A stretch of 64,000 bases of DNA. It comes from Thermus aquaticus. Lineage in GTDB: Bacteria; Deinococcota; Deinococci; Deinococcales; Thermaceae. The translations under genes were made by a program, and so were the position numbers. Under the pieces are notes generated by a model, which saw only the letters and a list, made by a program, of their open reading frames with translations, searched no databases and was not told the origin of the DNA. Below are positions 1-64,000 of this stretch, piece after piece (within the stretch, counting starts at the first letter, position 1; each line of letters starts with the position of its first letter). The DNA lies in NCBI RefSeq assembly GCF_001280255.1, contig NZ_LHCI01000106.1:1050508-1114507 (forward strand), given 5' to 3'.

Positions 1-317
1 ATGACCAGGGCGCTGGGGGAAGCGGGTCTCCCTTCTCGCTCCCGGTCCCGGCGGACCAGGGCTTGCACCGCTTTCTCCCACACCCCCTCCTTCTGCCACC
101 GGCGAAAGTAGTGGTAGACGGTGGACCAGTGGGGCAGGTCATGGGGCATGGCTCGCCAGGGAATGCCGTTCTTCAGGACGTAAAGGATGGCGTTCATGAT
201 CTCTCTTCTGGACACCTTGGCGGGCCGGCCGCCGGGCTTGGGGGCGGGGATGAGGGGCTCCAGGAGGCCCCACTCCTCGTCGGTTAGGTCGCTGGGGTAA
301 CATCGTCTAAGAGGCAC
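1..317 (-). CDS. IS5 family (IS427 group) transposase, N-terminal part
   Basis: The minus strand encodes the start of a DDE transposase of the IS5 family; the rest lies beyond the window. Visible are the N-terminal YPSDLTDEEW motif, the GGRPAKVSRREIMNAILYVL segment and the IPWRAMPHDLPHWSTVYHYF-type helix-turn-helix block (DUF4096-like) that typify the IS427 group. Translation probably starts at the GTG at 317 (MPLRRCYPSDL), with a weak AAGGG upstream. Only about 105 codons are present, so whether the element is intact is unknown. It lies tail-on to fabG, both on the minus strand. Confidence 0.85.
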   Translation of the reverse strand, partial: MPLRRCYPSDLTDEEWGLLEPLIPAPKPGGRPAKVSRREIMNAILYVLKNGIPWRAMPHDLPHWSTVYHYFRRWQKEGVWEKAVQALVRRDREREGRPASPSALV

Positions 318-350
318 CCTTCAAGGATACCACCCTTTTACGACAGCCTC
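1..350 (-). mobile_element. IS5-type insertion sequence, partial (cut by window start)
   Basis: This is the 5' end of an insertion sequence carrying the transposase fragment at 1-317 and about 33 bp of terminal sequence beyond its start codon. The outer end reads GAGGCTGTCGTAAAAG on the minus strand and meets the fabG stop codon at 351-353, giving a CTAAG junction. Short YTAR targets are usual for the IS427 group of the IS5 family. The left end and the second target copy lie outside the window, so the target duplication cannot be verified. Confidence 0.8.
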
Positions 351-1088
351 TTAGTGCGGGGTGAGCCCCCCGTCCACGCAGAGGGTCTGGCCGTTAATGT
401 AGGCCGCCCGCTCAGAGACCAGAAAGGCCACGGCCTCGGCCACCTCCTCGGGGCGGCCGAAGCGCCCGGCGGGAATCTGGGCCAGGTAGGCCTTCTTCAC
501 CTCCTCGGGGAGCCTTTCCGTCATCTCGGTTTCTATGAAGCCGGGAGCCACGGCGTTCGCGGTGATGCCCCTCCCCGCGTACTCCTTGGCCACCGCCCGG
601 GTGAAGCCGATGAGGCCCGCCTTGGAGGCCACGTAGTTGGCCTGGCCCGGGTTCCCCAGGAGGCCCACCACGCTGGTGATGTTGACGATGCGGCCGAAGC
701 GGGCCTTCATCATGAGCTTGACCGCCTCCCGGGTGGTGCGGAAGGCGGCGGAGAGGTTGGCTTCCAAAACGGCCTCCCAGTCCTCGTCCTTCATGCGCAC
801 CAGGAGGGTGTCCCGGGTGATGCCGGCGTTGTTGACCAGTGTGTCCAGCCCGCCTAGGGCCTCCGCCGCTTGGTGGACCAGGGTCGTGGCCGCCTGGGCC
901 TCGAGGAGGTTGGCCTCCAGGACCGCCACCAGGGGGCTTCCCCGCCTCTTGGCCTCCTCGGCCACCTCCAGGGCCTTCTCCCGGTTATGGCCATAGTGGA
1001 TGGCCAGGGCGAAGCCGTCCTCCGCCAGCCTCAGGGCGATGGCCCGGCCGATGCCGCGGCTTGCGCCGGTGATCAGGGCTTTACGCAT
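351..1088 (-). CDS. fabG: 3-oxoacyl-[acyl-carrier-protein] reductase FabG
   Basis: NADPH-dependent reductase of type II fatty acid synthesis that reduces 3-oxoacyl-ACP to 3-hydroxyacyl-ACP in the cytoplasm. At 245 aa it is the normal length of the short-chain dehydrogenase family. The nucleotide-binding TGASRGIG lies at residues 7-14, NNAG near 85, and the catalytic Ser-Tyr-Lys set is seen in NITSVVG and YVASK; the C-terminal VDGGLTPH is standard. The start overlaps the end of fabD by 8 bp, so fabH-fabD-fabG are one transcript. The stop codon TAA directly touches the IS5-type element, which occupies the place where acpP usually follows in this cluster. Confidence 0.97.
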   Translation of the reverse strand: MRKALITGASRGIGRAIALRLAEDGFALAIHYGHNREKALEVAEEAKRRGSPLVAVLEANLLEAQAATTLVHQAAEALGGLDTLVNNAGITRDTLLVRMKDEDWEAVLEANLSAAFRTTREAVKLMMKARFGRIVNITSVVGLLGNPGQANYVASKAGLIGFTRAVAKEYAGRGITANAVAPGFIETEMTERLPEEVKKAYLAQIPAGRFGRPEEVAEAVAFLVSERAAYINGQTLCVDGGLTPH

Positions 1089-1998
1089 GCGCCACCTCCA
1101 GGGCTTTTCTCAGGCTTTCGGGGTCCACGACGCTCAGGGCCTCGGCCTCTTTCAGCGTCCTCGCCACCAGGCCCTTCAGGACCTCCCCGCTTCCGAACTC
1201 CAGGAAGCGCCTAAGCCCCCGCCTTTCCATGTCCAAAAGAATATCCACCCAGCGCACCGGGGCGGTGATCTGGGCGAGGAGCAGGGCCTTGATGCGCTCG
1301 GGGTCTTCCTCGGGGCTTGCGGTCACGTTGGAGTAGACGGGGAAGCGGGGCCTCTTAAAGGCCACCCGGGCCAGGTCCTGGGCCAGGCGCTCTTGGGCGC
1401 TACGCATGAGGGAGGAGTGGAAGGGCGCGGAGACGGGTAGGAAGACCACCCGGGCCCTTTTCGCCTTTAGGACCTCAGCCGCCTTCTCCACCGCCTCCTT
1501 CTTGCCGGAGATCACCGTCTGCTCGGGGGCGTTGAGGTTGGCGGTCTCTACCCCTTCCAGGCCCTTCAGGGCCTCGGCGATCTCCTCCTTGGGAAGCTTC
1601 AGGATGGCGGCCATGGCCCCTTCCCCCGGAGGGACGGCCTCCTGCATGTACCGCCCCCTGAGGCGCACCAGATGGAGGGCCTCCTCCAGCTCCAAAGTCC
1701 CCGCCGCCACGTGGGCCGTCCACTCTCCCAGGGAGTGCCCGGCGGCCAGGGCGGGCTCCTTGCCCCCCGCCTCCAGGAAGGCCCGGTAGGCGGCGTAGCC
1801 CACGCAAAGGAGGGCGGGCTGCTGGTTTTCCGTGAGGGTGAGGGCCTCCTCCGGCCCCTCCCACATGAGCTTGAGGAGGCCGGGAAGGGCGGCCTCGGCC
1901 CGGTCCAGGACCTCTTTGGCGGCGGGGAAGGCCTGGTAGAGGGCCTGGCCCATGCCCAGCTTCTGCGAGCCTTGGCCGGGGAAGAGGGCGGCGTACAT
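1081..1998 (-). CDS. fabD: malonyl CoA-acyl carrier protein transacylase FabD
   Basis: Transfers malonyl groups from CoA to acyl carrier protein, providing the extender units for fatty acid synthesis. The 305-residue protein has the N-terminal LFPGQGSQKLGMG oxyanion loop, the GHSLGEW nucleophile elbow with the catalytic serine near residue 90, and a conserved PVSAPFHSSLM segment holding the catalytic histidine. Its ATG overlaps the fabH stop codon by one base (ATGA), and it overlaps fabG by 8 bp, which points to translational coupling within a fabHDG operon. Confidence 0.97.
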   Translation of the reverse strand: MYAALFPGQGSQKLGMGQALYQAFPAAKEVLDRAEAALPGLLKLMWEGPEEALTLTENQQPALLCVGYAAYRAFLEAGGKEPALAAGHSLGEWTAHVAAGTLELEEALHLVRLRGRYMQEAVPPGEGAMAAILKLPKEEIAEALKGLEGVETANLNAPEQTVISGKKEAVEKAAEVLKAKRARVVFLPVSAPFHSSLMRSAQERLAQDLARVAFKRPRFPVYSNVTASPEEDPERIKALLLAQITAPVRWVDILLDMERRGLRRFLEFGSGEVLKGLVARTLKEAEALSVVDPESLRKALEVAHA

Positions 1999-2966
1999 CA
2001 GGTACCCCCCCAGGTGAGGACGGCGGCGGCCCAGGTGAGCCCGGCCCCGAAGGAGACCAGGAGCACGTGGTCCCCCTCCCTGATCCGGCCCTCGTCCACC
2101 GCCTCCTTGAGGGCTAGGGGGATGGAGGCGGTGGAGGTGTTGCCGTAGCGGTCCACGTTGACCACCACCCGCTCCCAGGGGAGGCCCAGGCGCTCCCGGG
2201 CGGCGTCAATGATGCGCAGGTTGGCCTGGTGGGGGACGAAGACCTTGATGTCCTCGGGCGTTAGGCCCGCCTTTTCTATGGCCTCGAGGGTGGCGGTGTT
2301 CATGACCCGCACGGCGAACTTGAAGACCTCCCGCCCGTTCATGCGAAGGCGCTTTTCCATGGGGGTGCCGTCGGGGAGTCTGGGGGCCACGCAGGCGTGG
2401 AAGAGCTCCTTGGCCCCCGTGCCGTCTGAACCCAGGACGAAGGAGCGGAAGCCGAACCCCTCCCGCACCTTCCCCACCACCGCCGCTCCGCCGGCGTCCC
2501 CGAAGAGAACGGCGGTGGCCCGGTCGTTCCAGTCCAGGATCTTGGATAGCGCCTCGGCCCCGATGGCGAGGACCTTGCGGGCCAGCCCCGCCTCCACCAG
2601 GGCGTGGGCCTGGGCCAGGGCGTAGATCCACCCCGGGCAGCCCGCCAGGAGGTCGTAGGCGAAGGCGTTTAGGCCGAAGCGGGCCTGGACCAGGGCGGCG
2701 GTGTCGGGAAAGAGGGCGTCCGGGGTGTTGGTGGCCACGATGACCCCGTCCACGCCCTCGAGGGCCCCCGGGTGCCGCCTTAGGAGGTCCTCCACCGCCT
2801 TGAAGGCCAGGTCCGAGGTGTACTCGTCGGGGGCGGCGATGCGCCGTTCCCGGATTCCCGTGCGGGTCACGATCCACTCGTCGGAGGTGTCCAGGTAGGC
2901 CTCAAAGTCCTCGTTTTTCATCACCCTCTGGGGCGTGTAGGCCCCCAGGGCCAGGATGCCGCTCAT
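1998..2966 (-). CDS. fabH: 3-oxoacyl-ACP synthase III FabH
   Basis: Initiates fatty acid synthesis by condensing an acyl-CoA primer with malonyl-ACP. The 322-residue protein carries the catalytic cysteine in LLAGCPGW, the histidine in VPHQAN and the asparagine in YGNTSTASIP, the complete KAS III triad. I start it at 2966 (MSGILALGAYTP) because a strong GGGAGGT site precedes that ATG by a few bases; an upstream in-frame extension to 3263 reads through the rpmF region and has no family similarity. A -10 box (TATAGT, 2991-2996) and the rpmF terminator lie just upstream, so fabHDG probably has its own promoter. Confidence 0.96.
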   Translation of the reverse strand: MSGILALGAYTPQRVMKNEDFEAYLDTSDEWIVTRTGIRERRIAAPDEYTSDLAFKAVEDLLRRHPGALEGVDGVIVATNTPDALFPDTAALVQARFGLNAFAYDLLAGCPGWIYALAQAHALVEAGLARKVLAIGAEALSKILDWNDRATAVLFGDAGGAAVVGKVREGFGFRSFVLGSDGTGAKELFHACVAPRLPDGTPMEKRLRMNGREVFKFAVRVMNTATLEAIEKAGLTPEDIKVFVPHQANLRIIDAARERLGLPWERVVVNVDRYGNTSTASIPLALKEAVDEGRIREGDHVLLVSFGAGLTWAAAVLTWGGT

Positions 2967-2990
2967 GTCTGACCTCCCGTCATGGGCCTC

Positions 2991-2996
2991 ACTATA
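2991..2996 (-). promoter_or_regulatory. probable -10 box of fabHDG
   Basis: TATAGT on the minus strand lies 25 nt upstream of the fabH start, between that start and the rpmF terminator. No good -35 hexamer is seen at 16-18 bp, so the call rests on the -10 match and the position. Confidence 0.5.
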
Positions 2997-3010
2997 CCCG
3001 GCGGACCCGT

Positions 3011-3039
3011 AAAAAGTTGAGGCCCCGCCATGCGGGGCC
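3011..3039 (-). terminator. rho-independent terminator after rpmF
   Basis: On the minus strand an 8-bp GC stem (GGCCCCGC/GCGGGGCC) with an ATG loop is followed by TCAACTTTTT. It stands 19 bp past the rpmF stop codon and separates rpmF from the fab operon. Confidence 0.8.
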
Positions 3040-3057
3040 ATGTTTCCTTGACCGGGT

Positions 3058-3240
3058 CTAGACTTCCAGAACCTTGCGCCCGTCGTAGTAGCCGCACTGG
3101 GGGCAGACGGTGTGGGGAGGGCGCATGGCCTTGCACTCGGGGCAGGAGACCAGGGTGGGGGGGGTGAGGGCGTGGTGGCTCCTACGGGCATCGCGCCGCG
3201 CCTTAGAGGTCTTCTTCTTGGGTACAGGGTGCTTGGCCAT
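3058..3240 (-). CDS. rpmF: 50S ribosomal protein L32
   Basis: Small zinc-finger protein of the large ribosomal subunit. The 60-residue product starts MAKHPVPKKKTSKARRDARR and carries the two knuckles CPECK and CPQCGYY that bind zinc. Length and order (DUF177/YceD gene, rpmF, then fab genes) match the arrangement conserved across many bacteria. It is preceded by a GGAGG-type ribosome binding site and a candidate -10 box (TATACT, 3286-3291), and followed by a clear terminator. Confidence 0.97.
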   Translation of the reverse strand: MAKHPVPKKKTSKARRDARRSHHALTPPTLVSCPECKAMRPPHTVCPQCGYYDGRKVLEV

Positions 3241-3285
3241 CTCCAGTCCTCCGTGGGGGGCAAAGGCCCCCGCTAAACCCCTGGT

Positions 3286-3291
3286 AGTATA
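3286..3291 (-). promoter_or_regulatory. candidate -10 box of rpmF
   Basis: TATACT on the minus strand, 45 nt before rpmF. A TTCCCG hexamer 17 bp further upstream lies inside the end of the DUF177 gene and could act as -35, although the match to TTGACA is weak. Confidence 0.45.
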
Positions 3292-3300
3292 GCAGAAGCC

Positions 3301-3837
3301 CTAGAGTTCGGGAAGGAGGTCTTTAAGACCCAGGAAGGGGTGGTGGGCCTCCACCTCGTGGCCGCAGTCCACCAGGTTGCGGTCCGCCCCGCACACCGGG
3401 CAGAGGCCCTTGCACCCCTCCTCGCAGAGGACGGTGAAGGGCATCTCGCTCACAAAGGCCTCGGTGAGGAAGGGGAGGAGGTCCAGGTCCGGCTCTCCGA
3501 AGGCGTAGTACTCGTCCTCGGCCTCCTCGTGGAAGACCACCTCTTTAAGCCCCGGCTCGTAGCGGAGCATGTGCTGGAAGTGGGCGTGGATGGGGGTAGG
3601 GGTGGGCTTGAGGCAGCGGCGGCACTCCATGAGGACCACCCCCTCCACCTCGCCGGAGAGCCAGTACTCGTGCCCCCCCACCGAGGAGACGCTCACCTTC
3701 CAAAGGGCCTCGCCCTGGAGGGGAAAGCGCTCCTCGCCCACGTGGAACGCTTCCTGCACTGCGCCGGAAGCGCGGGCTACGCCTCCTTCCTTCAGGAGGC
3801 GGGCTAGGTTGATGCTGGCCACCTCGCGGTAATCCAT
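3301..3837 (-). CDS. DUF177 (YceD-like) protein
   Basis: A 178-residue protein of the DUF177/YceD family, found next to rpmF in most bacteria and linked to 23S rRNA accumulation in plants and E. coli; its exact role is not settled. The family's paired cysteines are present as MECRRCLKP (near residue 93) and, unusually rich, CEEGCKGLCPVCGADRNLVDCGH near the C-terminus, which looks like a metal site. A TATACT box ends 7 nt before the ATG, so the message may be leaderless. The gene is divergent from arginase. Confidence 0.88.
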   Translation of the reverse strand: MDYREVASINLARLLKEGGVARASGAVQEAFHVGEERFPLQGEALWKVSVSSVGGHEYWLSGEVEGVVLMECRRCLKPTPTPIHAHFQHMLRYEPGLKEVVFHEEAEDEYYAFGEPDLDLLPFLTEAFVSEMPFTVLCEEGCKGLCPVCGADRNLVDCGHEVEAHHPFLGLKDLLPEL

Positions 3838-3924
3838 CCTTCCAAGTATAGCGCAACCTTGCCCCTTTTCCTAGGGCATAAACTTCCCGAGCAACGCATA
3901 GGGCTTTTTGCTACCCTCAGGCCC
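3838..3924. promoter_or_regulatory. divergent promoter region, DUF177 gene / rocF
   Basis: The 87-bp gap holds two TANNNT boxes: TATACT on the minus strand seven bases before the DUF177 ATG, and TACCCT on the plus strand (3912-3917) seven bases before the rocF ATG at 3925. Both spacings fit leaderless transcripts. No convincing -35 was found for either. Confidence 0.55.
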
Positions 3925-4791
3925 ATGGAACGCGTGGCCGTGGTGGGCGTGCCCATGGACCTGGGGGCGGGGCGGCGCGGGGTGGACATGGGTCCTTCTG
4001 CCCTCCGCTACGCCAGGCTTCTGGAGGAGCTGGAGGCTTTGGGCCTCGCCGTGGAGGACCTGGGGAACGTCCGGGTGCCCCTGGCGGAGACCCTGAGGGG
4101 CAGAAAGGGCCCCTACCTGGAGGAGATCCGCCAAGCGGCCTTGGAGCTCAAGGAAAGGCTCATGAACCTGCCCGAGGAGGTTTTTCCCATCGTCCTCGGG
4201 GGGGACCACTCCCTGGCCATGGGCTCGGTCTCCGGGGTGGCCCGGGGGCGGGTGGGGGTCATCTGGGTGGACGCCCACGCCGACTTCAACACGCCTGAGA
4301 CCAGCCCCTCCGGCAACATCCACGGCATGCCCCTGGCGGTGCTCTGCGGGCTGGGGCACCCCAGGCTCACCGAAGTCTTCCAAGCGGTGGACCCTAAGGA
4401 CGTGGTCCTCATAGGGGTCAGAAGCGTGGACCCGGGGGAGGCCCGGCTCCTCAAGGAGATGGGGGTCAGGGTCTACACCATGCACGAGGTGGACCGCTTG
4501 GGCATAGCCCCCATCGCCGAGGAGGCCCTGAGTTACCTGGAGGGGCTTCCCCTCCACGTGTCCTTGGACGCCGACGTCCTGGACCCCACCCTGGCCCCGG
4601 GGGTGGGGACCCCGGTCCCCGGGGGGCTTAGCTACCGCGAGGCCCACCTCCTCATGGAGATCCTGGCCCTTTCCGGGCGAGTGAGGAGCCTGGACCTGGT
4701 GGAGGTGAACCCCATTTTAGACGAGAAAAACCGCACCGCCCTCATGATGGTGGGGCTTGCCCTTAGCCTCCTCGGCAAGCGGATCCTCTAG
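3925..4791 (+). CDS. rocF: arginase
   Basis: Hydrolyses L-arginine to ornithine and urea with a dinuclear manganese centre. The 288-residue protein has the metal-binding GGDHS, the DAHADFNTPETSPSGNIHGMP block and LDADVLDPTLAPGVGTPVPGG; the SGN-x-HGMP stretch distinguishes arginases from agmatinases. The start at 3925 (MERVAVVGVPMDLG) is chosen because the first 22 codons of the longer frame have no family match and a TACCCT box sits seven bases upstream. Ornithine is the third residue of the Thermus cell wall peptide, so this enzyme could supply MurE, though that is inference. Immediately downstream lies a palindromic repeat. Confidence 0.93.
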   Translation: MERVAVVGVPMDLGAGRRGVDMGPSALRYARLLEELEALGLAVEDLGNVRVPLAETLRGRKGPYLEEIRQAALELKERLMNLPEEVFPIVLGGDHSLAMGSVSGVARGRVGVIWVDAHADFNTPETSPSGNIHGMPLAVLCGLGHPRLTEVFQAVDPKDVVLIGVRSVDPGEARLLKEMGVRVYTMHEVDRLGIAPIAEEALSYLEGLPLHVSLDADVLDPTLAPGVGTPVPGGLSYREAHLLMEILALSGRVRSLDLVEVNPILDEKNRTALMMVGLALSLLGKRIL

Positions 4792-4794
4792 GTA

Positions 4795-4822
4795 CCCCGC
4801 CGTGGCGGGAGCCACGGCGGGG
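4795..4822. repeat. family A palindrome, copy 1 (core only)
   Basis: A 12-bp perfect stem (CCCCGCCGTGGC/GCCACGGCGGGG) with a GGGA loop, followed by the conserved GGCCCCAAAAG tail. It begins four bases after the rocF stop codon TAG and may act as a transcript end. Confidence 0.8.
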
Positions 4823-4867
4823 GCCCCAAAAGGGAACATCCCAGGCTCTAAAGCAATGGGCGGTCGC

Positions 4868-5230
4868 TTAGCCTAGGCGCCTTCTTAGGAGGCGGCCCAC
4901 CTCTTGGCCCTGCTGGAAGGCCCCTCTCATCTCCTGGTAGGGGATGGGGGTTTTCCGGGCCTCCCTGGCCTCCAGGGCCTCCCGGGCCCACTCGCTCACC
5001 AGAAGGGGGAAGTCCAGGCCCGTGTCCAAGAAGTAGGCCTCGGACTCCCGCCAGGCCCCCTCGAGGCGGCGAAAGAGGGCGGCGGCGTCCTTGGGGGGCG
5101 GGGCCTCCGGCCAGAGGAAGCCGCTGGCCACCCCCAGAAGCCAGGCGCCCCTGAGGGGCTTGGCCCAGGCCTCCGCCCTCCTGGCCACGTAGGCCAGGGG
5201 GTTCTTTAAGAGGGCCTTGAGGTCTTCCAT
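4868..5230 (-). CDS. hypothetical protein (120 aa)
   Basis: I do not recognise this family. The 120-residue product is charged and mostly helical in appearance, without signal peptide or membrane segment; it is rich in Arg, Glu and Ala and ends GRLLRRRLG. It stands alone between two palindromic repeats, on the minus strand, tail to tail with rocF. Its upstream region contains an 18-bp tandem duplication (5231-5266) in which both units carry a -10-like box (TAGACT, TAAACT). Codon usage is like that of the neighbours, so I consider it a real gene. Confidence 0.65.
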   Translation of the reverse strand: MEDLKALLKNPLAYVARRAEAWAKPLRGAWLLGVASGFLWPEAPPPKDAAALFRRLEGAWRESEAYFLDTGLDFPLLVSEWAREALEAREARKTPIPYQEMRGAFQQGQEVGRLLRRRLG

Positions 5231-5266
5231 GCTTCGCCCTTCAGTCTAGCTTCGCCCTTCAGTTTA
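5231..5266 (-). promoter_or_regulatory. duplicated 18-bp promoter repeat
   Basis: Directly upstream of the 120-aa gene, the minus strand repeats TARACTGAAGGGCGAAGC twice, differing at one base. Each unit begins with a -10-like hexamer; a TTGCCC about 18 bp before the upstream one could serve as -35. Confidence 0.5.
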
Positions 5267-5347
5267 GGCGGGGGGCGAAAAAAGGGGCAAGGGGCAGAAT
5301 GCCTCTTGCGCGTTTAAGCGGCCGCCCCGGATAGGCTTCTTTGGGGC

Positions 5348-5413
5348 CCCCGCCGTGGCTCTTGCCACGGCGGGGTATTTAAGTGCCCCACCGCGGCGAA
5401 AGCCGCGGTGGGG
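5348..5413. repeat. two abutting family A palindromes (copies 2 and 3)
   Basis: Two stems lie head to head: CCCCGCCGTGGC/GCCACGGCGGGG (5348-5375) and CCCCACCGCGGC/GCCGCGGTGGGG (5386-5413), joined by a TATTTAAG bridge. Both carry the flanking GGGGCCCC motif on their outer sides, so they are inverted relative to each other. Copy 3 with its AGAAAAGCC tail begins at the nuoN stop codon and could terminate the complex I transcript. Confidence 0.8.
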
Positions 5414-5429
5414 GCCCCAGAAAAGCCTT

Positions 5430-6710
5430 TTAGCCCGCTGCCAAAGCAGGCAGGAGCGCCCCAGGGAAGAGGCCCAGGAGGAGGAGGAAGAGGGCCACCA
5501 GAAGGGCCACGCCCCGGGAGAGGGGCTTCACCCTGGCCTCCGCCTCCCCCTTCTGGAAGACGGCGAGCCCCAGGGCCAGGTAGTAGTAGGCGCTTATGGC
5601 GCTGGTGACCAGGGCTAGGACCAATAGCCCCCAGGCCCCCGCCCTGGCGGCCTCGGTGAAAACCAGGTACTTCCCCCAGAAGCCCGCCAAAGGCGGCAGG
5701 CCCAGGAGGGAGAGGGAGGAGATGAAGAGGGCGAGGCCCAGGAGGGGGTCTTTGTGGAATAGGCCCTTGAGGCGCTCCAGGGGCACGCGGCCCGGGGAGA
5801 TCTCCGAAAGGACGGCGAAGGCCAGGCCCGTCCCCAGGACGTAGGTGAGGAGGTAGAAAGCCAGGGCCCCGGCGTTTCCGGTGTAGAGGGCCAGGGCCAT
5901 GTAGCCGGCGTGGGCGATGGAGCTATAGGCGAGAAGCCTTTTGGCCTCCTTCTGCGCCAAGGCGGCCAGGTTCCCCACCACCACCGAGAGGGCGATGAGG
6001 AGGGCCAGGCCCTCGAGGCCCCCGGGGGCCACCACCCGCAGGAGGGCGGCGAAGGCGGCCGCCTTCACCCCCGTGGCCATGAAGAGGACCACCGGGGTGG
6101 GGCTTCCCGCGTAGACGTCCGGGGTCCAGAAGTGGAAGGGGGCCAGGGCCACCTTGAAGCCCAGGCCCACCAGGAGGAGGCCCAGGGCCAGGGCGTAGAG
6201 GGGGCCCTCTCCGGGGGTGCCCGCCACCAGGCTCCCCGTGGCCCCGTAGTGGAGGGCGGCGCCGTAGAGGAAGAAGGCGGCGGCCAAGGCCCCCAGGAGG
6301 AAGTACTTGAGGGCGGCCTCCAGCCCCTCGCCCCTCCGCCAGGTGGCCAGGGCGTAGAGGGGGAGGGAGAGGGCCTCGAGGGCCACCAGCATCAGGATGA
6401 GGTTCTTGGTGGAGGCGAGAAGGTGCATGCCGAAGGCGGCGTAAAGCACCAGAAGGTAAAACTCAAACCGCCCCGTGCGCACCAGGCCCACCGTCCACAA
6501 GGCCCCGATCAGGGCCAAGAGGGTGAAGACCCGGGAAACCCCGTCCACCTCGTAGGGCCCGAAGGCAAAGGGCTTCCCCCAGGTGAAAAGGAGGGAGAGG
6601 AGGACCAAGGAGAGGCCCAGGATCACCAGCCGCTTGAAGACGGGCACGGGGACGAAGAAGCCAAGAAGGGTGAGGACCACGGAGAAGAGGGCGAAAAGGG
6701 CCAGGGTCAT
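5430..6710 (-). CDS. nuoN: NADH-quinone oxidoreductase subunit N (Nqo14)
   Basis: Membrane antiporter-like subunit of complex I that takes part in proton translocation. The 426-residue protein is almost entirely hydrophobic, with a central charged segment and conserved lysines (for example in AYSSIAHAGYMA and GFKVALAPFHFWTPDVY). It is the last gene of the nuoA-N operon, its ATG overlapping the nuoM stop. It ends ALLPALAAG, after which the palindromic element begins at once. Confidence 0.97.
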   Translation of the reverse strand: MTLALFALFSVVLTLLGFFVPVPVFKRLVILGLSLVLLSLLFTWGKPFAFGPYEVDGVSRVFTLLALIGALWTVGLVRTGRFEFYLLVLYAAFGMHLLASTKNLILMLVALEALSLPLYALATWRRGEGLEAALKYFLLGALAAAFFLYGAALHYGATGSLVAGTPGEGPLYALALGLLLVGLGFKVALAPFHFWTPDVYAGSPTPVVLFMATGVKAAAFAALLRVVAPGGLEGLALLIALSVVVGNLAALAQKEAKRLLAYSSIAHAGYMALALYTGNAGALAFYLLTYVLGTGLAFAVLSEISPGRVPLERLKGLFHKDPLLGLALFISSLSLLGLPPLAGFWGKYLVFTEAARAGAWGLLVLALVTSAISAYYYLALGLAVFQKGEAEARVKPLSRGVALLVALFLLLLGLFPGALLPALAAG

Positions 6711-8116
6711 GCGCCACCTCCCAGGATCCGCGCGAAGGCCTCCGCCAGGGGCTTCAGGCCCCTGAGGAAGAAGCCGGGGAAGACGCCCATGAGGACCAAG
6801 GTGAGAACGCTAAGGGCGGCGAAGCCCCACTCCGCCCCCTTCAGGTCCTCCACGCTCCGGTTTTCCTCCTCCCAGAAGGTCTTCTGGAAGGCGGTGAGGG
6901 CGTAGGCCGCGGAGGCGATGACGGAGAGGAAGGCCAGGGCGGCCAGCCAGGGACTCGCCCTGTAGGCCCCGAGGAGGGTCAGAAACTCCCCGGGGAAGCC
7001 GGAAAGCCCGGGCAGGCCCACCATGGCCAGGAAGAGGAAGAGGGCCAAAGCGGCCATCCCGGGAGCGCTTTGCGCCAGGCCCCGGTAGCGGCCGATCTCC
7101 AGGGTGTGGGTCCTCTCGTAAAGCCGCCCGAAGAGGAGGAACAGCCCCCCGGTGTAGACCCCGCTCGCCGCCAGGAGGTAAAGCCCACCCAAAGCCCCCT
7201 CCGCCGTGCCGGAGAAGACCCCTAAGGCGGCCACCCCCATGTGGGCCAGGCCGGCGTAGGCCAGGAGGGTCTTAAAGTCCCTGGCGGCGAAGGCCAGCCA
7301 GGCCCCGTAGAGGGCGGAGATGGCGGCAAGGAAGAGGAGAAGCCCCTGCACCTCGGCGAAGCCCTCCGGGGCCAGGGGGATGGCGAAGCGGAAGAAGGCG
7401 AAGACCCCCACCTTGTAGAGGGTCCCCAGGGCGTCGGCCAGGCCCGAGGGGTGGTTCTCCTGGTGGAAGAGGGGAAGCCAGGCGTGGAGGGGAAAGAGGG
7501 GGGTCTTGATGGCGAAGGCCAGGGCGAAGCCCAAAAAGACCCAGAAGGCCGCCTGGCCCCTCACCGGGTGGGCCAGGAGGTCCTGGAGGAGGAAGGTGGG
7601 GCTACCCCCTAAGGCCTTCACCGCCAGGATGGCCGCCAGCATGGGCAAAGAGCCCGCCAGGGTGAAGAGGAGGAAGGTGTAAAGGGCCTTTACGCGCCCC
7701 TCGCCCCCGTAGAAGAGGAGCATGAGGAGGGCGGGGACCAGGGCCGCCTCAAAGAAGAGGTAGAAGACCACCAGGTCCCGGGCGGCGAAGAGGGCGAGGA
7801 GGAGCCCCTCCATGAGGAGGGCGAGGCCCAGAAAGCGCCCCTCCACCCGGGCCACCAGAGCCCCCAGGAAGACGGTGAGGGCGATGGTGAGGAAGAAGAG
7901 GGCGGAAAGCCCGTCCAGGCCGAAGGCCCAGTAGACCCCCGCCTGGGGCAGAAGGGGGGCCTCCACGCCGTAGGCCACGCCACCGGGGTGGTTCAGGAAG
8001 AGGAAGAGGTTGAGGATAAAGGCGAGGCCCGCCCCCAGGACCCCCAGGGTTCGGGGAAGCCCCAGGAGGAGAAGCCCGCCGAAGAGGATGGGTAGGAGAA
8101 TGGCCAGGATTACCAC
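6707..8116 (-). CDS. nuoM: NADH-quinone oxidoreductase subunit M (Nqo13)
   Basis: Second antiporter-like membrane subunit of complex I. The 469-residue protein starts at a GTG ([14 protein letters not shown]) that overlaps the nuoL stop codon, and keeps the transmembrane glutamate and lysine positions in [13 protein letters not shown] and [12 protein letters not shown]. It overlaps nuoN by 4 bp. Confidence 0.97.
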
Positions 8117-9930
8117 CGCATCACCCCCAAGAGGATAAGCGCCCCCAGGACGAAGAGGAGGGCGTAGACCCTTAGGTAGCCCACCTGGGCCCGGGCCACC
8201 GCGCCGCCCCCCGCCCGCACCAGGCTCCCCAGTCCCAAGTAGCCGCCGAGAAGGCTCCGGTCCCCGTAGAAGAGGGCCTCCGCCAGGGCCTTCAAGGGGT
8301 TGACGATGAGGGCGTTGTAGACCTGGTCCACGTAGAAGGCTTCCCGGCTCCAGGCCTCAAAGGTCTGGTACCAGGCGGGAAGGGCCTTCCGCTGGAAGAA
8401 GGTGTAGCCCAGCCAGAGCCCCAAAAGGGCCACCAGGGCGGAGAGGGCGATCAGGCCCCACTCCGCTAAAAGGGAGAGGTGGTGGGCCTCCACCTCCGCC
8501 AGAGCGGGCTTCAGGAAGGGCTCCAGGACGTTGGGAAGGGGGTGGGGCAGGGCCAGGTAGCTCGCCAGGACCGAGCCTAAGGCCAGCAGGTGGTTGGGCC
8601 AGAGCATGACGGGCGGGGCCTCGTGGGGGTGGTGGTGGCCCCTCGCCTCGCCGAGGAAGACCAGGACGAACCAGCGCATGGCGTACATGGCGGTCAGGAC
8701 CGCCACCAAAAGGGCCCCCAGGTAGAAGCCAAAGCCCCCGAAGGGGTAGGTGAGGGTGGCGGTGAGGATGGCGTCCTTGGACCAGAAGCCGGAGAGGAGG
8801 GGAAGCCCACCCAGGGCCAGGGCCCCGATCAGGCCGTGCCAGCGGGTCAGGGGCAGGTGCTGCCAGAGGCCGCCCATCTTGCGCACGTCCTGCTCCCCGC
8901 CCAGGGCGTGGATCACGCTCCCCGAGGCCAGGAAGAGGAGGGCCTTGAAGAAGGCGTGGGTGAAGACGTGGAAGAGGGCCACCCAGTAGGCCCCCACCCC
9001 CGCCGCCAGGAACATGTAGCCCAGCTGGCTGATGGTGGAATAGGCCACGATCTTTTTGATGTCCGTCTGGCCGAAGGCGGAAAGGGCCCCGTAGAAGGCG
9101 GTGAGGAGGCCGATGACGGCGATGGTGTAGGAGACGTCGGGCAAGGCGGCGTAGAGGAAGGAGCTCCGGGCGATGAGGTAGACCCCCGCCGTCACCATGG
9201 TGGCCGCGTGGATGAGGGCGGAGACGGGGGTGGGGCCGGCCATGGCGTCGGGAAGCCAGACCATGAGGGGCACCTGGGCGCTTTTGCCGATGGCCCCCAC
9301 GAAGAGGAGAAAGCCCGCCAGGGCAAGAAGGCTCGGGTTCTTCAGGGGGCCTTCCAGGGCCTCCCTTAGCTCGCTGATGGAGAGGGTGCCGTAGAGCGCA
9401 AAGAGGATGGCCATGCCCAGCATGAAGCCCAGGTCGCCGATGCGGTTCACGATGAAGGCCTTGCGGGCGCTGTCGGCGTACTGGGCGTTTTTGTACCAGA
9501 AGCCGATGAGGAGGAAGCTGGCCAGGCCCACCCCTTCCCAGCCGATGAACATCACCGGGTAGCTGTCGGCCAGGACCAGGAGGAGCATCATGGCGATGAA
9601 GAGGTTGAAGTAGGCGAAGAAGCGGCTATACCCGGGGTCGCCCGCCATGTACCCGATGGCGTAGACGTGGATGAGGAAGCCCACGCCCGCCACGATGATG
9701 AGCATGAAGCCGGAGAGGTTGTCCAGAAGGAGGCTGAAGGGGATGCCGGGAAGCCACTCCGCCTGGAAGCGGGCCCCGCCCCCTAGGAGGAGGCCCACCC
9801 CCAGGAGGAGGGAGAGGAGGACGAGCCCCGAGGCCAGAACCCCGGGCCAGGGCTCTCGCATCCTCTTGCCGAAGAGGCCCAGGAGGGCAAACCCCAGGAG
9901 GGGAAGGAGAATCACGAATAGAAGCGTCAT
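8110..9930 (-). CDS. nuoL: NADH-quinone oxidoreductase subunit L (Nqo12)
   Basis: Largest antiporter-like subunit, ending in the long lateral helix that runs along the membrane arm. The 606-residue protein starts at 9930 ([18 protein letters not shown]), as in T. thermophilus, two bases after the nuoK stop codon and behind a GGGGG ribosome site; the ten codons of in-frame extension overlap nuoK and have no support. Conserved [16 protein letters not shown], the [14 protein letters not shown] segment and the histidine-rich loop [10 protein letters not shown] are visible. Confidence 0.96.
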
Positions 9931-9931
9931 A

Positions 9932-10219
9932 CTACCCCCTAAGCTCGGAAAGGTCGTCAAGGGCCGTGCTCTCCCGGTGGCGGAAGATGGCCACGATGAG
10001 GCCCAGGCCCACGGCCACCTCGGCGGCGGCGATGGCGATCACCATGAGGGCGGCCACCTGGCCCTCGAGGCCATAGGCCCGGGCGAAGCCCACCAGAGAG
10101 AGGTTGGCGGCGTTCAGCATAAGCTCAATGGAGAGAAAGACCAAAATGGCCGTCCTGCGGGTCAGAACCCCATAGACCCCCAGGGCGAAAAGGAGGGCGG
10201 AGGCCAAGAGGAAGCTCAC
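9932..10219 (-). CDS. nuoK: NADH-quinone oxidoreductase subunit K (Nqo11)
   Basis: Small three-helix membrane subunit of complex I, 95 residues, with the two buried glutamates in [13 protein letters not shown] and [18 protein letters not shown] that lie on the proton path. Translation starts at a GTG at 10219 ([14 protein letters not shown]) sharing bases with the nuoJ stop (GTGA), behind GGAGGTGGCG. The longer in-frame extension lies inside nuoJ and is spurious. Confidence 0.96.
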
Positions 10220-10745
10220 CGCGCCACCTCCTTTTCCTTCTCCTCGGGCTTGAGGGCGTCTAGGGGCCTGGCGGGCTGGACCAGGGCCACGGCCACCACC
10301 GTGGCCGCCATGAGGAGAAAGCCCACCGCCAACAGGACGAAGAGCCAGTCCCCGTAGAGGAGGGGGCCCAGGGCCTGGGGCAGGCCTCCCTGGAGGTCCT
10401 TGCCCAGGGTCAGCTTCAGGCCCCAAAGGCCCGAGAGGAGGAGGGCGGCCACGCCCAGGGCCAGGAGGGCGGCCAGGGGCCTGGCCCGCACCAGGGGGTC
10501 AAAGCCGATCTCCCCCTGGGCGGCGAAGAGGAGCATGATCACGAAGAGGAAGAGGACCACGATGGCCCCGGCGTAGACGATGATCTGAATGAAACCCAGG
10601 AAACGGGCATCCAGGGCCACGTAGACCCCGGCCAGCACCAAAAAGTTCAGGATGAGGGCCAGCGCGGCGTGGATGGCGTTCCTGAGGGTGACCACCAGAA
10701 CCCCGCTCAGGAGAAGGAGAAGAACGGCGAGGCCTTCCCAAGGGC

Positions 10746-10749
<4 letters not shown>
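10216..10749 (-). CDS. nuoJ: NADH-quinone oxidoreductase subunit J (Nqo10)
   Basis: Membrane subunit of complex I with five predicted helices, 177 residues, matching the Thermus Nqo10 length. The conserved third helix, which contains the flexible bulge near the quinone cavity, reads [27 protein letters not shown]. It overlaps nuoI by 4 bp and nuoK by 4 bp. Confidence 0.96.
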
Positions 10750-11290
<541 letters not shown>

Positions 11291-11294
<4 letters not shown>

Positions 11295-12382
11295 GCGCCA
11301 CCTCCTTTTCTGGCGGGCTTGGGGCTATAGAAGAGGCCCCCCAGGAGGACCAGGAAGCTCAAGGCGGAGAGGTAGAGGAGGTAGGTCTTGGGGAGGCCCA
11401 GGGCCACCACCAAGGCGGTGACCAGGAACCAGACCAGGGCCACGGGGAAGAGGAAGCCCCAGCCGAAGCGGAGGAGCTGGTCGTAGCGGAGCCGGAACCA
11501 GGTGGCCCGGATCCAGATGAAGAGGAAGAGGAAGAAGGCGATCTTCACGAACATCCAGAGGTAGGGCACCTCCAGGAAGGGCATGGTCCAGCCCCCCAGG
11601 AAGAGGGTGGGGATGAGGGCGCTGGCGGTGATGAAGTGGATGTACTCCGTCATCTGGAAGAGGGCCCACTTGATGGAGCTGTACTCGGTGTGGTACCCCC
11701 CCACCAGCTCCTGCTCGGCCTCGGGCAGGTCAAAGGGGGTGCGGGCGGCCTCGGCCAAAGCGGCGGTGGCGTAGACCAAAAAGGCGGGGAAGGCGTAGAG
11801 GAAGAGCCAGCCGTTTTCCTTCTGCCAGTTGACGATGTCGTTCAGGTTAAGGCTTCCCACCAGGAGGACGGGGGAGAGGAGGGCGATCCCCAAGCCCAGC
11901 TCGTAGGAGATGAGGCTGGCCGAGGAGCGCAAGGAGCCCAGGAGGCTGTACTTGCTGCCCGAGGCCCAGCCCGCTAGGAAGATGCCGTAGATGGCCATCT
12001 CGCTCACGGCGAAGAGGTAGAGGAGGCCCAGGTCCAGGTTCAGCACCCAGGGCTGGTAGCCGAAGAAGCTCCCCGGGGGGCCGAAGGGGATGGCCCCGAA
12101 GGCTAGGAGGGCGAAGACCACGCCGATCAGGGGGGCCAGGACGAAGAGGACCTTGTCGGCCCGCTCCACCACGATGTCCTCCTTGAAGATGCTCTTGATG
12201 GCGTCAGCGATGGGCTGGAAGAGGCCCCCTGGCCCCACCCGGTTCGGGCCCAGGCGGACCTGGAAGCGGGCGAGAAGCCGCCTTTCAATGAGGGTCATGA
12301 AGGCGAAGGCGGTGAGGAGGCCCACCACCACCAAAAAGGCCTTCAGGGCCACCATCCAGTAAGGGTCCACGGGGTAGTTCAC
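11291..12382 (-). CDS. nuoH: NADH-quinone oxidoreductase subunit H (Nqo8)
   Basis: Membrane subunit that joins the hydrophilic and membrane arms and forms much of the quinone chamber. The 363-residue protein has the conserved [19 protein letters not shown] loop and the [25 protein letters not shown] acidic loop. It begins with GTG at 12382, overlapping the nuoG stop (GTGA). Confidence 0.97.
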
Positions 12383-14730
12383 GCTTCACCTCCTGCGGGC
12401 ACCAGAACCCTGCCCTCCACCCTGAGTCCGGCTATGGGGCCTAAAGCGGACAGGTAGAGGAAGCCCCTGGCCACGTCCTCCCGGTGGACCACCCGGGCCT
12501 CCACGGGGCCGAAGGGGGTTTCCACCGCCACCCTTGCCCCCTCGAGGAGGGCCTCGGCCCGGGCGTCTTCCGGGTGGACCCAAAGCTCGGGGCTCGCCGC
12601 CTCCTTGGCCTTGCCCACGGCCTGGTGGGCCTTCCACATGGTGGGCCTCAGGTAGAGGCGGCCAGTTTGGGCCCTGGGGCGGAGGGCCTTGGTGCGGTAG
12701 GCCAGGAGGCCCATGGCCTCGGGCACCTTCCTCCCCCGAAGCTCCTTTTCCGCCTCCAGGTGGAGCCGGAAGGGAGGCCTCACCCCCAGGGCCTCAGCCA
12801 GAAGGGCCAGGGTCTGCAGAGCTCCCTCCGCCTCCCCGTTCTCTATGGGGGCGGGGCTAAGGGGGAGGACCCGGCCCTCCAGGTTCACCAGGTGGCCCCG
12901 CTTCTCGTAGAAGGTGGGGGCGGGGAAGACCACGTGGGCGTAGCGCTCCGCCAGGGGGTGGGGGTGGCTTAGGTGCATGGCCACGAAGCGCTTGCCCTTC
13001 AGGGCCTCCTCGGGGGGCACGAAGCCATAGAAGGCGTAGGGGGCTCCGGGCTCGTCCCAGGCGGCCCCCTTTTCCCCGGGCCAGACCCCCATGGCCTCGA
13101 GGCCCCGGGCGTTGGCCGCCGGGGTCATGGCCAGGACCTTGGCCCCCTTGCGCTCGGAAAGAAGCCTCGCCCTCTCGGCGGCCACCGCGTCCTGCAGGAC
13201 CCCGGCCCCCAGGATGAGGACGGGGCTTTGGGCCTTTTCCCAGAGGGCTTTGGCCGCCTCCACCGCCTCGCCGCCCGCCTTCTCGCCCAGAAGGGCCAGG
13301 AGGATCTCCCGCTCCTCGCCGGGGGCGTGGAGGCCCTGGACCGAGGCCCACTTCATGAGGGCGGTGCGGTGGGGGGCGAAGACGGCGAGCTTGTGGGTTT
13401 GGCGGGGCATCCTCTCCTTGATCTGCAGGTCAGCGAAGGGGGTGCCGTGGGCGAAGCGGTAGGGGGGCTTGAGGTCCCGGGTGAACTCGGAAAGCCTTAG
13501 GTGCAGGATGGGGGCCTCCTCCGTGGGGTCTCCCAGGACCAGGGCGAAGTCGGCCTTGAGGAGGTCCTCCATGGTGGCGGCGGGGAAGAGGCTCGCCGGG
13601 GCGGCGGTGCGGCCCTGGAAGTCCAGGTGGGGGGTCTTGAGGGCCTTGGCGAGCTCGGCCGCCATGAGGCCCTCCTCGAGGGTGGCGTCGTGGGCCAGGT
13701 AGATCCCCACCTCCTCGCCCCTCGCCCCCTTGAGCCCCTCCTTCAGGGCCAAAAAGGCCTCCTCCCAGGTGGCCTCCTGAAGCCGCCCGTCTTTGCGCAC
13801 CAGGGGGCTCTTGAGGCGGCCCTGGTCCGCCCACTCGTGGCCGAAGCGGCCGGCGTCGCAGATCCAGATCTCGTTGACCTCGGGCACCTCCCGGGCCCTC
13901 ACCCTTAGGAGCTCCCCGCTCCTGGTGTCGGCGGTGATGCCGCAGCCCACGGGGCAGAGGGCGCAGGTGGTGCGGGTCTCCTCCATCTCCCAGTTCCGGG
14001 CGCGGAAGCGGGCGGTGAGGTCCAGAAGGGCCCCCACGGGGCAGATGTCGGTGATGTTGCCGGAAAACCCCGAGGGCAGGCCGAAGTCCATGGTGCCGAT
14101 GAAGGTGTGCACGCCCCTTTCAATGAAGTCCAGGACCTCGTCCCCGGGGACCTCTTCAAAGTAGCGCACGCACCTTTTGCAGTGGATGCACCGCTCCCGG
14201 TCCAGGATCACGAAGGGGGAAAGGGGGTGGTGCTTGTCCTCGTGGCGGCGGGTGAACTCAAAGCGGGTGTAGACGGGGAGGGAGAGGGGGTCCTTCTGGT
14301 AGTACTTCTCGTAGAGCCCGTACTCCACGGTGCGGTCCTGGAGCTCGCAGGCCCCGCCCTTGTCGCAGGTGGGGCAGTCCAGGGGGTGGTTGAGGAGGGT
14401 GAACTCCACCATCCCCGCCTGGGCCTCCCGCACCACCTCCGAGAGGGTGTCCACCACCATCCCCTCGGCCACGGTGGTGACGCAGCTCGCCGCCAGCTTG
14501 GGCTGCCAGGCGATCTCCGGTTCCCCCTTTTCGTTCAGGACGGGCTTGCCGTCGGGCCCCCGCTTGGGGAGGCCGATCCTGACCAGGCACATGCGGCAGG
14601 CCCCGATGGGGGAGAGGTGCTTTTCCGAGCAGAAGAGGGGCACGTCGTACCCCGCGTGGAAGACGGCGTCCATGACGCTAGTTCCCGGGGGCACCTCCAC
14701 GATGCGGTCGTTGACCTTAACCCTGACCAC
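12379..14730 (-). CDS. nuoG: NADH-quinone oxidoreductase subunit G (Nqo3)
   Basis: Iron-sulfur subunit of the hydrophilic arm. The 783-residue protein starts at a GTG (14730, [16 protein letters not shown]), giving the T. thermophilus Nqo3 length; the GGAGG site before it supports this over the in-frame ATG 33 codons upstream inside nuoF. Ligands are visible for N1b ([15 protein letters not shown]), N5 ([14 protein letters not shown]), N4 (CIHCKRC) and the extra N7 cluster (CALCPVGC). The C-terminal half is molybdopterin-oxidoreductase-like but lacks a cofactor role in complex I. Confidence 0.96.
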
Positions 14731-14732
14731 CT

Positions 14733-16046
14733 TCACCTCCAGAGGTTGGGCCTGGGCACGGGCCGCTTCTCCCGCGCCAGGGCCAGGTACTGGTCCTTGA
14801 AGTGCTTCAAAGACCCCTTCACCGGCCACACCGCCGCGTCGGCCAGGGGGCAGAAGCTCCGGCCCTCAATGAGGGGGAGGAGGGCCTCGAGGGTCTCCAC
14901 GTCCTTCTCCTCGCCCTCCCCCGTGCCGATCTTGGCGAAGAGGTTCACCATGAACCCCGCCACCCCCTCCCGGCAGGGGGTGCACTTGCCGCAGGACTCG
15001 TGGGCGTAGAAGCGGGTCAGGTTCCACATGGCGTCCACCATGCTCACCCGCTCCGGGATCAGGATCACCCCCCCGGTGCCCAGCATGGAGCCCTTGGCCT
15101 GCAGGTGCTCGTAGCTCATGGGCGTGTCCAGGACCTCGTCGGTGAAGGGGAGGGGCGGGGTGGAGGAGCCGCCGGGGATCAGGGCCTGGATGGGCTCCAG
15201 GGGCCCGCCCGCCCACTCGTAGATGAGCTCGCGGAAGGTGGTCCCCATGGGGAGCTCGTAGACCCCGGGGCGCTTCACGGGCCCCGAGACCTGGTAGAGC
15301 TTCATCCCCTTGGACTGCTCCGTGCCCATCTGGGCGAACCAGTCCGCCCCCCGCTCTAGGATGGGCACCACCGCGGCCAGGGTCTCCACGTTGTTGATGG
15401 TGGTGGGCTTGCCCCAGAGCCCCGACTGGGCGGGGAAGGGGGGCTTGAGGCGGGGGTTGGCCCTGAGGCCCTCCAGGGAGTTCATGAGGGCCGTCTCCTC
15501 CCCGCAGATGTAGGCTCCGGCCCCCCGGTGGACGTGGAGGTCAAAGGAAAAACCGGTGCCGAAGAGGTTCTGGCCCAAATACCCCCGGGCCCGGGCCTCG
15601 GCGATGGCGGCCTCGAGGCGGTCCGCCGCCCGCCTATACTCCCCCCGGACGTAGATGTAGCCCACCGTGGCCCGGATGGCGTACCCGGCGAGGATCATCC
15701 CCTCAATGAGGAGGTGGGGGACGTCCTCCAGGATGTAGCGGTCCTTGAAGCTCCCGGGCTCGGACTCGTCGGCGTTGCAGATGAGGTAGTGCTGCTGCCC
15801 GTCCTTGGGCATGAAGCTCCACTTCACCCCGGTGGGGAAGCCCGCCCCGCCCCGGCCCCTTAGCCCCGAGCGCTTCACCTCCTCTATGACCTCCTCCGGG
15901 GTCTTCTCCTTTAGGACCTTCTTGGCGGTCTCGTAGCCTCCCTGGGCCAGGTAGAAGTCCAGGGTCCAGGAGCCCTCCTTCCCCACGTGGGCGTAGAGGG
16001 TTCGCTCAAAGCGGGGGTCCAGTCCGGAAACGATGGGGCCCGTCAT
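14733..16046 (-). CDS. nuoF: NADH-quinone oxidoreductase subunit F (Nqo1)
   Basis: NADH-oxidising subunit with FMN and cluster N3. The 437-residue protein shows the [13 protein letters not shown] and [13 protein letters not shown] flavin/NADH motifs, [19 protein letters not shown], and the N3 ligands [12 protein letters not shown] plus a later cysteine. I start it at 16046 ([13 protein letters not shown]), whose ATG overlaps the nuoE stop codon as ATGA. Confidence 0.97.
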
Positions 16047-16588
16047 ACCTCCACCTCGTGCACGTGGTGGCCGCACCGGCCGGGAAGCTCAATCTCCTCC
16101 AGGCGCTTGCCCGCCTTGAGGCCTTCCAGAAGGGCCTTAAGCCTCGCCCTGGTCACGCACTCCACGTAGGGCTCGTCGTTGACCTGGACCACGGGGGCGG
16201 TGTGGCAGGACCCCAGGCACTCCACCTTCTGCACGCTAAAGAGGCCGTCCGGGGTCACCTCCCCGGGGCCGATGCCCAGCTCTTGGGTGAGGTAGTCCCA
16301 AAGCTCCTCCGCCCCCGCAAGCTTACAGGAGAGGGTGGCGCAGACCTGGAGGTGGTACTTGCCGGTGGGCACGAACTGGTAGTAGGAGTAAAAGCTCGCC
16401 ACCCCCATGACCTCCGTGGCCGTGGTGCCCACCAGGCGGGCGATCTCCTCCACCCTTTCCGGGCGGATCCAGCCCTCCTCTTGCTGCACCCGCCTTAAAA
16501 GGGGCATGATGGCCGCTCGGCGGCCCTCGGGCGGGTACTTGGCGAAGGTGGCCTCCAGGAACTCCTTTTTGTCGTCAAAAAACCCCAT
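16043..16588 (-). CDS. nuoE: NADH-quinone oxidoreductase subunit E (Nqo2)
   Basis: Thioredoxin-like subunit carrying the [2Fe-2S] cluster N1a next to NuoF. The 181-residue protein has the four ligands in [10 protein letters not shown] (two) and [11 protein letters not shown] (two). A TCCCTCC-complementary GGAGGGA site precedes the ATG, which stands 8 bp after nuoD. Confidence 0.97.
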
Positions 16589-16596
16589 CTTCCCTC

Positions 16597-17817
16597 CTAT
16601 CGGTCCACGTCCCCCATCACGGGGTCCAGGCTGGCGATGATGGCCACCATGTCGGGCACCTGCTCCCCCTTGCAGGCGTAGGGGAGGCTTTGCAGGTTGA
16701 CGAAGCTCGGGGCCCGCACCTTGACCCGGTAGGGCATGCTTCCCCCGTCGGAGACGATGTAGTAGCCCAGCTCCCCCCGGGCCGACTCCGTGGGCACGTA
16801 GACCTCCCCCTTGGGGGGGTGGAAGCCCTCGGTGTAGTGCTTGAAGTGGTAGATGACCGCCTCCATGGAGGTCTCCAGGAGGGGCCTAGGGGGCGGGGTG
16901 ATCTGGGGGTTGGGGTCGCGGATGGGCCCGGGCTCCAGCCTCTCCAGGGCCTGCTTTAGGATCTTCACCGATTCCCGCATCTCCCGGATGCGGATGAGCA
17001 TCCGGTCAAAGACGTCCCCCCTCTCCCCCAGGGGCACGTCAAACTGGTAGGTCTCGTAGCCCCCGTAGGGGTAGGCCTTGCGCACGTCGTAGTTCACGCC
17101 GCTGGCCCTTAAGGAGCCCCCGGTGAGGCCTAGGTTGATAGCCACCTCCGGCGGGATCACCCCCACACCCCGGGCCCTTTCGTAGAAGATGGGGCTTTCG
17201 GCGAAGAGGGCCTCGTACTCGTCAATGCGGTGGGGGAGGACCTCCAGAAGCTTTTTGAGCTCGGGGACGAACTCCTCGGGCAGGTCCTCCTTGACCCCGC
17301 CGATGCGGATGTAGTTGTGGTGGAAGCGCTGGCCCGTGACCCACTCAAAGAGGTCCAGGATGGCCTCCCGTTCCCGGAAGGCGTAGAAGAAGGGGGTGAG
17401 GGCCCCGAGGTCCAAAAGCCCCGTCCCCAGGAAGACCAGGTGGCTAGCCAGGCGGGAGAGCTCGTTCAGGATGATGCGGATGGTCTCGGCCCTCTTGGGC
17501 ACCACCGCCCCCACCAGCTTTTCCACCGCCAGGGCGTAGGCCAGGTCGTGGGCCACGGAGTGGAGGTAGTCCATCCGGGGGGTGTAGGTGAGGTTCTGGA
17601 GGTAGGTCCGGTTCTCCATGTTCTTCTCAAAGCCCGTGTGGAGATACCCCACATGGGGGACCACCTCCAGGACCTCCTCGCCGGAGAGGGTCACCACCAG
17701 GCGCAAGACCCCGTGGGTGGAGGGGTGCTGGGGGCCCACGTTGAGGGTCATGACCTCGGTGCGGAGCTCCCGGGGTTCTTCGGGGATTGGGGCGTCCAGT
17801 TCCAGGTAGTCCTTCAT
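16597..17817 (-). CDS. nuoD: NADH-quinone oxidoreductase subunit D (Nqo4)
   Basis: 49-kDa-type subunit that forms the quinone site with NuoB. The 406-residue protein has the [12 protein letters not shown] loop whose histidine contacts the quinone headgroup, [16 protein letters not shown] and the conserved C-terminal DPVMGDVDR. Three residues shorter than the T. thermophilus form, from a variable N-terminus. Its ATG overlaps the nuoC stop. Confidence 0.97.
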
Positions 17818-18434
17818 TTGGCCTCCTTGGCCTTCATGAGGTCGGCCCAGAGGGCGCGGTAGCCCTTGCGGCTACCCCCGCGGTAGAAGGTGAGGCCGGG
17901 GTCCTTGCCGGTAATGGCGGCCCGGAACTCGCTGGGGATGATGTACCGCCCCTCGCGGAAGAGGGTGGGGGTCTCCCCCAGGGGGAAGTCCTTGCGCAGG
18001 GGGTGGCCCTCGAGGTCCTCCGGGGTCAGGATCTTCCTGAGGTCGGGGTGGCCCTCAAAGACGATGCCGAAGAGGTCGTAGACCTCCCTCTCCAGGAAGT
18101 TTGCGCTCCCCCAGAGGTCGGTGACCGTGGGGAGGCGGGGGTCTTTCTCCGGCACGTAGACCCGCACGAAGAAGCGGCTTCCGTCCCCGTCCTTCCACCC
18201 CGGCAGGGAGACCAGCTCGTAGACCACGGCGAAGCGCTCAGGCTTGGGGTCCGGGTAGGTCAGGTAGTCCAGGCCCACGATGTCGGCCAGGTAGTTGAAG
18301 CCCAGGTCCTGGTAGTGGGCCATGGCCGCCTTGAAGCCCTCCCTGGGCAGGACCACCCAGAGGTTGCCCAGGCCGTTGTCCTCCACGGGGTAGCCCTTGG
18401 CCCGGGCCTCTTCCAGAACGCGACTTAACCGCAT
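17814..18434 (-). CDS. nuoC: NADH-quinone oxidoreductase subunit C (Nqo5)
   Basis: 30-kDa-type structural subunit of the hydrophilic arm, 206 residues. The signature [22 protein letters not shown] with [14 protein letters not shown] is complete. It stands 3 bp after nuoB and overlaps nuoD by 4 bp. Confidence 0.97.
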
Positions 18435-18437
18435 GCC

Positions 18438-18983
18438 TCACCCCCTCGCCCGCTTCCAGGCGGCCACGGGGGGAAGCCTCTCCCCCCGCTCGTTAAAGGC
18501 CTGGCCGCGGACCTTCTTCTGCAGCTGCATCACGGCGTAGATGAGGGCCTCGGGCCTAGGGGGGCAGCCCGGGACGTAGACGTCCACAGGAACCACCGAG
18601 TCCACGTTCTGGACGATGGCGTAGTTGTTGAACATCCCCCCTGAGCTGGCGCAGGCCCCCATGGAGATGACCCACTTGGGGTCGGGCATCTGCTCCCAGA
18701 CCCGGCGCATGACCGGGGCCATCTTCTTGGAGAGCCGCCCGGCCACGATCATCACGTCGGCCTGCCGGGGCGAGGCCCGGAAGACCTCGCTCCCGAAGCG
18801 GGCCAGGTCGTTTCTGGCGTCGGTGGAGGCCATCATCTCAATGGCGCAGCAGGCCAGGCCAAAGGTGGCGGGCCACAAGGAGTTGCTCCGCCCCCAGGCC
18901 ACCAGCTTCTCCAGGGTGGTGAAGAGGATGCCCTCCCTTTCCAACTCCTGGACGTCCCGCTCAAAGAGGTCTTTCAGCGCCAC
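18438..18983 (-). CDS. nuoB: NADH-quinone oxidoreductase subunit B (Nqo6)
   Basis: Holds cluster N2, the last cluster before quinone. The 181-residue protein has tandem cysteines in [10 protein letters not shown], then MGACASSGG and [10 protein letters not shown], the four N2 ligands. I start at the GTG at 18983 ([12 protein letters not shown]), which gives the T. thermophilus length; the gene overlaps the end of nuoA by 10 bp. A seven-codon in-frame extension also exists but lies within nuoA. Confidence 0.96.
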
Positions 18984-19333
18984 CGCATCACCCCCTTCCA
19001 CCACTCGTAGAGGAAGCCCACGAGGAGGAGCAGGGTGAAGCCCAAGACCCCCAGGAAGCCGTAAAGCCCAAGCTTCCCGGCGCTCACGGCGTAGGGCCAG
19101 AGGAAGGCCACCTCCACGTCAAATAGGATGAAGAGCATGGCCACCACGTAAAAGTGGACGGGAAACCGCTTCACCTCCCCGGCGGGGTCGTTCCCCGACT
19201 CGTAGGGCATGAGCTTGGCCCGCCCCGGCTTCTTGGGGCCGAGGAGGGCCCCCACCACCAGGGCCGCCACCCCGATGAAGAGGGCCACCCCCAGGTAGAT
19301 CAGGATGTTCACGTACTCTGCGATCGGCGCCAA
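18974..19333 (-). CDS. nuoA: NADH-quinone oxidoreductase subunit A (Nqo7)
   Basis: Three-helix membrane subunit and first gene of the 14-gene complex I operon. The 119-residue protein has the [12 protein letters not shown] loop and the acidic helix [16 protein letters not shown]. The start codon is the rare TTG at 19331-19333, placed three bases after AAGGAGGGG. That ribosome site lies in one arm of a stable leader hairpin (19337-19371), so expression of the operon may be set at this point. Confidence 0.95.
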
Positions 19334-19336
19334 GGT

Positions 19337-19397
19337 CCCCTCCTTTCGTGCCTCTCTTCACGAGGAGGGGCCCCACCAACCCCCAAAGCCCCTCCTC
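19337..19397 (-). promoter_or_regulatory. nuoA leader with two mutually exclusive hairpins
   Basis: On the minus strand segment 1 (GAGGAGGGGC, complement of 19388-19397) can pair perfectly with segment 2 (GCCCCTCCTC, 19362-19371) over 10 bp with a 16-nt G-rich loop. Segment 2 can instead pair with segment 3 (19337-19350, CACGAAAGGAGGGG), a 12-bp stem with an AA bulge that contains the whole nuoA ribosome site. Both cannot form at once. The first fold would leave the ribosome site free, the second would bury it. The role is inferred; no ligand is known. Confidence 0.6.
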
Positions 19398-19408
19398 ATT
19401 CCCCGCCC

Positions 19409-19414
19409 ATCTTA
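19409..19414 (-). promoter_or_regulatory. candidate -10 box of the nuo operon
   Basis: TAAGAT on the minus strand, about 75 nt upstream of nuoA and just before the hairpin leader. A T-rich TTTTGT lies about 16 bp upstream but matches a -35 poorly. Confidence 0.4.
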
Positions 19415-19444
19415 CTACCCCAGGGCCGGGACAAAAGGGAGGAG

Positions 19445-19466
19445 GCTACACCGCCATCGGTGTAGC
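19445..19466 (-). terminator. hairpin after rsmA
   Basis: A perfect 9-bp stem (GCTACACCG/CGGTGTAGC) with a four-base loop lies about 26 bp past the rsmA stop; on the minus strand CTCCTCCCTTTTG follows. The weak T-tract makes this a moderate terminator call. Confidence 0.5.
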
Positions 19467-19491
19467 GCCCCCGCTTATGGGGCCCAAAAGG

Positions 19492-21042
<1,551 letters not shown>

Positions 21043-21046
<4 letters not shown>

Positions 21047-21684
21047 CCCTTGAGAAGGGCCCGGAGTTCCCCGTAGAGGCGGCGGGTCTCCTCGGGGGTC
21101 TTGCCGTAGCCCCCGTACTTGGTCACGATCTTGGCCGCCTCCTTGCCCAGGCCCTTCTCCTTGAGGCGCTCCAGGAGCTGGTCAATGAGGCGGTAGGCTT
21201 CGGGCTTTTCCTCCTCCTCGGGTTCCCCGGCCTCCTGGGGCTCGGGGAGGGTGGGCGGGGTGAAGCGGCCCTTTTCCGGGTCGTAGTCCACCCACTGCTT
21301 CTCCAGGCGGTAGAGGTAGCGGCCCACGCCGAACTTGACCGCGGCCCGCTTGAGCGCGTCGGAGAAGGCGGCCTTGAGGGAGTCCCCCTCCCCCACGTCC
21401 TCCTTGGTGACCCCCAAAACGGTGAGGCGGCACTTGACCTCCACCACCCGCTCCCGGCGCTCGCCCCGCTCGTCTTTGAGGCTCCTTTCCTCGTCGGAGA
21501 GGACCTCGTAGCTGTCGTGCCAGCCCTCGGGGCCCACCACTTTATCCAGCCGGTCCAGGACCGTGCGGGCGTCCACGTAGGGCACCACCAGGGCCCGGCG
21601 CTTGTCTTTGGAAATGGCCTCAACGCGCCACTGGACCTCCCCGGGGGGAAAGGGCTCGGCCAGCTTCCGCCAGACTTCGTCCAT
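21043..21684 (-). CDS. ddrA: Rad52/DdrA-family DNA repair protein
   Basis: The 213-residue protein resembles DdrA of Deinococcus, a Rad52-like protein that protects 3' DNA ends. Shared features are the N-terminal LAEPFPPGEVQWRVEAISKDKRRALVVPYVDARTVLDRLD block, the core RLTVLGVTKEDVGEGDSLKAAFSDALKRAAVKFGVGRYLY, and a more variable, charged C-terminal half (EPEEEEKPEAY). A TACACT box ends six bases before the ATG (leaderless arrangement). It heads an apparent ddrA-phosphatase-rsmA transcript. Assignment rests on recognised motif similarity, not on an alignment. Confidence 0.82.
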
Positions 21685-21746
21685 GCCTTTAGTGTACTTT
21701 AGCTTTCCCTCACCCGGGCCGGGGTAGGGTGGGGTAGGCTTGGGGC

Positions 21747-22085
21747 ATGAAAAGGCTTTTTTGGCTGGTTCCCTTTTTCGCCCTGGCGTGGGCCCTCGAG
21801 GTCCAGGTTTCCGCTAGCCTCAGCTTCAACCTCTTTCCCCAGGCGGTGGTGGTGGAACGGGTGGCCGAGCCCCAGGGGATCGTGGTGGTCTACAACGCCT
21901 CCAAGGCCGAGGCCATCTTCCGCTACCACGACGAGGACCTGCGCCGTAGGGGCTGGGTTAGGGTGAAGTACGAGGTCAAGAAGGACGAGTGGAAGGCGGA
22001 GTACCGCAAGGGCAAGGCCAAGGCCAAGCTCTCGGTGAAGGACAAGAAGGGCCGGGTGGAGGTGCGCCTCAAAGAAGGGGACTAG
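21747..22085 (+). CDS. hypothetical secreted protein (112 aa)
   Basis: A short exported protein of unknown role. Residues 1-17 (MKRLFWLVPFFALAWA) form a signal peptide with basic start, hydrophobic core and an AWA-type cleavage site. The mature part is beta-rich at first, contains the segment VVYNASKAEAIFRYHDEDL, and ends in a strongly basic, lysine-rich tail (KKDEWKAEYRKGKAKAKLSVKDKKGR). A TAGGCT box ends six bases before the ATG. It is divergent from ddrA and stands in front of the tRNA-Ala gene. Confidence 0.75.
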   Translation: MKRLFWLVPFFALAWALEVQVSASLSFNLFPQAVVVERVAEPQGIVVVYNASKAEAIFRYHDEDLRRRGWVRVKYEVKKDEWKAEYRKGKAKAKLSVKDKKGRVEVRLKEGD

Positions 22086-22111
22086 ACAAGGCCAAGGGCC
22101 CCCGCTACCAT
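22083..22111 (+). promoter_or_regulatory. tRNA-Ala promoter
   Basis: TAGACA (22083-22088), 17 bp spacer, TACCAT (22106-22111), ending 11 bases before the mature tRNA 5' end. The -35 overlaps the stop codon of the preceding gene. Confidence 0.75.
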
Positions 22112-22122
22112 ATAGGGCGCGT

Positions 22123-22198
22123 GGGGCCGTGGCGCAGCTGGGAGCGCGCCTGAATCGCACTCAGGAGGTCACGGGTTCGAGTCCCGTCGGCTCCACCA
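22123..22198 (+). tRNA. tRNA-Ala (CGC)
   Basis: A 76-nt cloverleaf: acceptor GGGGCCG/CGGCTCC with the G3-U70 pair that marks alanine tRNAs, D stem GCGC/GCGC, anticodon stem CCTGA/TCAGG with loop ATCGCAC (anticodon CGC), T stem ACGGG/CCCGT with loop TTCGAGT, and an encoded CCA end. It reads GCG codons. It has its own promoter and a strong hairpin directly after it. Confidence 0.96.
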
Positions 22199-22202
22199 AA
22201 AG

Positions 22203-22224
22203 CCCCCCGCCCTAGGGCGGGGGG
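22203..22224. terminator. bidirectional hairpin between tRNA-Ala and TPR gene
   Basis: CCCCCCGCCC TA GGGCGGGGGG, a perfect 10-bp palindromic stem, lies five bases past the tRNA and 15 bases from the stop of the convergent TPR gene. No T-run is present on either side, as is often seen in Thermus. Confidence 0.65.
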
Positions 22225-22238
22225 TGGCCGTTACGCCG

Positions 22239-24224
22239 TTACGGGCCCAGAAGCCACTCCACGAAGCCGTTGACCACGTCGTTTTCCCCCAGGGCCTCGG
22301 GGTTTTCCAGGACGTGCTCGTAGAAGGCCCGGACCAGGTCGGGGCTTGGGTTCTTGAGGATCTCCTGGACGCTTTTCCCCTGGTAGGGCCCCTTGGGGAG
22401 GGGTGCCGTGAGGGAGGGGGAGGTGGCCAGGGGGGCGGCCTCCTTCAGGGCCTCCAGGGTCCTCTCCAGAAGAAGCCTTTCCCCTTCGGGGCCTAGGGCC
22501 TCCTTGGGGGTGAGGAGGGGGGTTCCCGAGAGGTCCTTGGGCGTGAGGCCTAGGGCATAGAGGCGCCGGGCCAGGCTGGGCGGGCCCACCTCCAGGGGGA
22601 CCAGGGCCTTGGCCTCGCCGTAACGGACCTCGAGGGTGTACCGCCCGGGCTCGGGGAGGGTGAGGGCGGGGGCCACCTCCTTGAGGCCGGCGGTGAGGGG
22701 AGGAAAGCCCAAAGGCTTCTCCGCCCGGCCCACCTCCTCCCCCTCCCGGAAGAGGAGGCTTTCCAGGGGGGCCCGGAGGAGGTAGGGGCGCCCTTCCAGG
22801 CGCACCTCGGGGAAGACCGCCTCCCCGGCGCGGAAGGGCCTCGCCTCCAGGTCCCCGGGGATCAGGGTGAGCTTCTCCAGGAAAAGGCGGAGCTCGCCCC
22901 CTTCCAGCCGGGCCAGGGCCCGCCGGGCGGCAAAGGCGGCCGGGTGCCGGGGGTGGGCCTCCAGGAAGGCCCGGTAGAGGGCTTTGGCCTCGAGCCCTGC
23001 CCGCTCGGCCACGTAGGCCCGGAAGAAGAGGGCAAGGGGCTCCCCCCTCGCCTCCAGGTCCTTAAGGGCCTCCTGGAAATCCTCCCCCTCGTCCAGCCGC
23101 AAAGCCCGGTCGTAGGCGGCCTTGGCCCCCAGGTAGTCCCCGTAGATGGCCCGGAAGAGGCCCAGGTTGTAGTAGGCGGTGGCGTTGGGGTTCAGGGCCA
23201 CCGCCCGCTCCGAGGCCCGGATGGCCCGGGGGAGGTCCCCGGTGAGGTAGAGGGCCCAGCCCAGGTTGGTCCAGTAAAGCCAGGAGTCGGGGCGGAGCCT
23301 TATGGCCTGGAGGAGGGCCTCCTTGGCCTCTTCCCCCTTTCCTTCCTGGAAGGCGGCGAAGCTCACCTCCTCCCAGGCCAGGGGGGACTCGGGGAAGGCC
23401 TCCTTCAGGGCCCGGGCCGAGGCGGGCCAGCGGGGGTCCTCGAGGGCCCTAAGGACCAGGTGGGCGGCGGTGCGCTCCAGGGCGTCCCCGGAGAGGAGGG
23501 CCTCGGCCTCCTTCAGGGCCTCCTCCCGCTTGCCCTCGGCGAAGAGGCGCAGGAGGCCGTAGGCCCGGGGGAGCCTGCCCTGCCAGAAGAGGAGAAGCCT
23601 TTCGGGGAGGAGGCCCAGGAGAAGCCCCGCGCCCCGCCCCTCCCTCAGGTCCAGGGCCGACCGGTGGAGGGGGTCGGGGTCCTCCCCCCGGGCCAGGGCT
23701 TGCAGGCGGGCCTCGTCCCCTTTGGGCGCGGGGAGGGCGCTAAACTTGGGGGCCAGGCCCTCCTTCTGGAGCCAGAGCCAGGCCGCCCCCAGGTTGGCGA
23801 AGAGGCCTTCCTTCACCCCCTCTTTCCCGGCCAGGAAGAGCCTGAGGCCCCTCTCTTCTTCCCGGCCCAGGAGGACCCAGTCCGCCCCGGTGATCTCCCG
23901 GGCCAGCCGGGCCCCCGCCCGGGAGTAAAGCCCCCCCACGAGCTCGTACCCGTCCCGCCAGGGGGGCTCGGGGAGGAGGAGGGCGAGGAGGGTGGGGGGT
24001 GGGGCCTTCAGGCCCTCGGCGAAGGCCTGGGCCAGGGTGTACCCCCTGGGCCCCTCAAAGGGCAGGACCAGGCCCTGGGCCAGGGCCAGGCCCAGGAAGA
24101 GGAAGGGAGCTAAGCACCCCACCGCGGCTTTCGCCGCGGTGGGGGCCCCAGAAAAGCCCTTCCACAGCTCAGACTTGGGCACCCCATGTTGCGAAACCAA
24201 AGTGCGGGCACTTAGCCAGCGCAT
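22239..24224 (-). CDS. TPR-containing exported protein with an in-frame repeat insertion in its signal peptide
   Basis: A 661-residue protein with tetratricopeptide repeats around residues 290-380 (for example SWLYWTNLGWALYLTGDLPRA) and long Leu/Glu/Arg-rich helical regions; probably periplasmic or surface-bound, function unknown. Removing the 102 bp added by the family A element (24113-24212 plus one TA) leaves MRWLAPFLFLGLALAQG, a textbook signal peptide. With the element, 34 extra residues ([13 protein letters not shown]...AAKAAVGCL) stand between MRWL and APFLFLG. The start is secure: TAGAAT lies six bases upstream of the ATG and also contains the wecG-like gene's stop codon. A GTG inside the element could restart translation just before the hydrophobic core. 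The frame is open throughout. Confidence 0.8.
   Translation of the reverse strand: MRWLSARTLVSQHGVPKSELWKGFSGAPTAAKAAVGCLAPFLFLGLALAQGLVLPFEGPRGYTLAQAFAEGLKAPPPTLLALLLPEPPWRDGYELVGGLYSRAGARLAREITGADWVLLGREEERGLRLFLAGKEGVKEGLFANLGAAWLWLQKEGLAPKFSALPAPKGDEARLQALARGEDPDPLHRSALDLREGRGAGLLLGLLPERLLLFWQGRLPRAYGLLRLFAEGKREEALKEAEALLSGDALERTAAHLVLRALEDPRWPASARALKEAFPESPLAWEEVSFAAFQEGKGEEAKEALLQAIRLRPDSWLYWTNLGWALYLTGDLPRAIRASERAVALNPNATAYYNLGLFRAIYGDYLGAKAAYDRALRLDEGEDFQEALKDLEARGEPLALFFRAYVAERAGLEAKALYRAFLEAHPRHPAAFAARRALARLEGGELRLFLEKLTLIPGDLEARPFRAGEAVFPEVRLEGRPYLLRAPLESLLFREGEEVGRAEKPLGFPPLTAGLKEVAPALTLPEPGRYTLEVRYGEAKALVPLEVGPPSLARRLYALGLTPKDLSGTPLLTPKEALGPEGERLLLERTLEALKEAAPLATSPSLTAPLPKGPYQGKSVQEILKNPSPDLVRAFYEHVLENPEALGENDVVNGFVEWLLGP
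24113..24212 (-). mobile_element. family A palindromic element, full copy inside TPR gene
   Basis: A 100-bp unit flanked on both sides by TA. The ends are AGTGCCCGC on the coding strand and AGCACCCCACC on the other, an imperfect terminal inverted repeat. It contains the 12-bp stem CCCCACCGCGGC/GCCGCGGTGGGG (24117-24144), the GGGGCCCC tail and a region reading TTGGGCACCCCATGTTGCG. The element matches the copy at 60240-60339 almost base for base. TA flanks are typical of Tc1/mariner-IS630 insertion; the mobilising enzyme is not in this window. Confidence 0.85.
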
Positions 24225-24233
24225 GGAGGCATT

Positions 24234-24938
24234 CTAGCAGCTTTCCCTGAGGACCAGGTAAGCGAAGCGCCAAAGCCTCGGGGCCCTGCGCCAGCGCTTG
24301 GGGTCCAGGCCCACCCGCAAAAGCCACTCCAGGCCGAGCCTCTGGGCAAAGAGAGGCGCTCTTTTAGCCTCCCCCGCCAGGACGTCCAGGGTCCCGCCCA
24401 CCCCTATGGCCACCCGGGCCCCCAGGTGGGGCTTGTGGCGGTGGATGAAGGCCTCCTGCCTCTCCCCCATGCCCACCAGGAGGAGGTCCGGGGCCTTCTC
24501 CTGGATCTCGGCCACCACGGGGCCTTCTTCCTGGAAGTAGCCGTGGTGGGCGCCCACCACCTCCGCCCCAAGCCTTTCCGCCTCCCTGGCGGCCCGCTCC
24601 GCCACCCCGGGCTTCCCTCCCAGGAGGTAGACCCTGAGCCCGGGAAAGCGCCGGAAAAGGGCCAGGGTGAGGTCCACCCCCGTGACCCGTTCCTTGAGGG
24701 CCACCCCCTTCAGCCTTTTTGCGGCCCAGAGGATCCCCACGCCGTCCGGGGTGATGAGCTCGGCCTCGAGGACCGCCCTTCTTAAGGCCTCGTCCTCCTG
24801 GGCCCGCACCACCATCTCCGGGTTCAGGGTGACCACCTGGTGGGTCCGGGTCTCCTCCAGAAAGCCCCCGATGCGCTTTAGGGCCTCCTCCATGTCCACA
24901 GGGTCCAGGGGAAGGCCCAAAATCTCTAGGCGCTCCAC
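24234..24938 (-). CDS. WecG/TagA/CpsF family glycosyltransferase
   Basis: Glycosyltransferase that adds a sugar, usually N-acetylmannosaminuronate or N-acetylmannosamine, to a lipid-linked intermediate of surface polymers. The 234-residue protein has the family's TLNPEMVVRAQEDEALRRAV, the ITPDGVGILWAAK motif with the catalytic aspartate, VYLLGGKPGVAERA, LLLVGMGERQEAFIHRH and GVGGTLDVLAGEAKRAP. It ends RESC, and its stop codon sits within the -10 box of the TPR gene. It overlaps the ComB-like gene by 13 bp, so the two are co-transcribed. Confidence 0.9.
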   Translation of the reverse strand: MERLEILGLPLDPVDMEEALKRIGGFLEETRTHQVVTLNPEMVVRAQEDEALRRAVLEAELITPDGVGILWAAKRLKGVALKERVTGVDLTLALFRRFPGLRVYLLGGKPGVAERAAREAERLGAEVVGAHHGYFQEEGPVVAEIQEKAPDLLLVGMGERQEAFIHRHKPHLGARVAIGVGGTLDVLAGEAKRAPLFAQRLGLEWLLRVGLDPKRWRRAPRLWRFAYLVLRESC

Positions 24939-25642
24939 GGCACGAACCTCTGGGCGAAACGGTCCTGGGTGAGGCCAAAGGCTTCCTTGGGGAAGAAGCG
25001 GGTCTCGGCCAGCCTGGGCACCACCGGGTCCACCCCGATGAGGCTCGCCCGGGCCAGCTCCTCGGTGCGCCCCTCCCGGTGGAGGGCCTGGCCCTCCGGG
25101 CTTTGGAAGAGGGCCTCCTGGGGGTCGGGGAAGGCCTTGAGGAGGGCGGTGGCCAGGGTAGGGGGGCCTTCCTGGGCAAGCTTCTTCTGGAAGAACCCGG
25201 TGGCCACCAGGGCCGAGAGGAGGGGCTCGGGGGCCCCGGCGGGGCGGAAGGTGGGGGAGGGGAGGCTTCGGGCCAGCTCCAGGGCGGCCTTGGCGTTGCG
25301 GAAGCCGGCCAGATAGACCTCCTTCTCCTCGGGCAGGAGGCTGGCGTTGAGCATGGGGGCCACCAGGATGGCCCTTTTACCCTTTACCTCGGTGGCTTCC
25401 AGCTCCACCAGGGAGACCCTCCCGTGGAAGCCCTCCGGGGGGAAGCCCTCCACCTCCCCCAGAAGGAGGGCCTCCCGGCCCAGCTCCTGGGCCAGAAGGC
25501 GGGCCACCTTGGGCCCCGGGGCCACCCAGACCTCCTGGGCGCCCTGGGCCAGGAGGAGGGTGAGGACGCTGCCTGCGGGGAGGACCTCCACCAGGAAAAG
25601 GGGCCCCAGGGCCGGCCTCAGGCACAGGTCAACCCGGCACAC
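24926..25642 (-). CDS. ComB-like protein (2-phosphosulfolactate phosphatase family)
   Basis: The 238-residue product resembles the ComB family: VDLCLRPALGPLFLVEVLPAGSVLTLLLAQGAQEVWVA at the N-terminus, a central KGKRAILVAPMLNAS segment and AGFRNAKAALELARSL. The usual IDVLRA acid motif is altered to VEVLPAGS, so activity on phosphosulfolactate is uncertain. I start it at the GTG at 25642 (MCRVDLCLRP), six bases after a TATCAT box; the longer in-frame extension lies antisense to thiL. The gene is divergent from thiL with only 27 bp between. Confidence 0.7.
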   Translation of the reverse strand: MCRVDLCLRPALGPLFLVEVLPAGSVLTLLLAQGAQEVWVAPGPKVARLLAQELGREALLLGEVEGFPPEGFHGRVSLVELEATEVKGKRAILVAPMLNASLLPEEKEVYLAGFRNAKAALELARSLPSPTFRPAGAPEPLLSALVATGFFQKKLAQEGPPTLATALLKAFPDPQEALFQSPEGQALHREGRTEELARASLIGVDPVVPRLAETRFFPKEAFGLTQDRFAQRFVPWSA

Positions 25643-25669
25643 CCCGCCATGATACCTTAGCCTGGGCGT
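25643..25669. promoter_or_regulatory. 27-bp divergent promoter, comB-like gene / thiL
   Basis: TATCAT on the minus strand six bases before the GTG at 25642, and TAGCCT on the plus strand six bases before the ATG at 25670. Both -10 boxes fit into 27 bp only because both messages would be leaderless; the -35 regions must lie inside the opposite gene. Confidence 0.6.
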
Positions 25670-26611
25670 ATGCGGCTCAAGGACCTGGGGGAGCGGGCCC
25701 TTCTGAGGAAACTGGCCCCTTTGGGGTACCCCCTGGAGGCCCCCCTCCCCCCCGGGGACGACGCCGGGGGGGTGTGGGTGGGGGAGGCGGCCTGGCTCCT
25801 CAAGACCGACGGCTTCCTCTACCGGGAGGTGGCCCTCTTGGGCATGGGGCCCTTTGAGGTGGGCTTCAGGGGGGTGGCGGCCACGGCCTCCGATCTTCTG
25901 GTGAAGATGGGCCGTCCCCTGGGCTTCACCCTGGGCCTCTTCCTGCCCCCGGAGCTGGAGGAGGCCTTCGCCCTGGGACTGGTGCGGGGGGCGGCGGAGG
26001 CCGCCGGGCGGCTTGGAGCCCCGCTCCTCGGCGGGGACACCAACGCCGGGGAGGAGGTGGCCCTCACCGTCTCCGGCTTCGCCCTGAGCCATGCCCCCCT
26101 TCCCCGGAGGGCGCGCCCCGGGGACCTCCTCTTTTTGGCGGGGGACCGCTGGGGGCGGTTGGGGGCGGCCATCTTGGCCCACTACCGGGGGCGTTCCCTG
26201 GAAGGGTTTCCCGAGATTCGCCAGGCCGCCTTCTACCCCCTGCCCAGGCTGGAGCTCTTGGCCCTTTCCGGCCTCCTTAGGGGCGGCCTGGACTCCTCGG
26301 ACGGCCTCGCCGAGACCCTGTGGCAGCTTTCCGAGCTCGGGGTGCGGGTGGACCTCGAGGCCCTCCCCCTCTACCCCGACGTCCTGGCCTTCGCCGGCGG
26401 CGAGGACGAGGCCTTGGAGCTGGTCCTCTACGGGGGCGAGGAGTTTGAGGCGGTGCTGGTGGTGCCCCCCGAGGCCGAGGGGGCGGTCTTGGCCAGGGCG
26501 GAGGCCGTGGGCCTACCCCTCTTCCGGGCCGGGCGGGTGGGGGAGGGGGAGGGGGTCTACCTGAGGAGCCGCCCCGTCCCCCGGAGGGGCTACGACCACT
26601 TCCGGCCCTAG
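25670..26611 (+). CDS. thiL: thiamine-monophosphate kinase
   Basis: Phosphorylates thiamine monophosphate to the active pyrophosphate cofactor. The 313-residue protein has GERALLRKLA, the metal-binding PPGDDAGG and LLKTDGFLY, NAAD-like VAATASDLLVKMG, LLGGDTNAGEEVALTV, and the late GLDSSDGLAE and GGEEFEAVLVV motifs. The ATG is preceded by TAGCCT at six bases. Its 3' end overlaps the convergent nucleotidyltransferase frame by 99 bp. Confidence 0.94.
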   Translation: MRLKDLGERALLRKLAPLGYPLEAPLPPGDDAGGVWVGEAAWLLKTDGFLYREVALLGMGPFEVGFRGVAATASDLLVKMGRPLGFTLGLFLPPELEEAFALGLVRGAAEAAGRLGAPLLGGDTNAGEEVALTVSGFALSHAPLPRRARPGDLLFLAGDRWGRLGAAILAHYRGRSLEGFPEIRQAAFYPLPRLELLALSGLLRGGLDSSDGLAETLWQLSELGVRVDLEALPLYPDVLAFAGGEDEALELVLYGGEEFEAVLVVPPEAEGAVLARAEAVGLPLFRAGRVGEGEGVYLRSRPVPRRGYDHFRP

Positions 26612-26929
26612 GAGCCAGCGGGTCTCCTCCCGGAGGACCCGGGCGAAGCGGGGACTCCTCTCTGCCAGGCCCCGCCACTCGGGGAGGGTGTAGACCAGGG
26701 CCTCCGTGGGCACGGGAAGCTCCTCGAGGGGGAGCGGGGCTGCCCTCTGCCAGGGGGGCAGCTCCGAGACCTCCACCACCAGGACCAGGTCCAGGTCGCT
26801 CCCCACCCCGTGGTCCCCCCGGGCGTAGGAGCCGAAGTAGCCCAGGGCCAAAAGACCCGGGATGGGGTGGCGGGCGAGCCAGGCCTTTAGGGCCTCCTCC
26901 ACCTCCTCCCGGCTAGGCCATCTGAGCAC
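26513..26929 (-). CDS. MNT-type nucleotidyltransferase domain protein
   Basis: Minimal nucleotidyltransferase with LGYFGSYARGDHGVGSDLDLVLVVEV, the GSYARG and DLD signature of the family that pairs with HEPN proteins in toxin-antitoxin modules (the MNT partner modifies the HEPN toxin). A remnant of a HEPN gene lies directly upstream and its stop codon falls 14 bp inside this gene, the usual order. I place the start at the GTG at 26929; an ATG at 26956 in frame is also possible. The last 33 codons run antisense to thiL, which suggests that the original stop codon was lost. The module appears dead or reduced to the antitoxin. Confidence 0.7.
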   Translation of the reverse strand: MLRWPSREEVEEALKAWLARHPIPGLLALGYFGSYARGDHGVGSDLDLVLVVEVSELPPWQRAAPLPLEELPVPTEALVYTLPEWRGLAERSPRFARVLREETRWLLGPEVVVAPPGDGAAPQVDPLPLPHPPGPEEG

Positions 26930-26979
26930 GGGCGAACGCAAGGACCTCACGGGCATAGTCCAGGGCCTGGTCAGTAAAA
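26913..26979 (-). pseudogene. C-terminal piece of a HEPN-domain gene
   Basis: In the frame ending with TAG at 26913-26915 the minus strand reads TDQALDYAREVLAFARAQMA, a typical end of HEPN proteins. The matching middle piece (DIPTRYPDAFPEG) lies at 28028-28140 beyond a decayed tnpB element. No start codon or N-terminal half is present. Confidence 0.6.
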
Positions 26980-27940
26980 GTGCACGTTAGCGCACCCCGG
27001 CCCTCCACCAGGATGAGGACCTGAGCCTATCTTCCACCCCTTCCACGATCCGTGCAGGATGGGCTTGAGGGGAGAAAGGTCCCTGGGCACCTCAAGCCCG
27101 AGAAGGGGAAGGAAAAGGCCTACCCTCAGGACCCGCCAGGGATAGGCGCCGGAGGGGTTCCTTCCCTTGGTTACCCCCTTCCGGCTCCCCGGCGAGCCCT
27201 GAAGGCTTGAGACGAGGGTCAGGGCGGCCTTGGCCTTCCCCAGGTCCCGGGAAAGCCTCCGCCTGTGGTAGGGGTTCTTCTCCGCCTCTTTGAGCTTTTG
27301 GAGTTCCTGGAGGTGGTCCCCGTGTGAGTTGCTCAAAGAGCTTTCTGCCCCCGAAGACCACCTTGCGGGGGTCTTGGCCCAGTTCCCGGGCAGAGTCCAG
27401 GGCGGCCTGGGCCTTTTCTATGGCCCCATCGGCGTAGCGGGTGTTGAGGCCGAAGAGCCTGCAGAGGGGCGGTGGGGCTGGGTGGTGGGGGTTGCGGTTC
27501 AGGTCTGTCTCCAGGACCCCGTTCGCCTTGGTGTGGACGGGAGGGGAAACTCCCTCGCTCCAGGTGAAGTGGGCGTAGACCTTGCCGTCCTTGACCCGGA
27601 TGGCCACGTTGTAGGGGAAGGAGGCGTAGGCCCTCTGGAGCGCCTTCAGGTGGGGGTGGGAGGTCTGGACCAGGGCACGGACATAAGCGCCGTTTCCCCA
27701 AACGGTAGCGGGTGTTGAGGCCGAAGAGCCTGCAGAGGGGACTATCCTCGCCGCTTGAGCTCTTTCCGATCCCGCCCTTCCAGGAGGCGTTGGTAGGCGA
27801 ACCTCGTGGCGCTGGAGAAGCGGCGCATGAGGTCCAGGACGGCCTGTTCGTCTACCTTCTTGAGAAAGACCAGGCAGGCGTGGACGCCGAGGAAGAGCTT
27901 CGGGGCTTTGGCCTCGGGCATCCTTGGGTTCATTTTACCC
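26980..27940 (-). pseudogene. decayed IS200/IS605-type tnpB
   Basis: Broken TnpB (RNA-guided nuclease of IS605-like elements). The N-terminal fragment at 27742-27933 reads from MNPRMPEAKAPK through KKVDEQAVLDLMRRFSSATRFAYQRLLEG and stops after LKRRG. Further pieces occur in other frames: NVAIRVKDGKVYAHFTW and NGVLETDLNRNPHH (the first RuvC-like block) at about 27480-27610, then LCRLFGLNTRY with EKAQAALDSARELGQDPRKVVFGGRKLFEQL at 27340-27470, and HRRRLSRDLGKAKAALTLVSSL near 27200-27270. The order is scrambled, because a 36-bp segment occurs twice (27434-27469 and 27705-27740). No tnpA is seen. Confidence 0.8.
27434..27740. repeat. 36-bp perfect direct repeat inside tnpB remnant
   Basis: The segment encoding PLCRLFGLNTRY on the minus strand occurs at 27434-27469 and again, identical, at 27705-27740, 271 bp apart. 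The stretch between them encodes a part of TnpB that normally lies after, not before, the repeated block. Confidence 0.9.
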
Positions 27941-28027
27941 CCTTTCGCCTCTTTCGCCGCCCTCCGTGAAGTCTTGCGCTTTTGGATGAACCGGGAACGA
28001 GAAAGAGGAAGCGTGCGGATTTGTGGG

Positions 28028-28140
28028 CTATTTTTCAGCTGTTTGCACCTCCTGGCTCTGAAGGGGGCCGTAGTGTTCCGCGGAAGGGCCTTCGGGGAAG
28101 GCGTCGGGGTAGCGGGTGGGGATGTCCCAGTCCCTCGCCC
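28028..28140 (-). pseudogene. HEPN-domain gene fragment (IPTRYP motif)
   Basis: The minus strand reads ARDWDIPTRYPDAFPEGPSAEHYG and then runs into non-HEPN sequence up to a stop at 28028. RYIPTRYPDA is the hallmark of the C-terminal half of HEPN toxins. The N-terminal half is absent; the hisC promoter begins directly beyond. Confidence 0.65.
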
Positions 28141-28164
28141 GGTTCACCCCTCCAGTCTACCCGG

Positions 28165-28170
28165 TATACT
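28165..28170 (+). promoter_or_regulatory. -10 box of hisC
   Basis: TATACT six bases before the hisC ATG, the leaderless spacing. No clear -35 is seen in the degenerate sequence upstream. Confidence 0.6.
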
Positions 28171-28176
28171 GCCCCT

Positions 28177-29220
28177 ATGCGGGCCTTTAAGGCGCACCTT
28201 AGGGGCCTTTCCCCCTACCCCTACGCCAAGGTGGAGGCCCCCATCAAGCTGGACCAGAACGAAAGCCCCTTTGACCTGCCGGAGGCCCTCAAGGAGGAGG
28301 CCCTGAGGCGCATGGCCCGCCTTCCCTGGAACCGCTACCCCGAGATCCACGCCGAGAGGCTCCGGAGCCGGCTTGCCGCCCTCCTGGACTGGGAGGAGGA
28401 GGGGGTGGTCCTTTCCCCGGGGTCCAACCTCCTGATCCTGGCCTTGAGCCTGGCGGCAGAGGAGGTCCTGGACCTAAGCCCCTCCTTCCCCCACTACGCC
28501 CACGCCGCCAAAGCGGCGGGGACCCCCTACCGGGCGGTGCCCCTGGGGGAGGGCTTCGCCCTGGACCTAGAGGCCCTCCTCGCCGCCTTCACCGGGGGGG
28601 TCCTCTTCCTTCCCAACCCCCACGCCCCCACGGGGGCCCTCTTCCCCGAGGAGGCCCTGAAGGTCCTGGCGGAAAGGGCCAGGGAGGTGGGTGGCCTCCT
28701 GGTGGTGGACGAGGCCTACCGGGAGTTCTCCGGGACAGACTTTTCCCCGCTGGGGCGGGACAACCCCCACGTGGCCTTTTTGCGCACCTTCTCCAAGGCC
28801 TTTTCCCTGGGGGGCATCCGGGCGGGGTACCTGCTGGCAAGCCCGGAGGTGGCCCAGGTGGTGCGGGAGGTCCTACCCCCCTTTGTCCTTCCCGCCCACA
28901 CCGGGGCCATCCTGGAGGTGGTCCTGGAAAACCCCGGCTACGTCCAGGAGGTGGCGGCCTACGTGCGGCAGGAGCGGGAGCGGGTCTATGGGAGGCTTCG
29001 CCAGCACCCCCTCTGGCATCCCTACCCCAGCCACACCAACTTCCTCCTGGTGCGCACGCCGGACGCCGCCCAGGCCCACGCCCACCTCCTCAAAGGGGGC
29101 ATCCTGGTGCGGCGGCAGGACCGCTACCCGGGCCTAAAGGGGTGCATCCGGGTGACCGTGGGCCTTAGGGAGGAGATGGAGGCCTTTTTGCGGGCGGCCT
29201 TTGAGGTGGCCTATGCGTGA
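28177..29220 (+). CDS. hisC: histidinol-phosphate aminotransferase
   Basis: PLP-dependent aminotransferase of histidine synthesis that converts imidazole acetol phosphate to histidinol phosphate. The 347-residue protein has LDQNESPFDLP at the start, NPHAPTGALF, the DEAYREF aspartate-tyrosine pair, and FLRTFSKAFSLGGIRAGY with the PLP lysine. I use the ATG at 28177 behind TATACT; the longer frame has no family match. It overlaps hisB by 8 bp. Confidence 0.94.
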   Translation: MRAFKAHLRGLSPYPYAKVEAPIKLDQNESPFDLPEALKEEALRRMARLPWNRYPEIHAERLRSRLAALLDWEEEGVVLSPGSNLLILALSLAAEEVLDLSPSFPHYAHAAKAAGTPYRAVPLGEGFALDLEALLAAFTGGVLFLPNPHAPTGALFPEEALKVLAERAREVGGLLVVDEAYREFSGTDFSPLGRDNPHVAFLRTFSKAFSLGGIRAGYLLASPEVAQVVREVLPPFVLPAHTGAILEVVLENPGYVQEVAAYVRQERERVYGRLRQHPLWHPYPSHTNFLLVRTPDAAQAHAHLLKGGILVRRQDRYPGLKGCIRVTVGLREEMEAFLRAAFEVAYA

Positions 29221-29797
29221 GGCTTTGGTGGAGAGGGCCACGGCGGAGACCTGGGTGCGCCTCAGGCTTGGCCTGGACGGCCCGGTGGGCGGGGAGGTGG
29301 CCACGGGCCTTCCCTTCCTGGACCACATGCTCCTCCAGCTCCAGCGGCACGGGCGCTTCCTCCTGGAGGTGGAGGCCAGGGGGGACCTGGAGGTGGACGT
29401 CCACCACCTGGTGGAGGACGTGGGCATCACCCTGGGCATGGCCCTCAAGGAGGCCCTGGGCGAGGGGAGGGGCCTGGAGCGCTACGCCGAGGCCTTCGCC
29501 CCCATGGACGAGACCCTGGTCCTCTGCGTCCTGGACCTCTCGGGAAGGCCCCACCTGGAATACCGCCCCGAGGCCTGGCCCGTGGTGGGGGAGGCGGGCG
29601 GGGTCAACCACTACCACCTCAGGGAGTTCCTGCGGGGCCTGGTGAACCACGGGAGGCTCACCCTGCACCTGAGGCTCCTTTCCGGGCGGGAGGCCCACCA
29701 CGTCCTGGAGGCCAGCTTCAAGGCCCTGGCCCGGGCCCTCCACCGGGCCACCCGGCTCACGGGGGAGGGGCTTCCCAGCACCAAGGGCGTCCTATGA
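29213..29797 (+). CDS. hisB: imidazoleglycerol-phosphate dehydratase
   Basis: Dehydrates imidazole glycerol phosphate in histidine synthesis, a manganese enzyme. The 194-residue monofunctional protein has the two metal-binding repeats TGLPFLDHMLLQLQRHG with DVHHLVEDVGITLG, and LREFLRGLVNHGRLTLHL with EAHHVLEASFKALARAL. The start at 29213 (MREALVERATAET) overlaps the hisC stop region. Next gene hisH overlaps by 4 bp. Confidence 0.96.
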   Translation: MREALVERATAETWVRLRLGLDGPVGGEVATGLPFLDHMLLQLQRHGRFLLEVEARGDLEVDVHHLVEDVGITLGMALKEALGEGRGLERYAEAFAPMDETLVLCVLDLSGRPHLEYRPEAWPVVGEAGGVNHYHLREFLRGLVNHGRLTLHLRLLSGREAHHVLEASFKALARALHRATRLTGEGLPSTKGVL

Positions 29798-30390
29798 AGA
29801 CCCTCCTCATAGACTACGGCTCGGGGAACCTAAGGAGCGCCGCCAAGGCCCTCGAGGCCGCCGGCTTCGCCGTCAGCGTTGCCTCCGACCCCAGGGCCTG
29901 CCCGGAGGCCAGCCTCCTGGTCCTGCCGGGCCAGGGCCACTTCGGCCAGGTCATGGCCGCCTTCCGGGCCTCGGGCTTTGTGGAGCGGGTTCTGGATCAT
30001 ATCCAAAAGGGCCTGCCTTTCCTGGGGATCTGCGTGGGCATGCAGATCCTCTACCAGGAAAGCGAGGAGGCCCCCGGAGTGAAGGGCCTGGGCCTCTTCC
30101 CCGGGGTGGTGCGCCGCTTTCCCCGGGGGCGGGTGCCCCAGATGGGCTGGAACCGGGTGCGCCTGGAGGGGCCCTTCGCCCCTCTTTCGGGCCGGCACTT
30201 TTACTTCGCCAACTCCTTCTTTGGCCCCCTCACCCCAGAGGCCCTGGGGGTGGGGGAGTACGAGGGCACCCCTTTCGCCGCCCTCCTGGCCAGGGAAAAC
30301 CTCCTCGCCCCCCAGTTCCACCCGGAGAAGAGCGGGCGGGCGGGCCTAGCCTTTTTGGCCCTAGCCCGCCGCCACTTCCAGGTCCTCTAG
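29794..30390 (+). CDS. hisH: imidazole glycerol phosphate synthase subunit HisH
   Basis: Glutamine amidotransferase that feeds ammonia to HisF (encoded at 59087-59845). The 198-residue protein has IDYGSGNLRSAAKAL, the nucleophile elbow GICVGMQIL with the catalytic cysteine, and the His-Glu pair in QFHPEKSG. Its last 30 bp overlap the convergent sugar kinase gene. HisF and HisIE lie 29 kb away in this window. Confidence 0.96.
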   Translation: MKTLLIDYGSGNLRSAAKALEAAGFAVSVASDPRACPEASLLVLPGQGHFGQVMAAFRASGFVERVLDHIQKGLPFLGICVGMQILYQESEEAPGVKGLGLFPGVVRRFPRGRVPQMGWNRVRLEGPFAPLSGRHFYFANSFFGPLTPEALGVGEYEGTPFAALLARENLLAPQFHPEKSGRAGLAFLALARRHFQVL

Positions 30391-31281
30391 GCGGATGAGC
30401 CTCCCCTGGGCCCCCAGGCCCGTGGCCGCCAAAGCCCCGGCCAGGTTGGCCAGGCGGGCGGCCTCCACCGGCCTCTTTCCCGAGAGGATGGCGTGGGCGA
30501 AGGCGGCGGTGTAGGCGTCGCCGGCCCCGGTGGAGTCCACGATGTCCTCCACCGGGTAAGGCTCCAAAAGCTCCTCCCCTTCCGGCGTGACCACGATGGA
30601 GCCCATGGCGCCTACCTTGATGGCCAGGTGCTGGAAGCCCTCCTCCCTAAGCCTCGCCACCCCCTCGGAGAGGGAAGAGGCCCCGGTGAGGGCCAAAAGC
30701 TCGGTCTGGTTCATGAGGAGCCAGCTCACTCCCCGGAGGTGCTTGAGAAGCTCCCGTCCCGCCGCCCGTACCGCCCCCGTGCCCAGGTCGGCGAAGATGG
30801 GCATCTCCCGCTTTCTGGCGGCCTCGAGGGCCTCCACGGCGTAGCTCCGGGAAGGCCCCCCCACCAGGGCGTAGGCGGAGAGAACCAGGGCGTCGGCCTG
30901 GTCCAGGTAGCGGGGCTTGAAGAGGGCGGGGTCCAGATAGCGGCTCGCCCCTTCGGCGCTCACCATGGCCCTTTCCCCGCCCGGGACCACCAGGATGAGG
31001 ACCGAGCTGGTGGTGTGGTCCGGGTCCTCCTGCAGGTGGCGGAGGTCCACGCCCACCTCCCGCACCCGGCTCAGGGCCAGATCGGCGAAGGGGTCCTGGC
31101 CCACCCGGCCCGCCAGAAACACCCGGTGGCCCAGGCTGGCCAGCTGGGCCGCCAAAGTCCCCCCGGCCCCGCCCGGCTTCATCAGGGCCCGCCTGGAGGG
31201 GATCTCCTCCCCGGGTTCGGGGATGCGCTCCACAAAAAAGAGTAGGTCCACAGAAACGTCGCCCAGCACAAAGAACCGCAT
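30361..31281 (-). CDS. PfkB-family carbohydrate kinase
   Basis: ATP-dependent sugar kinase of the ribokinase fold, 306 residues. Visible are GDVSVDLLFFVERIPEPGEE, the sugar-binding KPGGAGGTLAAQLASLG, and the C-terminal DSTGAGDAYTAAFAHAIL signature with the catalytic aspartate. The substrate cannot be given; ribokinase, 2-keto-3-deoxygluconate kinase or a nucleoside kinase are possible. The start at 31281 follows AAGGAGGCGCC. A TATAGT box lies about 35 nt upstream. Confidence 0.85.
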   Translation of the reverse strand: MRFFVLGDVSVDLLFFVERIPEPGEEIPSRRALMKPGGAGGTLAAQLASLGHRVFLAGRVGQDPFADLALSRVREVGVDLRHLQEDPDHTTSSVLILVVPGGERAMVSAEGASRYLDPALFKPRYLDQADALVLSAYALVGGPSRSYAVEALEAARKREMPIFADLGTGAVRAAGRELLKHLRGVSWLLMNQTELLALTGASSLSEGVARLREEGFQHLAIKVGAMGSIVVTPEGEELLEPYPVEDIVDSTGAGDAYTAAFAHAILSGKRPVEAARLANLAGALAATGLGAQGRLIRLEDLEVAAG

Positions 31282-31380
31282 GGCGCCTCCTTCCGGCGAG
31301 ATGGCTTTGCCCCCACTATACCGCAAGGGCCCTTGGCCTGTGCTAGGAGTATACCCCTTCTTTATGAGAGAAGATTAACA

Positions 31381-31405
31381 AGCCCCCGCCCTCAGGGTGG
31401 GGGCT
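31381..31405. terminator. hairpin upstream of the PfkB gene, downstream of none clearly
   Basis: AGCCCCCGCCCT and AGGGTGGGGGCT form a 12-bp stem with one wobble pair and almost no loop. It is flanked by palindromic repeats and may serve as the end of the PaaK-like transcript. Confidence 0.4.
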
Positions 31406-31410
31406 GGAGC

Positions 31411-31455
31411 GTATGCCCGGGGCCCCCATGCTGGCTTGGGCCAGCATGGGGTGGT
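31411..31455. repeat. family B palindrome (short copy)
   Basis: CCCCATGCTGGC and GCCAGCATGGGG form a perfect 12-bp stem (31424-31435 / 31440-31451) with a TTGG loop, with GCCCGGGG before and TGGTAC after. It matches the copies at 49840, 53903 and 58189. Confidence 0.75.
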
Positions 31456-31459
31456 ACAA

Positions 31460-31506
31460 GTGGCCGCCTTGGGGCCCCCGCCGTGGCCTTTGCCACGGCG
31501 GGGGGT
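31460..31506. repeat. family A palindrome, copy 5
   Basis: AAGTGGCCGCC, then GGGGCCCC and the stem CCCCGCCGTGGC/GCCACGGCGGGG (31476-31487 / 31492-31503), ending at the stop codon of the PaaK-like gene at 31507. Orientation is opposite to the copy after iscS. Confidence 0.75.
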
Positions 31507-32643
31507 TTAGAACCGCCGGTCCACCACCAGGCCGCCTTCCAGCTCGCCCGTTAGCTCCACCTCGTCCACCCTGAGGCCCGTGGCCTTGGCGATGGCCTCC
31601 GGGAGCCCGGGGGGCACCTTCTCGGCCTTGAGGCGGAGGATGAGCTTGTCGGTGCCCTCCAGCTTGCGCTCCACCACCACCTGGAAGCCCTTGGGGTCCA
31701 GGCCGAAGCCTGCCAGGATGGGGGCTAGCTCCGTGGGGTAGAGCTTGACCCCCTTCACCTTCACCATGGTGTCGGTGCGGCCGAAGACCCCCCAGGGGAG
31801 GACGGTGAGGCCTTCCCGCCTAAGGGCGATGGCCAGGTCCCCGGTGCGGAAGCGCACCATGGGCATCAAGGTGCGGCTTAAGGCGGTGACCACCAGCTCC
31901 CCCTTCTCCCCGTCGGCCACGGGCCTTAAGGTCTCGGGGTCCAGGACCTCGAGGATGGCCATCTCCGGAATCTCCCAAAGCCCGTCCTTCTCCAGGCGCT
32001 CCCCGGCCACGATGCCCAGCTCGCTGGTGCCGTAGGCGTCCAGGGCCACCCCGCCGAGGGCGGCCTCCACCCGCTCCCGGAAGCCGGGGACGGAGGTGAA
32101 GGGCTCCCCGCCGGCCAGGAGGAGGGGGAAGCGTCCCCCCGCCTGCCCCACCTTGAGGGCGAAGGAGGGGTTGGTGACCAGGACGTCAAACCCAAAGGCC
32201 TGGGAAAGCTCGGCGATGCGGGCCGCCTCCCCGGGGCCGTGGGGGAAGACCAGGTTCCCCGCCCGCCACAGCGCCTGGTGGAAAAGCCACCCCCCGGCGA
32301 AGACGTGGTAGCTGAAGGCCACCAGCACCTTCTTGCCCACCAGGCCCAGGCGGCGGTAGTGGGCCGCCAGGGCCTCCGCCTGGTAGCGGAGGTCTTCCTG
32401 GGAGAGGTACTCGGGCATCCAGCCTAGCAGGGGGCTTGGGGTGAGGTGCATGAGGCTCGCCCCCTCGGGGGGCTTGGGGTTTTCCTTGAGGAAGGCCACC
32501 CACTCCTCGCGGGTGGTGAGGGGGAGGTCCTTGAGGTCCTCCAGGGTCACCTCCTTTGGGTCCAGGTCCTTGAACTTCTCCCGGTAGACCGGGTGGCCCT
32601 TGGCCGCCTCCAGCACCGCCCTCAGCCGCGAAAGCCTTTCCAT
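31507..32643 (-). CDS. PaaK-like AMP-dependent ligase
   Basis: Member of the phenylacetate-CoA ligase group of adenylate-forming enzymes, 378 residues. Motifs: DLPLTTREEWVAFL near the N-terminus, LLLAGGEPFTSVPGFRERVEA, the adenylate-binding LDAYGTSELGIVAGE, and RFRTGDLA with FGRTDTMVKVKGVKLYPTEL at the hinge. The usual glycine-rich SSGTTG loop near residue 90 is replaced by HLTPSPLLG, so activity may differ from true phenylacetate-CoA ligase. It is 50-60 residues shorter than typical PaaK. The promoter has TATAAT (32665-32670) and a GGAGG site. Confidence 0.78.
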   Translation of the reverse strand: MERLSRLRAVLEAAKGHPVYREKFKDLDPKEVTLEDLKDLPLTTREEWVAFLKENPKPPEGASLMHLTPSPLLGWMPEYLSQEDLRYQAEALAAHYRRLGLVGKKVLVAFSYHVFAGGWLFHQALWRAGNLVFPHGPGEAARIAELSQAFGFDVLVTNPSFALKVGQAGGRFPLLLAGGEPFTSVPGFRERVEAALGGVALDAYGTSELGIVAGERLEKDGLWEIPEMAILEVLDPETLRPVADGEKGELVVTALSRTLMPMVRFRTGDLAIALRREGLTVLPWGVFGRTDTMVKVKGVKLYPTELAPILAGFGLDPKGFQVVVERKLEGTDKLILRLKAEKVPPGLPEAIAKATGLRVDEVELTGELEGGLVVDRRF

Positions 32644-32664
32644 ACCACGCCTCCTTGGAGGAGG

Positions 32665-32670
32665 ATTATA
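32665..32670 (-). promoter_or_regulatory. -10 box of the PaaK-like gene
   Basis: Perfect TATAAT on the minus strand, 21 bases before the ATG, followed by CAAGGAGG. A 14-bp palindrome CCTAGGGCCCTAGG (32696-32709) lies 25 bp upstream and could be an operator. Confidence 0.55.
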
Positions 32671-32796
32671 CCCCCAGACCTGGCCGCCATACCGCCTAGG
32701 GCCCTAGGAAGCGCAGAAAAGGGGCCCCAAACCGGGCTTCCCGCAGGGGCATGGCCTTGCTTTGCCCTAAGGGCTGCGTACCGGCCCAGTCTGCCC

Positions 32797-33987
32797 TCAG
32801 GCGGGGGTGAGGAGGGCCCTGAGGGCCCGGCCCAGACGGCGCACCCCCTCGGCGATGGCGGCCTGGTCCATGGTGGCGTAGGAAAGCCTCAGGGTGTTCT
32901 CCCCGCCCCCCAGGGCGAAGAAGGGCCCTCCGGGCACGAAGGCCACCTTTTCCTCCAGGGCTTTGTGGAGGAGGGCTTCGGCGGAAAGCCCCTGGGGAAG
33001 CTCCATCCAGACGAACATCCCTCCTTTGGGCCTGGTGAAGGCCACCTCCTTGGGCATCTCCTTCTCCAGGGCCTCCAGCATGGCCTGGGCCTTGTCGCGG
33101 TAGACCCGCCGGACCCGCTCAAGCCGCTCCCTAAAGCCCTCCTTCAGGAGCTCGAGGACCAGGATCTGGTTGAGGACCGGGGTGTGGAGGTCCACCCCCT
33201 GCTTGGCCTGGGTCAGCTTGAGGAGGGCCTCGGGGTGGGCCACGGCGAAGGCCACCCTGAGGCCTGGGGCCAGGATCTTGGAGAAGCTAGAGAGGTAGAT
33301 GACCCCGGGGTAGCCCGCCTCCCGGGCAAGCTCAAAGAGGCTCTTCACCCGGCTTTCCCCGAAGTAGAGCTCCCGGTAGGCGTCGTCCTCCACCACCAAG
33401 AGGCCTTTTTCCATGACCATCTCCAATAGCCGCTCCCGCGCCCTTAGGGGCATCAGCCCCCCCGAGGGGTTCTGGAAGGAAGGGATGAGGTAGAGGAAGC
33501 GGGGACCCTCCTTCAGGCCCTCGGCCAGGGCTTCCAGGTCTGGCCCCTCCTCCCCCGTGGGCACGGTGAGGAAGCGGGGGCCGTAGGCCCGGAAGGCCTG
33601 GATGGCCCCCAGGTAGCTGGGGGCCTCGAGGAGGACCGGGGCCCCTTCGTCCAGGAAGACCTTGCCCAAAAGGTCCAGGGCCTGCTGGCTTCCCGTGGTG
33701 ATGAGGACCTCCTCCACCTCCACCCCAAGCCACTCGGCCACGAAGGCCCTCAGGGGGAGGTAGCCCTCGGTGGGCCCGTACTGGAGGGCCACCTCGCCCT
33801 TCTCCTTGAGGATCTCCGCCGCCTTTTCCGCCGCCTCCGCCTTGGGGAAGAGCTCGGGGGCGGGAAGCCCCCCGGCGAAGCTGATGATGCCCGGGCGCTG
33901 GGTGAGCTTGAGGAGCTCCCGGATGGTGGAGGCCTGGATCCGCTCGGCGCCTTGGCCAAAAAGCGCACGCCACTCTAGGGTTTTCAC
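32797..33987 (-). CDS. lysN: alpha-aminoadipate aminotransferase LysN
   Basis: PLP enzyme of the aminoadipate route to lysine in Thermus, converting 2-oxoadipate to 2-aminoadipate; it also accepts other substrates. The 396-residue protein tracks T. thermophilus LysN closely: ASTIRELLKLTQRPGIISFAGGLPAPELFP, ITTGSQQALDLLGK, LIPSFQNPSGG, EDDAYREL, and SSFSKILAPGLRVAF with the PLP lysine. It stands 15 bp after dgt, so acpP-independent fabF-dgt-lysN transcription is likely. A short-stem hairpin at 32764-32778 may end the transcript. Confidence 0.92.
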   Translation of the reverse strand: MKTLEWRALFGQGAERIQASTIRELLKLTQRPGIISFAGGLPAPELFPKAEAAEKAAEILKEKGEVALQYGPTEGYLPLRAFVAEWLGVEVEEVLITTGSQQALDLLGKVFLDEGAPVLLEAPSYLGAIQAFRAYGPRFLTVPTGEEGPDLEALAEGLKEGPRFLYLIPSFQNPSGGLMPLRARERLLEMVMEKGLLVVEDDAYRELYFGESRVKSLFELAREAGYPGVIYLSSFSKILAPGLRVAFAVAHPEALLKLTQAKQGVDLHTPVLNQILVLELLKEGFRERLERVRRVYRDKAQAMLEALEKEMPKEVAFTRPKGGMFVWMELPQGLSAEALLHKALEEKVAFVPGGPFFALGGGENTLRLSYATMDQAAIAEGVRRLGRALRALLTPA

Positions 33988-34002
33988 CCTACCAGTCTAC
34001 GC

Positions 34003-35130
34003 CTAGGGGTAGAGGCGGCGGTAGGCCTCCAGGGCGTAGCGGTCCGTCATCCCCGCCAGGTAGTCGCAGACCGCCCGCAGACCCTCGGCCTCCATGCGGG
34101 CCTGGACCTCCTTGGGCAGGATCTCCGGGTAGCGGGCGTAGGTCTGGAAGAGCTCGGTGAGGACGATCTCCGCCTTGCGCCTTTCCTCCAGGACCCGGGG
34201 GTGGCGGTAAAGCCTCTCCATGAGGAAGGCCTTGAGTTCCCCTAGAGACTTTTCCCCTTCGGGGGAGAGGCCCGCCAGGCGCTCGGGGTGGCGGCGCACG
34301 GCTTCGGCGCTCTGGATGCCGCTTTCCTCCACCTTTTTATGGGTGGCCTCCGTGGCGTCGGTGATGAGGTAGCCCAAGAGCTGGCGGATCAGGACCCGCC
34401 TCCCGAGCTCGCTCAAGGAGAAGAGGCTCAGGCCCTCCTCCAGGGCCAAAGCCTTCAGGAGGGGCACCTCGCCCAGGTCTTCCGGCCGGAGGAGGCCCGA
34501 GCGGAGGCCGTCGTCCAGGTCGTGGGCGGCGTAGGCGATGGCGTCCGAGAGGTCCACCACCTGGGCCTCGAGGGTCCCCTGCCCCTCGTAGAGGGGCTTG
34601 AAGGTGGGGGCGTAGGCGGTCTCGTGGGTGGCGATGCCCTCCAGGACCTCGTAGGTGAGGTTGAGGCCCCTAAAGCCCGGGTAGCGCTCCTCCAGGTGGG
34701 TGAGGATCCTCAGGGCCTGGGCGTTGTGCTCAAAGCCCCCCTCCTCCCGCATGAGCTCGTCCAGGACCTTCTCCCCGGTGTGGCCGAAGGGGGGGTGGCC
34801 CAGGTCGTGGGAAAGGGCGATGGCCTCGGTCAGGTCCTCGTTGAGCCCCAGGGCCCGGGCGATGGAGCGGGCCACCTGGACCACCTCCAGGGTGTGCGTG
34901 AGGCGGGTGCGGTAGTAGTCCCCGGCCCAGTTGGGGAAGACCTGGGTCTTGTACTCCAGGCGGCGGAAGGCGGTGGTGTGGAGGATCCGGTCCCGGTCCT
35001 TCTGGTAGGGGGTGCGGTAGCGGGACTCGGGCTCCGGGTGGGCCCGCCCCCGGGTGTCCCTGGCCTTTTGCGCGTAGGGGGCCAGGCGGCCTTCCTCCAA
35101 GGCTATGAGCCTCTCCCGGTCAAAGAGCAT
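34003..35130 (-). CDS. dgt: deoxyguanosinetriphosphate triphosphohydrolase-like protein
   Basis: HD-domain enzyme that removes triphosphate from deoxynucleoside triphosphates; the Thermus enzyme acts on several dNTPs and is stimulated by them. The 375-residue protein has RDRILHTTAFRRLEYKTQVFP, the metal-binding THTLEVVQVAR, SHDLGHPPFGHTGE and a following conserved aspartate in VVDLSDAIAYAAHDLDDGL. Its ATG directly follows the fabF stop codon. Confidence 0.92.
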   Translation of the reverse strand: MLFDRERLIALEEGRLAPYAQKARDTRGRAHPEPESRYRTPYQKDRDRILHTTAFRRLEYKTQVFPNWAGDYYRTRLTHTLEVVQVARSIARALGLNEDLTEAIALSHDLGHPPFGHTGEKVLDELMREEGGFEHNAQALRILTHLEERYPGFRGLNLTYEVLEGIATHETAYAPTFKPLYEGQGTLEAQVVDLSDAIAYAAHDLDDGLRSGLLRPEDLGEVPLLKALALEEGLSLFSLSELGRRVLIRQLLGYLITDATEATHKKVEESGIQSAEAVRRHPERLAGLSPEGEKSLGELKAFLMERLYRHPRVLEERRKAEIVLTELFQTYARYPEILPKEVQARMEAEGLRAVCDYLAGMTDRYALEAYRRLYP

Positions 35131-36357
35131 TTAGACCCGCTTGAAGAGGAGGACGGCGTTCTGCCCGCCGAAGGCGAAGGAGTTGGAGAGGGCGTAGTCC
35201 ACCCGGGCCTCCCTGGGCTCGGGGACGAAGTCCAGGTCCAGCTCGGGGTCGGGGTCCTCGAGGTTGATGGTGGGAGGGATGACCCCGTGGTAGAGGGCCT
35301 GGACGGTGGCGATGGCCTCCACCGCCCCCGCGGCCCCCAGGAGGTGGCCGATCATGCTCTTGGTGCTGGAGACCATAAGCCTCTTGGCGTGCTCCCCGAA
35401 GACCCGCTTGATGGCCAGGACCTCGGCCCGGTCCCCCACGGGGGTGGAGGTGCCGTGGGCGTTGATGTAGCCCACCTCTTCCGGGGCCACCCGGGCGTCC
35501 TTGAGGGCCCGCTCCATGGCCAAGGCGGCCCCCCGCCCCTCGGGGTGGGGCTCGGTGATGTGGTGGGCGTCGGCGCTCCGGCCAAAGCCCACAAGCTCGG
35601 CGTAGATCCTGGCCCCCCGCCTCCTGGCGTGCTCGTACTCCTCCAGGACCAGTACCCCGGCCCCCTCGCCCATGACGAAGCCGTCCCGGGAGAGGGTGAA
35701 GGGGCGGCTAGCCTTCTCGGGCTCCTCGTTCCTGGTGGAAAGGGCCCGCATCACGGCGAAGGCCCCGATGGCCATGGGGGTGATGGCGGCCTCCGTGCCC
35801 CCGGCGAGGACCACCTCCGCCTCCCCCAGCTGGATCATGCGCGTGGCGCTTCCCAGGGCGTCCGAGCCCGTGGCGCAGGCGGTGACGGCGGTGGAGGAGG
35901 GCCCCTGGAAGCCGTAGCGCATGGCGATGTGGGCCGAGGCCATGTTGGCGATCATCATGGGGATGAAGAAGGGGCTGATGCGGTTTGGCCCCCTTTCCAG
36001 GAAGACCCGGCTCTGGGCCTCCCAGGTCTCCATCCCGCCGATGCCTGTACCCACCAGGGTGCCCACCCGCTCGGGGTCCAGGGCGCTTAGGTCCAGCCCG
36101 GAGTCCTTGAGGGCCAGCTCGGCGGCGATCAGGGCGTACTGGACGAAGCGGTCCAGGCGGCGGAGCTCCTTTTTGTCCAGGTAGTCCTCGGGGTTCACGT
36201 CCACCTCGGCGGCGATGCGCACCGGGAGGGCGGAAGCGTCAAAGCGGGTGATGGGCCTCACCCCGCTTTTGCCGGCAAGCTGGGCCTGGTGGAAGGCCTC
36301 CTGCCCCACCCCGATGGGGGTGAGGGCCCCGAGGCCGGTGATGACCACGCGCCGCAT
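35131..36357 (-). CDS. fabF: 3-oxoacyl-ACP synthase II FabF
   Basis: Elongating beta-ketoacyl-ACP synthase. The 408-residue protein has the cysteine in [15 protein letters not shown], the histidines in [12 protein letters not shown] and [14 protein letters not shown], and ends [25 protein letters not shown] box six bases before the ATG gives it a leaderless promoter of its own, separated from acpP by a terminator. In the familiar order acpP follows fabG; here acpP-fabF is 33 kb from fabHDG. Confidence 0.97.
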
Positions 36358-36363
36358 GGGGCT

Positions 36364-36369
36364 AGTATA
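36364..36369 (-). promoter_or_regulatory. -10 box of fabF-dgt-lysN
   Basis: TATACT on the minus strand, six bases before the fabF ATG at 36357, just past the acpP terminator hairpin. Confidence 0.6.
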
Positions 36370-36380
36370 CCCGGAAGGCT

Positions 36381-36408
36381 AAAGGCCGGGCGGAGCGCCC
36401 GCCCGGCC
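36381..36408 (-). terminator. terminator after acpP
   Basis: GGCCGGGCGG and CCGCCCGGCC form a perfect 10-bp stem with a five-base loop; on the minus strand TTTAG follows. It sits 14 bp past the acpP stop codon. Confidence 0.7.
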
Positions 36409-36421
36409 GGAATGACCCCGT

Positions 36422-36664
36422 TTAGCCCAGCTTGGCCTTGATGTAGGCCACGGCGTCCTTGACGGTGCGGATCTTCTCGGCCTCCTCGTCGGAGATCTCC
36501 AGGCCGAACTCGTCCTCCAGGCCCATGATGAGCTCCACGGTGTCCAGGCTGTCGGCCCCCAGGTCCTCCACGAAGCGGGCCTCGAGGGTCACCTTCTCCG
36601 GCTCCACCTGGAGCTTGTCCGCGATAACCGCCTTCACCTTTTCAAAGATCTCCTGCTCGCTCAT
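36422..36664 (-). CDS. acpP: acyl carrier protein
   Basis: Carries acyl chains on a phosphopantetheine arm during fatty acid synthesis. The 80-residue acidic protein starts [18 protein letters not shown] and has the attachment serine in [21 protein letters not shown]. The start at 36664 lies behind GGGAGG, and TAAAAT (36682-36687) is a likely -10. The much longer in-frame ORF upstream is antisense to znuC and spurious. Confidence 0.97.
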
Positions 36665-36681
36665 GCGAACCTCCCGGGGGG

Positions 36682-36687
36682 ATTTTA
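36682..36687 (-). promoter_or_regulatory. -10 box of acpP
   Basis: TAAAAT on the minus strand 17 bases before the acpP ATG, with GGGAGG between. It is back to back with the znuC-like promoter. Confidence 0.5.
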
Positions 36688-36713
36688 CCACGACGGAAAA
36701 AGGGGGCCTCGCC

Positions 36714-36742
36714 TTGACGAGATACTGAGAACGCAATACCAT
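36714..36742 (+). promoter_or_regulatory. promoter of the Zn/Mn ABC transporter operon
   Basis: TTGACG, 17 bp spacer, TACCAT; the -10 ends six bases before the GTG start at 36749, so the transcript should be leaderless. One of the best -35/-10 pairs in the window. I see no convincing Fur/Zur palindrome over it. Confidence 0.8.
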
Positions 36743-36748
36743 TTTAGT

Positions 36749-37489
36749 GTGCTGGCCCTGGAGATTAAGGACCTTTCGGTGCGCTTCGGGGAGTTTTGGG
36801 CCCTGGAGGGCGTGAGCCTCGCCGTGCCGGAAGGGGCCTTCGTGGCCATCGTGGGCCCCAACGGGGCGGGGAAGAGTACCCTCTTGAAGGCGGTCCTGGG
36901 CCTGGTTCCCTTTAGGGGTGAGGTGCGGGTCTATGGCCTTCCCCTTCGCCAGGTGGACCCCATGTGGTTCGGCTACGTGCCCCAGATCAAGGCCTTTGAC
37001 CGCTCCTTCCCCGCCTTGGCCCTGGAGCTGGTCCTGACCGGGCTCAGGCGGAGCTGGCCTTTTCGGGTGAGCCCCAAGGAGCGGGAGGAGGCCCTGAGGG
37101 CCCTGGCTCGGGTGGGAGCCGAAGGCCTCGCCGAGAGGCCCTTGGGGCGGCTCTCCGGAGGCCAGCTCCAGCGGGTCTACCTGGCCCGGGCCCTCATCCG
37201 CAAACCCCGCATCCTCCTCCTGGACGAGCCCGCCACCGGGGTGGACCGGGTGGGGGAGGTGGACCTCTACCGCTACCTGGAAGACTACCAGAAGGCCTCC
37301 GGGGCCACGGTCTTCATGATCACCCACGACTGGGAGGCGGCCCACCACGCGACCCACGTCCTGGTCTTGAACCGGAAGGTGGTGGGCTTCGGCCCTCCCG
37401 AGAAGGCCCTCACCGAGGCCTGCCTGCGCCAGGCCTTCGGCCACGTGGGCCACGCCCACGGCCTCTTCGTGGAGGGAAGCCGTGGCTGA
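36749..37489 (+). CDS. zinc/manganese ABC transporter ATP-binding protein
   Basis: ATPase of a ZnuC/MntB-type metal importer, 246 residues. Walker A is GPNGAGKST (residues 37-45), the signature [15 protein letters not shown], Walker [13 protein letters not shown], and the switch histidine in MITHDWE. Starts with GTG at 36749 under a leaderless promoter. The C-terminus is rich in histidine (GHVGHAHG), which may touch metal. It overlaps the permease gene by 8 bp; the periplasmic metal-binding subunit is not in the window. Confidence 0.88.
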
Positions 37490-38288
37490 GGCCCTGAGCT
37501 ACCCCTTCTTCCAGCGGGCCCTTCTGGCGGGGCTTCTGGTGGCCCTCCTCTCCGGCTTCTTGTCGCCCTTTGTGGTGCAGCGGCGGCTTTCCTTTTTGGG
37601 GGACGGCCTGGCCCACGCCGCCTTCGCCGGGGTGGCCCTGGGGCTATTCCTCCGGGGAGAGCCCCTGTGGTTTGCCCTTCCCTTCACCTTCCTGGTGGCC
37701 ATGGCCATCACCTTCGTCAAGGAGCGCACCGAGCTTTCCGAGGACACGGCCATCGGGGTCTTCTTCGCCCTCTCCGTGGCCCTGGGGGCCATCTTCCTGG
37801 CCAAGGCCCGGGGTTACGTGGGGGACGCCATGGGCTACCTTTTCGGCTCCCTCTTGGCGGTGGGTCCTTTGGACCTTTTGGCCGTAGGGCTCTTGGCCCT
37901 TCTCGCCCTCTTCTTCCTGCCCCTTTGGGGTCCTGTGGCCTACGCCACCTTAGACCGGGAGCTGGCCCTGGCGGACCGGGTGCCGGTCGTCCTCCACGAC
38001 TACCTCCTCTCGGGCTTTTTGGCGGTGAGCCTGGTGCTGGCGGTCAAGGTGGTGGGCCTGATCCTGGTGGCGGCCTTTCTGGTCATCCCCGGGGCGGCGG
38101 CGAGGCTTTTGGCCCGCACCTTCGCCGGCATGACCCTTCTTTCCCTCCTCCTCGCCCTCCTTTCCACCCTGGGGGGGCTTTTCCTCTCCCTGGCTCTGGA
38201 CTGGCCCAGCGGGGCCAGCGTGGTCCTCTTCCAGGCCCTCCTCTTCGCCTTGGCCCTGGCAAAAACCGGATTGTCGGGCGGGAAATAG
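37482..38288 (+). CDS. zinc/manganese ABC transporter permease
   Basis: ZnuB/MntC-type membrane subunit of 268 residues with about eight transmembrane helices. Family markers are [25 protein letters not shown] near the N-terminus and [29 protein letters not shown] start overlapping the ATPase gene. No binding protein gene follows; iscR starts 15 bp later with its own -10 box. Confidence 0.88.
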
Positions 38289-38291
38289 GAG

Positions 38292-38297
38292 TATACT
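38292..38297 (+). promoter_or_regulatory. -10 box of iscR
   Basis: TATACT six bases before the iscR ATG, overlapping the end of the permease gene. Leaderless spacing. Confidence 0.6.
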
Positions 38298-38303
38298 GGG
38301 GGC

Positions 38304-38750
38304 ATGTGGGTTTCCACGAAGGCCCAGTACGGCCTGAGGGCTCTGGTGGAGATCGGCCTCCGCGCCCCCGAGGCCGTTCCCCTCAAGGAGGTGGCCGAGG
38401 CCCAGGGCATCAGCCAGCACTACCTGGAGCAGATCGCCGCCCAGCTGCGCCGGGCCGGCTTCATCCGTTCCGTGCGGGGGGCCAAGGGAGGGTACCGCCT
38501 GGCCCGGCCCCCGGAGAAGGTGACGGCCCTCGAGGTGGTGGAGGCCCTGGAGGGGAGCCTGGCCCCGGTCTCCTGCATTGAGGACCCGGAGTCCTGCGCC
38601 AAGGTGGGCCAGTGCTCCACGGAGCTCCTCTGGAGGCGGGTGGACCTGGCCATGCGCCAGGTCCTGGGGGGCACTACCCTCAAGGACCTCATTGAGGAGA
38701 GGAGGCTTCTGGAGGCCAGGCGCCCCATCCAGCTGGAGGCCGCTAGCTAA
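38304..38750 (+). CDS. iscR: Rrf2-family regulator (IscR-like)
   Basis: Winged-helix repressor of the Rrf2 family, 148 residues, located in front of a cysteine desulfurase gene. It has STKAQYGLRALVEIGL, the recognition helix SQHYLEQIAAQLRRAGFIRSVRGAKGGYRLARP, and three cysteines spaced as in IscR (CIEDPESCAKVGQC), expected to bind a [2Fe-2S] cluster. It thus probably senses Fe-S demand and controls iscS. Its stop codon TAA is formed where the family A element begins (GCTAGCTAAGTACC), so the original C-terminus may have been different. Confidence 0.86.
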   Translation: MWVSTKAQYGLRALVEIGLRAPEAVPLKEVAEAQGISQHYLEQIAAQLRRAGFIRSVRGAKGGYRLARPPEKVTALEVVEALEGSLAPVSCIEDPESCAKVGQCSTELLWRRVDLAMRQVLGGTTLKDLIEERRLLEARRPIQLEAAS

Positions 38751-38846
38751 GTACCCCACCGCGGCTTTCGCCGCGGCGGGGGCCCCAGAAAAGCCTTTAG
38801 CCCCGACTGGGGCACCCCATGTTGCGAAACTGGAGTGCAGGCACGG
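38750..38846 (+). mobile_element. family A palindromic element between iscR and iscS
   Basis: A 97-bp copy starting AGTACCCCACCGCGGC directly after TA. It keeps the stem (38754-38781), GGGGCCCC, AGAAAAGCC and GGCACCCCATGTTGCGAAAC, but has a 3-bp deletion and a damaged right end (GCAGGCACGG instead of GCGGGCACT). It gives iscR its stop codon and brings an in-frame ATG (38819) ten codons before iscS. It also separates iscS from any earlier regulatory site. Confidence 0.82.
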
Positions 38847-38848
38847 AG

Positions 38849-39967
38849 ATGGTCTACCTGGACTACGCCGCAACCACGCCCGTTGACCCCGAGGTCCTCG
38901 AGGCCATGCGGGAGGTGGAGGGGGTCTTCGGCAACCCCTCTAGCGTCCACCGCTTTGGCCAGGAGGCCAGGAGGGTCCTGGAGGGGGCCAGGGAGAGGGT
39001 GGCAACCCTCCTTGGGGTGCGCCCCCGGGAGGTGGTCTTCACCGCCTCGGGCTCGGAGGCCGATGCCCTGGCCGTCCTGGGGGTGGCCCTGGCCCGGGGC
39101 AAAGGCCACGTGGTCAGCACGGCGGTGGAGCACGCTGCCCTTCTGGGGGCCTTGCGGCTTCTGGAGAGGCTTGGCTTCGCCGTCACCTACCTGAAGCCGG
39201 ACCCCCTGGGCATGGTCTACCCGGAGCAGGTGGCCGAGGCCCTCCGCCCCGACACCTTTTTGGTGAGCGTCATGGCCGCCAACAACGAGCTGGGGAACCT
39301 CTACCCGGTGAGGGCCATGGCCGAGGTGGCCCACGCCCACGGGGCCCTCTTCCACACCGACGCGGTGCAGGCCATAGGCCAGGTGCCCTTCCGCGTGGAC
39401 GAGGTGGGGGCGGACCTGGTCTCCCTGAGCGCCCACAAGTTCTACGGGCCCAAGGGGATCGGGGCCCTTTTGGTGCGCCACGGGGTGGAGCTATTCCCCT
39501 TGGTGCCGGGGAAGCAGGAGGGGGGGAGGCGGGGAGGGACGCCAAGCCCCCTCCTGGCCCACGGCCTGGCGGTGGCCCTGGAGAAGGCCTTGAGGCTCCT
39601 TCCCGAGGAGAGCCAAAGGCTCCTCGCCCTGAGGGCGCGCCTCGAGGCCGGGCTTCTTTCCGTGGAGGGCGTGGAGCTGAACGGCCACCCCAAGGAGCGC
39701 CTGCCCAAGCTGGTGAACGTCACGGTGAAGGGGGCGGATGGGGAGGCGTTGCTCCTCGCCATGGACCTCCTGGGGGTGGCGGTCTCCTCGGGCTCCGCCT
39801 GCTCAGCGGGAAGCCTGGAGCCCTCCCACGTCCTCCTGGCCACAGGCCGCTCCCGGGAGGAGGCCCGGGCCTCCTTGCGCTTCTCCCTGGGGCGCTTCAC
39901 CACCCTGGAGGAGGTGGACCGGGCCATAGAGGCCTTCCGGGAAGCGGTGCGCCGGGCCCGGGCTTAA
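38849..39967 (+). CDS. iscS: cysteine desulfurase
   Basis: PLP enzyme that takes sulfur from cysteine for Fe-S clusters and thiolation. The 372-residue protein starts MVYLDYAATTPVDPEV and has FTASGSEADALAV, NNELGNLYPV, HTDAVQAIGQVPF, the PLP lysine in SLSAHKFYGPKG and the active-site SSGSACSAGSLEPSHVL. The ATG at 38849 has GGAG immediately before it, so an alternative ATG inside the repeat (38819) is possible and would add MLRNWSAGTE. The stop codon TAA falls at the start of another repeat. Confidence 0.93.
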   Translation: MVYLDYAATTPVDPEVLEAMREVEGVFGNPSSVHRFGQEARRVLEGARERVATLLGVRPREVVFTASGSEADALAVLGVALARGKGHVVSTAVEHAALLGALRLLERLGFAVTYLKPDPLGMVYPEQVAEALRPDTFLVSVMAANNELGNLYPVRAMAEVAHAHGALFHTDAVQAIGQVPFRVDEVGADLVSLSAHKFYGPKGIGALLVRHGVELFPLVPGKQEGGRRGGTPSPLLAHGLAVALEKALRLLPEESQRLLALRARLEAGLLSVEGVELNGHPKERLPKLVNVTVKGADGEALLLAMDLLGVAVSSGSACSAGSLEPSHVLLATGRSREEARASLRFSLGRFTTLEEVDRAIEAFREAVRRARA

Positions 39968-40008
39968 GTACCCCGCCGTGGCTTTTGCCGCGGCGGGGGC
40001 CCCAAAAG
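39966..40008 (+). repeat. family A palindrome, copy 7
   Basis: TTAAGTACCCC begins at the iscS stop codon, followed by the stem CCCCGCCGTGGC/GCCGCGGCGGGG (39971-39982 / 39987-39998, one wobble-type mismatch) and GGCCCCAAAAG. It lies between convergent iscS and fadD and probably ends both messages. Confidence 0.78.
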
Positions 40009-40021
40009 CGTGTCGGAGCCT

Positions 40022-41695
40022 CTAGGCCTTTTTGGCGAACTCGTCCCTAAGCTCCCGTCTCAGGATCTTCCCCACGCTGGACTTGGGGAGGCCCTCCCGG
40101 AACTGGATGATGCGGGGGACCTTGTAGGCGGCCAGGTTTGCCCGGCAGAAGGCCTCAATGTCCTTTTCCGTGACCTTGCCCCGGTACGCTTCCTTGAGGA
40201 CGATGAAGGCGGCCACGGTCTCCCCGCGGTAGGGGTCGGGGACGCCCACCACGGCGGCCTCCTGGACGGCCTCGTGCCCGTAGAGGACCTCTTCCACCTC
40301 GCGGGGGTAGATGTTGTACCCGCCGGCGATGATCATGTCCTTTTTGCGGTCCACGATGTAGAAGTAGCCGTCCTCATCCATGCGGGCCAGGTCGCCGGTG
40401 AAGAGCCAGCCGTCCTTGAGGGCCTTTTGGGTTTCCTCCGGCCGGTTCCAGTAGCCCTTCATGACGTTGGGGCCCTTGACGATGAGCTCGCCCACCTCCC
40501 CCAGGGGCACCTCCTTACCCTCCTCGTCCACCACCTTGGCCTCCACGCTGGGCAGAGGCATGCCAATGGAGCCCTTCTTGATGGGCCCCAGCACGGGGTT
40601 GGAGTGGGTCACGGGGCTGGCCTCGGAGAGGCCGTAGCCCTCGAGGAGCCGGGCCCCGGTGATCTCCTCAAAGCGCTTGGCCACCTCCACCGGTAAGGGC
40701 GCCGCTCCCGAGAGGCAGATGCGGATGCTCTTGACGTTCCGCTTCTCAATCCCGGGGAAGTTGTTGAAGGCCACGTAGAGGGTGGGGACGCCGGGGAAGT
40801 GGGTCACCTGGTGCTTCTCAATGGCCTCCACCACGGCGTGGATCTCGGGCCTGGGCAGGAGGACGATCTTGTACCCGGAATAGAGGCCGTAGTTCATGGC
40901 CACGGTCATGCCGTAGACGTGGAAGAAGGGCAAAGCCCCCAGCATGACCCCCTTGCCCAGAAGGTCCCGGGAGGTGGAGTCCCAGGCGTCAATCTGCAGG
41001 ACGTTGGCCACCAGGTTTTTGTGGGTCAGCATGGCGCCCTTGGAGATCCCCGTGGTCCCCCCGGTGTACTGCAAAAGGGCCAGGTCCTCGGGGTCCGAGG
41101 CGTGGGGGGTGGCGGGGGGGCGCTTCAGGAGGTCCAAAAAGGCGTGGAGGCCTTCCCGCCTGGGGAAGCCCAGGGGGAGCCGGTCCTTCCTGGCCTTCAG
41201 GGGGTAGAGGAGGTTCTTGGGGAAGGGGAGGAAGTCCTTGATCCCCGTGACCACCACTCGTTTCACCGGGGTCTCCCGTTCCACTTCCAGGAAGCGGGGC
41301 AGGAGGTGGTCCAGGATGACGAGGGTTTCGGCCCCGGCGTCCTGGAGCTGGTGCCTCAGTTCCCTCGGGGTGTAGAGGGGGTTGACGTTGACCCCCACGC
41401 CCCCCGCTAAGAGGGTGCCAAAGAAAGCGATGACGAACTGGGGGGTGTTGGGGAGCATGACGGCCACCCGGTCGCCGGGTTTTATCCCCAGTTCCTTTAG
41501 CCCCCGGGCGAAGCGTAGGGAGAGGTCCCAGAGCTCCTTGTAGGTCAGGGTCTTGCCCAGAAACTCCAGGGCTACGTTGTTGGGAAAGCGGCGGGCGCTG
41601 TCCTCCAGGAAACGCCATAGGGGAATGGAGGGGACCTCCACCTCGTGGGGCACGCTGGGATCGTAGTGGGCCAGCCAGGGTTTCTCCTTCACCAT
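40022..41695 (-). CDS. fadD: long-chain fatty acid-CoA ligase
   Basis: Adenylate-forming enzyme that activates fatty acids as CoA thioesters. The 557-residue protein has the phosphate loop LQYTGGTTGISKGAML, the linker GYGLSEASPV, DGWLFTGDLARMDEDGYFYIVDRKKDMIIAGGYNIYP and the C-terminal lysine in PKSSVGKILRREL, as in the structurally known Thermus enzyme. Its promoter has TTGAAC-17-TAGGGT upstream. The true chain length preference is not visible. Confidence 0.9.
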   Translation of the reverse strand: MVKEKPWLAHYDPSVPHEVEVPSIPLWRFLEDSARRFPNNVALEFLGKTLTYKELWDLSLRFARGLKELGIKPGDRVAVMLPNTPQFVIAFFGTLLAGGVGVNVNPLYTPRELRHQLQDAGAETLVILDHLLPRFLEVERETPVKRVVVTGIKDFLPFPKNLLYPLKARKDRLPLGFPRREGLHAFLDLLKRPPATPHASDPEDLALLQYTGGTTGISKGAMLTHKNLVANVLQIDAWDSTSRDLLGKGVMLGALPFFHVYGMTVAMNYGLYSGYKIVLLPRPEIHAVVEAIEKHQVTHFPGVPTLYVAFNNFPGIEKRNVKSIRICLSGAAPLPVEVAKRFEEITGARLLEGYGLSEASPVTHSNPVLGPIKKGSIGMPLPSVEAKVVDEEGKEVPLGEVGELIVKGPNVMKGYWNRPEETQKALKDGWLFTGDLARMDEDGYFYIVDRKKDMIIAGGYNIYPREVEEVLYGHEAVQEAAVVGVPDPYRGETVAAFIVLKEAYRGKVTEKDIEAFCRANLAAYKVPRIIQFREGLPKSSVGKILRRELRDEFAKKA

Positions 41696-41715
41696 AGATG
41701 CCTCCCTTGGCCTCC

Positions 41716-41744
41716 ACCCTAGCAGAGCCTTATACCGAGTTCAA
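41716..41744 (-). promoter_or_regulatory. fadD promoter
   Basis: Minus strand TTGAAC (41739-41744), 17 bp, TAGGGT (41716-41721), 21 bases from the fadD ATG. The region is shared with the divergent phosphoribosyltransferase gene. Confidence 0.6.
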
Positions 41745-41781
41745 GACCTCCGTGGGTGTAGCATGGGGAAGGAGGTTTCCC

Positions 41782-42408
41782 ATGCGCTTCCGCGATCGTC
41801 GGCATGCCGGTGCCCTTCTTTCCGAGGCCCTAAAGCCCCTGGGCTTGGAGCGTCCCGTGGTCCTGGGGATTCCCCGGGGTGGGGTGGTGGTGGCGGACGA
41901 GGTGGCCAGGCGCCTTGGGGGGGAGCTGGACGTGGTCCTGGTGCGCAAGGTGGGGGCCCCCGGCAACCCGGAGTTCGCCCTGGGGGCGGTGGGGGAGAGG
42001 GGGGAGCTCATCCTCAAGCCCTACGCCCTCCAGTACGCCGACCAAAGCTACCTGGAAAGGGAGGCGGCCAGGCAGAAGGAGGTGATCCGCAAGCGGGCGG
42101 AGCGCTACCGGAAGGTCCGGCCCAAGGTTTCCCTGAAGGGCCGGGACGTGGTCCTGGTGGACGATGGCATAGCCACCGGGGCCACCATGGAGACCGCCCT
42201 CAGCGTGGTCCTGGCCGAAGAGCCCAGGAGGGTGGTGGTGGCCGTGCCCGTGGCCAGCCCCGATGCGGTGGAGAGGCTAAAGGAGAGGGCGGAGGCTCTG
42301 GCCCTTTCTACCCCTCCCGACTTTGCCGCGGTGGGAGCCTACTACATGGACTTCGGCGAGGTGACGGACGAGGACGTGGAGGCCCTTCTGCTACAATGGG
42401 CGGCATGA
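41782..42408 (+). CDS. phosphoribosyltransferase domain protein
   Basis: A 208-residue type I phosphoribosyltransferase-fold protein of a kind often found as a single gene; substrate unknown. The N-terminal MRFRDRRHAGALLSEAL, GIPRGGVVVADEVA, VRKVGAPGNPEFALGAVGE and the PRPP loop VVLVDDGIATGATM are visible. The start at 41782 follows GGAAGGAGG at good distance; the longer frame begins before this without support. Its last codons contain the -10 box of the cupin gene. Confidence 0.82.
   Translation: MRFRDRRHAGALLSEALKPLGLERPVVLGIPRGGVVVADEVARRLGGELDVVLVRKVGAPGNPEFALGAVGERGELILKPYALQYADQSYLEREAARQKEVIRKRAERYRKVRPKVSLKGRDVVLVDDGIATGATMETALSVVLAEEPRRVVVAVPVASPDAVERLKERAEALALSTPPDFAAVGAYYMDFGEVTDEDVEALLLQWAA
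42392..42397 (+). promoter_or_regulatory. -10 box of the cupin gene
   Basis: TACAAT inside the last codons of the phosphoribosyltransferase gene, seven bases before the ATG at 42405. This would let the cupin gene be expressed separately as a leaderless message. Confidence 0.5.
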
Positions 42409-42773
42409 AGCCCGTGGTCAAGCAGGCGGCGGGCCTCGAGGCCCGCCCGGTGGAGCGGGGGGAGAAGGCCTTCATCCAGGTCCTCATCGGCCCCGAGGAC
42501 GGCGCCCCCCACTTCATCCTCCGCAAGTTCACCCTTCTGCCCGGGGGGCGCATCCCCAAGCACAAGCACCCCACCATTGAGCACGAGCAGTACGTCCTCT
42601 CCGGCCGGATGAAAGTGCTTCTGGGGGACGAGGTGCGGGAGGTCCAGGCCGGGCAGACCGTCTTCATCCCCCCGGAGACCCCCCACGCCTACGTCAACGA
42701 GGGCGAGGAGCCCGTGGAGTTCCTCTGCATCATCCCCAAGACCAGCGCCTACGCCACGGAGTGGCTGGAGTGA
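42405..42773 (+). CDS. cupin-domain protein
   Basis: Small beta-barrel protein, 122 residues, with the cupin motif 1 HKHPTIEHEQYVLSGRMKVLLGD (metal ligands His, His, Glu) and motif 2 QTVFIPPETPHAYVNEGEEP. Substrate unknown. Its ATG overlaps the stop codon of the preceding gene (ATGA). The next gene is convergent, three bases away. Confidence 0.82.
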   Translation: MKPVVKQAAGLEARPVERGEKAFIQVLIGPEDGAPHFILRKFTLLPGGRIPKHKHPTIEHEQYVLSGRMKVLLGDEVREVQAGQTVFIPPETPHAYVNEGEEPVEFLCIIPKTSAYATEWLE

Positions 42774-42776
42774 GGT

Positions 42777-43733
42777 TCAGGCCCTGACCTCCTGCCGCTG
42801 GAAGGCCACGTAGGCCAGGGTAAAGAGGAGGACCGCCAGGGCGAAGAGCCCCGTGAGCTGGGGCCAGACCAGAAGGAGGCTCTGGCCCAGGGGCAGAGGG
42901 GTGCCCAGAACGGCCCCTTCCAGCTGGGTGATGAGGATGGGGCCTAAGGAGCGCACCGCCGGGTTCAGGATGGCGGTGAGGGCCTCGGCGAAGAGGGTGT
43001 TGGGGGAGAGGCGGGAGAACCAGAGGGCCAGGTTGGCCTGGCGGAGCTGGCTTTCCGGGTCAAAGGGGTCCGCCTGGAGGAGGAAGGCGCTGGCGGCCAG
43101 GTCGGTGAGGATGGGGAAGAAGACGGCGAAGAAGAGCCAGACCCCTATGGCGGCCAAGGCGGCGGTGGCGGGCTGGCGGAAGAGGACGGAAAAGAGGAGG
43201 CCCAGGGCCAGCCAGACCCCGGCGTAGGCCAGGGTGGCCAGGAAGAAGAAGAGGATGCGGCCCACCTCCTCGCCGCCCGGGGGGACCCCCAGGGTGAAGA
43301 CGCCGAGGCCCAGGACCAGGAGGAGGAGGGCGAGGAGCATCACGGCCAGGGTGCCAAGCCCCGCCAGGAACTTGCCGAAGAGGAGGGCATCCCGGTAGAT
43401 GGGCTGGGAGAGGACCCGGGAGAGGGTGCCCCGGGCGTACTCGCCGTTCACGGCGTCAAAGGCCAGGGCGATGGCCGCCAGGGGCACGAAGAAGGAGAGG
43501 AAGCCCACGAAGGAGGGCAGGGGGTCCTGGGCGGTGGTGAGGAGCTTCAGGTAGAGGTAGGGGTCCTCTCCCACCGTTTGGCGCAGGGCCTGGCTCCCGG
43601 TGTAGACGGCGGCCAGGGCGGAGAGGAGGATCAGGCCCTCGAGGATCCGCATCCTGAGCCCCGAGAGGTGGTCGGCCATCTCCTTGAAAAAGACGGCCCA
43701 GAGCCCGGTCCAGGGGGAACCCTCACGCCGCAT
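42777..43733 (-). CDS. ABC transporter permease (NosY-like)
   Basis: Membrane subunit of an export-type ABC system, 318 residues with about six helices. The amphipathic start [21 protein letters not shown] and [32 protein letters not shown] match the NosY/ABC-2 permease group. It overlaps the ATPase gene by 11 bp and follows the NEW3-domain gene, so the three form one operon. Confidence 0.85.
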
Positions 43734-44646
43734 GGGCCACCTCCTTGAAGTAGTGGGCGTAGACCTCGTCCAGGCTGGGGCGGCGGAGGGCGAGGGCTAG
43801 GAGCTCCCCCTGGGCCACGGCGATCCGGGCCAGCTCGGCCCGCACGTCCCGGGTGGCCAGGACCCGGTACCGCCCCCCTTCCGCCTCCACCCGGCCCACC
43901 CCCTCCACGGCCTGGAAGGCCTCCTTCAGGCCGGGGCTTGCCTCCACTAGGATCTCGTACCCGCCGCCCAACACCCGGGCGGCAAGCTCCTCCACCCGCC
44001 CGAGGAGGGCCAGGCGGCCCCTGTGGAAGAGCCCCACCCGGTCGCAGATCTCCTGGACCTGGTGGAGGAGGTGGCTGGAGAGGAGGACGGTGATGCCCTC
44101 GGCCTTGAGGCCCTTGATGAGGTCCAGAAACTCCCGGGCCGCCTCCGGGTCCAGGCCCAGGGTGGGCTCGTCCAGGATGGCCACTTTGGGCCTTTTGAGG
44201 AGGACCTCGGCCAGGCCCAGGCGCTGGCGCATGCCCCGGCTGAAGGCGCTTACCCGGCGGTCCCTTACCTCCCAAAGGCCCATGCGCCTCAGGACCTCCT
44301 CAATGCGGGCTTTGGCCTCGGCCTCCGGTAGGCCCAGAAGCCTCGTGGTGTAGCGCAGGTTCTCCCAGGCGGTGAGCTCCCCGTAGAAGCCCACCTGGTC
44401 GGGGAGGTAGCCCACTTTGGCCTTGACCTTCAAAGGCTCCCGCATGGGGTCCAGGCCCAGGACCCGGGCTTCCCCGGAGGTGGGCTCGGTGAGGCCCAGG
44501 AGCATGAGGATGGTGGTGGTCTTGCCGGAGCCGTTGGGGCCCAGGAGGCCAAAGACCTCCCCTTCCGCCACCTCCAGGTTCAGGTCCTCCACCGCCACCA
44601 CGCGCCCGTAGCGCTTGGTGAGACCCCGGGTCACGATGACCGCCAT
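43723..44646 (-). CDS. ABC transporter ATP-binding protein
   Basis: ATPase of the same export system, 307 residues. Walker A is [10 protein letters not shown], signature [15 protein letters not shown], Walker [15 protein letters not shown], switch histidine in [14 protein letters not shown]. The C-terminal 90 residues form an extra regulatory domain typical of CcmA/NosF-like ATPases. One base separates it from the upstream NEW3-domain gene. Confidence 0.9.
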
Positions 44647-44647
44647 G

Positions 44648-45793
44648 CTACCTCCGGCCGTAGCGGTTCACGGCGAAGCCCAGGACGAGCAGGGCCAGGG
44701 CCATGAGGCCCACCCCCACGAGGCCCCACAGGGTGGAGCGCACCACGGTGGCCCTATAGTCCAGGCTCTCGGAAAGCCCGTCGTCCCCCCTGAGGGAGAA
44801 GGTCACCATGTAGTCGCCGGTGACGGCCTTGGGGGAGGGCTTGATGCGGGCGGTGACCTCGGCCTCCTTGCCGGGCTCCAGGAGGTCTATCTTGTCGGGC
44901 TCAAACTTCACCTCCCAGCCCGAGGGCTCAAAGGCGCTGAAGGCGAGGTTCTTGGCGGGGGCGCTCCCCTCGTTTTTCACCAAGAGCTTCACCGGGTTCT
45001 CCCGGCCCGCCGTCACCTGGCCGGAAAGCCGCCCCTCCTTGGTGGTGAAGCGGACCTCGGGGCGGCCCGTGACCTCGAGGGTGAGGCCCAGCTCGGCCTT
45101 GGCCTCCCCGGCCACCGCCCGGATGGTGAGGGCGTAGGTGTCGGCCTTGGTGTCCTTGGGCAGGGAGACCTCCACGTCCAGGTCCTTGCTCTCCCCGGCC
45201 TTGATGGGCAGGCTCGTCACCTGCTGGCCGCTGAAGGCGGGGGTGAAGGTGACCTGGAAGCCCTGGGGGGCCTCGTACTCCAGGGAGACCAGGAGGTCCC
45301 GGTCAGACTCGTTCCTGAGGGTCACCCGGTAGCGGAAGGAACTGGTGGGGGGGCCCTTGAGGATGGGGAGCTCGGCCTCGAGGGCCAGCCTCTGGGGCAG
45401 GCCCTGGCCCACGACCAGGGTTATGGGCAGGCTGGCCGTCTGCCCAAGCCCCTCGGCCCGCACCAGGAAGCGGTAGGCCCCGGGCTTCACGTCCTTGGGG
45501 GGCTGGAGCCTTAGGGTGAGGGTGGCCTCGCCGTCCGGGGCCAGGTAGACCGCCCGCACTAGCCGCCCGCCACCGATCAGGCTCGCCTGCCAGCCCTGGG
45601 GCACCTCGGCCAGGGAGAGGCGCACCACCCCCGGGGGAAGCCCGTGGTTTTTCAGGGTGAGGGTGAGGCTCACGCTCTCCCCGGGCTGGACCCCCATCTC
45701 CGGGTAGGGGGTGCCCAGGGAGAGGCCGCGAAAGCCTTGGGCCAGGGCCACGCCTAAAGCGATAAGGGCTAGGGCCAGGAGTTTCCGCGCCAT
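44648..45793 (-). CDS. membrane-anchored NEW3-domain protein
   Basis: A 381-residue exported protein with signal peptide ([19 protein letters not shown]) and a C-terminal anchor ([27 protein letters not shown]). Between them lie repeated Ig-like beta domains of the NEW3 kind (for example [18 protein letters not shown] and [16 protein letters not shown]-like segments around residues 35, 150 and 265). First gene of the ABC operon, so it may be the substrate-binding or envelope part of that exporter. The start at 45793 follows GGAGGCAGT. Confidence 0.8.
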
Positions 45794-45840
45794 ACTGCCT
45801 CCTCCATCAAGGCTAGGAAGAAAGGATGAGCCTATCATGA

Positions 45841-45863
45841 AAAGACCCCGGGCTCCCCGGGGC
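45841..45863 (-). terminator. terminator after speD
   Basis: CCCCGGG, three-base loop, CCCGGGG; on the minus strand TCTTTTC follows. It sits 15 bp past the speD stop codon and upstream of the ABC operon. Confidence 0.8.
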
Positions 45864-45877
45864 CTAAAGGGGCGGGC

Positions 45878-46312
45878 TCAGCCCACCCGGGCTTCCAGGT
45901 ACTCCCGCTCCCCCAGGACGATCTTGCGGGCCAGCTCGGGGTCCTTGGGGAACTCCTTGCCGCGGTGGATCATGTGGGTCTCGTAGCGACCGATCTCAAA
46001 GGTCTCGGCCAGCCTCCGCAGGGCTTTGCCCATGTCAAAGGCCTTGCAGGAGAAAATGTCAATGGAGAGGAAGCGCTTCTTGGGGAAGGTGTGGATGGCG
46101 ATGTGACTCTCGGCGATGATCACCACCCCGGTCACGCCGTCTTCCCCACCCGGGCCGTAGCTGTAGACGAAGGGGGGAAGCACCTTGGTCATCTCCATCT
46201 CCTCGGGGAGCTCGTCCAGAACCCGCCGGACCAGCTCGGCGTCCCGGAGCTTCTCGGGATTGGCGTCGTAGCCGTCAATCATCAGATGCGGACCGAATCC
46301 GAAGAGTTCCAC
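45878..46312 (-). CDS. speD: S-adenosylmethionine decarboxylase-family proenzyme
   Basis: Pyruvoyl enzyme of polyamine synthesis that cleaves itself to form the cofactor. The 144-residue protein has the processing site in IIAESHIAIHTFPKKRFLSIDIFSCKAFD; the serine of ESH becomes the pyruvoyl group. Some SpeD relatives decarboxylate arginine or ornithine instead, so the substrate is not certain. I prefer the GTG at 46312 because GGAGG precedes it by eight bases; a GTG at 46321 would overlap that site. The promoter is exceptional (46366-46394). Confidence 0.85.
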   Translation of the reverse strand: MELFGFGPHLMIDGYDANPEKLRDAELVRRVLDELPEEMEMTKVLPPFVYSYGPGGEDGVTGVVIIAESHIAIHTFPKKRFLSIDIFSCKAFDMGKALRRLAETFEIGRYETHMIHRGKEFPKDPELARKIVLGEREYLEARVG

Positions 46313-46365
46313 CGTGACCACCTCCTTCCCGTGCCCCCCGGGGTATTCCCTGCGGCACGCCCCCC

Positions 46366-46394
46366 ATTATGCCCCCCCCTCCCCCCCCTGTCAA
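46366..46394 (-). promoter_or_regulatory. speD promoter with a poly-G spacer
   Basis: On the minus strand TTGACA (46389-46394) and CATAAT (46366-46371) are separated by exactly 17 bp consisting of eight G, one A, eight G. The hexamers are near consensus. The leader to the GTG is about 53 nt. Confidence 0.85.
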
Positions 46395-46558
46395 TACCTT
46401 GTCCTGGCGCGGGAATCCCCCGCCTCTCACCCCGGGGGGCATCCCCCGGGGGAGGGGGGTGGGGGGGTCCTGGAGCTTTTTCCCTCCCCGTGCCCGATGT
46501 ATACGGGGATGGGGTATAAGGGGGGCATCTGGTCCTTGAGGAACGCTTTTCCCCGGGT

Positions 46559-46579
46559 GAGGGTAGTATGATGACCCTC
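46559..46579 (+). promoter_or_regulatory. inverted repeat before sdhC
   Basis: GAGGGT and ACCCTC (6 bp) with a nine-base AT-rich loop (AGTATGATG), 14 bases before the sdhC ATG and next to AAGGAGG. TAGTAT inside could be a -10 box. It may be an operator or a leader hairpin. Confidence 0.4.
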
Positions 46580-46593
46580 GGCAAGGAGGTGCC

Positions 46594-46959
46594 ATGTACA
46601 GGGGAAGAGAAGGGCAGTGGGCGTTTTACCTGCACCGGATCTCGGGCCTGGGCATCCTGGTCTTCCTCATGCTCCACGTGGCCAACATCAGCAGCGCCAT
46701 GTGGGGGCCGGAGGTGTCCAACGCCCTCATGAAGTTCTACCACCAGCCCGTGTTCCAAGTGGGGCTCCTTTTGCTCATCGCCGGGGTCCTCTACCACGGG
46801 TTCAACGGCCTCAGGATCATCCTCATGGACTTCACCTCGTGGGGGGTGCGCTACCAGCGCCAGCTCTGGTACGGGGTCTGGGTCCTCTTCGTGGTCTTCT
46901 ACCTGCCCTTTTTGATCAAGATCGGGGGCGGGATTCTGGGAGGCGGCCATGGCGATTAA
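46594..46959 (+). CDS. sdhC: succinate dehydrogenase cytochrome b556 subunit SdhC
   Basis: Membrane anchor of complex II. The 121-residue protein has three helices and the haem/quinone motif REGQWAFYLHRISGLGILVFLMLHV with HRxSG and the ligand histidine, plus YHGFNGLR. AAGGAGG lies before the ATG. First gene of sdhCDAB; it overlaps sdhD by 11 bp. Confidence 0.94.
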   Translation: MYRGREGQWAFYLHRISGLGILVFLMLHVANISSAMWGPEVSNALMKFYHQPVFQVGLLLLIAGVLYHGFNGLRIILMDFTSWGVRYQRQLWYGVWVLFVVFYLPFLIKIGGGILGGGHGD

Positions 46960-47344
46960 GTCCAAGCGGTACCAGGAAGCCCGGCTCGAGGCCAGCACCA
47001 ACCTGGAGCTCTACTGGTGGGTCTTCATGCGCATCTCCGGGGTGGTCCTCGTCTTTCTCGTCATCGGCCACATGTGGATGAACGCCATCCTTACCGACAT
47101 CAACAAGATCAACTACGACTACGTGGCCCAGAGACTCTCCCAGACCACCTGGAAGATCTACGACTGGCTCATGCTGGCCCTGGGCCTTCTGCACGGGGCC
47201 AACGGGCTCCGCTACGTGATGGACGACTGGATCCGGGACCCGGCCAAGCGGTTTTGGACCAAGGTGGTGGTCTACAGCCTCATCGCCTTCCTCTTCGCCT
47301 TGGGGAGCTTCAGCCTTTTTAACCACGATTTCGGGGTGAAGTGA
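46949..47344 (+). CDS. sdhD: succinate dehydrogenase membrane anchor SdhD
   Basis: Second membrane anchor, 131 residues with three helices; it has [23 protein letters not shown] and [15 protein letters not shown], the second copy of the same quinone/haem-binding pattern as in SdhC. It overlaps sdhC by 11 bp and ends just before sdhA. Confidence 0.92.
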
Positions 47345-47346
47345 AT

Positions 47347-49080
<1,734 letters not shown>

Positions 49081-49097
49081 GAGGTAGAGGAGGCGGC

Positions 49098-49796
49098 ATG
49101 CAGGTTACCCTCAAGGTGCTCCGGTTTGACCCCAACAAGGACGGAAAGCCCGAGTGGCGGACCTACCAGGTGGAGGCCGAGCCCTGGGACCGAGTCCTGG
49201 ACCTTCTGCACAAGGTGAAGGCGGACCAGGACGGCACTCTGGCCTTTAGGCGGAGCTGCGGCCACGGCATCTGCGGTTCCGACGCCATGCTCATCAACGG
49301 CCGAAACCGCCTGGCCTGCAAGACCCTGGTCAAGGACCTGGGGAGCGTCATCACCGTGGAGCCCATCCGGGGGCTTCCCGTGGAGAAGGACCTGATCGTG
49401 GACATGGAGCCCTTCTTCGCCGCCTACCGGGCGGTGAAGCCCTACCTCATCAACGACGAGCCCCCGCCCCAGCGGGAGAGGCTCCAGTCCCCGGAGGAAA
49501 GGGAACGCTTTGACCACGGCACCAAGTGCATCCTCTGCGCCTCCTGCACCACCAGCTGCCCCGTCTTCTGGGTGAACGGCGCCTACATCGGCCCCGCCGC
49601 CATCGTCCAGGCCCACCGCTTCATCTTTGACTCCCGGGACCGGGGAAAGAGGGAGCGCTTCAAGGCCCTGGGCTCGGGGAGCGGGGTCTGGCGGTGCCGC
49701 ACCGCCTACAACTGCACTGAGGCCTGCCCCCGGGAGATCCCCGTGACCCAGCTCATTGAGGAGGTCAAGCGGGCCATCCTCTTTGACCGGTTCTGA
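49098..49796 (+). CDS. sdhB: succinate dehydrogenase iron-sulfur subunit SdhB
   Basis: Electron wire between SdhA and the quinone site, 232 residues. The [2Fe-2S] ligands are in RRSCGHGICGSDAMLING with a later cysteine in RLACKTL; the [4Fe-4S] and [3Fe-4S] clusters are bound by CILCASCTTSCPVF and CRTAYNCTEACPREIP. GGAGG precedes the start. Last gene of the operon, followed by a terminator. Confidence 0.97.
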   Translation: MQVTLKVLRFDPNKDGKPEWRTYQVEAEPWDRVLDLLHKVKADQDGTLAFRRSCGHGICGSDAMLINGRNRLACKTLVKDLGSVITVEPIRGLPVEKDLIVDMEPFFAAYRAVKPYLINDEPPPQRERLQSPEERERFDHGTKCILCASCTTSCPVFWVNGAYIGPAAIVQAHRFIFDSRDRGKRERFKALGSGSGVWRCRTAYNCTEACPREIPVTQLIEEVKRAILFDRF

Positions 49797-49812
49797 GAAC
49801 CTTGGGGTCCCT

Positions 49813-49842
49813 GTCCTGGCCTAGGCCAGGACGGTGTTTTAT
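49813..49842 (+). terminator. terminator of sdhCDAB
   Basis: GTCCTGGCC TA GGCCAGGAC forms a perfect 9-bp stem, then GGTGTTTTAT. It lies 16 bp past the sdhB stop codon. Confidence 0.85.
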
Positions 49843-49913
49843 ACCACCCCATGCTGGCTTGCGCCCCAGTAAAAGCTTCCTGGGGAAGCTACCAGGCATG
49901 GTAGGCCGAAGGA
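49840..49913 (+). repeat. family B element, degenerate copy
   Basis: TATACCACCCCATGCTGGCTTGC matches the left half of the family B stem; the right arm has decayed. It continues with AAGCTACCAGGCATGGTAGGCCGAAGGA, also found at 58225-58272. It fills the gap between sdhB and aspS2. Confidence 0.65.
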
Positions 49914-49923
49914 AACAAGGGCA

Positions 49924-51192
49924 TTAGGGGGTGAGGCGGTGCCGGTCCCGGGGAAAGGCCCGGGCATAGCGCACGTTGGGGAGTCCGAGAAGCTTCTGGG
50001 TGAGCCTCTCCGCCCCGATGGCGAAGCCCCCGTGGGGGGGCATGCCGTACTTGAAGACCTCCAAATAGCCCTGGAAGCCCTCCGGGTCCATCCCCTTGGC
50101 CTTCAGGCTTTCCAAGAGGTCCCCGTACCGGTGGATGCGCTGGCCGCCGGAGGTGATCTCCAGGCCCCGGAAGAGCAGGTCAAAGCTCCGGGTGGTGCCG
50201 TCATCCTCGGGGTAGGTGTAAAAGGGGCGGATGGCCCTGGGGTAGCGGGTGAGGAAGAGCCAGTCCGACCCCCAGCGTTCCCTGGCGTACTGCCCAAGAA
50301 GCCTTTCCGCCTCCTCGGAGAGGTCCTGGCCCACGGGGTAGCCCAGCTCCTCCTTGAGGATCCTGCGGGCCTCGGCGTGGGTGAGGCGGGGGATGTTGTG
50401 GGGAGGGGAGGGCCACTCTGCCTCTAGAAGGGCGATCTCCCGCCCCGCCGAGGAGAGGGCCTCCTCCAGCATCTCCCCTAGGAGCTCCTCCTCCAGCGCC
50501 ATGAGGTCCTCCTCGCTCCCAATGAAGCCCATCTCCACGTCCAGGGAGAGGTACTCGTTCAGGTGGCGGCTGGTGTTGTGCTCCTCCATGCGCCACACGG
50601 GGGCCACCTCGTAGACCCGTTCAAAGACCCCCACCATGATCTGCTTGTAAAGCTGAGGGGACTGGGCCAGGTAGGCCCGCTTCTCAAAGTAGTCCACCCC
50701 GAAGAGGCCAGACCCCCCCTCCGCCCCGGCCCGCACCACCTTGGGGGTGAAGATCTCGGTGAAGTCCTGCCGGTCCAGATAGCGGCGGAAGCCCCGCACC
50801 AAGGCGGCCTGCACCCTGAGGGGGGCCCGGGCCTTCTCCCCCCTCAAGGTCACGTAGCGGTACTCCAGGAGGGTGTCGGGGTGGGCCCGCCACTCCTCCT
50901 TGGGGATCTCCACCGGGGTGGGCTCCAGGGCGGGGGAGAGGACCTCCACCTCCTTGGCCTGGACCTCGAGGCCCCCCGGGGCCTTGGGGCTTTCCACCAC
51001 CAGACCCCGGACCCTCAAGGAGGACTCGGGCAGGGGTAGCCGCATCCCCCCCGTCACCACCTGGACCACGCCGCTTCGGTCCCTGAGGAGGAGGAACTGC
51101 ACCTTGCCCAGGTCCCTGCGCCAGTGCAGAAACCCCAAAAGCTCCACCTCCTCGCCCACGTGAGCTTGCAAGTCCTTGACCAAGATGCGCAT
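49924..51192 (-). CDS. aspS2: archaeal-type aspartyl-tRNA synthetase (non-discriminating)
   Basis: The second AspRS of Thermus, of archaeal type, which charges both tRNA-Asp and tRNA-Asn; the Asp-tRNA-Asn is then amidated. The 422-residue protein has the OB-fold N-terminus MRILVKDLQAHVGEEVELLGFLHWRRD, class II motif 1 FTEIFTPKVV, motif 2 YEVAPVWRMEEHNTSRHLNEY and motif 3 GFAIGAERLTQKLL. The start at 51192 lies behind GGAGGAGAGG; a long hairpin stands in its leader. Confidence 0.95.
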   Translation of the reverse strand: MRILVKDLQAHVGEEVELLGFLHWRRDLGKVQFLLLRDRSGVVQVVTGGMRLPLPESSLRVRGLVVESPKAPGGLEVQAKEVEVLSPALEPTPVEIPKEEWRAHPDTLLEYRYVTLRGEKARAPLRVQAALVRGFRRYLDRQDFTEIFTPKVVRAGAEGGSGLFGVDYFEKRAYLAQSPQLYKQIMVGVFERVYEVAPVWRMEEHNTSRHLNEYLSLDVEMGFIGSEEDLMALEEELLGEMLEEALSSAGREIALLEAEWPSPPHNIPRLTHAEARRILKEELGYPVGQDLSEEAERLLGQYARERWGSDWLFLTRYPRAIRPFYTYPEDDGTTRSFDLLFRGLEITSGGQRIHRYGDLLESLKAKGMDPEGFQGYLEVFKYGMPPHGGFAIGAERLTQKLLGLPNVRYARAFPRDRHRLTP

Positions 51193-51210
51193 CCTCTCCT
51201 CCTTAAGCGA

Positions 51211-51242
51211 AGCCCCCCCGGCCATAGGGCGCCGGGGGGGCT
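51211..51242 (-). promoter_or_regulatory. 12-bp leader hairpin before aspS2
   Basis: AGCCCCCCCGGC and GCCGGGGGGGCT pair perfectly around an eight-base loop. The hairpin ends 18 bases before the aspS2 ATG, next to the ribosome site. No T-run follows, so it is not a plain terminator; a regulatory or stabilising role is possible. Confidence 0.5.
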
Positions 51243-51364
51243 AGACCCTGGCCCCCCTGCTAGGTGTTATTACGGGAACGCGGGCACATGCTGGCCCTCA
51301 GTTTAGGGGCTTCTCCCCCTGGGGTCAAGCCGAGCCGGTGGCCTCCCGGGGAGGGAAAGGGGCT

Positions 51365-52120
51365 TCATGTCCAGCCAAAGCATGCCCTGGCGTTTTCGTC
51401 GGTGAGGGCCTCGGCCTCAGAGAAGGGGAGGCTTAGGACCTGGGCCACCCTTTCCAGGGTGTAGCGCACGTAGTGGGGGCGGTTCCTTTGGCCCCGGAAG
51501 GGTTCCGGGGGGAGGAAGGGGGTGTCGGTCTCCACCAGAAGCTTCTCCTTGGGAAGCCGCCTGGCCGCTTCCCTCAAGGCCTCGTTCTTCTTGTAGGTGA
51601 GGGGCCCGGCGAAGCTGAAGTAGGCGCCCACCTCCAAGCCCGCCTCCTCGAGGGCCGGGTGGCCGCCATAGGCGTGGAGGACCACCTTTTTAGGCCGGTG
51701 GAGGCGAAGCCAGGCCGCCAGGTCCTCTTCCGCCTTCCCGTCCTTGCTCCGCACGTGGAGGACCAAAGGGAGCCCAAGCTCCTCCGCCAGCGCCGCCTGG
51801 AGGTCCAGGGCCCGGAACTGGGCGCCTTTGGTCTCCGGGGTCCAGTGGTAGTCCAGGCCCGTCTCCCCGATGGCCCGCACCCTCTCCGCCCGGGCGTAGT
51901 GCCGGAGGGCCGCTTCCACCTCGGGGGAGAGGAGGTGGGCGCTGGTGGGATGGAGGCCGATGGCGGCGTGGACGTTTCCCTGGGCCAGGGCCAGGGTCTT
52001 CTCCCAGCGCCCTGGGTCCACGCCCAGGGTGAGGACGGCCCTGAGCTCCCCCAGGTGGGCCTCTACCTCCAGAAGCTCCTCGGGCTCCAGGAAGTCCAGG
52101 TGGGCGTGGGTGTCGGTCAT
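51365..52120 (-). CDS. tatD: TatD family deoxyribonuclease
   Basis: Metal-dependent hydrolase of the TatD/YcfH family with 3'-5' DNase activity in studied members. The 251-residue protein starts MTDTHAHLDFLEPEELL and has AIGLHPTSAHL, VRAIGETGLDYHW, LVLHVRSKD, VVLHAYGG and the metal aspartate in VETDTPFLPPEPFRGQRN. TACAGT lies seven bases before the ATG. The longer in-frame extension is antisense to the next gene's promoter. Confidence 0.93.
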   Translation of the reverse strand: MTDTHAHLDFLEPEELLEVEAHLGELRAVLTLGVDPGRWEKTLALAQGNVHAAIGLHPTSAHLLSPEVEAALRHYARAERVRAIGETGLDYHWTPETKGAQFRALDLQAALAEELGLPLVLHVRSKDGKAEEDLAAWLRLHRPKKVVLHAYGGHPALEEAGLEVGAYFSFAGPLTYKKNEALREAARRLPKEKLLVETDTPFLPPEPFRGQRNRPHYVRYTLERVAQVLSLPFSEAEALTDENARACFGWT

Positions 52121-52184
52121 GGGCCTCACTGTAACCCAGGGGCCAGAGGGGCGTCGGGGCTTGTGGGTAGAATCAGGGCAGGGT

Positions 52185-53171
52185 ATGAAGCGCCTCTCCC
52201 TCCTGGCGTTCCTCCTCGCCGCCTGCGCTCCCGCCCTTCTGGGCGTGGACCCGGCCCGCCTCCCCGACCCCGGGGACTGGGACCCCAAACCCGCCCCGCT
52301 GGAGTGGTGGTACGCCTCGGGGTGGGCGTACCCCTACGCCTTCCACTTCGCCTTCTTCAAGGCCTACGCCCCGCCCTCCTACCGCATCCTGGGCCTACCG
52401 GGAAGCCTCTTCGGGGCCTTTCACGCCGCCCACCTGGCCCTCACCGACCTGCGCACCGGCGAACGGCGCTTTCTGGAGGCCTCGGACCAGGACCTCTTGG
52501 GGCCGAGGGGCCGGGCGGAGCCGGGCCCCAGGCTGGAGGTCTCGGGCTTCCGCTTCCTCCGGGAGGGGACGGGCTTCCGCCTCCTGGCCGAGGGGGTGGA
52601 CCTCCTCTTCCTCCCCTTGAAGCCCCCCGTGGTCCACCCGCCCGGCTACTCGGGCACCGAGGAGACGGGGCGGATGTACTACCAGTCCTACACCCGGGCT
52701 CATGCCCAGGGCCGGGTCCTGGGGGAGCGGGCAGAGGGGGAGGCCTGGCTGGACCACCAGTGGGGGGAGCAGCTTTCCGGGGTCTCGGCCACCTGGGACT
52801 GGTTTGGCCTCCACCTCTCCGATGGCTCCGAGCTCATGGCCTACCAGGTGAAGGACCGGGAGGGGCGGGTGGTCCAGGTGCTGGGAAGCCGGGTGGACCC
52901 CCTGGGCCGGGCGGAGGCGGTGGAGCTGGCCTTCGTCCCCCTCGAGGCCTGGACCAGCCCCTCGGGGCGCACCTACACCCTCTTCTGGCGGCTTAGGGGC
53001 CCGGAGCTGGACCTCAGGCTCAGGCCCCTCTTCCAGGAGGGGGAGATCCTCTCCCGGACCACCCGGGTGGCCTACTGGGAGGGCCCGGTGGTGGGGGAGG
53101 GGTCTTTCCGGGGCTATTCCGTCCAGGCCCGGGGCATGGGAGAGTTTGTGGCCAGGCTCTTCCGCCCCTAA
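52185..53171 (+). CDS. lipocalin-like lipoprotein (AttH/CrtC-like fold)
   Basis: A 328-residue exported lipoprotein: signal MKRLSLLAFLLAACAPALLG with lipobox LAAC. The body has PLEWWYASGWAYPYAFHFAFFKAYAP, HAAHLALTDLRTGERRFLEA, DHQWGEQLSGVSATWDWFGLHLSDGSELMAYQVKDREG, which follows the pattern of the AttH/carotenoid 1,2-hydratase (CrtC) double lipocalin family. Real CrtC are usually cytoplasmic, so activity on carotenoids (abundant in Thermus) is only a guess. A TAGAAT box lies 11 bases before the ATG. Confidence 0.75.
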   Translation: MKRLSLLAFLLAACAPALLGVDPARLPDPGDWDPKPAPLEWWYASGWAYPYAFHFAFFKAYAPPSYRILGLPGSLFGAFHAAHLALTDLRTGERRFLEASDQDLLGPRGRAEPGPRLEVSGFRFLREGTGFRLLAEGVDLLFLPLKPPVVHPPGYSGTEETGRMYYQSYTRAHAQGRVLGERAEGEAWLDHQWGEQLSGVSATWDWFGLHLSDGSELMAYQVKDREGRVVQVLGSRVDPLGRAEAVELAFVPLEAWTSPSGRTYTLFWRLRGPELDLRLRPLFQEGEILSRTTRVAYWEGPVVGEGSFRGYSVQARGMGEFVARLFRP

Positions 53172-53180
53172 GCTGCGCGT

Positions 53181-53202
53181 GCTAAACTAAAGGCGGTTTA
53201 GC
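53181..53202 (+). promoter_or_regulatory. inverted repeat before FMN reductase gene
   Basis: GCTAAAC and GTTTAGC, 7 bp, separated by TAAAGGCG, 15 bases before the start. A TAAACT box overlaps the left arm, so the palindrome could be an operator. Confidence 0.5.
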
Positions 53203-53217
53203 GCCTGGGTGATATCT

Positions 53218-53871
53218 ATGGGCTTACGCGTGCTCGGCGTCAACGCATCGGCACGGACCGACGGGTTTACGGCGGAGCTTTTGGATGAGGTTCTGGAGGC
53301 GGCCAGGCGCAAGGGGGCAGAGACCGAGCGCCTGGACCTGGTGAAGCACCCCTTTCCCCTCTGCGCGGGGAACTACTCCTTAGACCCCGCCTCCTGCGGC
53401 CCCGAGACCTGCGTCCAGGGGCCCTGGGACGGGTTCGGCAGGGTGGCGGAGCGGATCCTCGCTGCCGACGCCGTGGTTTTCGCCACCCCGGTCTACTGGT
53501 TCAGCGCCTCCGCCCGGATGAAGGCCCTTCTGGAGCGGATGACCTCCATGGAGAACCAGGGCCTCCTCAACCTGGGCAAACCCATGGCCCTCCTGGCCGT
53601 GGCCGAGGAGGAGGGGGCGGCCCAGGCCCTGGCCCAGATGCTCCTGCCCTTGAGCTACATGGGCTTCGTCCTGGCCCCCTTGGGCCTGGTCTACGCCCAC
53701 CGCAGGGGAAAGGGGACCTTGAAGGAGGACCTCGAGGTCCTGGAGGACGCCCGCATCGCCGGGGAGAACCTGGTCCTCATGGCCGAGAGGCTGAAGGGGA
53801 CGGCCTTCCAGGAGCCTTTGCCCAGTTACCAGTACCGCCTGCCCAAGCTTCCCGGGGCCGCCGCGGACTAA
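53218..53871 (+). CDS. NADPH-dependent FMN reductase-family flavoprotein
   Basis: Flavodoxin-fold protein of 217 residues. Visible are LGVNASARTDGFTAELLDEVLE (phosphate loop), DAVVFATPVYWFSASARMKALLERM (flavin loop) and a cluster of cysteines (CAGNYSLDPASCGPETC) that is unusual and may bind a metal or a cluster. An in-frame GTG at 53209 is possible, but the ATG at 53218 fits the family better. Electron partner and substrate unknown. It is followed by repeat sequence. Confidence 0.8.
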   Translation: MGLRVLGVNASARTDGFTAELLDEVLEAARRKGAETERLDLVKHPFPLCAGNYSLDPASCGPETCVQGPWDGFGRVAERILAADAVVFATPVYWFSASARMKALLERMTSMENQGLLNLGKPMALLAVAEEEGAAQALAQMLLPLSYMGFVLAPLGLVYAHRRGKGTLKEDLEVLEDARIAGENLVLMAERLKGTAFQEPLPSYQYRLPKLPGAAAD

Positions 53872-53996
53872 CTGCCCCACCGCGGCCAAAGCCGGGGTGG
53901 GGGCCCCTTATACCCCCGGCCCACCATGCCTGGTAGCTTCCCCAAAGAACCTTTTGCCGGGGCCCCCATGCCGGCTTGGGCCAACATGGGTGTGGA
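53872..53996. repeat. mixed repeat block: family A copy 8 and inverted family B
   Basis: The 125-bp gap holds a degenerate family A stem (CCCCACCGCGGC / GCCGGGGTGGGG, 53875-53902) with GGCCCC, and then an inverted, worn family B unit (CCATGCCTGGTAGCTTCCCC ... CTTTTGCCGGGGCCCCCATGCCGGC). It separates the convergent FMN reductase and tsaB genes; nothing else is seen in it. Confidence 0.7.
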
Positions 53997-54542
53997 TTAG
54001 AGGTAAAGGGGCTCCACCCCCTCCCGGGCGAAGGGCAGAAGCTCGTAGAGGGCCCGGGGGTCCGGTGGGGCGTCCAGGAGGTGGGGGGGTTGGGGAAGCT
54101 CCTCCGCCCGCATCCGGGTGGGGGGGGTGAGGGTTCTGGGCTTCCCGCCTTCCTTCACGTAAGTGGCCCCGTAGTAGAGCCGGTTTCGGGCGGTGAAGAG
54201 GGGGGTGAGGGGTTTCCCCTCCTCCAAATAGGGCCAGGCGGCGGCCAGGAGGGAGCTCACACCGTAGACCCTGGCCCCCAAGGCCAGGGCCACGCCCTCC
54301 CCGGCCGCCAGGGCGATGCGCAGGCCGGTGTAGGAGCCCGGGCCCTCCCCCAGGACCAGGGCCCCGATCTCCTCCCTCCTCGCCCCCAGCGCCTCCAGGG
54401 TTTCGTCCAGGAGGCCGAAGAGCACCTCCTCGTGCCGCCTTTCCACCCGCACCACCCTCCCCAGGCCCTCCTCCCCGCGGAAGAGGCCCAAGGAGAGGTA
54501 GGGGGTGGCGGTGTCCAGGGTGAGGGTCCACACGCCCCCCAT
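53997..54542 (-). CDS. tsaB: tRNA threonylcarbamoyladenosine biosynthesis protein TsaB
   Basis: Partner of TsaD and TsaE in making t6A at position 37 of ANN-reading tRNAs. The 181-residue protein starts at 54542 (MGGVWTLTLDTATPYLSLGLF) and has the ASKHA fold markers RHEEVLFGLLDETL, LVLGEGPGSYTGLRIALAAGEGVALAL and VYGVSSLLAAAW. It is a paralogue of TsaD without the metal site. It is divergent from the aldehyde ferredoxin oxidoreductase gene with 24 bp between. Confidence 0.92.
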   Translation of the reverse strand: MGGVWTLTLDTATPYLSLGLFRGEEGLGRVVRVERRHEEVLFGLLDETLEALGARREEIGALVLGEGPGSYTGLRIALAAGEGVALALGARVYGVSSLLAAAWPYLEEGKPLTPLFTARNRLYYGATYVKEGGKPRTLTPPTRMRAEELPQPPHLLDAPPDPRALYELLPFAREGVEPLYL

Positions 54543-54554
54543 TTTAGGGGGAGG

Positions 54555-54560
54555 TATACT
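54555..54560 (+). promoter_or_regulatory. -10 box of the aldehyde ferredoxin oxidoreductase gene
   Basis: TATACT six bases before the ATG at 54567; the GTATAC core is symmetrical and could also serve tsaB on the other strand. Confidence 0.6.
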
Positions 54561-54566
54561 CGGCCT

Positions 54567-56429
54567 ATGCCCAAGGGATATCACGACCGGGTGGCCTTCG
54601 TGGACCTATCCCAGGGGAAGGTCTGGTACGAGGCTTACGGCGAGGCCTTCTGGCGCAGGTACCTGGGGGGGCGGGCTTTGGCGGCCTACCTCCTCCTCAA
54701 GCACGTGCCCAAGGGGGCGGACCCCCTGGGCCCCGAGAACGCCCTGGTCTTCGCCCCCGGGGTCCTCACCGGCACCCCCATCTCCGGATCGGGGCGCAAC
54801 ACCGTGGCCGCCAAAAGCCCCCTCACCGGAGGCTACGGGGACGCCGAGGGCGGGGGCTTCTTCGGGGCCGAGCTCAAGAACGCCGGGCTGGACGCCCTGG
54901 TGGTCCTGGGAAAGGCGGAAAGCCCGGTCTACCTGCACGTGGAAGGGGGAGAGGTGGCCATCCACCCCGCTTTCCACCTCTGGGGGAAGGACCCCCTCGA
55001 GGTGGAGGCCCTCATCAAGGAGGTCCACGGCGCCAGCACCCGCGTCGCCCAGATCGGCCTGGCGGGGGAGAACGGGGTCCTCATCGCCAACGTGATCCAC
55101 GACCTGGCCCACTTCGCCGGGCGGGGGGGCCTGGGGGCGGTCATGGGGGCCAAGGGCCTGAAGGCGGTCTCTGCCCGGGCCAGCAAGGAGACCCTCCCCG
55201 CCTACCACGACCCCGCCCGCCTTAAGGAGCTGGCCCGCTGCATGGCCAAGGAGCGCATGGAAAGGGCGGCGGGCCTGGTCACCATGGGGACGGTGGGCGC
55301 GGTGCGCCCCTTTAACCTGAGGGGGGTCCTCCCCAGCCACAACTTCCTGGACGGCTTTTTGGAGGGGGCCGAGGCCCTGGACGGCACCAGCTTGGACGCT
55401 CTCGGTATCCGCGTCGGCCGGGACACCTGCTACGCCTGCGTCATCCGCTGCAAGCAGGTGGTGAAGATTGAGGGCACCGGCAAGTACGACGTCCGCCCCG
55501 AGTACGGCGGGCCCGAGTACGAGGGCCTGGGGGCTTTGGGCTCCACGTGCGGGGTCACCGATCCCTACGCCGTTACCAAGGCCAACACCCTCTGCAACCA
55601 GTACGGCTTAGACGTGATCGGGGTGGGGGTGACCATCGCCTGCGCCATGGAGGCAGTGGAGCGGGGATTTTTGGATGACGAAGGGCTTGGCCTCCGCTTC
55701 GGCAACGGGGACGCCCTCATCGCCGCCATTGAGCGCCTGGCCCGGAAGGAGGGGCGGCTTGGGGTCCTCTTGGCCCTGGGGGCCAGGCGCCTGGCCGAGG
55801 CCATCGGCCACCCGGAACTGGCCATGCACGTCAAGGGGCAGGAGGTGCCCATGCACGACCCCCGGTACAAGCGGGCCCTGGGCGTGGGCTACGCCGTGAG
55901 CCCCACGGGCGCCGACCACAACCACAACCTCCACGACACCGCCTACACCAAGGAGGGGAAGGCCCTCATGGAGCTCCGCTTTTACGGGGAGGACTTCGCT
56001 CCCCTCCCCATAGAGGATCTCTCCGAGGCCAAGGTGCGGATGCTCTGGACCAAGACCCGGGAGCGGGGCTTCGTCAACAGCCTGGTGATGTGCGACTTCG
56101 TTCCCTGGACCCCCGAGGAGTGGCGGGAGGCCCTTCACGCCGCCACGGGCTTCTGGCTCTCCCCAGAGGAGATGCTTTTGGTGGGGGAGAGGACGCTCCA
56201 GCTCACCCGGCTCTTCAACCTGCGGGAGGGGGTCTCCCCTGAGGAGGACCGCCTGCCTGAGCGCTTCTTCCAGCCCTTCCGCAAGGGCAACCCCGAGGCC
56301 CGCCTGGACAAGGAGGCCTTCCAGAGGGCCCTAGAGGCCTACCGCCGCCTGGCGGGCTGGGAAGAGGGGGTGGACGCCGGGCGGCTAAGGGCCCTGGGGC
56401 TAGAGGAGTTCCAGAACGCCCTGGCGTAG
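54567..56429 (+). CDS. tungsten-dependent aldehyde ferredoxin oxidoreductase
   Basis: Member of the AOR family that oxidises aldehydes with ferredoxin as acceptor, using a tungstobispterin and a [4Fe-4S] cluster. The 620-residue protein has the N-terminal VAFVDLSQGKVWYE, GRNTVAAKSPLTGGYGDAEGGGFFGAELK, the cluster ligands DTCYACVIRC and a later LVMCDF, and the cofactor motif AVSPTGADHNHNLHDTAY. It has its own leaderless promoter and stands alone, without ferredoxin or cofactor genes nearby. Specific substrate unknown. Its end overlaps the DUF58 gene by 30 bp (convergent). Confidence 0.92.
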   Translation: MPKGYHDRVAFVDLSQGKVWYEAYGEAFWRRYLGGRALAAYLLLKHVPKGADPLGPENALVFAPGVLTGTPISGSGRNTVAAKSPLTGGYGDAEGGGFFGAELKNAGLDALVVLGKAESPVYLHVEGGEVAIHPAFHLWGKDPLEVEALIKEVHGASTRVAQIGLAGENGVLIANVIHDLAHFAGRGGLGAVMGAKGLKAVSARASKETLPAYHDPARLKELARCMAKERMERAAGLVTMGTVGAVRPFNLRGVLPSHNFLDGFLEGAEALDGTSLDALGIRVGRDTCYACVIRCKQVVKIEGTGKYDVRPEYGGPEYEGLGALGSTCGVTDPYAVTKANTLCNQYGLDVIGVGVTIACAMEAVERGFLDDEGLGLRFGNGDALIAAIERLARKEGRLGVLLALGARRLAEAIGHPELAMHVKGQEVPMHDPRYKRALGVGYAVSPTGADHNHNLHDTAYTKEGKALMELRFYGEDFAPLPIEDLSEAKVRMLWTKTRERGFVNSLVMCDFVPWTPEEWREALHAATGFWLSPEEMLLVGERTLQLTRLFNLREGVSPEEDRLPERFFQPFRKGNPEARLDKEAFQRALEAYRRLAGWEEGVDAGRLRALGLEEFQNALA

Positions 56430-57074
56430 GAGGCCCGGTAGGGGGGCTTCCCCCGCCTTGAGGAGGGCGTACCGCCCCCGGAGGAGGGCGAGGAGGCGAA
56501 GGCCCTTGAGGTGCTCCGCCAGGGCCTTCTTGTAGGCCTTCACCTCCTCCCTCCCCACGGGGAGGGCCTCCCCGGTTTCCACGTCCCTAAGAAGGGCCTC
56601 CTCCAGGGGCGGGTCCAGCTCCAGGGAGGATAGGATCTGGACCAGGACCACCCTTCTGGGGAGGAGCCTGGGCCAGGGCAGGGGGTCCAGGCCGTCGGTG
56701 AGGAGGACGAGCACGCCCCTCCCCGGGCGGAGGTCCCGGGGAAGGCCCCGCTCCAAGCGGGCCAGGGGGTCTTCCTGGCGGGCGATCCTGAGGAGGAGGG
56801 AGGCTACCTTTTCCGCGTAGGGGAGCTTCCCGTGGAGGCGCATGCTCTCGCTTTCGTCCAGGAAGAGGCGGAAGCGGGCCCTTTCCGGGGCGGTCTCCAG
56901 GCGGGTGTAGAGCCTCCCCGTCTTGGCGTAGGCCCGCCAGTGGACCCGGCGCACCTCGTCCCCTGCCGCGTAGGGCCTGAGCTCGTAAAACTCCCCCCCA
57001 AGCCCTTTCCTGCGGGCCAGGCGCTCCCCGGGATAGGGGAGGTAGGGCTTGGCGGCGATGCGGTAGCGGGTCAT
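56400..57074 (-). CDS. DUF58 domain protein
   Basis: A 224-residue protein of the DUF58 family, which accompanies MoxR ATPases and von Willebrand A proteins. The signature GLGGEFYELRPYAAGDEVRRVHWRAYAKTGRLYTRLETAPERARFRLFLDESESM is complete, followed by a VWA-like part (GVLVLLTDGLDPL). It lacks the N-terminal membrane segments that many members have. Its ATG overlaps the stop of a 49-codon frame upstream (ATGA). No MoxR gene is seen in the window. Confidence 0.85.
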   Translation of the reverse strand: MTRYRIAAKPYLPYPGERLARRKGLGGEFYELRPYAAGDEVRRVHWRAYAKTGRLYTRLETAPERARFRLFLDESESMRLHGKLPYAEKVASLLLRIARQEDPLARLERGLPRDLRPGRGVLVLLTDGLDPLPWPRLLPRRVVLVQILSSLELDPPLEEALLRDVETGEALPVGREEVKAYKKALAEHLKGLRLLALLRGRYALLKAGEAPLPGLLRQGVLELL

Positions 57075-57220
57075 CTCTCCTCTGGGGTGGCCTCCAGAAG
57101 CCTCTCCTCCCGGTCCCGGAGGGCGTAGCGGCGGAGGAAGACCGAGGCTCTGAGCTCGTCCTTAAGGAAGTCCAGGGCGAGCCTTTCCGCCTCGGCCTCG
57201 GTGTAGGCGCGCCGGGGCAC
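57071..57220 (-). CDS. small hypothetical protein (49 aa)
   Basis: A charged 49-residue product (PRRAYTEAEAERLALDFL ... LRDREERLLEATPEER) starting at a GTG. Its stop codon overlaps the ATG of the DUF58 gene, and TAGACT lies six bases before the GTG, which is the usual leaderless layout here. That -10 box ends at the edge of a family A-like repeat. No family recognised; it may be a leader gene of the DUF58 operon. Confidence 0.55.
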   Translation of the reverse strand: MPRRAYTEAEAERLALDFLKDELRASVFLRRYALRDREERLLEATPEER

Positions 57221-57230
57221 GCCTTCAGTC

Positions 57231-57311
57231 TAAGTGGCCGCCCTTCGCTTTTTCCACACCCAAAGCCCCGGATACGCCTTTTTGGGGCCCCCGCCGCGGC
57301 GGGGCACTTAA
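57231..57311. repeat. family A-like element, variant (81 bp)
   Basis: Runs from CTAAGTGGCCGCCC to GGGGCACTTAA, so both ends show the AGTGSCC/TA pattern in inverted orientation. The core is the loopless palindrome CCCCGCCGCGGCGGGG (57288-57303) with GGGGCC before it and CTTTTT further out. It fills the gap between the small ORF and glpX; one end carries the glpX stop region (57308). Confidence 0.7.
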
Positions 57312-58163
57312 ACCCGGATGGTGACCCGGGCGCCCGTCTCAAAGAGATGGATGGAGTCTATAAAGCGCACGGTGCGGGTGGCGTGCCCCATGACGATGGA
57401 GTGGGTCCTGGCCCCGCCGCCGAAGAAGCGGACTCCCTGGAGGATGTCCCCGTCGGTTATGCCGGTGGCGGCGAAGACGATCTCCTTTCCCGGGGCCAGG
57501 TCCTCGGTGCGGTAGATGCGGTTCTCGTCCCCGCCCATGGCCTTGAGGCGGGTGGACCCCCGTCCCCCGGATGGCGGCCGCCAGGGCGGCGATCACGTCC
57601 CCGTCAGAGATGAGCTTGACCCGGGCCCCGGCCTCCCGGATCTCCCGGATGAGCCCTTCGTGCCGGGGGCGGTCCAGGACCACCACCACCAGGTCCTCCA
57701 CCGAGCGCTGGAGGGCCAGGGCCAAAGCCTTCAGGTTGGCGGCCACGGGCCAGGTGAGGTCCACCAGCCCGGCGGCGGGCGGGGGGACGATGAGCTTTTC
57801 CATGTACATGTCGGGGGCGTGGAAGAGCCCGCCCTTCTCGCTGATGGCGATCACGGTGACGGCGTTGGGCAGGCCCTTGGCGGCGGTGGTGGTCCCCTCC
57901 ACCGGGTCCACGGCGATGTCCACCTCGAGGCCCCCCGCCCCCAGGACCTCGCCGATGTAGAGCATGGGGGCCTCGTCTATCTCCCCCTCGCCGATGACCA
58001 CGGTGCCCTTGATGGGAAGCTCGTTGAGGACCCGGCGCATGGCCTCGGTGCCCGCCTCGTCCACGGCCTCCTTGTCCCCCTTGCCCGCCAGGCGGCTCGC
58101 CGCCAGGGCGGCCTGCTCCGTGACCCGCACCACCTCCAGGACCAAGCGGCGTTCTATTTCCAT
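57308..58163 (-). pseudogene. glpX: fructose-1,6-bisphosphatase class II, internal deletion with frameshift
   Basis: The first 203 codons follow GlpX normally ([68 protein letters not shown]). At about 57555 the frame changes and the sequence jumps to the C-terminal part ([52 protein letters not shown]), read in another frame. About 35-40 residues are missing, including the conserved GIGGxPEGV substrate loop. Leaderless -10 (TATAGT) six bases before the ATG is intact. The gene is flanked by palindromic repeats on both sides. Unless an error in the assembly, it cannot make a complete enzyme. Confidence 0.82.
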
Positions 58164-58188
58164 GCTTCCACTATACCGGGAAGGCGTT

Positions 58189-58272
58189 ATACCACCCCAT
58201 GCTGGCGCAAGCCAGCATGGGGGCCCCGGCAAAAGGTTACTGGCGCAGTTACCCGGCATTGTGGGCCGAAGG
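58189..58272 (+). repeat. family B element, best preserved copy
   Basis: TTATACCACCCCATGCTGGC, loop GCAA, GCCAGCATGGGGG (stem 58195-58206 / 58211-58222), then GCCCCGGCAAAAGG and TTACCCGGCATTGTGGGCCGAAGGA. The GGGGCCCC plus AAAAG order is the same as in family A. It lies between glpX and a small ORF. Confidence 0.75.
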
Positions 58273-58297
58273 AACAATAATGAACAATAATGGGCCC

Positions 58298-58462
58298 ATG
58301 GAAGCCCTGCAGGCGGGAGGGCCGGAGGCTTACCGGAAGCTCCTTAGGAAGAGGTACCTGCGCCGCTTAAAGCGGAGGGGCCTTTGGGCCTACCTTCTCG
58401 GCCTGGTGCGCCTCGTTTACCTAGAGGCCAGGCTCCTGAGGCGCCTCTGGCTCAACCGCTAG
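58298..58462 (+). CDS. small basic hypothetical protein (54 aa)
   Basis: A 54-residue product with many Arg and Leu ([42 protein letters not shown]), basic first half and one hydrophobic stretch, resembling a small membrane-associated or nucleic acid-binding peptide. I place the start at 58298 (MEALQAGG), six bases after AATAAT; an ATG at 58280 in frame gives six more residues. The upstream AACAATAATG is duplicated in tandem. Convergent with hisIE, which it overlaps by 11 bp. Family unknown. Confidence 0.5.
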
Positions 58463-59081
58463 CCTTCTGGGGCCGGTGCCGCTTTAGGAGGGTCTCGGCC
58501 AGGTCCTCGAGGCTGAGCCCCGTCTCCGCCAGGGTGAGGAGGAGGTGGAAGAGGAGGTCCGCCGCCTCCCACCGGATCTCCTCGGGATCCCCGTTCTTGG
58601 CGGCGATGATGACCTCCCCCGCCTCCTCGCCGATCTTCTTCAGGATGCGGTCCAGGCCCGCCTGGTGCATCCTGGCCACGTAGCTCCCCTCGGGAAGCGT
58701 CTTAAGCCTCTCCAGGATGGTGGCGTAGACCTGGCCCAGGGCGAAGCCCAGGTCCTTCCTGCCCCCTAGCAGGGGGCGGTGGAAGCAGGTCCTCTCGCCG
58801 GTGTGGCAGGCGGGGCCCTTGGGGATCACCCGGTAGACCACGGCGTCCCCGTCGCAGTCCAGGAGGACCTCCACCACTTCCTGGACGTTCCCCGAGGTCT
58901 CCCCCTTGCGCCAGAGGCTCTTTCGGCTTCGGCTGTAGAAGACGCTTTGCCCCGTCCGCAAGGTCTCCTCGAGGGCCTCCCGGTTGGCGTAGGCCAGGGT
59001 CAGGACCTCCCCCGTGCGGGCGTCCTGGACCACCACCGGCACCAGGCCCCTTTTGTCAAAGCGCACCGCCGTAAGGTCCAT
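58452..59081 (-). CDS. hisIE: bifunctional phosphoribosyl-AMP cyclohydrolase / phosphoribosyl-ATP pyrophosphatase
   Basis: Catalyses steps 2 and 3 of histidine synthesis. The 209-residue protein has the HisI part at 1-115 ([60 protein letters not shown] with zinc ligands) and the HisE part after it ([31 protein letters not shown]). It lies 5 bp after hisF. Confidence 0.95.
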
Positions 59082-59086
59082 GCCCC

Positions 59087-59845
59087 TCAGTCTAGCCGCA
59101 CGTGGAGGCCCCGCTCCGCCAGAAAGGCCTTGAGCCCGGGGATGGGGATCTCGCCGAAGTGGAAGACGCTGGCCGCCAAAGCGGCCTCGGCACCCGCTTG
59201 GAAGACTTCCAGAAAGTGCTCCATCCGCCCCGCCCCCCCGCTGGCGATGACGGGCACGTTCACCGCCTGGGCCACAAGCCGGGTGAGCCTCAGGTCGTAC
59301 CCCTCCTTGGTGCCGTCCTTGTCCATGCTGGTGAGGAGGATCTCCCCGGCCCCAAGCTCCGCCCCCCTCACCGCCCACTCCACGGCGTGGAGGCCCGTGG
59401 GGATTCGGCCCCCGGCCACGTAGACCTCGGGGAAGTCTCCCCGCCACCTGGCGTCAATGGCCAGGACCACCGCCTGGGCGCCGAAGTGGTCGGCGAGCTC
59501 GGCGATGAGCTCGGGCCGCCCTACCGCCGCCGAGTTCACGCTCACCTTGTCGGCCCCCGCCAGGAGGAGCTTCCTGGCGTCCTGGAGACTCCTCACCCCC
59601 CCGCCCACGGTGAGGGGGATGAAGACCCTCTCGGCCACCTGGGCCACCACCTCCAAGAGGATGGCCCGCTCCTCGAGGGTGGCGGAGATGTCCAGGAAGA
59701 CGAGCTCGTCGGCCCCGGCCTCGTCGTAGGCCCGGGCGGCCTCCACCGGGTCCCCGGCGTCTTGGAGGTTGACGAAGTTCACCCCCTTCACCACGCGGCC
59801 GGCGTGGACGTCCAGGCAGGGGATGATGCGCTTGGCCAGGCTCAT
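59087..59845 (-). CDS. hisF: imidazole glycerol phosphate synthase subunit HisF
   Basis: Cyclase subunit that receives ammonia from HisH (29794-30390). The 252-residue TIM barrel has [17 protein letters not shown] with the catalytic aspartate near residue 11, [29 protein letters not shown], and the second catalytic aspartate in [15 protein letters not shown]. It overlaps the Uma2 gene by 4 bp and is followed directly by hisIE. Confidence 0.96.
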
Positions 59846-60471
59846 AGGGGGGGATGGTAGAGGAGTTCGGCCTGGGGAAGGAGGAGGGGGGCCACCCTTT
59901 CCCCCCTGGCCACGGAAAAGCTCTCCCCGTAGACCCTCCCCTCCGGCCTCCTAAAGACCTGAAGGGCCTTATGGGTGAGGAGCCGGACCTCGGGAACCCC
60001 GGCCTCGGCGTAGAGGGGAAGCTTTTTCTCCCGGTCCCAGGCCTCCGTGGAGAGGCTCACCTCCACCAGGAGGAGGACGTCCTTGGGGCGGGGGTGGTCC
60101 TGGGTGTAGAAGTCTTCCCGGGGCCTAAGGAGGAGGTCGGGGAGGGGCAGGCTGTGGGGGGAGAGGTAAAGGGGGCTTTGCACCCGGATCTGGGCCAGGC
60201 CCTGGACCTTGGGGGCTAGGGCGTGGAGGAGCCAGTCTAAGTACCCCACCGCGGCATTCGCCGCGGTGGGGGCCCCAGAAAATCCCTTCCACAGCCCCAA
60301 CTTGGGCACCCCATGTTGCGAAACCAAAGTGCGGGCACTTAGGAGCCCGGCGTGCTGGCTGGAAGGGGGGGTCATCTCGTAGACCTCGCCGTCCAAAAGC
60401 TCCAGGCGGGCCTCGGGGTGGAGGCTGGCCAGGGCCAGAACCTCCTCCACCCGGAACCGGTGCCGCACCAT
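59842..60471 (-). CDS. Uma2/DUF820 family nuclease-like protein with an in-frame repeat insertion
   Basis: Restriction endonuclease-like fold protein of the Uma2 (DUF820) family, common in Thermus and cyanobacteria, function unknown. Normal segments are [19 protein letters not shown], then [73 protein letters not shown] with the E-V core. Between HAGL and DWLL lie 34 residues ([13 protein letters not shown]...AANAAVGYL) encoded by the family A element at 60240-60339; the frame stays open. Start chosen at 60471 ([10 protein letters not shown]), seven bases after TATAAT. The position of the insert, just past the N-terminal substrate segment, may disturb folding. Confidence 0.8.
60240..60339 (-). 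mobile_element. family A palindromic element, full copy inside Uma2 gene
   Basis: 100 bp flanked by TA (60238-60239 and 60340-60341), same structure and orientation relative to the coding strand as the copy at 24113-24212. On the coding strand it runs AGTGCCCGCACTTTGG ... GTGGGGTACT. The stem is CCCCACCGCGGC/GCCGCGGTGGGG (60244-60255 / 60260-60271) around a four-base loop. Differences from the TPR copy are only a handful of bases. Confidence 0.87.
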
Positions 60472-60521
60472 AGGGGCCATTATACTTTCCCGAAGGCCCT
60501 TCCGGTGCTACCATCTAAAGG

Positions 60522-61856
60522 ATGGAACGGGTGAACGTGGTGGGCGGGGGCCTCGCGGGGAGCGAGGCCGCCTGGACCCTTCTTCGCATGGGCGTGCCGG
60601 TGCGGCTTTTTGAGATGCGCCCTAAGCGCATGACCCCGGCCCACACCACCGACCGCTTCGCCGAGATCGTCTGCTCCAACTCCCTGGGCGGGGAGGGGGA
60701 GACTAACGCCAAGGGCCTCCTTCAGGCGGAGATGCGCCTTTCGGGAAGCCTGGTCATGGAGGCGGCGGAGGCGGCCCGGGTGCCCGCCGGCGGGGCCTTG
60801 GCCGTGGACCGGGAGGTCTTCTCCGGGTTCATCACCGAGAGGCTTCAGGCCCACCCCCTCCTCGAGGTGGTGCGGGAGGAGGTCAGGGAGATCCCCGAGG
60901 GCCTCACGGTTTTGGCCACGGGGCCCCTCACCTCGGAGGCCCTGGCCGAAGCCCTGAAGAGGCGCTTTGGCGATCACTTCCTCGCCTACTACGACGCCGC
61001 CAGCCCCATCGTCCTCTACGAGAGCATTGACCTCTCCAAGTGCTTCCGCGCCGGGCGCTACGACCAGAGCGCCGACTACCTCAACTGCCCCATGACCGAG
61101 GAAGAGTACCGCCGCTTTTACGAGGCCCTGGTGGCGGCGGAGCGCCACACCCCCCACGAGTGGGAGAACCTCCAGTACTTTGAGGCCTGCGTGCCCGTGG
61201 AGGAGCTGGGGCGGAGGGGGTACCAGACCCTCCTCTACGGCCCCATGAAGCCCGTGGGCCTCAAGGACCCCAGGACGGGAAAGGAGCCCTTCGCCGTGGT
61301 GCAGCTTCGCCAGGAGGACAAGGAGGGGCGGATGTGGAGCCTGGTGGGCTTCCAGACCGGCCTCAAGTGGCCCGAGCAGAAGCGCCTCATCCAGATGATC
61401 CCCGGTTTAGAGAACGCCGAGATCGTCCGCTACGGGGTCATGCACCGCAACACCTACCTGAACGCCCCGAGGCTCCTAAGGGAGACCCTGGAGTTCAAGG
61501 GGGCGGAGGGGCTTTTCGCCGCCGGGGTCCTGGCGGGGGTGGAGGGGTATCTGGAAAGCGCCGCCACGGGCTTTTTGGCCGGCCTGAACGCCGCCCGCCG
61601 GGCTTTGGGCCTGGAGCCTCTGGTCCCCCCTGAGGCCAGCATGCCGGGAGGGCTGGTCCGCTTCCTGGCCACGGCCAACCCCGAGAACTTCCAGCCCATG
61701 AACGCCAACTGGGGCCTGGTGCCGCCTGTGGAGGGGCGGGGCAAGAAGGAGAAGCGCCAGGCCATGTACCGAAGGGGCCTCGAGGCCTTCGCCCAGTGGC
61801 TTTCCGCCCTCAAGCCCCCCCTTCCCGGGGCGAGGAGCCTTCAGCCTCTGCCCTGA
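60522..61856 (+). CDS. trmFO: methylenetetrahydrofolate-tRNA-(uracil(54)-C5)-methyltransferase
   Basis: Folate- and FAD-dependent enzyme that makes ribothymidine 54 in tRNA; in Thermus this base is further thiolated for heat stability. The 444-residue protein has VNVVGGGLAGSEAAW (FAD), EMRPKRMTPAHTTDRFAEIVCSNSL with a conserved cysteine, NCPMTEEEYRRFYEAL, FEACVPVEELGRRG, and GFLAGLNAARR. TACCAT lies seven bases before the ATG. It overlaps the convergent murE by 47 bp. Confidence 0.96.
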   Translation: MERVNVVGGGLAGSEAAWTLLRMGVPVRLFEMRPKRMTPAHTTDRFAEIVCSNSLGGEGETNAKGLLQAEMRLSGSLVMEAAEAARVPAGGALAVDREVFSGFITERLQAHPLLEVVREEVREIPEGLTVLATGPLTSEALAEALKRRFGDHFLAYYDAASPIVLYESIDLSKCFRAGRYDQSADYLNCPMTEEEYRRFYEALVAAERHTPHEWENLQYFEACVPVEELGRRGYQTLLYGPMKPVGLKDPRTGKEPFAVVQLRQEDKEGRMWSLVGFQTGLKWPEQKRLIQMIPGLENAEIVRYGVMHRNTYLNAPRLLRETLEFKGAEGLFAAGVLAGVEGYLESAATGFLAGLNAARRALGLEPLVPPEASMPGGLVRFLATANPENFQPMNANWGLVPPVEGRGKKEKRQAMYRRGLEAFAQWLSALKPPLPGARSLQPLP

Positions 61857-63266
61857 GCTTTAGGGCCTTCAGGGCCACCTCCCGTTCGTTCCAGGGCAAG
61901 GCTTCCTGGCCCCTTTCCAGAGTGGCCTCGTGCCCCTTGCCCGCAAGGAGCACCGTGTCCCCCTCCTGGGCCTCCAGGATGGCCTTCAAGATGGCCTCCT
62001 CCCGGTCGGGGACCAGTTCAAAACGCCCCCCTTCCGCCGCGGCCGCCCGGGCCATGGCCTCGAGGATGGCCCCTAGGTCCTCGGTGCGGTGGTCCTCCTC
62101 GGTGAAGAAGGCCTTGTCGGCCAGGCGGGCCGCCACCCGGCCGATGTCCTCCCGCCTTCTCGGGTCCCTCTCCCCCGCCGCCCCCACCACGAGGAGAAGC
62201 CGCCCCTTTGTGGTGGACCTCAGGGTCCTGAGCGCCGCCTCCAGGCTTTTGCCGGTGTGGGCGAAGTCTATGACCACCCGGAAGGGTTTTTCCTGCACCA
62301 CCTCCATCCGGCCCGGGACCCCCGGGAAGCCGGAAAGGCGCTCAAGGACTTTTTCTAGGGGAACCCCCGCGGCCAAAGCGGCGGCGGAGGCGGCCAGGGC
62401 GTTTTCCACGTTGTGGGCGCCGATGAGGGGGAGGTGAACCTCCCTCTTCCCCCAGGGGGTGTGGAGGGTGAAGCGCAGGCCCTCTTCCTCCCGCACCCCT
62501 TCCGCCCACACCTCCCCTCCCGGCCCGAAGAGGAGGTGGGGCCTCTGGCGAAGCCTTTCCAGGTGGGGCAGGCTGGTATTTAAGACGGCCAGGTCCGAGC
62601 GCTCCACCAGGAGGGTCTTGGCGTTGAAGTAGGCCTCGGGGGTGCCGTGGAAATCCAGGTGGTCGTCGGGGTAGAAGTTGACGAAGACCCCCACCCGGAA
62701 GGTGAGCCCCTCCACCCGCTTGAGGGCCAGGGCGTGGCTGGAGACCTCAAGAACGGCCTCCCTCAGGCCCCTATCGGCGGCCTCCCTCAGGAAGGCGTAG
62801 ACCTCGGGGGCCTCGGGGGTGGTAAAGTGGCCGATGGGGGGCCTGGCCTCCCCGCCCAGGCGGAGGCCCACGGTGGAGAGGAGGGCGGCCCCTTCCAGGA
62901 GGTGGTGGAGGAGGAAGGCCGTGGTGCTCTTCCCCTTGGAACCCGTGACCCCAAAAAGCCTCAAGGCGCGGTCCGGCTCCCCGTAAAAGCGCCGGGCCAG
63001 GAGGGCCAGGGCCTGGCGGCTATCGGCCACCCGGGCGTAGGGGACGGGGAGGGTGAGGTCCTGTTCCCCCACCACGGCGATGGCCCCCCGCCTGAGGGCC
63101 TCGGGGATGAAGGCGTGCCCGTCCAGGGGCCTGCGGTGGGGGAGGGGGACGCCGGGGACGGCTACGAAGACGAAGCCGGGCTCCACCCGCCTGGAGTCCT
63201 GGGTGAGGCCCCGCACGGGCAGGGGCGGGGCCTCCTGGCCCAGGGGGGCGAAAAGCTCCTTGAGGG

Positions 63267-63270
<4 letters not shown>
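61810..63270 (-). CDS. murE: UDP-N-acetylmuramoyl-tripeptide synthetase (probably ornithine-adding)
   Basis: Mur ligase that adds the third amino acid to the peptidoglycan stem. The 486-residue protein has RGLTQDSRRVEPGFVFVA, the ATP loop FGVTGSKGKSTTAFLLHHLL, FVNFYPDDHLDFHGTPEAYFNAK, and the central NALAASAAALA. At the place of the diaminopimelate-specific DNPR motif it has DHRTED, in line with L-ornithine in Thermus cell walls. It overlaps the deoxynucleoside kinase gene by 4 bp. Confidence 0.93.
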
Positions 63271-63874
<604 letters not shown>

Positions 63875-63875
<1 letters not shown>

Positions 63876-64000
63876 CAGGGCCTCTTCTGGGCCAGGTGCT
63901 CCCTGACCAGGGCCACCACCGCCTCCCGGTGGGGGCCGGTGGGGCTGAAGTCCAGGGCGTCGGCCTCGAGGACCAGAAGGGGGTGGGGGTAGCGGGCGAA
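63875..64000 (-). CDS. second deoxynucleoside kinase, C-terminal part (cut by window end)
   Basis: The last 41 codons of a further gene are visible, ending with TGA at 63875-63877: YPHPLLVLEADALDF, then REAVVALVREHLAQKRP. The LVLEADALDF pattern matches the end of deoxynucleoside kinases (compare VVEADRLDFV in the next gene). The start lies outside the window. Confidence 0.75.

Follow-up and report, generated by a model that had tools for sequence, protein, structure and literature searches.

A MITE copy at the iscR stop codon of Thermus aquaticus and its family in the genus Thermus

Several families of short bacterial repeats have been described that resemble the repeat analyzed in this work. 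One of them is RUP, the pneumococcus repeat unit, which according to the consulted part of PMC2229807 is 107 bp long and thought to be moved by IS630-Spn1; as described there, it shares with the Thermus repeat its size, IS630-type ends, a TA target and an intergenic location, but it belongs to another host and has stops in all six frames, whereas the Thermus repeat holds a short recurring frame. The enterobacterial RU-1/ERIC and the Neisseria Correia/NEMIS elements appear in the relevant parts of PMC2229807 and PMC2759123 as small mobile stem-loop repeats, as the Thermus repeat appears to be, with frames that can be fused to host genes, and a TA duplication is stated there for RU-1/ERIC; likened by description, they differ from the case reported here, in which the fusion is N-terminal and arises because the element has lost its stop. 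MITEPsy1 of Pseudomonas syringae is similar in length (100 bp) and target (CTAG or YTAA), but the portion of PMC3189936 dealing with it gives a 4-bp duplication and suggests that it derives from the IS5-family element ISPsy2. For Thermus, the consulted section of PMC6352166 tabulates ISTth6 as an IS630 element with a 2-bp DR, and names MITE-Hunter merely as a method. By comparison with the descriptions in PMC2229807 and PMC2759123, the Thermus repeat would represent a MITE family that is new but of the same kind as RUP, ERIC and Correia; among the titles and abstract openings listed in a search of openly accessible papers, none gives an account of it.

The window analyzed here is a stretch of 64,000 nucleotides of the Thermus aquaticus genome, and the repeat is an approximately 100-bp MITE that is present in dozens of copies in this genome, one of them at the end of iscR. 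The body of this copy spans 38750-38845 on the forward strand, with altered right terminal bases, and in most pairs family similarity ends at 38844. A preliminary description of the region had extended the repeat over 38748-38851, but 38849-38851 are the ordinary ATG of iscS and not part of the element. At least 40 places in the own genome match most of the repeat (best non-self E value 5.4e-33, with 40 of 109 candidates scored), a number far above the chance expectation in the own-genome search, and at least nine additional short reverse-strand matches correspond to the element hairpin. Matches were also found in 19 of 27 Thermus genomes, the own genome included, with only part of the candidates scored in the richest genomes. 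An exact-pattern scan of the genome collection recovered 67 stretches, all of them titled Thermus or Thermaceae; the matching plasmid (nine) and phage (two) records are all from Thermus, and one matching viral contig has no named host.

The repeat has the properties of a MITE, since it is short, multi-copy, devoid of a transposase and bounded by the terminal inverted repeats (TA)AGTACCCC and GGGCACT(TA), with (TA)AGTRCCC as the family end consensus. Lengths and targets were counted on copies with both ends recognizable, 32 in the own genome and 56 elsewhere. The length is 104 bp, including both TAs, in 19 of the 32 own-genome copies, and the targets are of the YTAR type: CTAG in 15 and TTAG in 9 of the 32, and CTAG in 25 and TTAG in 15 of the 56 at loci of the wider genome and viral searches. 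For comparison, CTAG and TTAG account for 6.3% and 5.4% of the TA sites of the window. The window itself holds two further complete copies, at 24111-24214 and 60238-60341, and a match to the hairpin part at 5380-5418. At three loci (L070, L072 and L074) a MITE copy is cut near ATGTTGC and is then followed by one common other repeat (ATGTATCTTGCCCTCTGAGGGAGGTCCTACC...). Three loci of T. arciformis (L127, L131 and L174) carry paired MITE hairpin ends, arranged head-to-head and meeting at GTACTTAAGTAC, and their sequence looks as if the terminal TA of one MITE had served as the target of another.

Mobility of the family can be read from empty sites of two other copies. At locus L079, seven of 24 relatives (G018, G005, G021, G010, G011, G006 and G024) have a single TA in the context GC-TA-GA or similar, and therefore the insertion duplicated the TA; a single TA with one neighboring base changed is present in G019 and G009, and 15 others carry other sequence. 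In T. aquaticus, each end of the L079 copy coincides with the TAA stop of a coding-like frame, so two convergent genes had one TA in common before the insertion. The TA is likewise duplicated at L011, where single-TA junctions were found in three of 27 rows (L202, L205 and L208), with L197 and L213 matched on one side only and the remaining non-empty rows carrying longer or other sequence. The copy at iscR is an eroded family member not bounded by two intact ends, its right TTA reading GGA, and its own TA duplication is not visible because the right TA is not intact.

A profile search for DDE_3 (PF13358) gave no match in T. aquaticus, and thus no partner transposase was seen in this genome; across the genus, 17 of 27 genomes have PF13358 matches, 14 of them above the cut-off. 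Three genomes (G025, G002 and G026) harbor a 1060-bp IS with TAAGT(G/A)CC ends. The copies that were read are flanked by a TA on either side, and one of them shows two open frames; the IS has a 91% match on a plasmid of T. thermophilus HB8, in a stretch that carries the annotation ISTth6, family IS630. The right end of the MITE is identical to one end of this ISTth6-like element at 22 of 35 positions (14 of 26 inner ones; shuffle p ~5e-4), which is the best result among the four end pairs compared. Both share the TAAGTGCC... end, the TA at both ends and CAACATGG at the same distance from the end, and in the IS an ATG inside CAACATGG is found close to where the first open transposase frame begins. 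At the left end of the MITE, the terminal bases alone agree with the IS (inner positions 8/26 and 6/26, p 0.17 and 0.51), and the two elements differ in that ISTth6 is a full IS with a transposase, whereas the MITE has none and a different left half. IS630 elements prefer CTAG-like TA targets, and the TA, CTAG-like targets of the MITE, as seen in the L079 and L011 empty sites and in the target counts, fit this preference. Its ends and target thus suggest that the MITE may have been moved by an IS630/Tc1-type transposase related to that of ISTth6.

The gene upstream of the MITE copy, iscR (38304-38750, forward strand), encodes a protein of 148 amino acids that is 91-97% identical to its counterparts in the Thermus relatives giving near full-length matches. 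The hexamer TATACT at 38292-38297 on the same strand, 6 nt 5' of the iscR ATG, is likely the -10 box of its promoter; it is found before iscR in 22 of 24 Thermus rows, with TATAAT in G005 and TATATT in G012, and was unreported by a sigma-70 promoter scan. From region 38292-38303, the iscR transcript is probably almost leaderless. As read from the window, the protein ends in LEAAS followed by TAA (38748-38750), whose first two bases (38748-38749, unstranded) would be the left copy of the TA target, given the TA duplication at the empty sites of another copy. The preliminary description held that this stop is formed by the target TA plus the first A of the element, and this is literally correct, as the family left end confirms. 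The further claim that the repeat provides the iscR stop does not survive comparison with the element-free sister genome G018, which reads GCTAGC-TAA-ATGGCC, and with G012, which reads GGT-TAA-ATG. Because G018 has the same TAA with no element at iscR, the stop could have existed without the repeat, and the TAA in these two genomes rules out the element as its sole source as originally stated. The insertion would have altered at most the last stop base, namely if the empty site was CTAG, and whether that site was TAA or CTAG, the length of IscR is kept, so that IscR itself was presumably unaffected.

The iscS gene probably extends from its native ATG at 38849-38851 to the TAA at 39965-39967 (38849-39967, forward strand), as in relatives the start lies at the YLDY codons or a few codons 5' of them. 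Junctions, tree and iscS ends were compared in 24 Thermus rows plus G028, the other three of the 27 Thermus genomes (G016, G020 and G024) having no full-length iscR match. Among the 24 genomes with a readable junction, this element separates iscR from iscS only in that of T. aquaticus (G000). G018 is its sister in the iscR plus iscS tree (support 100/99), and it is this sister species, rather than another strain of T. aquaticus, from which we infer the empty iscR site. The distance from the iscR stop to the iscS start is 98 nt in the window and 0 nt in both G018 and G012; these two genomes, which lack the element, share the stop but not the spacing, and the statement that the element moves iscS away from iscR stands. 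Nine of the 23 other Thermus genomes likewise have a long gap, with 80-147 nt separating the YLDY codons from the iscR stop, which indicates that the spacing by itself is tolerated. A different but related insertion of about 60 bp, with GTACCC and GGGGGCCCC motifs, is located at the same iscR stop in G003 (L047), one of these nine. The long gaps of G001 and G002, which begin with TTAAGT, might hold an element remnant, and no element copy was seen by eye in the six other long-gap genomes.

Taken together, these comparisons suggest that the MITE inserted at the TA of a stop that ended iscR and adjoined the start of iscS, in an ancestral junction resembling GCTAGC-TA(A/G)-ATG. Since both MITE ends begin with AG after the target TA, insertion into TAA or TAG would rebuild a TAA, whichever the strand, and the upstream protein would therefore keep its length. 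Complete copies adjoin the stop of a coding-like ORF in 21 of 32 cases in T. aquaticus and in 24 of 53 elsewhere (copies with both ends recognizable, the 53 also with 400 bases on each side), whereas 9.8 (p 5e-5) and 16.6 (p 0.02), respectively, were expected from non-genic sites with the same tetranucleotide. Six of the 32 complete copies adjoin stops at both ends, i.e. they lie between convergent genes. When the rules were relaxed, a coding-like stop adjoined 28 of 48 complete or partial copies, against 35 of 1124 TAA/TAG trinucleotides in the control. These figures come from a home-made ORF scorer and a 64-kb reference, in versions of 32 stop and 164 intergenic TA sites or 31 and 227, and for this reason the excess is not leaned on here. 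A strong stop preference beyond target choice was rejected as an explanation, the excess being clear in T. aquaticus and marginal elsewhere. Target choice and avoidance of gene interiors explain much of the stop placement, and the AG-initial ends explain the harmless landing.

The frequent and exact placement at gene stops, and the excess in T. aquaticus over the same-tetranucleotide sites, are also what would be expected if the repeat were not mobile but a module encoded by the host to serve as stop codon or terminator. Such a module is very hard to reconcile with the TA duplications at clean empty sites, with the terminal repeats and IS-like end, with the many copies away from stops and with the weakness of the excess in other records, and we consider it highly improbable.

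A second element-related feature concerns the start of iscS. In agreement with the preliminary description, the element contains an in-frame ATG at 38819, ten codons before iscS, from which a micro-ORF (38819-38848, forward strand) reads MLRNWSAGTE and continues into MVYLDYAATT. The family version of this micro-ORF, [M/V][L/W]RNQxAGT, is in most cases terminated by the TAG of the target, and the in-frame fusion to iscS results from loss of this stop in the window copy, in which the terminal TTA reads GGA (38845-38847). Within the diverged right end (38830-38847, forward strand), the window copy departs from the family at 6 of 18 positions versus 4 of 82 in the rest of the copy (Fisher p 0.002, for one copy picked after the fact), whereas in 33 other copies on average 9.4% of the right-end positions (53/566) and 7.5% of the remaining ones (209/2778) are changed, and copy L029 has more right-end changes than the window copy. 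The predicted Shine-Dalgarno pairing is -6.3 kcal/mol for the start at 38819 (family -2.4) and -5.9 kcal/mol for the native start at 38849 (family -4.3). A strong Shine-Dalgarno for the native start was looked for and rejected, as the sites are weak and the best pairing is 13 nt away. Weak pairing at both starts favors neither of them, and 38849 is the likelier one given that iscS of the relatives begins there or close by.

The cluster of right-end changes and the fusion could nevertheless reflect selection rather than drift. The element would then be part of iscS control, with iscS starting at 38819, a 10-residue element-derived N terminus and a stop removed by selection. The in-frame fusion itself, the concentration of changes at the right end, a pairing before 38819 better than that of the family sequence and the variation of IscS N termini by several residues at Thermus junctions are in line with this proposal, but pairing improved before the native start too, this copy was singled out in hindsight and is surpassed by L029 in right-end changes, and the extension is known from one strain of the species; on balance, we regard it as unlikely. 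Since YTAR coincides with the stops TAG and TAA in a TA-poor, GC-rich genome, it can further be proposed that the family, by its target and AG ends, is built for harmless stop landing and that its micro-ORF was recruited to give a chimeric IscS uncoupled from IscR, a scenario that we find quite improbable. Our preferred interpretation is that iscS starts mainly at 38849 and that the right end of the MITE changed later, from TTA to GGA, and that this joined a 9-codon micro-ORF to iscS, most probably by chance.

The left part of the element holds a GC hairpin (38754-38781, forward strand; loop UUUC), and a 43-nt fold comprising it reaches -25.9 kcal/mol (z -3.93), a stability matched by none of 200 shuffles. 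The fold of the 100-nt element stands out less (7 of 200 shuffles as stable), and the 131-nt junction folds modestly better than its shuffles (z -1.74, 8 of 200 as stable). Among 74 copies across the genus, collected by a search that set no pairing condition on five stem positions, there are 22 distinct stems; of the 110 pairs possible in them, 101 are formed, versus a shuffle mean of 80 and a maximum of 90, values uncorrected for the kinship of the copies. The sequence after the stem, GCCCCAGAAAA, has no U-tract, and 0 intrinsic terminator sites were found. Both an intrinsic terminator and an internal promoter in the element were considered and rejected, as neither terminator nor promoter rules gave a match; the silence of the promoter rule is weak evidence because it also missed the TATACT before iscR.

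A second, partial element, with left end and hairpin (39965-40003, forward strand), is located exactly at the iscS stop. In T. aquaticus the gene ends with TTAAGTACCCC and the partial element, versus CCTAGGCC in the element-free sister G018, and the partial element faces a convergent gene ending at 40022. Hairpin-type elements are also present at the iscS stop of G005, G009, G015 and G025 among the 24 Thermus rows, which suggests that this stop may be a recurrent landing site.

The preliminary description had proposed that the hairpin could uncouple or attenuate iscS transcription. The existence of the hairpin is confirmed, and copies throughout the genus preserve its pairing, but attenuation remains a guess, since a U-tract and a terminator-rule match are both missing. 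Attenuation or processing of the iscR-iscS transcript, uncoupling the desulfurase from the regulator, would be consistent with the stability of the hairpin, with the conserved pairing of the distinct stems and with the second element hairpin directly after iscS. However, besides the absence of terminator-like sites, the whole junction is only modestly more stable than its shuffles, stem pairing may be kept for transposition or mirror the kinship of the copies, and some copies lie between convergent genes, so that this function is conceivable but doubtful. Any regulatory consequence of the element between the genes for the Fe-S regulator and the desulfurase is hypothetical.

All of these results are very probably accounted for by an IS630/Tc1-type MITE that inserted into the stop TA of iscR and broke the spacing and coupling to iscS, with a later fusion that was most likely accidental. 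The iscS gene would still be co-transcribed from the iscR promoter, and the tight coupling of iscR stop and iscS start would have been broken by the 98 nt with the hairpin. The exact stop placement of repeats in GC-rich Thermus can thereby be explained by target choice and self-restoring stops, with no need to invoke a regulatory role. The element-free sister, the element-bearing genome and the relatives with other gaps constitute a natural set for iscR-iscS spacing and coupling, and elements of this kind are located at the stops of the iscR/iscS pair in several Thermus genomes.

Follow-up and report, generated by a model that had tools for sequence, protein, structure and literature searches.

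The speD locus and its promoter

The window analysed here is a stretch of 64,000 nucleotides of the Thermus aquaticus genome, in which the minus strand at 45878–46312 carries speD, encoding S-adenosylmethionine (AdoMet) decarboxylase (TIGR03330, 83.1 bits against a curated cut-off of 75.65). The gene is 88–94% identical in 25 other Thermus species. Its start is likely the GTG at 46312, 8 nt past a Shine-Dalgarno sequence, AAGGAGG, that is read directly on the minus strand at 46321–46327; an alternative in-frame GTG at 46321 overlaps this sequence. Because the divergent neighbours of speD encode succinate dehydrogenase membrane subunits, and because a terminator-like hairpin, CCCCGGGGAGCCCGGGGTCTTTT, can be read directly 3' of the gene (45840–45862, minus strand; likely an intrinsic terminator), speD is probably monocistronic.

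Direct reading of the minus strand upstream of speD gives a -35 element, TTGACA, at 46389–46394, a 17-bp spacer, GGGGGGGGAGGGGGGGG, at 46372–46388, a -10 element, CATAAT, at 46366–46371 and a discriminator, GGGGGG, at 46360–46365. The spacer consists of eight G, a single A at position 46380 and eight further G, exactly as the preliminary description of this DNA had stated. With 11 of 12 hexamer matches and 17-bp spacing upstream of a gene, all kept in 26 of 26 Thermus species, the site is a sigma-A-type core promoter. It is the sole promoter-like site between 45000 and 48000, where shuffled sequences lead one to expect 0.2. The earlier assignment of the site as the promoter of speD is borne out. 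Transcription would be expected to start at the end of the discriminator or just past it.

Genome-wide statements for T. aquaticus are based on pattern searches. The full 29-mer, allowing up to three mismatches, has one occurrence in the 2.25 Mb genome and none in a reversed control. The general pattern TTGACA-N17-TATAAT, with up to two mismatches, has 44 genome matches against 2 in the reversed control, and this promoter class is therefore real in this genome; a near-pure G tract is absent from the other 43 of these 44 spacers. A coding role for the G tract was ruled out, since the upstream portion of any overlapping frame is unconserved. Further upstream, at approximately 46400–46425 on the minus strand (about 10–35 nt 5' of the -35 element), many Thermus species have a partly palindromic GGCGGGCTTTTCCCGCC-like stretch, which is perhaps a regulator site.

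Between the discriminator and the Shine-Dalgarno sequence lies a leader hairpin, CGTGCC...ATACCCCGGGGGGCACG (46330–46359, minus strand), which would probably lie at the 5' end of the mRNA or close to it. Its stem is invariant in Thermus and in the sister genus, variation being confined to the loop-side G run, and hence there is no covariation signal to score within Thermus. Folding energies range from -7.8 to -11.5 kcal/mol at 70 °C, and at 37 °C the energy is not significantly better than that of shuffled sequences. A search of Rfam with six speD leaders returned nothing close to a gathering score, and the weak hits listed include no leader or riboswitch family. The leaders of other Thermaceae differ and are also structured-looking; Meiothermus has a well-conserved one of its own.

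Conservation of the spacer within Thermus

With one genome compared per species, speD was matched in 26 of 27 Thermus genomes; the one genome that gave no match is a 65%-complete assembly. All 26 have a common upstream module, comprising the invariant TTGACA, a spacer of G7-8 A G7-8, the -10 element (CATAAT in 25 species, GATAAT in one), the unchanged GGGGGG discriminator, the hairpin and AAGGAGG. The central A divides two runs of seven or eight G in every species; 18 species have the exact 17-bp G8AG8 spacer and three have an extra C within it. Beyond about 35 nt 5' of the -35 element, Thermus upstream sequence is barely alignable. The preliminary description had named a non-G spacer in sister strains as an observation that would tell against its reading, and none was found: the G tract is universal across the 26 species.

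Orthologous promoters of three other genes from the same genomes (solute-binding protein, gltB and hsp20) formed a comparison set. In pairwise comparison the speD spacers are on average 95% identical, against 44% for the solute-binding protein gene, 61% for gltB and 69% for hsp20. On a genus tree of the 26 species, built from speD and gltB coding DNA, 16 of the 17 speD spacer columns have no substitution; gltB and hsp20 have 4.5 and 4.7 changes per spacer column respectively, and fourfold sites have 2.3–2.8 changes each, 26–29% of them being invariant. If columns were independent, the chance of 16 invariant columns would be about 1e-9, a figure that is illustrative only, as tract columns mutate non-independently. 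In the comparison promoters the hexamers are mostly retained and the spacers drift. The sequence and length of the speD spacer are thus far more conserved than those of the other Thermus promoter spacers.

The speD hexamers stand 17 bp apart in 21 species and 16 bp apart in five, and never 15 or 18 bp. At least eight separate tip-level changes of length or composition occur among the 26 species, mostly in run length, and five tip changes lead to 16-bp spacing. In three lineages (G012, G008 and G015) one run is shorter but an additional C adjoins the -10 element, so that 17 bp is restored or kept. The frequency of these changes, together with the 16 unsubstituted columns, agrees with the slippage-prone tract that had been proposed earlier; the speD tract undergoes slippage more often than substitution, and its spacing is held by selection. 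With length changes seen at the tips only, confined to 16–17 bp and compensated with a C in three lineages, strong purifying selection acts on both tract and spacing, and phase variation is not evident.

Relatives outside Thermus

A search of 111 genomes from the phylum matched the G-tract promoter pattern in Thermus only. TTGACA is retained in the other listed Thermaceae orthologs and CATAAT in nearly all non-Thermus Thermaceae orthologs, and most non-Thermus Thermaceae genomes have a perfect TTGACA-N17-YATAAT at speD; the few other perfect matches to this pattern in those genomes include none with a G or C tract. The sister genus has the spacer GGGGGGTAGAGGGGGGG (G6-TAGA-G7), with discriminator and hairpin as in Thermus. 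Two further Thermaceae genera have C-tract spacers, CCCCTACCCCCCCTCCC and CCCCACCCCCCCGGCCC, and Meiothermus spacers range from C tracts (CCCACCCCCCCCTACCC) to tract-free sequences (TTCTGGATCCTCGAGCC and similar), the C-tract relatives sharing the TTGACA and CATAAT hexamers and their spacing. This swap of strand sense between fixed hexamers fits a property of the double helix more easily than it fits a base-specific operator. Since some Meiothermus are without any tract, the tract does not appear to be essential family-wide. IMG/VR matches to TTGACAG8AG6 (L202, L203) are on unrelated phage contigs with no speD and no -10 element at the right distance, and were taken as chance.

Comparison with known promoters

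The TTGACA/C, 17-bp spacer and TATAAT-like -10 element of ordinary Thermus sigma-A promoters such as gltB and hsp20 are as at speD, but their spacers diverge at most positions and keep short motifs only. As at speD, a G homopolymer between the -35 and -10 elements makes up much of the spacer in Neisseria meningitidis porA and Treponema pallidum tp0126, where 17 bp is optimal (PMC7864442). Those tracts are variable within strains and control surface proteins, whereas the speD tract is split by an A, is conserved genus-wide, varies by 1 bp only and precedes a core metabolic gene. N. meningitidis opc has a poly-C tract in or near its core promoter, which recalls the C tracts upstream of speD in Thermaceae other than Thermus. 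The opc gene, however, undergoes phase variation, with a tract reported to span the -35 region (PMC7864442), whereas in the Thermaceae both hexamers flanking the C tract are intact. We found no literature on the Thermus speD promoter itself in the open literature, most subscription journals being outside coverage.

The preliminary description had suggested a phase-variable spacer, in which slippage would toggle speD expression between cells. Run-length changes do recur between close species, and porA and tp0126 provide the precedent (PMC7864442); nevertheless, neither an uninterrupted homopolymer nor a wide range of lengths that includes promoter-off lengths, as in those two genes, is seen at speD among the 26 species. 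The A conserved in 26 of 26 species interrupts the tract and should lower slippage, lengths between species are just 16 or 17 bp, and in three lineages an additional C compensates for a shortened run. A contingency switch should show a broader spread of lengths, some of them switching the promoter off, and is therefore disfavoured. Contingency loci are, moreover, mostly surface antigens, and T. thermophilus requires speD1 to grow above 75 °C, so that switching the gene off would carry a cost; in that species, mutants in speD1 or speB are without long and branched polyamines and above 75 °C grow only with added polyamines (PMC6418473). The phase-variation reading of the spacer is unlikely, and we give it very little credence. 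Because the unbroken tract and wide length range of the porA/tp0126 type are not seen in these species, the speD promoter may be classed as a homopolymer-spacer promoter that is conserved rather than contingent. While G homopolymer spacers are known as phase-variation devices, genus-wide near-constancy here points to a structural promoter role.

Interpretation of the conserved spacer

On the comparative evidence, a structural or regulatory role for the tract is likely. The explanation that we prefer, with a probability of roughly one half, is that speD has a sigma-A promoter whose 17-bp G.C homopolymer spacer is kept by purifying selection for DNA structure and length. G.C homopolymers tend towards A-like geometry, have a twist unlike that of mixed DNA and are good binders of polyamines. 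Since transcripts from the speD promoter do not include the tract, and since the tract tolerates a swap of strand, the property under selection would be one of the double helix, namely a G.C tract that is stiff, under-wound or A-like and has the potential to form a quadruplex. The form of this helix would govern the alignment of the -35 and -10 elements by sigma-A RNA polymerase and the opening of the DNA. With less confidence, speD output might thereby respond to polyamine load, temperature and supercoiling, so making polyamine synthesis homeostatic. In E. coli, spacer sequence at fixed length shifts promoter strength almost 10-fold and affects sensitivity to supercoiling (PMC8695583); one modelling study assigns sequence-dependent twist a modest effect relative to spacer length (PMC9303308), which counts against a structural reading.

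Near base-resolution conservation, central A included, is also what one might see if a dedicated regulator protein bound the G tract between the hexamers and repressed or activated speD, and the single site per genome would suit such a regulator; a G-tract-binding protein would give an equal conservation pattern. The tract, however, is mirror-symmetric rather than dyad, and its run lengths and strand sense vary among relatives while the hexamers are fixed. Operators seldom behave in this way, and we know of no candidate protein. We regard an operator as possible though unlikely. We think it unlikely too that the G strand forms a quadruplex of three layers (GGG-GG-GGG-A-GGG-GG-GGG), stabilised by K+ or polyamines, that would block or remodel the promoter, and here our doubt is stronger. 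Quadruplex potential, raised in the preliminary description, stands as a motif: four runs of at least three G with loops of 1–7 are present in 26 of 26 Thermus spacers and in 0 of 72 control spacers, six non-Thermus orthologs fit the motif on the template strand, and folding with RNA parameters predicts the structure even at 70 °C, RNA energies being rough and indicative only. Yet any G8AG8 satisfies the motif automatically, many relatives fail it altogether, and the sister genus spacer does not fit it by itself, so that the fourth run must come from the discriminator; a duplex so GC-rich would also compete with folding. In the Deinococcales, short-loop quadruplex motifs lie next to start sites, as at speD, but there the enrichment extends over the genome and concerns the template strand (PMC6200779), whereas the speD motif occupies one locus per genome and the non-template strand in Thermus. 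In the Thermales no enrichment of such motifs is seen at start sites, and two long-looped examples that were tested were unfolded; G-rich motifs of this order were reported as randomly placed, the authors adding that non-folding need not hold for all (PMC6200779). Published work treats Thermales G-rich motifs as incidental, and speD would be a single, conserved counter-example in a promoter core.

It is also conceivable, although decidedly doubtful, that the G.C tract is itself a polyamine sensor, to which the long and branched polyamines of Thermus bind and so lower speD transcription. Binding would drive the tract into an unproductive form, be it A-like, quadruplex or other, and, if this were true, the end products of a pathway would act on the promoter DNA of the gene for its key aminopropyl-donor enzyme with neither protein nor riboswitch. 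Polyamine feedback on speD is a guess from gene function. The products of the speD pathway are themselves DNA-binding polycations, and the locus would suit a test of control by DNA structure.

Finally, the tract might have no special function, being GC-rich filler that slippage has homogenised in a GC-rich genome, where G-rich spacers such as GGGGAAGGGGTTGGGGA occur elsewhere. This is disfavoured and, in our estimation, very improbable: elsewhere in these genomes spacers drift without such constraint, the G-rich GGGGAAGGGGTTGGGGA among them, and slippage cannot preserve a single central A flanked by seven or eight G in every species.

Other promoters in the Thermaceae

The GGGGAAGGGGTTGGGGA spacer belongs to a perfect promoter, TTGACA-GGGGAAGGGGTTGGGGA-TATAAT, upstream of the solute-binding protein gene of T. 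aquaticus (G000:C106:549418-549446; L049, L092). The spacer is unconserved, and the orthologous leaders share an operator-looking TGGAAAAGCTTCCA dyad. The open reading frame that follows has 115 amino acids here against about 430–450 in most relatives, reflecting a frameshift or an assembly error. In Meiothermus there is a recurrent promoter type, TTGACAATATTACACTCAAGTTT-YATAAT, that has a conserved spacer with a CTCAA core and occurs up to a few times per genome (for example, at G057:C1:446954, G065:C1:43103 and G070:C23:39352).
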